This document shows positions 1-21,980 of a stretch of 21,980 nt of DNA, in pieces; position 1 is the stretch's first letter, and each line of letters begins with the position of its first letter. The stretch is from Hyphomicrobiales bacterium. Its GTDB lineage: Bacteria > Pseudomonadota > Alphaproteobacteria > Rhizobiales > HXMU1428-3. Both the position numbers and the translations under genes were made by a program. The notes under the pieces are model-generated. The model searched no databases, was not told where the DNA came from, and worked only from the letters and a program-made list of their open reading frames with translations. Location of the stretch: the NCBI GenBank assembly GCA_021775385.1, contig JAJFHW010000042.1, positions 1-21,980 on the forward strand, in the 5' to 3' direction.

Positions 1-462
1 AGCGGTAATTACACCAACACAACTCCCATTTTCAATTATCAAATCATCTACAGGCTGAGAAATAACATATAGATTATCCTGAGCTAAGATCTCTTCCTGC
101 ATAGCTGAACGATAAAGATCGCGATCAGCCTGAGCACGTGGTCCCTGAACAGCCGGTCCCTTGGAACGGTTAAGAACCCGAAACTGAATTCCAGCCTTGT
201 CAATCACTCGCCCCATCAACCCATCAAGCGCATCAATTTCGCGAACCAGGTGCCCTTTACCCAAACCACCAATCGCCGGATTACATGACATCTCACCAAT
301 GGTTTCAAACTTGTGGGTAATGAGGGCAGTTTTTACACCCATGCGAGCTGAGGCACTGGCAGCCTCTGTTCCAGCATGTCCACCACCAACAACAATCACA
401 TCAAAAGGATCATCCTTTTGTACATCATCCTTCTGAGAGAGGGGCTCCACAAGCATAGTCAT
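1..462 (-). CDS. mnmG: MnmG (GidA) tRNA uridine-5-carboxymethylaminomethyl modification enzyme, N-terminal part
   Basis: Partial gene; only the first 154 codons are in the window and it runs off the left edge. MnmG is an FAD protein that works with MnmE to add a (carboxymethyl)aminomethyl group to U34 of certain tRNAs. Visible: the FAD-binding Rossmann motif [12 protein letters not shown] near residues 24-35, the family signature [20 protein letters not shown], then the RGPAVQ-type region, here [15 protein letters not shown]. The start is taken as ATG at 462, with AAGGA nine bases upstream; an in-frame ATG at 456 is less well placed. It lies downstream of mnmE on the same strand, but 1.5 kb of parS-containing DNA separates them, so it probably has its own promoter. 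Identification is firm; nothing can be said of the C-terminal half. Confidence 0.96.
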
Positions 463-844
463 ATGCAAAATTCCTTAAAATATAAAATAAACCAGAAACT
501 ACAATCCAGTGGGGTATCACCTAGAGTTCCAGCTAAAACAAGCTTTGATCAGATCTCAAAATTCCAAAAGTCTGAACCAAAGATCTCCTTTACATACTAT
601 ATGAAAAGGCATGCAGACACAGTCTAATATCATCCGTCTAATCTTATTTGAGCTCAAGAACTGATCTTTATATTCTAACAGCCCAACGCAATCAACCAAT
701 CTGTGAATACCAATTGAATACAAACACAAGACAAAGCTCTGTAATAAACATGGTAAATAAGATAAATACAATTAAACGTCGTTCAATTAAGTCTATGAAA
801 CTACTAATAGTCTTGATGAGAAATCCCATACTCAAGAAACAGTA

Positions 845-860
845 TGTTTCACGTGAATCA
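845..860. promoter_or_regulatory. parS: parS site, one mismatch
   Basis: TGTTTCACGTGAATCA differs from the ParB consensus TGTTTCACGTGAAACA only at position 14 (A to T). The change creates GAATC at 855-859, a CcrM (GANTC) site. The identity with the sites at 959 and 1203 extends two bases further, to an 18-mer ending in ATT. Confidence 0.85.
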
Positions 861-958
861 TTATTTGAAAAAAAACTGATGTTAGAAACGAACAGATCCT
901 AGGTTCTTTGCCAGGGATACGGTAGTAGACATAATTAATCTCAAAATAATACCTCAAC

Positions 959-974
959 TGTTTCACGTGAATCA
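959..974. promoter_or_regulatory. parS: parS site, one mismatch
   Basis: TGTTTCACGTGAATCA, the same variant as at 845, with GAATC at 969-973. It lies 114 bases from the first copy. Confidence 0.85.
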
Positions 975-1202
975 TTTCACAACATGAAGTGAGGATTAAG
1001 AGGGATTACTCAATTAGTGTTCTTCTCATGTGGTTTTCGAATTTTAACTTTTACCGCTGCCTCTTCAGTCACCCATGTCCAGTCATTTATCTAATTAACG
1101 TAAGTGTTCTTTTTATCCTTAGATAATACAAAATGGGTTAGCTGACCTTTCTGTAACATTAATAGACGGTCTTGCGATTTTCATAGTGTATAAAGGTCAT
1201 CT

Positions 1203-1218
1203 TGTTTCACGTGAATCA
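1203..1218. promoter_or_regulatory. parS: parS site, one mismatch
   Basis: TGTTTCACGTGAATCA, the third identical copy of the variant, with GAATC at 1213-1217. Flanking sequence beyond the shared 18-mer is unrelated to the other two copies, so this is not a simple recent tandem duplication. Confidence 0.85.
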
Positions 1219-1464
1219 TTTCTAGAAGTCTTAGTTGTTGAGTTTTAAAATGGATGATGTTTAAAGAAATCAGGTTCAGTTGTAGCCCGAAAAGCTATGC
1301 AGTATTTTGATTTGCTATATCGTTAAGAAACTCATTTTGATGGATCAAAATATCGACTGGTTAATTACCATTCTTGAATTCTTTTAAGCATCAGTGCAAA
1401 ACTAATTTAACTCATCTCTGGAAGGTCGAATGGAAAATAATCTGTGAGCTTATCTCCTGTTTTT

Positions 1465-1480
1465 TGTTTCACGTGAAACG
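1465..1480. promoter_or_regulatory. parS: parS site, one mismatch
   Basis: TGTTTCACGTGAAACG has the full inner 14-bp palindrome and only a final A to G change. No GANTC site overlaps it. Confidence 0.88.
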
Positions 1481-1555
1481 AATGAAATGAGCTAATTCTC
1501 ATAGAATACACAAGACGGCCCCATTAGGGATGCTGATGAGCTGTTAGATCGCTTG

Positions 1556-1570
1556 TTAACCATTTGTTAA
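1556..1570. promoter_or_regulatory. CtrA-like binding box
   Basis: TTAACCATTTGTTAA fits the CtrA consensus TTAA-N7-TTAA exactly, and its first half also matches the extended half-site TTAACCAT. It lies between two parS sites and about 1.1 kb upstream of mnmG. In such AT-rich DNA a chance match somewhere in the intergenic sequence is quite possible, so confidence is modest. Confidence 0.35.
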
Positions 1571-1662
1571 TATTTAAGACCTGAAATTGAACCTCCCCAC
1601 AATAGTCTACAGCCAATAAAATGGGACAAATTTTATAATGAAATTCAGAGATACTTGATGTC

Positions 1663-1678
1663 AATTCCACGTGAAAAA
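1663..1678. promoter_or_regulatory. Degenerate parS-like site
   Basis: The sequence keeps the CACGTG core and the inner GTGAAA side but has four mismatches to the 16-mer parS consensus (positions 1, 2, 5 and 15). It could be a decayed site with weak or no ParB affinity. Confidence 0.3.
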
Positions 1679-1788
1679 ATGAGTTGATCATCTAATTTTT
1701 AAAACTTACCCCCTCAAACCCCATAAATCCGATTTAGATTTTTCCAAAAAATGCCCGCGGAAAAATGGAATCTTTCTTCCAAAAAATG

Positions 1789-1851
1789 GGGAGGGAGTCA
1801 TAAAAAGTGGGGAGGGAATCTGTTTTGCTAGGGAGGGAGTCAATTTTGTTA
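1789..1851 (+). repeat. Three tandem 21-bp iterons with core GGGAGGGA(G/A)TC
   Basis: Units begin at 1789, 1810 and 1831, exactly 21 bases apart (two helical turns). Each opens with GGGAGGGAGTC or GGGAGGGAATC. The 10-base tails of units 2 and 3 agree at seven positions; the tail of unit 1 differs. Every core ends in a GANTC site (1795, 1816, 1837). A shortened inverted copy, GATTCCTCCCC, lies at 1867-1877, and the perfect parS follows at 1893. No binding protein is known to me for this motif. Equal spacing on one helical face suggests a bound protein, but that is inference. Confidence 0.7.
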
Positions 1852-1892
1852 AAAATTTGGCGAAAAGATTCCTCCCCACCACAAATTTTTCA

Positions 1893-1908
1893 TGTTTCAC
1901 GTGAAACA
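1893..1908. promoter_or_regulatory. parS: parS site, perfect consensus
   Basis: TGTTTCACGTGAAACA, an exact match to the 16-bp palindrome bound by ParB across most bacterial phyla. It is the only perfect copy here and lies 80 bases beyond the mnmE stop codon. Confidence 0.93.
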
Positions 1909-1987
1909 TTCATCAAGCTGACTCAATTCAATTTACCATCAGCGACCATAGAAATTCTGTGGCATTTAAGACTCACCACCTGCCATC

Positions 1988-3322
1988 CTATTTACCAATA
2001 CAAAATTCAACAAAGATTTTATCAAGTACATCTTCAACATCAACCTTACCTACAAGACGACCTAATGAAAATGCCGCCTGCCTAAGATCTTCAGCACGAA
2101 GCTCTGTATCAGAGAGATCCCCTTCAACAAAATTTCCAAGTTCAACTGAACATTTTTTTAATAGTTCACGGTGCCGTTCACGGGTTATAACCACTGTCTC
2201 ACCCTGCCCCACTCTCTCTTTTACAACCTTAGAAATCCGTGATGCTAAATCATCTAAACCGGCTCCTTCTTGAGCAGAAATTTGAACATCCACTAACTCA
2301 GATTTTATATCTGGGAGAAGAGCTAAATCGCACTTATTCCAAACTCTCAAAACAGGAATTTCTTCATTAAAATTTTCATCAGTTAATTCAAACTGAGGCT
2401 CCGTTCCATCAATCAGAAACAAAATTAATTCAGCCCTATCAGCTTGCTCAAAACTGCGGCGAATACCTTCAAGTTCAACCTTGCTTTTGGTCTCACGAAT
2501 TCCAGCTGTGTCAGTTACAATGACGGGCAAACCATCAATGTCCATTCGCACTTCAATCACATCACGAGTGGTCCCTGCCTCATCAGACACAATGGCAACA
2601 TCACGTTTGGCTAGTGCATTTAATAAACGAGATTTCCCTGCATTGGGCGGTCCAACAATAACAACACGAAATCCATCTCGAACAATTTCACCACGCGAAC
2701 CATCATTCAAAAAATGATCAATCTTGGTTTGTAGGGCTAGAACAGTAGGAAGTGCCTCACCAGCAATATCTTCTGGAACGTCAGCTTCATCAGAAAAATC
2801 AAGAGCTGACTCAACAAGTGCAATCGCGTAGATCAAATCTGAGCGCCAGCCTTCATAAAGTTTAGAAGTTTCACCACCAAGTTGGGTTAACGCTTGAGAC
2901 TTTTGCCCCAAAGTATCAGCAGCAATTAAATCCGCTAAACCTTCCACCTCAATTAAATCGAGCTTTCCATTCTCAAACCCACGCCGAGAAAACTCACCTC
3001 GTTCAGCCATACGACAATTTTGAAATGTACTAAGCTTAGCTAAAACCGAAATGATAACAGCTCGGCCACCATGAATATGAAATTCAACAACATCCTCACC
3101 AGTAAAACTACGCGGCCCTTCAAAATAAAGAACTAAAGCCTCATCGAGAATTGAATTATCTACAGGATCAACCAACCTAGTAAGATGCGCAAAACGATCC
3201 TTAGGGATTTTCCCGCAAAGAGAAGTTGTAATCTGTGGCACCTCAGGTCCAGAAACGCGAATTACAGCAACCCCAGTTGGCCCAGCGCCGCTTGATAATG
3301 CATAAATCGTTTCCAAACTCAT
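1988..3322 (-). CDS. mnmE: MnmE (TrmE/ThdF) tRNA modification GTPase
   Basis: MnmE is the potassium-activated GTPase partner of MnmG in U34 tRNA modification in the cytoplasm. The 444-residue product has the usual length and domain order: an N-terminal folate-binding/dimerisation domain (about 1-115), a helical domain, an inserted G domain, and the C-terminal CIGK ending that carries the catalytic cysteine. G-domain motifs are clear: GPPNAGKS (G1), EAGTTRD (G2), DTAG (G3) and NKCD (G4). An in-frame GTG lies nine bases upstream at 3331, but ATG at 3322 has AGGTGG at good distance and gives the normal N-terminus MSLETIYALSSG. It is separated from rho by thirteen genes, whereas the two are neighbours in many alphaproteobacteria. 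Confidence 0.97.
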   Translation of the reverse strand: MSLETIYALSSGAGPTGVAVIRVSGPEVPQITTSLCGKIPKDRFAHLTRLVDPVDNSILDEALVLYFEGPRSFTGEDVVEFHIHGGRAVIISVLAKLSTFQNCRMAERGEFSRRGFENGKLDLIEVEGLADLIAADTLGQKSQALTQLGGETSKLYEGWRSDLIYAIALVESALDFSDEADVPEDIAGEALPTVLALQTKIDHFLNDGSRGEIVRDGFRVVIVGPPNAGKSRLLNALAKRDVAIVSDEAGTTRDVIEVRMDIDGLPVIVTDTAGIRETKSKVELEGIRRSFEQADRAELILFLIDGTEPQFELTDENFNEEIPVLRVWNKCDLALLPDIKSELVDVQISAQEGAGLDDLASRISKVVKERVGQGETVVITRERHRELLKKCSVELGNFVEGDLSDTELRAEDLRQAAFSLGRLVGKVDVEDVLDKIFVEFCIGK

Positions 3323-3491
3323 TCCACCCACCTAATAAGACAAAAAACACAAAATCAAACCACGAAAGTCTAATTTAAAATCATTCTAAAGTAGACTAGT
3401 CTCCCTCATAATGATCTTTCATTTCACATAGAAGCTATCTAGTACTATACAGAAATTATAAACTTGCCCTTAACTAAAGGTTTCATCACCC

Positions 3492-5555
3492 ATGTCACTG
3501 CCCGCAACACCAGCTCTGAACCAACTCGCACAAGAAACCAGTCCTTATCTCCTGGCACATAAAGATAACCCGGTTCATTGGTGGCCCTGGGGTGAAGAAG
3601 CCTTAGAAATAGCAAAAAAAAGCAATAAACCAATTATGATATCAATTGGCTATGCTGCCTGCCATTGGTGCCATGTTATGGCAGATGAAAGTTTTGCAGA
3701 CATCGATACAGCTGAACTGATGAACGAAAAATTCATCAATATTAAAGTTGATAGAGAAGAACGCCCTGATATCGATCATATTTACATGAGCGCACTATCA
3801 GAGCTTGGTGAACAAACCGGCTGGCCCCTCACTATGTTTCTTACACCAGAAGGAAAACCATATTGGGGAGGAACATATTTTCCTAAAATCCAAGGAGATG
3901 GTCGCCCTTCTTTCAAACAAGCTTTAGAATTCGCTGAAACCATTTTTGTGAAGGATAAAGAGGCCGTAGAGCAGAATTCAGAAAGCCTGACACAACTCAT
4001 TGCAGCAGAGCGTCCTAAAATGATGGGGCCAGATATCTCTGATGACATCCTACTAAACATGAATCAACGCCTTGGTGATATGATGGATGGCAAACATGGT
4101 GGATTAAGAGGCGCGCCCAAATTTCCTCAATATCCAATCTTTAATTTACTATGGCGGATTGGCCAAAGGTTCAATCAAGATAGAGCAAAAACTGCAGTTG
4201 AAGCCTTACTAGGATCAGTATTCCAAGGTGGCATCTACGATCATTTAGGTGGTGGTCTTGCCCGCTACGCAACAGACGAGAAATGGCTTGTTCCTCATTT
4301 TGAAAAGATGTTGTCCGATAATGCCTTAATGCTCGAACTAGCCATCAATGTATATAAAGAAAAAAAATCACCACTACTAAAACAAAGAATAGAAGAAATC
4401 ATAAACTGGTTGAAACGTGACATGCTCACAAGTGAAGGTGCTTTTGCCACGTCACAAGATGCAGATAGCGAAGACGAAAAAGGTGAATTCAGCGAGGGCA
4501 AATTTTATGTTTGGACAACAGATGAAATCAAAGAACTCCTAAAAGATAATTTCGACTTTTTTGCAAAACACTACGATGTTACCGAAGCAGGAAATTGGCA
4601 AAATGTAACCATTCTCAATCGGCTTAAATCCTTTCATTGGTTATCAGATGAAGATGAAGCTAGACTGACAAAATCCAGAAACATTTTATTGTCCGCCCGC
4701 AATCAAAGAGTAAAACCAAACTTAGATGATAAGATCTTAGCCGACTGGAACGGCATGGTAATCACATCGCTAACCCTGGCCTCAGACACATTCAACAACC
4801 CTGAATGGAGAGATCTTGCAATCAAAGCATATAGTTTCATTAAAAACACAATGGATACAGAAGAAGGCCTTCATCACTCTTATCGCTTAGGTAAATGCTC
4901 AAGCCCCGCCATTTACAATGACTATGCGCAAATGACCAGAGCAGCTCTGAGCCTTTATAATTCAACAGGCAATAAAGAATACATTAATGATGCCACAAGA
5001 TGGACAAACGCACTAAACGAAAATTTTTGGTGTGAAGAATTTGGCGGCTATTTTATCACCGGTAAAAATAGAAACGATGTCATCATTCGTGGTAAAACAG
5101 GTGCTGATGAAGCAACACCAAATGGCAATGCTGTCATGATTTCAAATTTGATGGCCCTATATCTTCTAACAGGCGAGGAAGAATACAAAGAAAAAGCCAA
5201 AAAAATCGCTCAATGCTTCGGCAACGCAATCGCAAAAAATATCTTCGCTCATGTTGGTCTCTTAGCTGGCTCAATTGATATAATCGCAGCAATACATATA
5301 GTTATTATCAAAACAGAAAAAGAAGACAAAGTTGCAAATGAAATGATTGAGATGATCAAACAAGCTCCAGTTTCAGGCCTTGTTATACAGGCCATTGAAC
5401 AGGCTGAGGTCCTCCCAAAAAATACACCTATAAAAGACAAAAAATTATCCGGCGATAAAACAACAGCCTATATTTGTGTTGGCCAAACATGCCTAGAACC
5501 TGTCACAAATGTAAAAGACCTAATAAGCAATTTAAATAAAGCCAAGGAAGCATAA
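3492..5555 (+). CDS. DUF255 thioredoxin-fold / six-hairpin glycosidase-like protein (YyaL / SPATA20 family)
   Basis: A 687-residue protein of the widespread YyaL/SPATA20 family; bacterial members are usually near this length. The N-terminal thioredoxin-like domain (about 8-170) is diagnostic: [14 protein letters not shown] at 17-30, the CxxC motif ACHWCH with Cys57 and Cys60, and [11 protein letters not shown]. The rest resembles the alpha/alpha six-hairpin barrel of N-acylglucosamine 2-epimerases and glycosidases, with the conserved [29 protein letters not shown] region (quoted in part: [17 protein letters not shown]) and the [11 protein letters not shown] motif. No signal peptide, so probably cytoplasmic. 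The biochemical function of the family is not settled. AAAGG lies about eleven bases before the ATG. It is the first gene of the block between mnmE and rho, transcribed toward the origin, and convergent with the tautomerase gene. Confidence 0.93.
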
Positions 5556-5617
5556 ATTCAGTGCAATACAAACCTACTCTGCAAGTTTGAATTTCTCATC
5601 TAATGCCTATACTCGGT

Positions 5618-6028
5618 TTAACTCGTTTGTGCTTGAATCAATTGTGTTCGAGCCATTTGGGTTAAACCATTATAGCCCCAACTATCCCCTGGAACTTCAT
5701 CAATAACCACATAACTCGCTTCAGCAAGGGGCCCGATAATCTCTTTCAGCATCATAATGCTTTGCTTAATCATCTCAGATTTTTCTTCAGCCGTATTCGT
5801 TCCTTCAGTCACTTTAATGTCCATATAAATCACCGAATATGTAGATTTATTCATAGGTATAGAACCAATTGCCCAATGGCCGCCCTCATAGCAATCAATG
5901 CGCACTGAAGTAAGTTCGCCCTTTTTATGCATAACATCCTTCATAAGTTTTGTCGTTTGCTGAAATAGTTGCAGTGTCTGCTCCTCAGTAAGCTTACAAC
6001 CAGAGTGAGTAATATTAATAAACGGCAT
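5618..6028 (-). CDS. Tautomerase superfamily protein, fused two-domain 4-OT type
   Basis: Members use an N-terminal proline, exposed after Met removal, as catalytic base. ATG at 6028 gives MPFINITHSG, which places Pro2 correctly, and GAGGAG lies seven bases upstream; the longer frame beginning at 6043 would bury the proline and is rejected. The 136-residue product looks like two beta-alpha-beta units in tandem: residues 2-55 (PFINITHSGCKLTEEQ...) and about 68-121 (DIKVTEGTNTAEEKS...PGDSWGYNG). Only the first has an N-terminal Pro, as in fused members such as cis-CaaD and MSAD. The substrate cannot be read from the sequence. The gene is divergent from a LysR regulator 125 bases away, its likely controller. 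Confidence 0.88.
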   Translation of the reverse strand: MPFINITHSGCKLTEEQTLQLFQQTTKLMKDVMHKKGELTSVRIDCYEGGHWAIGSIPMNKSTYSVIYMDIKVTEGTNTAEEKSEMIKQSIMMLKEIIGPLAEASYVVIDEVPGDSWGYNGLTQMARTQLIQAQTS

Positions 6029-6153
6029 GATTGATCTCCTCATTTAAAATTCATCTTTAAAAAGCTAAATGAGTTAAATAGATAATAATAGTTTAATATT
6101 TTTATGAATTAGATTAATATATTTTATCTATTAATTTAAATGAGTTTAAAAAT
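6029..6153. promoter_or_regulatory. Divergent tautomerase/LysR promoter region with repeated TAAATGAG elements
   Basis: This 125-bp, very AT-rich spacer contains TAAATGAG at 6066-6073 and 6137-6144 and inverted at 6039-6046. The last two copies, extended to TTTAAATGAG and CTCATTTAAA, lie next to the two start codons. A second inverted pair, AATAGATAA (6077-6085) and TTATCTATT (6124-6132), brackets the middle. Such symmetry fits a LysR-type shared operator, but low complexity makes chance repeats likely as well. Confidence 0.45.
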
Positions 6154-7032
6154 ATGGCTGTGAATTTAGATATGGATTGCCTACGCACATTCATAACAAT
6201 TAATAATCTTGGAAGTTTTTCTGATGCAGCCGACCATCTTCACCGAACAGCTCCGGCCATTAGTTTACAAATCAAACGGTTAGAAGACCAGCTCGGCACA
6301 AAGCTCTTCCAAAAATCAGGTCGTAAAATGATCTTAAGTACAGCAGGAGAAAACCTGCTACATAAAGCCCAGAAAATCCTCGATATAAATGATGAGATTG
6401 TATTACGCTTATCAATAAAACCTTTAAAAGGTAAAATAGCCCTAGGTGTAATTCAAGATTATGCTGATACTTTCTTGCCCATGATTTTAAATAAATTTAA
6501 ATCAACACACCCAGATGTCCACATAACAGTAATCGTTGACAGTACAAAAAATTTAACAGCTCAAATCAAAAAAGGTACACTAGATCTTGCAATTGCGATT
6601 GATGATAAATCAAATTTAAAAAAAGAAAAAATAAAGCAAGAAAAAATGGTTTGGCTCTCCAAGCCATCTCTAGAAATCAACCCGAAAGTGCCTCTACCTC
6701 TTGTTCTTCTAGATGCACCCTGTACATTTAGAGAAAAAGCAATTGAAGCATTAAATAATCAAGAGAGAAGCTGGGAAATCGTTTTCACAAGCCCAAGTCT
6801 TTCAGGTCTTTATGCTGCTATCGACGCCGGTCTCGGCATTACAGCCCGAACGAAACTCTCATGTAATAAAGAAATTGAGCAATCCATCAAAGCTCTAAAG
6901 TTACCTAAACTCCCCACGGTTAATTTCGTTATTTATGAAAAAAAGAAACAGAGTGAAAGCTCAGTAATGTTTAAAACAATCATTCAAAACGAAAGCATAA
7001 AAATGTATAGACAAAGTATAGATAAATGCTAG
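6154..7032 (+). CDS. LysR-family transcriptional regulator
   Basis: A 292-residue LysR regulator of normal length. The winged helix-turn-helix (about residues 8-67) is typical: LRTFITINNLGSFSDAADHL, HRTAPAISLQIKRLEDQLG, LFQKSGRKMILSTAGE. The remainder (about 90-280) is the periplasmic-binding-protein-like effector domain, beginning GKIALGVIQDYADTFLPMIL. Members act as tetramers that bend DNA and respond to a small ligand, which cannot be predicted here. No good ribosome binding site precedes ATG 6154; an in-frame ATG at 6172 is possible but would trim only six residues. It is divergent from the tautomerase gene, so that gene is the first candidate target. Confidence 0.93.
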   Translation: MAVNLDMDCLRTFITINNLGSFSDAADHLHRTAPAISLQIKRLEDQLGTKLFQKSGRKMILSTAGENLLHKAQKILDINDEIVLRLSIKPLKGKIALGVIQDYADTFLPMILNKFKSTHPDVHITVIVDSTKNLTAQIKKGTLDLAIAIDDKSNLKKEKIKQEKMVWLSKPSLEINPKVPLPLVLLDAPCTFREKAIEALNNQERSWEIVFTSPSLSGLYAAIDAGLGITARTKLSCNKEIEQSIKALKLPKLPTVNFVIYEKKKQSESSVMFKTIIQNESIKMYRQSIDKC

Positions 7033-7108
7033 CCTTGCCATAAAGTATTCATAACCTTATTGTACAAACTCTAATTTTATAAATGGATTTAGAAAAACCA
7101 AGACCCTA

Positions 7109-7561
7109 ATGGAACTTTACACCCAAATCGCAGCCCTACCATATGTCTTTACAAAAGATGAACTTTTGGTCTGCTTAATCACTTCAAGAGAAACGAAACG
7201 CTTGGTCATACCTAAGGGCTGGCCCAAGCTTGGAGTCTCATCTCATCAAATGGCCCGAATTGAAGCTGAGGAAGAAGCTGGCTTAATTGGGCAAATTTCA
7301 AAAGACTCAATTGGCTCATATTATTATAGAAAAAAACTACATACATTCGCTAACATCACATGTGAGGTCGAAATTTATCCCCTTCATGTTTCTCATCAGC
7401 TTATGGACTTTCCTGAAAACAAACAACGCAGTGTTCATTGGTTTAACCCCATTGAAGCCTCAAATAGGGTTGAAGAAAAAGAATTCTCAGAAATTCTTTT
7501 AAAAGTTGAAAAAAAACTCACCATCTCAAATAAAAAAATAAAGACCAAAAAAGCCAGTTAA
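7109..7561 (+). CDS. Nudix hydrolase family protein with a degenerate Nudix box
   Basis: A 150-residue protein resembling the diphosphoinositol-polyphosphate / Ap4A type of Nudix hydrolase: VIPKGWPK near residues 33-40, a Nudix helix, then a hydrophobic beta region and a lysine-rich tail. Against GX5EX7REUXEEXGU the box reads G37-X5-V43-X7-I51-E52-A-E-E55-E56-A-G58-L. The metal-binding REUXEE glutamates 52, 55 and 56 remain, but the first Glu is Val and the Arg is Ile. Activity may be altered. The ribosome binding site is weak. The gene follows the LysR gene on the same strand by 76 bases, so cotranscription is possible. The substrate is unknown. Confidence 0.8.
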   Translation: MELYTQIAALPYVFTKDELLVCLITSRETKRLVIPKGWPKLGVSSHQMARIEAEEEAGLIGQISKDSIGSYYYRKKLHTFANITCEVEIYPLHVSHQLMDFPENKQRSVHWFNPIEASNRVEEKEFSEILLKVEKKLTISNKKIKTKKAS

Positions 7562-7799
7562 ATGCAAAAACGTTCACTAATAATTTTTAATAAATAGATA
7601 GCGTTGCATCAAAATTCCCTGTAAATAGACAAAAAATTGGAAGTCTAGAGTGTGTCACTTAAAAGTGGATTCTTAATTTTAAGATAGAGCGGTTGCTGGT
7701 GGGCAACTGAAACGCTAAAAATTGACGCATAAAAAAAGAGATAGAGCATATCTCACGATTCCAATAAAAAGCTATATGCTCTTGGTGGGGGAAATTAAA

Positions 7800-9329
7800 A
7801 TGACAGATGACAAAAGTCATGCAACTGAGGGCAAAATTTCTATTCAAAAGCCTTCACTAGACAAAGATCTTCACAAATTAAGTAAGATAGAAGACGCAAC
7901 CCGCTATTCTGCACGCCACCTTGGATCTTCAGGCATAGCCCTTCTATTCCTCGCCATAGCAGGCATCATAGCTGCAACCTTACTTCCAAATCAGCCCCAC
8001 TCTCTAATCATCATTATCGCAGCTATCATTGGCGGTTATATGGCGCTTAATATTGGTGCGAATGATGTTGCAAACAATGTTGGACCAGCCGTTGGCTCCA
8101 AAGCATTAACAATGTTTGGCGCTCTTATCATTGCAGCTGTATTTGAAAGTGCTGGCGCATTACTTGCAGGCGGCGACGTAGTAAAAACCATTGCAAAAGG
8201 CATTATTGACCCTTCCTTAGTAAAAGATAGTCAAACCTTCATATGGGCAATGATGGCAGCCCTGCTCTCATCAGCATTATGGGTTAACCTAGCAACTTAT
8301 TTAAGAGCCCCTGTCTCCACAACACACTCCGTTGTAGGCGGTGTAATGGGCGGCGGTATTGCAGCTGTAGGGTTCAGTGCAGTTAATTGGTCAACCATGG
8401 CAGCAATAGCGGCAAGTTGGGTCATATCACCATTTCTCGGCGGCCTTATCGCAGCTATCATATTAGCATTTATCAAAACCTTTATCATTTACCGAGAAGA
8501 TAAAATAAAAGCGGCCCGTTTTTGGTTGCCCATTCTCATATCACTAATGGCAGGTGTTTTTTCAGCTTACCTAATGACCAAAGGTCTAAAAAAGATCTGG
8601 CGCCCATCAAGCAATGAAATCATGATTTATTCATCTCTCATTTTTATCATTGTCTATCTCATCATGTTGCCGACAATAAAAAAACAATCTGAAAATATGG
8701 CAAATAGAAACCAGTCACTCCGCACACTGTTTCATTTCCCTCTCATCTGCTCAGCAGCTTTACTTTCTTTTGCTCACGGCGCTAATGATGTCGCAAATGC
8801 CGTCGGTCCTTTAGCCGCTATTTTACACGCTGTACAATTTGATAACATTTCAGCAACTGTAAGTATTCCATCATGGGTTATGCTCATAGGCGCTGTAGGC
8901 ATCAGCTTAGGCTTGCTATTATACGGCCCTCATCTAATTAAGATGGTCGGAGAACAAATCACCAAAATGAACCCAATGCGGGCCTTCTCCGTCGCCCTGG
9001 CTGCTGCTATCACGGTGATTATTGCTTCTGCATTTGGTCTACCAGTAAGTTCAACTCATATCGCTGTAGGCGCTGTATTTGGTGTTGGCTTCTTTCGTGA
9101 ATATTACACTGCGAATAGTAAGCGAAGAAAAAAGTTCATTAAAAAGAATCCCAAAACAACCAAATCTGAAACAGAATTTAATATCGTAAAAAAAGAAATT
9201 CAAAGAAGGAAGTTGGTAAGGCGATCTCACTTCATGGTTATTGTAACCGCCTGGATTGTCACAGTACCCGCTGCAGCAGTGCTTTCTGCCACCATATTTT
9301 TCTTACTAAATACGTTCGCTCGTTATTGA
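7800..9329 (+). CDS. Low-affinity inorganic phosphate transporter, PiT (Pho4) family
   Basis: An inner-membrane phosphate (or metal-phosphate) symporter of the PiT family, 509 residues. Both halves carry the inverted-repeat signature: NIGANDVANNVGPAVGSKA at 84-102 and HGANDVANAVGPLAA at 326-340. Each half also has the paired motif PVSTTH (171-176) or LPVSSTH. About 45 polar residues precede the first membrane segment (about 46-65), and a basic loop interrupts the helices near 455-490. The start is ATG 7800, with GTGGGGG ending nine bases upstream; an upstream TTG frame to 7722 adds 26 residues without a ribosome binding site. The 238-bp gap before it holds small inverted repeats (CACTT-AA-AAGTG at 7656-7667; GTTGC/GCAAC at 7692-7707) but no clear Pho box. 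Confidence 0.94.
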   Translation: MTDDKSHATEGKISIQKPSLDKDLHKLSKIEDATRYSARHLGSSGIALLFLAIAGIIAATLLPNQPHSLIIIIAAIIGGYMALNIGANDVANNVGPAVGSKALTMFGALIIAAVFESAGALLAGGDVVKTIAKGIIDPSLVKDSQTFIWAMMAALLSSALWVNLATYLRAPVSTTHSVVGGVMGGGIAAVGFSAVNWSTMAAIAASWVISPFLGGLIAAIILAFIKTFIIYREDKIKAARFWLPILISLMAGVFSAYLMTKGLKKIWRPSSNEIMIYSSLIFIIVYLIMLPTIKKQSENMANRNQSLRTLFHFPLICSAALLSFAHGANDVANAVGPLAAILHAVQFDNISATVSIPSWVMLIGAVGISLGLLLYGPHLIKMVGEQITKMNPMRAFSVALAAAITVIIASAFGLPVSSTHIAVGAVFGVGFFREYYTANSKRRKKFIKKNPKTTKSETEFNIVKKEIQRRKLVRRSHFMVIVTAWIVTVPAAAVLSATIFFLLNTFARY

Positions 9330-9344
9330 TAAGGTCAGCATTAT

Positions 9345-9914
9345 TCACTCAATTTTTAGCCATCCTCGATAAGCAATTAATCGTCCTAATAACGGCACAG
9401 CTAAATCAATATCAAATGCATAGCGCCCCTTCGCGTCTATGAATTCTTTTGTTTGGCTGCGAGGTGCAAAAAATTTCGGCAAAGGCACATTAAAAAACCA
9501 CCATCGATCGATGCCCCAAAATACTGTTTCATCTTCAATAGTCAAAACAAGCCCAAAACACAAAGGACCAAATCGCTCTCTTAAATAAAAGCGTTCCTCA
9601 TCAAGTTTATTTTTATCATCTAAAAATAAATACGTACTAAAATAACTCTTTCCAAAATAACGAGACCAACTTTCACCCGAACCTTTTTTCTCAATTACTA
9701 ACTTAATAGGTACCTTCGAAGTTGGTGGTAAACGAAGCAAAGTTGCAAGAAGCTGTAAAATAAAGCTCTCACCTCGGAGAACTTCAGACTCTCCCTCATA
9801 CTCATGGTGACCAACTGCCGCATGAAAAATTTGCCAAGGCAAAGGCATAGAGTTAAACCGAGTTGAAAATAGCCGTTGGAATAAAGAAGTTTGATGTTCA
9901 GTAAATTCATCCAT
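9345..9914 (-). CDS. DUF4166 domain protein
   Basis: A 189-residue soluble protein. The C-terminal part fits DUF4166 as I know it: ERFGPLCFGLVL, FNVPLPKFFAPRS, and the closing PLLGRLIAYRGWL. The middle, around SGESWSRYFGKSYFST, also matches the conserved E.W.R.F.G pattern. DUF4166 has no established function; in other genomes it occurs alone or fused to dehydrogenase domains or DCC-type neighbours. Its ATG overlaps the stop of the upstream DCC gene by 8 bases, so the two are almost certainly translated from one message. The gene is convergent with the phosphate transporter, whose stop is 15 bases away. Confidence 0.82.
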   Translation of the reverse strand: MDEFTEHQTSLFQRLFSTRFNSMPLPWQIFHAAVGHHEYEGESEVLRGESFILQLLATLLRLPPTSKVPIKLVIEKKGSGESWSRYFGKSYFSTYLFLDDKNKLDEERFYLRERFGPLCFGLVLTIEDETVFWGIDRWWFFNVPLPKFFAPRSQTKEFIDAKGRYAFDIDLAVPLLGRLIAYRGWLKIE

Positions 9915-10368
9915 TCAATCCAACCAATCTCCTATTTAAATTAGCTGTAGGCACAAGGCATACATCCTGCTTCCCAAACAATGCATAACGATTTCTAGCC
10001 ACACGTTCATAAAAAAAATTGAGTACAAACTTGGGTAAAATTTTTAAAAAAGAAATGAGTTTCCATGGATATCCAACAACATTAAAAACACAAAATGACG
10101 CAAACATTTTTTCATATAGAAGCCCATCAACAATCACCAAATTGGTTTCATAGTTTTCAGCATCCAAATTATAGTGTTTATATAATGCTTGCCCTAAAGG
10201 AGATTGTGCGGTTGTAAAGACGAATTGTTCTTCTTTATCGCGAGCCAAAACCCATTGAGCGAAAAAAGAACACAAAACACAAACCCCATCAAAAACAATT
10301 AAAGGCCGTTTTCCATCCCAATCATAAAGTTCTAACCCATTCATATAACTATAAGATTCGCGTTTCAC
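9907..10368 (-). CDS. DCC family (DUF393) thiol-disulfide oxidoreductase-like protein
   Basis: A 153-residue protein of the DCC family, named for its DxxCxxC motif, here FDGVCVLC with Asp27, Cys30 and Cys33 just after the first beta strand. The later FTTAQSPLGQALYKHYNLD and the basic-aromatic C-terminal RNRYALFGKQDVCLVP are also typical. The two cysteines suggest a redox role, but the family is biochemically poorly known. The start is GTG 10368, with AGGGAG six bases upstream; the internal ATG at codon 9 has no such site. The stop overlaps the start of the DUF4166 gene by 8 bases, a tight two-gene operon. A 17-bp palindrome lies 42 bases upstream of the GTG. Confidence 0.87.
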   Translation of the reverse strand: MKRESYSYMNGLELYDWDGKRPLIVFDGVCVLCSFFAQWVLARDKEEQFVFTTAQSPLGQALYKHYNLDAENYETNLVIVDGLLYEKMFASFCVFNVVGYPWKLISFLKILPKFVLNFFYERVARNRYALFGKQDVCLVPTANLNRRLVGLNG

Positions 10369-10409
10369 AGTTGCTCCCTCTCAAAAGTGAAAAATTAAAA
10401 AACTACCCA

Positions 10410-10426
10410 TGCGACAGAATGTCGCA
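10410..10426. promoter_or_regulatory. Perfect palindrome, possible RegA/PrrA/ActR-type operator
   Basis: TGCGACA-gaa-TGTCGCA is a perfect 7-bp inverted repeat. It fits GCGNC-N5-GNCGC, the general pattern described for the RegA/PrrA/ActR redox response regulators of alphaproteobacteria. It lies 42 bases upstream of the DCC gene and 158 bases upstream of the divergent peptidase gene. The assignment to RegA is an inference; another dimeric regulator could bind it. No T-run follows on either strand that would make it a terminator. Confidence 0.4.
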
Positions 10427-10583
10427 AATTTAAATCGTGACAAGGTCTAAATCAATCACTACAAACCGCACCGCTGCTTAAAAAATGGCTGCGTCATCCT
10501 CAAAAGACGTTTTCAAGTCACTAAGCAGTGAACCGAAATAACGAGTTTACTATCACTGATTTTAACTTCACAAAGAAGAGATA

Positions 10584-11183
10584 ATGTACAAAAAAACAAT
10601 CCTTACCGGGATCATCGGTACAGTCATGTTCGTCATGCTGTCTGCCGTTCCATTTGTTAATGTGTTTACAACTCAAGCCCAGGCCGCTGGTGCCAGTACT
10701 CGCACTGGATGTTTACCAGGCATCATTAAAAGCCGCCTACATCAAATAAGAAAAAAATTCGGCAAAATAAGAGTAGTTTCTACACACCGCCCAGGCGCGC
10801 GGATAGCTGGCAGTGGCAAACGTAGTTATCATGCATCATGCCGTGCAGTAGACTTTCATCCACCACGCGGTAAATACCGAGCCGTCGTCAACTGGCTGAA
10901 AAAAGTTCATAAAGGCGGCGTTGGCACATATAGCTGCGGCATGCACCACATTCATCTCGACAATGGGCCTAGAGTGCGCTTTCATCATTGCGTTAACAAA
11001 CATGGAAGTCCTCTTCGAAAAGGGCGTAAAAAACGCTATTATGCAAAAAAGAAATACAAGCATAAAAAACATTACACAAAACGCAAAACTCATAAAAAAC
11101 ATTATTCACTAGGTGCTAAACACAAAACATATTACCCAGCACCAAAAGGTGTTTATCAAAAAACATATGTTATCTATAACTAG
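10584..11183 (+). CDS. Secreted peptidase M15 family protein (YcbK/MepK, DUF882-like) with a basic C-terminal tail
   Basis: Predicted exported zinc peptidase acting on murein cross-links. Residues 1-35 form a signal peptide: MYKKTILTGIIGTVMF..., ending TQAQAAG with likely cleavage after AQA. The catalytic domain (about 40-137) aligns with YcbK/MepK: STHRPG at 66-71, SYHASCRAVDF with His83 and Asp90, GGVGTYS, and HHIHLDNGPRVRF with His124. His83, Asp90 and His124 are the expected zinc ligands. MepK-type enzymes cut 3-3 cross-links made by LD-transpeptidases, which alphaproteobacteria often have. Residues 148-199 are an unusual Lys/His/Tyr-rich tail with KKHY-like repeats, not part of the usual fold. 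The ribosome binding site is weak (GAAGAG). A strong terminator follows. Confidence 0.85.
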   Translation: MYKKTILTGIIGTVMFVMLSAVPFVNVFTTQAQAAGASTRTGCLPGIIKSRLHQIRKKFGKIRVVSTHRPGARIAGSGKRSYHASCRAVDFHPPRGKYRAVVNWLKKVHKGGVGTYSCGMHHIHLDNGPRVRFHHCVNKHGSPLRKGRKKRYYAKKKYKHKKHYTKRKTHKKHYSLGAKHKTYYPAPKGVYQKTYVIYN

Positions 11184-11196
11184 AATATGAAATTTC

Positions 11197-11231
11197 ATTA
11201 GGTCACATCTTAAAAATGTGACCTAATTTTT
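11197..11231 (+). terminator. Rho-independent terminator after the M15 peptidase gene
   Basis: A perfect 12-bp stem, ATTAGGTCACAT / ATGTGACCTAAT (11197-11208 and 11216-11227), with a 7-base loop, followed by a run of T to 11231. It starts 14 bases after the peptidase stop codon. The A-rich 5' side of the stem is short, so it works mainly on the plus strand. Confidence 0.88.
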
Positions 11232-11240
11232 CACCAAAAA

Positions 11241-11296
11241 CTAACAATTTCTGACAAGTTCTTTTAAACTTTACTTAGGTCTAACAATTTCTGACA
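11241..11296 (+). repeat. Pair of exact 16-bp direct repeats upstream of the Sel1 gene
   Basis: CTAACAATTTCTGACA occurs at 11241-11256 and again at 11281-11296, exactly 40 bases apart, in the promoter region of the Sel1-repeat lipoprotein gene. CTGACA resembles a -35 element and TATGAT at 11318-11323 a -10, but their spacing (21) is long. Two identical sites about four helical turns apart could be activator or repressor sites. Confidence 0.6.
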
Positions 11297-11353
11297 TCCT
11301 GTTATTTTCAATTCTCCTATGATTTAAGAACCAAACTTAATAGGAGAACTATC

Positions 11354-11932
11354 ATGAAACTACTCATCGCTTTGCTATTTGCAAGTTTAAGCCTCTCACT
11401 CATTTCCAGTTGTTTTGCCACAGAATACAAAGATCAATATGGAACAACCAACCCGGTTGAAGAAAGCATTGAGTTTCAATTAGACAAATTAAGAACATCT
11501 CCCCACGATGGAACACTCACTGTCCTGTGCTGGAAAGCTCACGAATTAAGAAAAGCCAGCATGAATAAAAAAGCGCTACCGGTTCTTTTAGAGTGTGCAA
11601 AAAGAGGACACGATATATCAATGCTAGATTTAGCAAGTATGTATGAATTAGGTACAGAAGTTCAACAGAGCTACAAACAAGCAGCTAAATGGCTTAAAAA
11701 ATCAAGCGATCGAGGTTTCAGTACAGCTCAACTATATTATGGAATTGCTCTGTTAACTGGAAAAGGGGTTAAACAGAATATAATCGAAGGAAAATCCCTC
11801 ATCAAAAAAGCAGCCGCTCAGGAAGATAACCTCGCCATCAATTTAATCAATTCAAATTATGACATTGAAAGTGTCATCCCTGATGGAAATTTAGAAACAA
11901 ACCAAACTTCAAAAACACTCAATATCAATTAA
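11354..11932 (+). CDS. Small Sel1-repeat protein, predicted lipoprotein
   Basis: A 192-residue exported protein. The N-terminus MKLLIALLFASLSLSLISSC has a lysine, a hydrophobic core and a lipobox-like ISSC with Cys20; a conventional cleavage after FA at 22 is the alternative. About residues 70-160 hold Sel1-like helical repeats: ALPVLLECAKRGHDISMLDL, then SYKQAAKWLKKSSDRGFSTA, LYYGIALLTGKGVKQNIIEG and KSLIKKAAAQEDNLA. Such repeats act as protein-binding scaffolds in the cell envelope; the partner is unknown. AGGAG seven bases before ATG 11354 supports the start. It stands as a single-gene unit between two strong terminators, with paired direct repeats in its promoter. Confidence 0.83.
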   Translation: MKLLIALLFASLSLSLISSCFATEYKDQYGTTNPVEESIEFQLDKLRTSPHDGTLTVLCWKAHELRKASMNKKALPVLLECAKRGHDISMLDLASMYELGTEVQQSYKQAAKWLKKSSDRGFSTAQLYYGIALLTGKGVKQNIIEGKSLIKKAAAQEDNLAINLINSNYDIESVIPDGNLETNQTSKTLNIN

Positions 11933-11953
11933 AACTACGAAGCCCTCACCGAT

Positions 11954-11986
11954 AAAGAGTTTGAAAATTATCATTCAAACTCTTTT
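11954..11986 (+). terminator. Rho-independent terminator after the Sel1 gene
   Basis: A 12-bp stem, AAAGAGTTTGAA / TTCAAACTCTTT (11954-11965 and 11974-11985), with an 8-base loop and a short T-run (TTTT, then CTCCCTTT). It lies 21 bases after the Sel1 stop. The stem is AT-rich, so strength is uncertain, but it reads as a terminator for the plus strand and can also pair on the minus strand. Confidence 0.75.
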
Positions 11987-12077
11987 CTCCCTTTCAAACC
12001 AAACATAGAAAAATTTACAAGTCTAAAAAAAAGAGTAATGTCACCAATACCCATAATTAATGTCGAATAGGTGAGAC

Positions 12078-12470
12078 TTGCTCAATTCACTAACCCTTAT
12101 TCTCTGTTGTCAATTAGCCGGAGAATTCACAGTCAAAGCCACAGGTATAACCGCACCAGGTCCTGTTATCGGCATGATCTTTTTACTGATAATCCTATTA
12201 ATAAAAGGATCAGTCCAAGAAGATTTAGAAACAACAGCAAATAGCTTATTAAGCAATCTCTCGCTTCTGTTTGTTCCAGCTGGTGTTGGTCTAATGTTGC
12301 ACTTTCAATTGATTGGCAAAGAATGGCTTCCTATCACAATTTCACTAATCATCAGCACAATTCTAACCATCGCTGTTACAGGGCTAATGATGGTATGGCT
12401 CACCAATAACAATCTAGATGAAACTACCAACAAGCATAAAACTGACAATAAAAAAGAAAGCTCAAATTAA
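12078..12470 (+). CDS. CidA/LrgA family membrane protein
   Basis: A 130-residue inner-membrane protein with about four transmembrane segments. The motif LAGEFTVKATGITAPGPVIGMIFLL (core TAPGPVIGM) is diagnostic of the CidA/LrgA family. In Staphylococcus these proteins are linked to murein hydrolase export and cell lysis; in Bacillus and plants related LrgA-LrgB pairs transport pyruvate or glycolate/glycerate. The start is TTG 12078, because an in-frame ATG at 12060 is closed by a stop codon four codons later, and AGGTGAG lies just upstream. Starting there also gives the normal family N-terminus. It overlaps lrgB by one base (TAATG), a coupled pair. Confidence 0.9.
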   Translation: MLNSLTLILCCQLAGEFTVKATGITAPGPVIGMIFLLIILLIKGSVQEDLETTANSLLSNLSLLFVPAGVGLMLHFQLIGKEWLPITISLIISTILTIAVTGLMMVWLTNNNLDETTNKHKTDNKKESSN

Positions 12471-13186
12471 TGAATGAGTTCAGTGAAATTTGGGTTTACT
12501 TAAGAGCAAGCCCTCTCATGCATCTCACCTTAACATTGGTAGCCTACCAAATAGGAAATTGGATTTATAAGAAAACAAATCTAAATCCACTTTTCAATCC
12601 AGTGCTAATCGCAATGATAATTATAGTCCCCATATTACTAATCTCTAAAACAAGCTACATAGACTATTTTCAAGGGGCACAATTTGTACATTTCCTATTA
12701 GGACCAGCAACAGTAGCTTTAGCCATTCCTCTATACCAACAATTTGAAAAAGTTAAACAATCAGCTTTTGCTATCTCAGTTAGTGTCCTAACAGGATCTC
12801 TAACAGCCATGTTATCAGCAATCTACATAGGAAAATTACTAAACAGCTCAACAACAGCTCTCATTTCTTTAGCCCCAAAATCAACCACAACACCTGTTGC
12901 CATGGGCATTACGGAACAATTAGGTGGTCTCCCATCACTTACCGCAATCTTAGTCATTGTAACAGGCATCCTTGGCGCAATGATTGGCCCACTTATTCTA
13001 AATTTTCTTGGAATAAAAAACAAAAAAGCAAGAGGTCTTGCTATCGGAACTGCTAGTCATGGCATAGGAACTGCCAGAGCATACCAAATCAACAAAACAG
13101 CAGGAACCTTCGCTGGGCTAGCAATGGGCATCAACGCCCTTGCAACGGCTTTGTTACTTCCGCTCATTTGGCAGTGGTTATTTTAA
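12470..13186 (+). CDS. LrgB family membrane protein
   Basis: A 238-residue membrane protein, the usual LrgB length, with about six hydrophobic segments. Characteristic stretches are LGPATVALAIPLYQQFEKVK, SLAPKSTTTPVAMGI, and the C-terminal IGTASHGIGTARAYQ. LrgB acts with LrgA either as an anti-holin-like system or as a carboxylate transporter; the sequence does not decide between these. Translation is coupled to lrgA by the 1-base overlap. Its stop overlaps the stop of the convergent GGDEF gene (13183-13185), leaving no room for a terminator, so the two transcripts must run into each other. Confidence 0.93.
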   Translation: MNEFSEIWVYLRASPLMHLTLTLVAYQIGNWIYKKTNLNPLFNPVLIAMIIIVPILLISKTSYIDYFQGAQFVHFLLGPATVALAIPLYQQFEKVKQSAFAISVSVLTGSLTAMLSAIYIGKLLNSSTTALISLAPKSTTTPVAMGITEQLGGLPSLTAILVIVTGILGAMIGPLILNFLGIKNKKARGLAIGTASHGIGTARAYQINKTAGTFAGLAMGINALATALLLPLIWQWLF

Positions 13187-14244
13187 ATCGCTAATTCATA
13201 ATAATTAGATTTAGAATCAACTTTAAATTGATTGCGTCCCTGTTCCTTAGCTTCATACATCGCCATATCAACAACCTTAATAAAAGAAGCAATATCCGTA
13301 TCAAATTTAGGGGAAATGGTAGATGCACCAATGCTAACAGTCGTTGTCAAAGCACCAATATCCGTTTTCATTTTTAAATTTTGAACAGCAGACATCAACC
13401 GCTCTAAAGCTTGAAATAAGTCTTGTCTCTCACACCCAGGCAAAATGATCAAACATTCATCGCCACCCCATCGGCAAACAACGTCAAAGGTTCTGAGCGA
13501 CCCAAGAAGAACTTCAGATACTTTTTGTAACACTTGGTCACCAATACAATGACCAAAGCTATCATTAATCTGTTTAAAATGATCAATATCAACCATAGCA
13601 ACAGATAAAGGTATCCCCCGTCTTATTGCATAATCCCATTCACGTTCAAGTAATTTTTTACCACCAGCCCTATTCCATAAACGTGTTAAAGGATCAATGA
13701 GTGCCGCCCGTTCAGCTTCTTTCAAATCATTCACCAAGGAGTGATGAGCTTCAGTCAAAGCAATATTATTTAATTCAGATTGAACCATCGCAGCCAAATC
13801 GCTAAGCAGCACAATTTGATCATCAGTCATCTCTCTTGGTGCTTGATCAATGGCACACAAACTACCAATTCTAAAATTATCACCAAGTGTTAAAGGACAA
13901 CCCGCATAAAACCGAATTTTAGGATCACTCGTAACAAGTGGATTATCACTAAATCTCTCATCTTTCAGTGCATCAGGTACAACCAAAGGTCCCTCTTGAA
14001 GAATAGTGTGACCACAAAAAGAGACTTTTCGAGATGTCTCTGTTACATCCAAACCTTGAATGGATTTAAACCACTGACGCTCACTATCAATTAGTGAAAT
14101 TGCAGCAATTGGTACATCAAGAGCCTGACATACAATACGTGTAATACGCTCAAAACGTTCTTCAATAGGAGTTTCTAAAATTTGTAATTTCTTTAAAAAT
14201 TCAAGACGCTTTTCTTCATCAATTAAATTAATTGGTTCAATCAT
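13183..14244 (-). CDS. GAF-GGDEF diguanylate cyclase
   Basis: Predicted cytoplasmic sensor that makes cyclic di-GMP from GTP. With ATG 14244 (GGGG upstream) it has 353 residues; the frame extends 13 codons further up without support. Residues about 20-160 form a GAF domain (ERFERITRIVCQALDVPIAA; SFCGHTILQEGPLVVPDA; FYAGCPL; IGSLCAID). Residues about 180-345 form the GGDEF domain: DPLTRLWNR, MVDIDHFKQINDSFGH, and CRWGGDEC. The signature reads GGDEC rather than GGDEF; the G-G-D/E-E residues needed for catalysis remain. RTFD at 251-254, five residues before GGDEC, is a canonical product-inhibition site. No membrane segment is present, and the GAF ligand is unknown. Confidence 0.92.
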   Translation of the reverse strand: MIEPINLIDEEKRLEFLKKLQILETPIEERFERITRIVCQALDVPIAAISLIDSERQWFKSIQGLDVTETSRKVSFCGHTILQEGPLVVPDALKDERFSDNPLVTSDPKIRFYAGCPLTLGDNFRIGSLCAIDQAPREMTDDQIVLLSDLAAMVQSELNNIALTEAHHSLVNDLKEAERAALIDPLTRLWNRAGGKKLLEREWDYAIRRGIPLSVAMVDIDHFKQINDSFGHCIGDQVLQKVSEVLLGSLRTFDVVCRWGGDECLIILPGCERQDLFQALERLMSAVQNLKMKTDIGALTTTVSIGASTISPKFDTDIASFIKVVDMAMYEAKEQGRNQFKVDSKSNYYELAI

Positions 14245-14332
14245 AATACGCCCCAGAAATGCACTTAAATAAAAAATTAACAATAACAGTTAGCTATGAA
14301 TTTAGCAGTCTTAAATTAAGCTAATACTCAGT

Positions 14333-14812
14333 TTACGCATTTTTTCTAAATATATCAAAATTAAGAAAAGCAGCAACACTAACCCAGAGTAGATAAGGCA
14401 CAAAAAGATAAGAGGCAACAGGAACTAGCTGATAAGAAAAAATAATAAATAATAAAATAACGAGCCATAATATTAAAATATCAATGAGCCCTATAAACAT
14501 TAGCTTCAAGCCAAAAAAGAGATATGACCAAGCCATATTTAAAATAAGCTGTAAGACCCAAAAAAATAGAAGGATACCAAACCCATGCTCCTCCCAAACA
14601 AACCAGCCAGCAAAAGCTATGAAGATATAAAGTACACTCCAAACCACTGGAAACATCCAATTGGCTGGTGTCCAACTAGGTTTATTTAAAGAGGCATACC
14701 ACTCACCAGGTTTAAATAAACTCCCAGTTGATGCAGCAGCTAAAACAAGAATAACAAAAACGAAAAGAGAAAGATAAGCCATAAACAAATTTCCCATCCA
14801 AAAAACAATCAT
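14333..14812 (-). CDS. TspO/MBR family protein
   Basis: A five-helix membrane protein of the TspO (tryptophan-rich sensory protein / mitochondrial benzodiazepine receptor) family. WYASLNKPSWTPANWMFPVV is the family signature, followed by WSVLYIFIAFAGW and NMAWSYLFFGL. TspO proteins bind porphyrins and in Rhodobacter modulate tetrapyrrole-linked gene expression. The start is uncertain: ATG 14812 lacks a ribosome binding site, whereas ATG 14782 (MAYLSLFVF, 149 residues) has GGGA upstream and a more typical N-terminus. It lies between the GGDEF and YeeE genes on the same strand, with 88 and 48 bases between. Porphyrin binding in a window with hemE and hemJ is suggestive, but they are not one operon. 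Confidence 0.9.
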   Translation of the reverse strand: MIVFWMGNLFMAYLSLFVFVILVLAAASTGSLFKPGEWYASLNKPSWTPANWMFPVVWSVLYIFIAFAGWFVWEEHGFGILLFFWVLQLILNMAWSYLFFGLKLMFIGLIDILILWLVILLFIIFSYQLVPVASYLFVPYLLWVSVAAFLNFDIFRKNA

Positions 14813-14860
14813 TAAACTTGAAATAACAACTTACATAAAATTTTTAAGATAATAAAATTT

Positions 14861-15901
14861 TCAACCGTTTAACAATTTATCAGTTAGGCCAGCAAATACG
14901 ACCATAGTAACAAGTGAAACCAAGGCTGTAAGAGATAAAACCGAAACTCCTGAAAGCCCAGCACCTACACTACAACCAACAGCCAGCACCCCTCCAAATC
15001 CCATCAAAAAAGCACCAATCACATAACGAAAGAACCCACTCTCTTTCGTAAAGAAAGCAAACTTAAACTCTTTTCCAAACAATGAAGCCATAAACGAACC
15101 AGCAAAAACCCCAGCAATCATTCCAATTTCAAAACCAGGCTTCAAAGGAATAATCGCAAATAAACTATTTAAAGCTTCAACTGAAGGACCAATAAAACTG
15201 ATTGATTGAACAGAAATGATATCAAAAGATACAGACGCATGCAGTCCAGTTAAAAACCATGCTAAAATAACAGCGAAACCAACCCCAATGGCCGTTACAA
15301 ACTGCCATAAGCTAAGTTGAGCTTTTGCACCAAGATATAATCCAGAACAAAAAAGAATAAACCCAAAAACTAGACCAGACCCCTCAGGCAGATAAGTTGA
15401 CATATCTCGAATTGAAGGTGAAATAGAATACAGCCCAACTATAAACGATCTAGAAGGTGACAAAATTCCCCGGATAGTTTGTTCAGCAACTATGGCAATA
15501 AGAACCCAACTTAACAATGCACGGATATTTCCCGTAGCTGACAAAATCAACAAACGGCTCGCACAACCACGTGCCAAAATCATTCCAACACCAAAAATTG
15601 CTCCTCCGATTAAAGCACCAGAAAGAGAGCCAGAAGCATTTAAATATCCAATTTTTGAAATATCAATTGTTTGATTAAAAAGTAAAAGTTGAGTGAGAAA
15701 AAAAGCAAGCGAAAATGCTAAAAGCCAGATAGGAACCATTCGTCCCTTTTGTTTGCGCCAAAATTCTAAAACAGCAGATCGCAAACAAAAACGACTTTGT
15801 TGAGCAAAAATTCCAAACAAAAATCCAGTTAATAAACCTATATAAAATGAAGAATAATCAGCCCCTAGAAATTCTGTCCAAGCTTCAAATTCACTAATCA
15901 T
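14861..15901 (-). CDS. YeeE/YedE (TsuA-like) sulfur-compound transporter
   Basis: A 346-residue polytopic membrane protein of the YeeE/YedE family, whose founding member TsuA takes up thiosulfate through a relay of conserved cysteines. The expected cysteine motifs are present: SRFCLRSA with Cys39, GMILARGCASR with Cys113, and GGVLAVGCSVGAGLSG with Cys310. Two homologous halves are visible. ATG 15901 is chosen, with GGAT about eight bases upstream; TTG 15913 would add four residues. Family members carry thiosulfate or persulfide; which one here is not readable. No TusA/TsuB-like sulfur carrier gene is next to it. It is the last gene of the block between mnmE and rho. Confidence 0.88.
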   Translation of the reverse strand: MISEFEAWTEFLGADYSSFYIGLLTGFLFGIFAQQSRFCLRSAVLEFWRKQKGRMVPIWLLAFSLAFFLTQLLLFNQTIDISKIGYLNASGSLSGALIGGAIFGVGMILARGCASRLLILSATGNIRALLSWVLIAIVAEQTIRGILSPSRSFIVGLYSISPSIRDMSTYLPEGSGLVFGFILFCSGLYLGAKAQLSLWQFVTAIGVGFAVILAWFLTGLHASVSFDIISVQSISFIGPSVEALNSLFAIIPLKPGFEIGMIAGVFAGSFMASLFGKEFKFAFFTKESGFFRYVIGAFLMGFGGVLAVGCSVGAGLSGVSVLSLTALVSLVTMVVFAGLTDKLLNG

Positions 15902-16164
15902 CTGACTATCCAAACACTAAAAATAATAACAAATTCATCAACATAAAACTATTAGACAAAAGAAAAGCGAATAAAAAATACACTTTTGCCATAACAAAAA
16001 AATGTTTTAAGCTGAAAAAAAAGAAATTAGATAGTTCTATGAGATTAGTCAAACATTCAGTAATCCCTAACTATTTTAGTCAGGTACTGAAAATTAAAAA
16101 AAATACTCCTCCAAATGTTAGTGAACAATCGAAAGAGCATTATAAAAATGAATAATAATAAAAT

Positions 16165-17430
16165 CTAAGCGTTCATGCTGTCGAAGAAATCATTATTGCC
16201 TTTGGTTCCCTTTAATTTATCAATCAAGAACTCAATGCCATCCATAGGCCCCATAGGGTTCAAAATTCGGCGTAAGACATACATTTTCTTCAATTGTTCA
16301 TCCGGTACAAGCAATTCTTCTTTCCGCGTACCAGATTTAGCAATATCAATAGATGGGAATACCCGTTTATCAGCAACCTTACGATCAAGAATAACCTCAG
16401 AGTTGCCAGTACCTTTAAATTCTTCAAAGATAACCTCATCCATACGGCTACCTGTATCAATAAGAGCTGTTGCAATAATTGTGAGAGATCCGCCCTCTTC
16501 AATATTACGAGCTGCACCAAAGAAACGTTTTGGACGTTGCAATGCATTTGAATCTACACCGCCTGTTAGAACCTTACCAGAAGAAGGAACCACAGTGTTA
16601 TAAGCCCGGCCAAGTCGTGTAATTGAATCAAGCAAAATTACAACATCTCGCTTATGCTCAACAAGTCGTTTCGCTTTTTCAATCACCATTTCAGAAACCT
16701 GAACGTGACGAGTAGGCGGTTCATCAAATGTAGAAGATACAACTTCACCTTGAACGGAACGTTGCATATCCGTTACTTCTTCAGGCCGTTCATCAATTAA
16801 CAATACAATCACATAACATTCAGGATGGTTCGTTGTAATCGAATGAGCAATATTTTGTAGTAAAACAGTTTTACCAGTACGAGGTGGTGCAACAATCAAA
16901 GCCCTTTGGCCTTTACCCATAGGTGAGACAATATCAATCACCCGAGCAGACATATCCTCAGTCTTATGATCTTCAATTTCCATCTTGAGCCACTCATCAG
17001 GATAAAGTGGTGTTAAATTATCAAAATTGATTTTGTGTTTGCCTTTATCCGGTTCCTCAAAATTAATGAAATTAACTTTGAGAAGAGCAAAATACCGCTC
17101 TCCATCTTTCGGGCTACGAATTTGTCCTTCAATCGTATCACCAGTGCGCAAACCAAATCGACGTATTTGGCTAGGACTTACATAAATATCATCTGGCCCA
17201 GGTAAATAATTCGCATCCGGTGATCTTAAAAAACCAAAACCATCTTGCAAAATTTCAACAACTCCTGTGCCAATAATTTCAATATTATCTGTAGCAAGTT
17301 GTTTTAGAATAGCAAACATCAACTCTTGTTTGCGCATAGAACTGGCATTCTCAACTTCAACTTCATCAGCGAAGGTTAAAAGCTCAGTTGGTGATTTGAC
17401 TTTAAGGTCCTGGAGTTTCATTTGATCCAT
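16165..17430 (-). CDS. rho: Transcription termination factor Rho
   Basis: Hexameric RNA-dependent ATPase that releases nascent RNA. The 421-residue product has the usual alphaproteobacterial length. Visible: the N-terminal helical Rho_N region ([15 protein letters not shown]...[12 protein letters not shown]), the cold-shock-like primary RNA-binding fold with GDGFGFLR-type DGFGFLRS at 63-70, the Walker A loop APPRTGKT at 181-188, the Walker B region [11 protein letters not shown], and the Q/R loops ([20 protein letters not shown], in part). ATG 17430 is used: GGAG lies seven bases upstream and it gives the family N-terminus. The frame extends 21 codons upstream in hydrophobic sequence, rejected as leader. 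A 243-bp leader/spacer separates it from hemJ, room for the autoregulation that rho genes often have. Confidence 0.97.
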
Positions 17431-17673
17431 GGAAAGGCTCCAAAAAAGGATGAGAGTGAATAAGGTGAGGATATTTAAGTAGTGGTAAAGCACTTAAATC
17501 TGAAAATAAAAAACAGATAAAAGCACAACGCCGAGAATAGTTCTACTTACACATATTTAATGAGAATTACGATAAGATCATTAATTTTTAGTTGACAAGA
17601 CCATATCAAAATAAGTTCACCTAGAAAAGGGGCCAATAGGGCTAAAACTCATTAAATACAAGCTAATTAACCA

Positions 17674-18111
17674 TTAAAACGGTTTAAAAATCACCAAAAT
17701 AACAATAATGATCATTAAGACCGTCGGTACTTCATTGATGATTCGAAAAAATTTATCAGTACGATCAGAACAATCTTCAGCAAATTCACGCCGATATTTT
17801 GCAAGCATCATATGAGCAATAGTGAGAAAAACGACCAAAAGTAACTTCGCATGAAACCAGGGTTCGCTTAAAAAGCCTTGCAAATATCCAGTGAGCAATC
17901 CAGCCACCCAGCTAACAATCATAGCCGGGTTCATGATAAAGCGAAGTAACCGATATTCCATAATTTTGAGAGTTTCTGAAAGCTCAGAACTTCTCCTGGT
18001 TCCCGCATGATAAACATAAAGGCGAGGCAAATATAAAAGCCCAGCCATCCATGAAATCACAGCTATAATATGAATAACTTTGGTGAAATCAGCCCAAAAA
18101 GAAAGATCCAT
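17674..18111 (-). CDS. hemJ: HemJ protoporphyrinogen IX oxidase
   Basis: A 145-residue membrane protein with four predicted transmembrane helices, the oxygen-independent-type protoporphyrinogen IX oxidase found in alphaproteobacteria and cyanobacteria, acting in the inner membrane. Family features: FTKVIHIIAVISWMAGLLYLP with the conserved His14, RLYVYH, MEYRLLRFIMNPAM, WFHAKLLLV with the conserved His-x-Lys, and the short C-terminus VPTVLMIIIVILVIFKPF. The start is ATG 18111; a TTG two codons upstream is unlikely. It is 42 bases downstream of hemE and cotranscribed with it, linking two late heme steps (uroporphyrinogen decarboxylation and protoporphyrinogen oxidation). HemJ beside hemE and rho near the origin is a common alphaproteobacterial arrangement. 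Confidence 0.95.
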   Translation of the reverse strand: MDLSFWADFTKVIHIIAVISWMAGLLYLPRLYVYHAGTRRSSELSETLKIMEYRLLRFIMNPAMIVSWVAGLLTGYLQGFLSEPWFHAKLLLVVFLTIAHMMLAKYRREFAEDCSDRTDKFFRIINEVPTVLMIIIVILVIFKPF

Positions 18112-18153
18112 AATCAACTCTCAAAAAATGACAAAGAAAACTTTCGCCAAAAC

Positions 18154-19191
18154 TTACCTGCGAACCAATTTAATAAACTGCTCAACATGATCAAGCGGAG
18201 TAAATTGTTGAATGCCATGGCCAAGATTAAAAATAAACGGTCCTTCAGACCAAGCTTCAAAAACCATATCAACTTGACGCTTCAAAGCATCACCTCCAGC
18301 CATCAAAGCCAAACTGTCAACATTACCCTGAACAGTTACCTTTGATTGCAAATGATCACGCGCCCATTTTGGATCAATCGTTTCATCAACACTCACACCT
18401 TGCACATTAACCGCCTCAATATACCTACTATAAAGAGGCCCTGCGCCGCGTGGAAACCCAATAATTGGAATATGAGGATATTTAGCACGAAGAGCATCAA
18501 CAATGCGAACAGTTGGTTCAATGATCCAACACTCAAATTGATCAACCGGCAAACTTCCTGCCCAGCTATCAAACAATTGTAAAGCTTCAGCACCAGCTTC
18601 AACCTGGCGAGACAAATAATCAATGGAGGCCTCAACTAAAATATCCATTAAAGCCTGAAAAAATTCAGGATCAGAATATGCTACTGATCTAGCTGGTGCT
18701 TGATTAACTGTACCTTGGCCACCAACAATATAAGTCGCTACAGTCCAAGGCGAGCCACAAAATCCAATCAAAGCTGTATCTTTAGGTAAGCCAGCTTTAA
18801 TCAATTTTACAGTTTCAGCAATTGAGTTAAATTTTTCATCAACTTTGGAAAGGTCTAATTGTTTTAATTCTTCCAAATTTGTAATCGGATTTAATCTTGG
18901 ACCTTCCCCAGTCTCAAATCTAACATTTTGTCCAAGCGCGTCAGGTACTACCAGAATATCTGCAAACAAAATAGATGCATCAAACCCGAACCGTCTTATC
19001 GGTTGTAATGTGACCTCACAAGCTAGCTCTGGATTATAGCAAAGCTTTAAGAAACTACCTGCTTGTTCCCTCACCTTGCGATATTCGTCTAAATACCGTC
19101 CTGCTTGTCTCATCATCCAAAGGGGAGGTTGTTCTAAAACTTCACCTTGCAGAGCTTTTAGAAAAATTTTATTCGAACTTTTTGTCATCAT
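18154..19191 (-). CDS. hemE: Uroporphyrinogen decarboxylase
   Basis: Cytoplasmic enzyme that removes four carboxyl groups from uroporphyrinogen III to give coproporphyrinogen III. About 345 residues, the usual length. Signatures: PPLWMMRQAGRYLDEYRKVR near the N-terminus (substrate-binding arginines), SILFADILVVPDALG, GFCGSPWTVATYIVGG, LFDSWAGSLP, and NLGHGIQQFTP near the end. Three possible starts lie together (GTG 19194, ATG 19191, ATG 19188) with no strong ribosome binding site; ATG 19191 is chosen. Its 5' end borders the oriC candidate, as hemE borders Cori in Caulobacter crescentus, where hemE transcription is tied to origin activity. Head of the hemE-hemJ unit. Confidence 0.97.
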   Translation of the reverse strand: MMTKSSNKIFLKALQGEVLEQPPLWMMRQAGRYLDEYRKVREQAGSFLKLCYNPELACEVTLQPIRRFGFDASILFADILVVPDALGQNVRFETGEGPRLNPITNLEELKQLDLSKVDEKFNSIAETVKLIKAGLPKDTALIGFCGSPWTVATYIVGGQGTVNQAPARSVAYSDPEFFQALMDILVEASIDYLSRQVEAGAEALQLFDSWAGSLPVDQFECWIIEPTVRIVDALRAKYPHIPIIGFPRGAGPLYSRYIEAVNVQGVSVDETIDPKWARDHLQSKVTVQGNVDSLALMAGGDALKRQVDMVFEAWSEGPFIFNLGHGIQQFTPLDHVEQFIKLVRR

Positions 19192-19586
19192 CACAATCTT
19201 ATCATTTCACAAGTCTTCTTATCCGATGAGCTGAGCGACTTTTCAATATAAAAATAAAAGAATCTTTTTTTAAAATTGTAGTAGTTATTGTTATGCGGTG
19301 GATTGTGAATATTAAAATTAATTGAATTCTTTTTAACAAATTATCCAAATCATAAAATTTTTAAAAATCAAATTCCCAGCTAAAAAATTAAAACAAAACT
19401 CTAAAAAGAAAATAGCTCAATGGATTCAATATAATTAGATCACAAAATAAAAGTGAATGATATGTGGCAAATAATGTGCAAAACTATGGGTATAAATTCT
19501 TTACAAAACTGACTAATCACAAAAGGTGTATAACTCTACAGATTTTAATTCACAGCCGAAACTTTGTGAGTAACTTTTTGGATTAT

Positions 19587-19595
19587 TGTGAATAA
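19587..19595 (-). promoter_or_regulatory. Perfect DnaA box
   Basis: TGTGAATAA, the reverse complement of TTATTCACA, fully matches the DnaA-box consensus TTATNCACA. It is the only perfect box in the origin candidate and lies 60 bases before the kinase start codon. Confidence 0.8.
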
Positions 19596-19644
19596 TCTGG
19601 GAATAAAATAAACACCCCCAATCAGTGTGGGGATAACTTAAGAC

Positions 19645-19653
19645 TTATCAACA
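19645..19653 (+). promoter_or_regulatory. DnaA box-like site abutting a start codon
   Basis: TTATCAACA has one mismatch to TTATNCACA and ends one base before ATG 19655. DnaA bound here would cover the translation start region of the kinase gene. Confidence 0.45.
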
Positions 19654-19654
19654 T

Positions 19655-20479
19655 ATGTTAACAGGTAATCCAAAATTCTTCCATTTGCATCTGGTATCAG
19701 ACGCAACAGGTGAAACTTTAACGGCAATGTCAAAAGCTGTAACGGTTCAATATCCAGGCATAAGGGCAATAGAACATATTCATCCCCTTGTTAGGACAAA
19801 AAGACAGCTAAACAGAGTTTGCCAAATCATCGAGGCACAACCAGGTATTGTCTTACATACAATTATAAATACAGAATTATCAGCCGAATTGGATAAACTT
19901 TGTAGCGATCTTAGCATCCCAAGTATCGCAATACTTAATCCAATTTTACAAGTTTTTGGCTCTTACTTAGGAGCTCCTTCTCAGCCAACAGTTGGTGGTC
20001 AACATAGTTTAGATGCAGAATATTTTAACCGTATCGACGCGTTAAATTTCACATTAATGCATGATGATGGCCAATTGCCCGAAAATTTAGACGACGCTGA
20101 TTTATTACTCATAGGAATTAGCCGCACATCAAAAACTCCAACAAGTATATATTTAGCAAATAAGGGCTATAAAACATCAAATTTACCTCTTGTCCCTTCA
20201 CTACCACTTCCAGAAATTTTAGAAAAACCAACAACTGCATTCATCGTTGGATTGATCGCAAGTGCAGATAGAATTGCCCAAGTAAGGCAAAATAGAGTTA
20301 TAGAAATGGGAGATAGTGATTTAAGCGATTATGTTGACCGAGATACAATTGCTCAAGAAATCACGTTTACTCGTCGTTTATGTAGTCGCCATGGCTGGCC
20401 AATTATTGATGTAACAAGACGATCAATTGAAGAAACAGCCGCTGCGGTGATTAAATTATATAGTGATAATAAGCGATAA
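19655..20479 (+). CDS. PPDK / PEP synthase regulatory protein (bifunctional kinase-pyrophosphorylase, DUF299)
   Basis: Bifunctional enzyme that switches pyruvate phosphate dikinase or PEP synthase off by ADP-dependent threonine phosphorylation and on by phosphate-dependent dephosphorylation. The 274 residues match the family length. Motifs: FHLHLVSDATGETLTAM near 9-24, the P-loop GISRTSKT at 154-161 followed by PTSIYLANKGYKTSNLPLVP, and the C-terminal SRHGWPIIDVTRRSIEETAA. The sequence does not tell which target it serves; no PPDK or ppsA gene is in the window. ATG 19655 lacks a good ribosome binding site but is the only start that keeps the family N-terminus. It is the first gene on the right of the origin, as its homologue is in Caulobacter. 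Confidence 0.95.
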   Translation: MLTGNPKFFHLHLVSDATGETLTAMSKAVTVQYPGIRAIEHIHPLVRTKRQLNRVCQIIEAQPGIVLHTIINTELSAELDKLCSDLSIPSIAILNPILQVFGSYLGAPSQPTVGGQHSLDAEYFNRIDALNFTLMHDDGQLPENLDDADLLLIGISRTSKTPTSIYLANKGYKTSNLPLVPSLPLPEILEKPTTAFIVGLIASADRIAQVRQNRVIEMGDSDLSDYVDRDTIAQEITFTRRLCSRHGWPIIDVTRRSIEETAAAVIKLYSDNKR

Positions 20480-20537
20480 ACGAGAGTGTGTTATGTTAAT
20501 CGATAAAATTAAGATGTAAAAATAGCGAGAAAATCTT

Positions 20538-21149
20538 ATGTTTGAGCAACAAAAAACAAAAATCATCTTAGCTTCAAATAGCAAAATAAGAGCAGAATTG
20601 CTTGAAAATACCGGCCTTTCATTTGAAATCCAGCCAGCAGATATTGATGAATTTTCCATACGAGAAATTTTTAAAACAGAGGAAATGGACCCGGCAGATA
20701 TAGCCGAAGTTTTAGCTGAAACAAAAGCTACACAAATTTCGAAAAAAAATCCTGATGCATTAGTAATCGGCTGTGATCAAGTTCTGGCGCTGGGTGATGA
20801 AATCTTTGAAAAACCTAAAAATAGAGATGATGCCCAAAGCACACTTTTCAAATTAAGAGGAAAAACCCACACACTTATTTCCGCGATCGCCCTTGTCAAA
20901 AATAATGAAGTGGTATGGCGTTATAGTGAGAATGCAAATTTAAAAATGCATGAATTTTCTCCCGAATTTTTAGGCCAATATATGTCACTATGCGGTGATA
21001 AAATTCTCTCCTCCGTCGGTGCTTACCAACTAGAAAGTTTCGGCATCCATCTCTTTGAAGAAATTAAAGGTGATTATTTCACCGTTCTCGGATTTCCAAT
21101 CCTAGCCCTGTTAAAATTCTTGCGCTCTAAAGGCTATACTAAATCATGA
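20538..21149 (+). CDS. maf: Maf family nucleoside triphosphate pyrophosphatase
   Basis: Maf proteins hydrolyse non-canonical or pyrimidine NTPs and were first named for septum inhibition. The 203-residue product has the family start ILASNSKIRAELLENTGL (the ASxSxxR loop with Arg18), the catalytic VIGCDQVLALGDEIFEKP with Asp80 and Lys92-Pro93, GKTHTLISAIAL, and the C-terminal DYFTVLGFPILALLKFLR. The CDQ form in place of DT is usual in the alphaproteobacterial subgroup. Its stop overlaps the aroE start (ATGA), so the two are translationally coupled, and it follows the kinase gene by 58 bases. The ribosome binding site is weak. The preferred nucleotide substrate cannot be told. Confidence 0.92.
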   Translation: MFEQQKTKIILASNSKIRAELLENTGLSFEIQPADIDEFSIREIFKTEEMDPADIAEVLAETKATQISKKNPDALVIGCDQVLALGDEIFEKPKNRDDAQSTLFKLRGKTHTLISAIALVKNNEVVWRYSENANLKMHEFSPEFLGQYMSLCGDKILSSVGAYQLESFGIHLFEEIKGDYFTVLGFPILALLKFLRSKGYTKS

Positions 21150-21976
21150 CAACAAAAATTAATGCTGGAGTTATTGGCTGGCCGATTAAGCAATCACGCT
21201 CACCTTTAATACATGGACATTGGTTACAAAACCATAAAATTGACGGATCATATGAAAAAATTGCCGTCGATCCAGATGATCTTCAAAGCTTCATTAAGAA
21301 CTTAAAAGCAAATAATTTATCTGGTCTGAATGTCACAGTTCCTCATAAAGAAATGGTATTTAAATATGCCGATCATGTAACTGAGGAGGCAAAAGCCATT
21401 GGTGCTGCCAACACACTTTGGTTTGAAAATGATAAATTAATTGCAGGAAATACAGATGCTTATGGGTTCATTACTCATCTAAAACAAAGCGCACCCAATT
21501 GGGAAATTAATAAACCAGCTTTTGTATTAGGCGCAGGCGGTGCGGCCAGAGCGATACTCTATGCACTTATAAATGAGGGTGTTCCCGAAATAAAATTAAC
21601 AAACAGAACAATGAAACGCGGAACAAATTTAGCCGCAGAGTTCGGGCCAAAAATTAAAGTCATTGAGTGGGAAGATAAAGAAAATCATCTTGAAAATTGT
21701 GGCTTATTAGTAAATTCAACCAGTCTTGGAATGATAGGAAGCACACCCTTAGAAATTAACATTAGCACTCTACCAAAAACAGCCATCTGTTATGATATTG
21801 TATACGCCCCGCTTGAAACTCAATTGCTAAAAGATGCAAACTCATTAGTGCTCGGCACAGTTGATGGCTTAGGTATGCTCTTACATCAAGCAGTGCCTGG
21901 CTTTGAAAAATGGTTTGGCGTTCGGCCAACTGTTACAGATGAGCTACGTCAAATCATTTTAAACGATCTGAGATAA
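21146..21976 (+). CDS. aroE: Shikimate dehydrogenase
   Basis: NADPH-dependent reduction of 3-dehydroshikimate to shikimate, the fourth step after DAHP in aromatic amino-acid synthesis. The 276-residue product is complete. Substrate-binding residues: SRSP at 17-20, NVTVPHK with catalytic Lys68, Asn89 and NTD with Asp104. The NADP domain has VLGAGGAARAI (127-137), LTNRT, NSTSLGM and the final DGLGMLLHQAVPGFEKWFG. ATG 21146 overlaps the maf stop by four bases. After the TAA at 21974 only four bases (AGAG) remain; in relatives coaE and dnaQ come next, so the operon probably continues beyond the window. Confidence 0.97.
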   Translation: MTTKINAGVIGWPIKQSRSPLIHGHWLQNHKIDGSYEKIAVDPDDLQSFIKNLKANNLSGLNVTVPHKEMVFKYADHVTEEAKAIGAANTLWFENDKLIAGNTDAYGFITHLKQSAPNWEINKPAFVLGAGGAARAILYALINEGVPEIKLTNRTMKRGTNLAAEFGPKIKVIEWEDKENHLENCGLLVNSTSLGMIGSTPLEINISTLPKTAICYDIVYAPLETQLLKDANSLVLGTVDGLGMLLHQAVPGFEKWFGVRPTVTDELRQIILNDLR

Positions 21977-21980
21977 AGAG

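Follow-up and report, generated by a model that had tools for sequence, protein, structure and literature searches.

How a bacterium senses that its centromere has been copied before moving it is an open question. In Alphaproteobacteria, methylation by CcrM serves as a natural clock, which the literature consulted links to promoters and to repABC origins. In Escherichia coli, clusters of GATC at oriC and gidA, hemimethylated behind the replication fork, are bound by SeqA; we know of no SeqA-like protein for GANTC.

Going by the sections of the literature consulted, the nearest published case to the locus described below is a cluster of GANTC near plasmid parS sites (PMC9040568). The 3parS locus of pAMI4, a repABC megaplasmid of Paracoccus aminophilus, is described there as long, AT-rich and non-coding, with several parS sites and a GANTC cluster, for which the authors speak of 'an unknown type of regulation'; the repABC operon of pAMI4 is preceded by a CtrA-like site. 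The ori2 module of Agrobacterium repABC has GANTC motifs and predicted parS (PMC11514494). In Vibrio cholerae, RctB binds 12-mers that each contain GATC and are spaced 10-11 bp apart, in a methylation-dependent manner, and the main chromosome has a conserved site, crtS, that contains five GATC (PMC6090056). In Caulobacter, MucR shields GANTC from CcrM, its targets being mostly promoters, and the GANTC sites of the parS locus are reported to show no significant change in methylation when CcrM or other methylases are overproduced (PMC5172544). GANTC in parS goes unmentioned in the consulted sections of two further papers (PMC3973325, PMC9239152), and in a literature search, largely of titles and abstracts, neither the iterons presented here nor a GANTC within a chromosomal parS came up.

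We describe an array of 21-bp iterons, rich in GANTC, beside the chromosomal parS of a bacterium whose order we take to be Rhizobiales. The observation is real, conserved and specific, and it gains weight from a pattern seen across the order.

The array and its surroundings

The window, by which we mean the whole stretch of DNA analysed, is a single contig of 21,980 bp (C337) from a 2.88-Mb, 79%-complete assembly. Its genes run in the order mnmG (minus strand, partial), gap, mnmE, and further on rho, hemJ, hemE, the pyruvate,phosphate dikinase regulator gene, maf and aroE, the identity of mnmG being taken from its N-terminal translation and position. Five parS sites with at most one mismatch lie in the mnmE-mnmG gap, about 17.5 kb from the likely oriC, which identifies the gap as a chromosomal centromere region; the array stands at the same distance of about 17.5 kb.

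Features of the mnmE-mnmG gap and of the likely oriC (window positions)
Feature	Position	Strand	Remarks
Iteron copy GGGAGGGAGTC	1789-1799	+	core TGGGGAGGGA from 1787; GANTC 1795
Iteron copy GGGAGGGAATC	1810-1820	+	core GTGGGGAGGGA from 1807; GANTC 1816
Iteron copy GGGAGGGAGTC	1831-1841	+	GANTC 1837; TA in place of TG before it
Inverted copy GTGGGGAGGAATC	1867-1879	-	one G shorter
Lone extra core copy GTGGGGAGG	1592-1600	-	near CtrA-like box
GANTC in GGAAAAATGGAATCTTTCTTCC	1768-1772	+	adjoins array
GANTC	1920-1924	+	11 bp past parS
Perfect parS TGTTTCACGTGAAACA	1893-1908	.
parS TGTTTCACGTGAAACG	1465-1480	.	one mismatch, without GANTC
parS variant TGTTTCACGTGAATCA	1203-1218	.	built-in GANTC at 1213
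parS variant	959-974	.	built-in GANTC at 969
parS variant	845-860	.	built-in GANTC at 855
Conserved block of about 152 bp	1757-1908	.	parS, inverted copy, three direct copies and GGAAAAATGGAATCTTTCTTCC
mnmE	1988-3331	minus
mnmG	start about 468	minus
mnmE-mnmG gap, chromosomal centromere region	469-1987	.	non-coding, 1.52 kb
Likely oriC, gap between hemE and pyruvate,phosphate dikinase regulator	19195-19654	.	DnaA-like boxes and GC skew; outside array

The gap beside hemE is likely the oriC of the chromosome. It holds four of the six DnaA-like boxes of the window (at most one mismatch), and the GC skew there goes from negative to about zero, being still negative throughout the mnmE-mnmG gap. 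In G002, a genome of the same genus, the skew becomes weaker at the corresponding distance (about 340 kb). Another, G004, whose mnmE is at 117 kb, shows just a step near 110 kb within positive skew, and thus does not decide the placement. An oriC in the mnmE-mnmG gap was rejected: positions 469-1987 contain no DnaA-like box within one mismatch, and both the boxes and the change of skew are at hemE (window, G002). The likely oriC itself includes two GANTC sites.

Three GGGAGGGA(G/A)TC units at 21-bp steps and an inverted copy adjoin the perfect parS. The earlier note on this DNA had placed the units at 1789, 1810 and 1831 with an exact 21-bp period, which is right to the base, and the shortened inverted copy that it gave at 1867-1877 is confirmed by direct reading: the sequence there is GATTCCTCCCC, one base shorter. 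The 11-mer occurs three times in the whole assembly, each time in the array. A TTAA-N7-TTAA at 1556-1570, a CtrA-like box, adjoins the lone core copy; both are retained in G002, G003 and G006, where the place matching the lone copy carries the fuller GGGGAGGGA.

GANTC sites at 1768, 1795, 1816, 1837, 1867 and 1920 put six in 157 bp (1768-1924), with a seventh at 1970, in a window depleted of them (26 in all, against 70.7 +/- 7.2 expected from shuffles). The excess over base composition claimed earlier is borne out: the Poisson probability of at least six per 157 bp, uncorrected for place, is 1.5e-5 at the composition rate and 3e-8 at the intergenic rate of 1.08/kb. That rate comes from 179 kb of the same genome, in which GANTC stands at 0.72/kb with the array and 0.69/kb without it (intergenic, 1.29/kb and 1.08/kb). 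Whether other intergenic DNA of this genome is equally dense has a divided answer. No other cluster in the sample exceeds four GANTC per 157 bp, but the whole 1.48-kb gap (9 GANTC, 6.1/kb) is surpassed by three short intergenic runs of at least 200 bp (3 in 283 bp, 3 in 311 bp and 2 in 214 bp). The second-densest cluster, with its four sites, is at L349 (G000:C350), 6882-7038. In 392 kb of G002 the array locus is again the densest place (six GANTC, elsewhere at most three), and 400 kb of G004 contain no cluster above three; the sampled rate is 0.69/kb in both.

Conservation of the array and GANTC near parS in other genomes

Eight genomes of the genus were sampled, of which six have mnmE and the flank bearing the array. 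The other two, G001 and G005, are assemblies without mnmE above paralogue level, and neither has two exact KGGGGAGGGA copies on one contig. At L333 (G005), a parS pair is repeated 1.89 kb apart (2347-2454 and 4238-4346), which is a duplication or an assembly fault. A search of the gap in relatives for the core and its 21-bp spacing, as the earlier note had proposed, found both in 6/6 genomes with the flank, together with the inverted copy and parS (with two mismatches in G004). Absence of the array from close relatives that keep parS was looked for and is not seen. Between the inverted copy and the far end of the array, both included, the alignment is free of gaps. The block is 92-93% identical to that of the window in G002 and G003, 82% in G006, 68% in G007 and 64% in G004; the DNA on either side is 37-62% identical.

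Unbroken runs of columns invariant across the six genomes, 11 in the copy at 1789-1799 and 10 in that at 1810-1820, correspond to the core TGGGGAGGGA. In G004 and G007, degeneration has gone furthest in the counterpart of the third direct copy, and the inverted copy of these two genomes is a full GGGGAGGGA without GANTC. A GANTC in each copy, as described earlier, is true of every copy in the window but of 18/24 in the genus (5/6, 5/6 and 4/6 among direct copies, 4/6 among inverted ones). The copy at 1789-1799 has lost it in G006, where one copy is without GANTC, and in G004, which keeps the core at its 21-bp step with GANTC in 0/4 copies; G004 has one GANTC between copies and one in the adjacent parS, TGTTTCACGTGAGTCA. 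CcrM, with a DPPY motif and a RAMA domain, is present in the genome of the window, and G004 has it as a 369-aa DPPY methylase with a RAMA domain. These losses in G004 and G006 despite a kept core point to the core as the selected part. The alignment thus indicates that the array is under selection and that the G-rich core TGGGGAGGGA, not GANTC, is its invariant part, which GANTC usually, though not always, accompanies. Among known G-rich repeats, MraZ boxes are repeats of GTGGG.

The core belongs to this locus and, among the gaps covered, to this genus. Sought as a pattern without GANTC, TGGGGAGGGA is found in the mnmE-mnmG gap of 6/6 genus genomes and in 0/44 order, 0/88 class and 0/80 named loci, that is, in none of 212 loci outside the genus (three of them repeated contigs); the shorter GGGGAGGG has one match among the 212, in L285. 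The order set comprised 53 genomes outside the genus, with gaps fetched for 44, and the class set 128 non-order genomes with MnmE, with 88 gaps used (L188 has no readable mnmE end). By their titles, 34 of the 80 named loci are Rhizobiales and 21 belong to other orders; the remaining 25 were excluded from that division (the 3 repeated contigs and 22 with vague titles). Outside the gap, the eight genus genomes contain 50 KGGGGAGGGA sites, against 44 for the reversed control. With the motif near control level elsewhere, the array is specific to the mnmE-mnmG locus, and we rejected a dispersed regulon for the core.

GANTC itself is concentrated at this place well beyond the genus. Over the first 400 bp after mnmE, with gaps lacking parS or shorter than 40 bp excluded, its density in the genus reaches 17.9/kb (43 in 2400 bp, against 11.3 +/- 3.1 in shuffles). 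For the order outside the genus, 33 gaps give 11.4/kb (62 in 5445 bp, against 27.2 +/- 5.0, the largest of 200 shuffles being 41), and for the class outside the order, 38 gaps give 3.4/kb (18 in 5269 bp, against 20.0 +/- 3.7); mnmE coding DNA has 0.8-1.7/kb. In a second count, made on gaps that have parS, we took GANTC sites up to 150 bp from a parS and disregarded those inside it. The genus has 42 in 5125 bp (shuffles 21.7 +/- 4.2; 0/300 as high), 34 order loci have 49 in 4222 bp (23.1 +/- 4.3; 0/300) and 28 named Rhizobiales loci have 22 in 2666 bp (12.0 +/- 3.2; 1/300). There is no enrichment in 42 class loci outside the order (18 in 3838 bp; 14.1 +/- 3.6; 49/300) or in 15 named non-Rhizobiales loci (216/300 shuffles as high). 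About half of the Rhizobiales loci, 34/62, have no GANTC near parS outside it (17/34 order and 17/28 named). At the order level the comparators are shuffles and mnmE coding DNA, the comparison with all intergenic DNA being confined to the genus.

The clusters in the order differ in sequence between families; G016 has 13 GANTC in 237 bp, G045 has 8 in 358 bp and G032 has 7 in 239 bp, and the core is absent from them. At L042 (G016), a 32-bp unit with three GANTC stands twice in tandem after the mnmE stop. In four families (L042, L047, L048 and L135; G025, G032, G045 and G016), TGAYTC-N4-GAYTC-GATG-parS runs from the mnmE stop and is followed by GATTCCT units, a comparison that drew on 36 named loci. 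At L040 (G015), parS is centred in a palindrome of about 36 bp, 20 bp past the mnmE stop.

GANTC is also built into parS, as in three sites of the window (845, 959 and 1203). A T3A change suffices to convert parS to a GANTC-bearing form. In counts that all demand a perfect other half of parS, the genome tally finds TGATTCACGTGAAACA in 123/297 order genomes and 52/117 genera. C or G at position 3 is found in 14/297 genomes and 7/117 genera; outside the order, T3A occurs in 5/285 class genomes and T3C in 1. Of 21 sites with C at position 4, 20 are TGACTC, which keeps GANTC, and one is TGTCTC; the 20 come from 15 genomes, 6 genera and 4 families, and these counts are not phylogenetically independent. 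The double change is thus 20 times commoner than the single one, which argues that GANTC itself is favoured in parS or that ParB reads positions 3 and 4 jointly. A purine (A or G) at position 4 was found in 0/297 order genomes, so a preference of ParB probably shapes the parS variants as well. In some loci (L265, L268, L271, L280, L287, L290, L298, L299, L307 and L319), mostly of Rhizobium, Mesorhizobium, Hoeflea and Shinella, the TGA that ends mnmE is also the start of a GANTC-bearing parS.

What the element may be

In our best explanation, the block would act in cis, as a DNA site belonging to the chromosomal centromere. It has four copies of the core TGGGGAGGGA, of which one is inverted and the other three, two helical turns (21 bp) apart, share a face of the helix; all would be bound cooperatively by a candidate sequence-specific protein, which may form a single nucleoprotein complex with ParB on parS. 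The copies carry CcrM sites as well in the majority of genus members, where access of the methylase and binding of the protein would compete or be mutually dependent. The hemimethylated state behind the fork would then signal to the complex that the centromere had been copied, and passage of the fork would change the state of the complex, or of ParB, until CcrM acted late in the cycle. We infer the binding protein, its cooperative binding and the effect of methylation, and the parts differ in strength. That the block is a conserved protein-DNA site is highly probable from its alignment. The exact two-turn spacing, with diverged spacers, is best explained by a protein that contacts a single helical face. 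That methylation is part of how the site works seems possible, with the balance tilted slightly against it. The explanation as a whole, a phased array in a centromere complex coupled to methylation, we hold to be evenly poised.

The main result against the methylation part is, on this alignment, the loss of GANTC in G004, and by analogy the constancy reported for the Caulobacter parS locus would also count against it (PMC5172544). A rival account, doubtful yet a serious contender, is that the array is the conserved site of a candidate protein and methylation is irrelevant, GANTC arising from the (A/G)TC that usually follows the core and its loss being neutral. The invariant core and the loss of GANTC from all four copies of G004 and one of G006, both with CcrM, speak for this account; it sits less well with six GANTC crowded into the array of a genome that avoids them (0.69/kb), and with the unrelated clusters that other families (G016, G045, G032) have in this position without the core. 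GANTC might instead regulate mnmG and the genes downstream through CcrM and GcrA, lying near parS merely because both precede mnmG; in many relatives the genes after mnmG are presumably rsmG-parA-parB. Since the gap is under 300 bp in 39/44 order loci, parS, GANTC and any mnmG promoter are indistinguishable there, and GcrA is described as a methylation-sensitive regulator acting with CcrM (PMC11514494). We nevertheless regard this as unlikely, because the gap measures 1.3-2.2 kb in the five genus genomes that have both of its ends, and the cluster, if there is one, is on the mnmE side. In the window, the 386 bp next to the mnmG start are free of GANTC, and the first three sites beyond them are all inside parS.

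The GANTC-bearing parS might in turn reflect tolerance by ParB of A at position 3, or the use of the parS TGA as the mnmE stop, with no role for methylation. CcrM occurs in other alphaproteobacterial orders too, so the rarity of T3A outside the order (5/285) suggests that CcrM alone may not drive it, and 11 GANTC half-sites do begin with the stop codon of mnmE (0 genus, 2 order, 9 named). Most, 43, are away from the stop (14 genus, 9 order, 20 named); additive tolerance does not predict that A/C at positions 3-4 should be so much commoner than T/C, and GANTC is enriched outside parS as well. We consider this account, too, somewhat improbable but worth keeping in view. Very unlikely is a transcribed RNA element, that is, a hairpin, terminator or small RNA with repeated CUCCCUCCCC motifs. 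The plus-strand fold of 1740-1885 beats shuffles (z -3.07; 2/200 as stable), owing to possible pairing between the inverted copy and a direct one, and there is one terminator-like hairpin on the minus strand, no excess over shuffles (0.9 expected). The minus-strand z is -0.28, however, and across the six genomes the covariation term is unfavourable (+3.2), with two-sided changes in 3/42 pairs and more breaks than compensations; single-stranded motifs, moreover, need no exact, indel-free 21-bp steps. No Rfam family comes near threshold for the block, and structured RNA was rejected. We likewise rejected, and give almost no credence to, a 21-bp step that is the seven-codon repeat of a small protein starting from parS (MFHVKH..., 67 aa, minus strand, 1706-1909). 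The window, G002, G003, G006 and G007 all keep this frame open, but the ratio of synonymous to non-synonymous changes is similar from frame to frame (59:222, 61:214 and 50:225), with no third-position bias. The start is ATG in 2/6 genomes and TTG in 4/6, the array of G004 is in a different frame, and a protein search found no homologue.

Of these readings, a phased protein-binding array in the centromere complex is the simplest and the best supported. A response of the complex, or of ParB, to methylation in most species would be next most likely; it draws on sequence statistics, on the biology of CcrM and on the precedents of the RctB 12-mers, MucR, the Agrobacterium ori2 module and the 3parS locus. 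The mechanism offered in the earlier note is accordingly half supported: the array is conserved, non-random, a DNA-level element, beside the centromere and in a genome with CcrM, but GANTC as the working part of the iterons is not supported by the genus, above all G004 with its CcrM. We infer that the array could mark replication of the centromere. GANTC beside and inside parS across the order makes a methylation-coupled centromere function plausible and, taken with the conserved array, suggests that the centromere may carry a mark of having been copied or not. A broader version seems rather unlikely to us: that the Rhizobiales centromere is methylation-readable, with CcrM sites in parS half-sites (TGA(T/C)TCAC) and beside parS, in this genus within phased iterons that have a binding protein of their own, and that ParB loading or a partner complex tells fully methylated, unreplicated centromeres from hemimethylated, newly replicated ones and so times segregation. 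If Rhizobiales do place CcrM sites in and beside parS, the link between replication and segregation could be tested by single-base changes in tractable species, and the 21-bp array points to a centromere-binding protein in the genus that is yet to be discovered.

Comparison with known systems

The SeqA-bound GATC clusters of E. coli resemble the array in having dense methylase sites next to mnmG (gidA); they are at the origin, whereas the array is at the centromere. The RctB iterons of V. cholerae ori2 are alike in their head-to-tail units of 11-12 bp, two-turn step and methylase motif (PMC6090056). The array has the regular two-turn head-to-tail step of this type (three units, 21 bp, 6/6 genomes). 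A methylase motif in every unit is true of the window but not of the whole genus (18/24; 0/4 in G004), and the array, some 17.5 kb away from the likely oriC, is located at a centromere and has mnmE and mnmG as neighbours, with no initiator gene beside it. RepC, the repABC initiator (PF03428), was found in 0/8 genus genomes at a cut-off that no control genome passed either. crtS, likewise a conserved site of the main chromosome with several methylase sites, differs in triggering a second chromosome (PMC6090056). The MucR system offers a parallel for a bound protein that keeps local GANTC from CcrM, but its targets are mostly promoters (PMC5172544). The 3parS locus is a plasmid centromere bound by RepB, its GANTC sites are about 500 bp from parS3, and the consulted sections mention neither iterons nor GANTC within parS; what it shares with the locus described here is a long, AT-rich, non-coding region in which several parS sites go together with a cluster of GANTC (PMC9040568).
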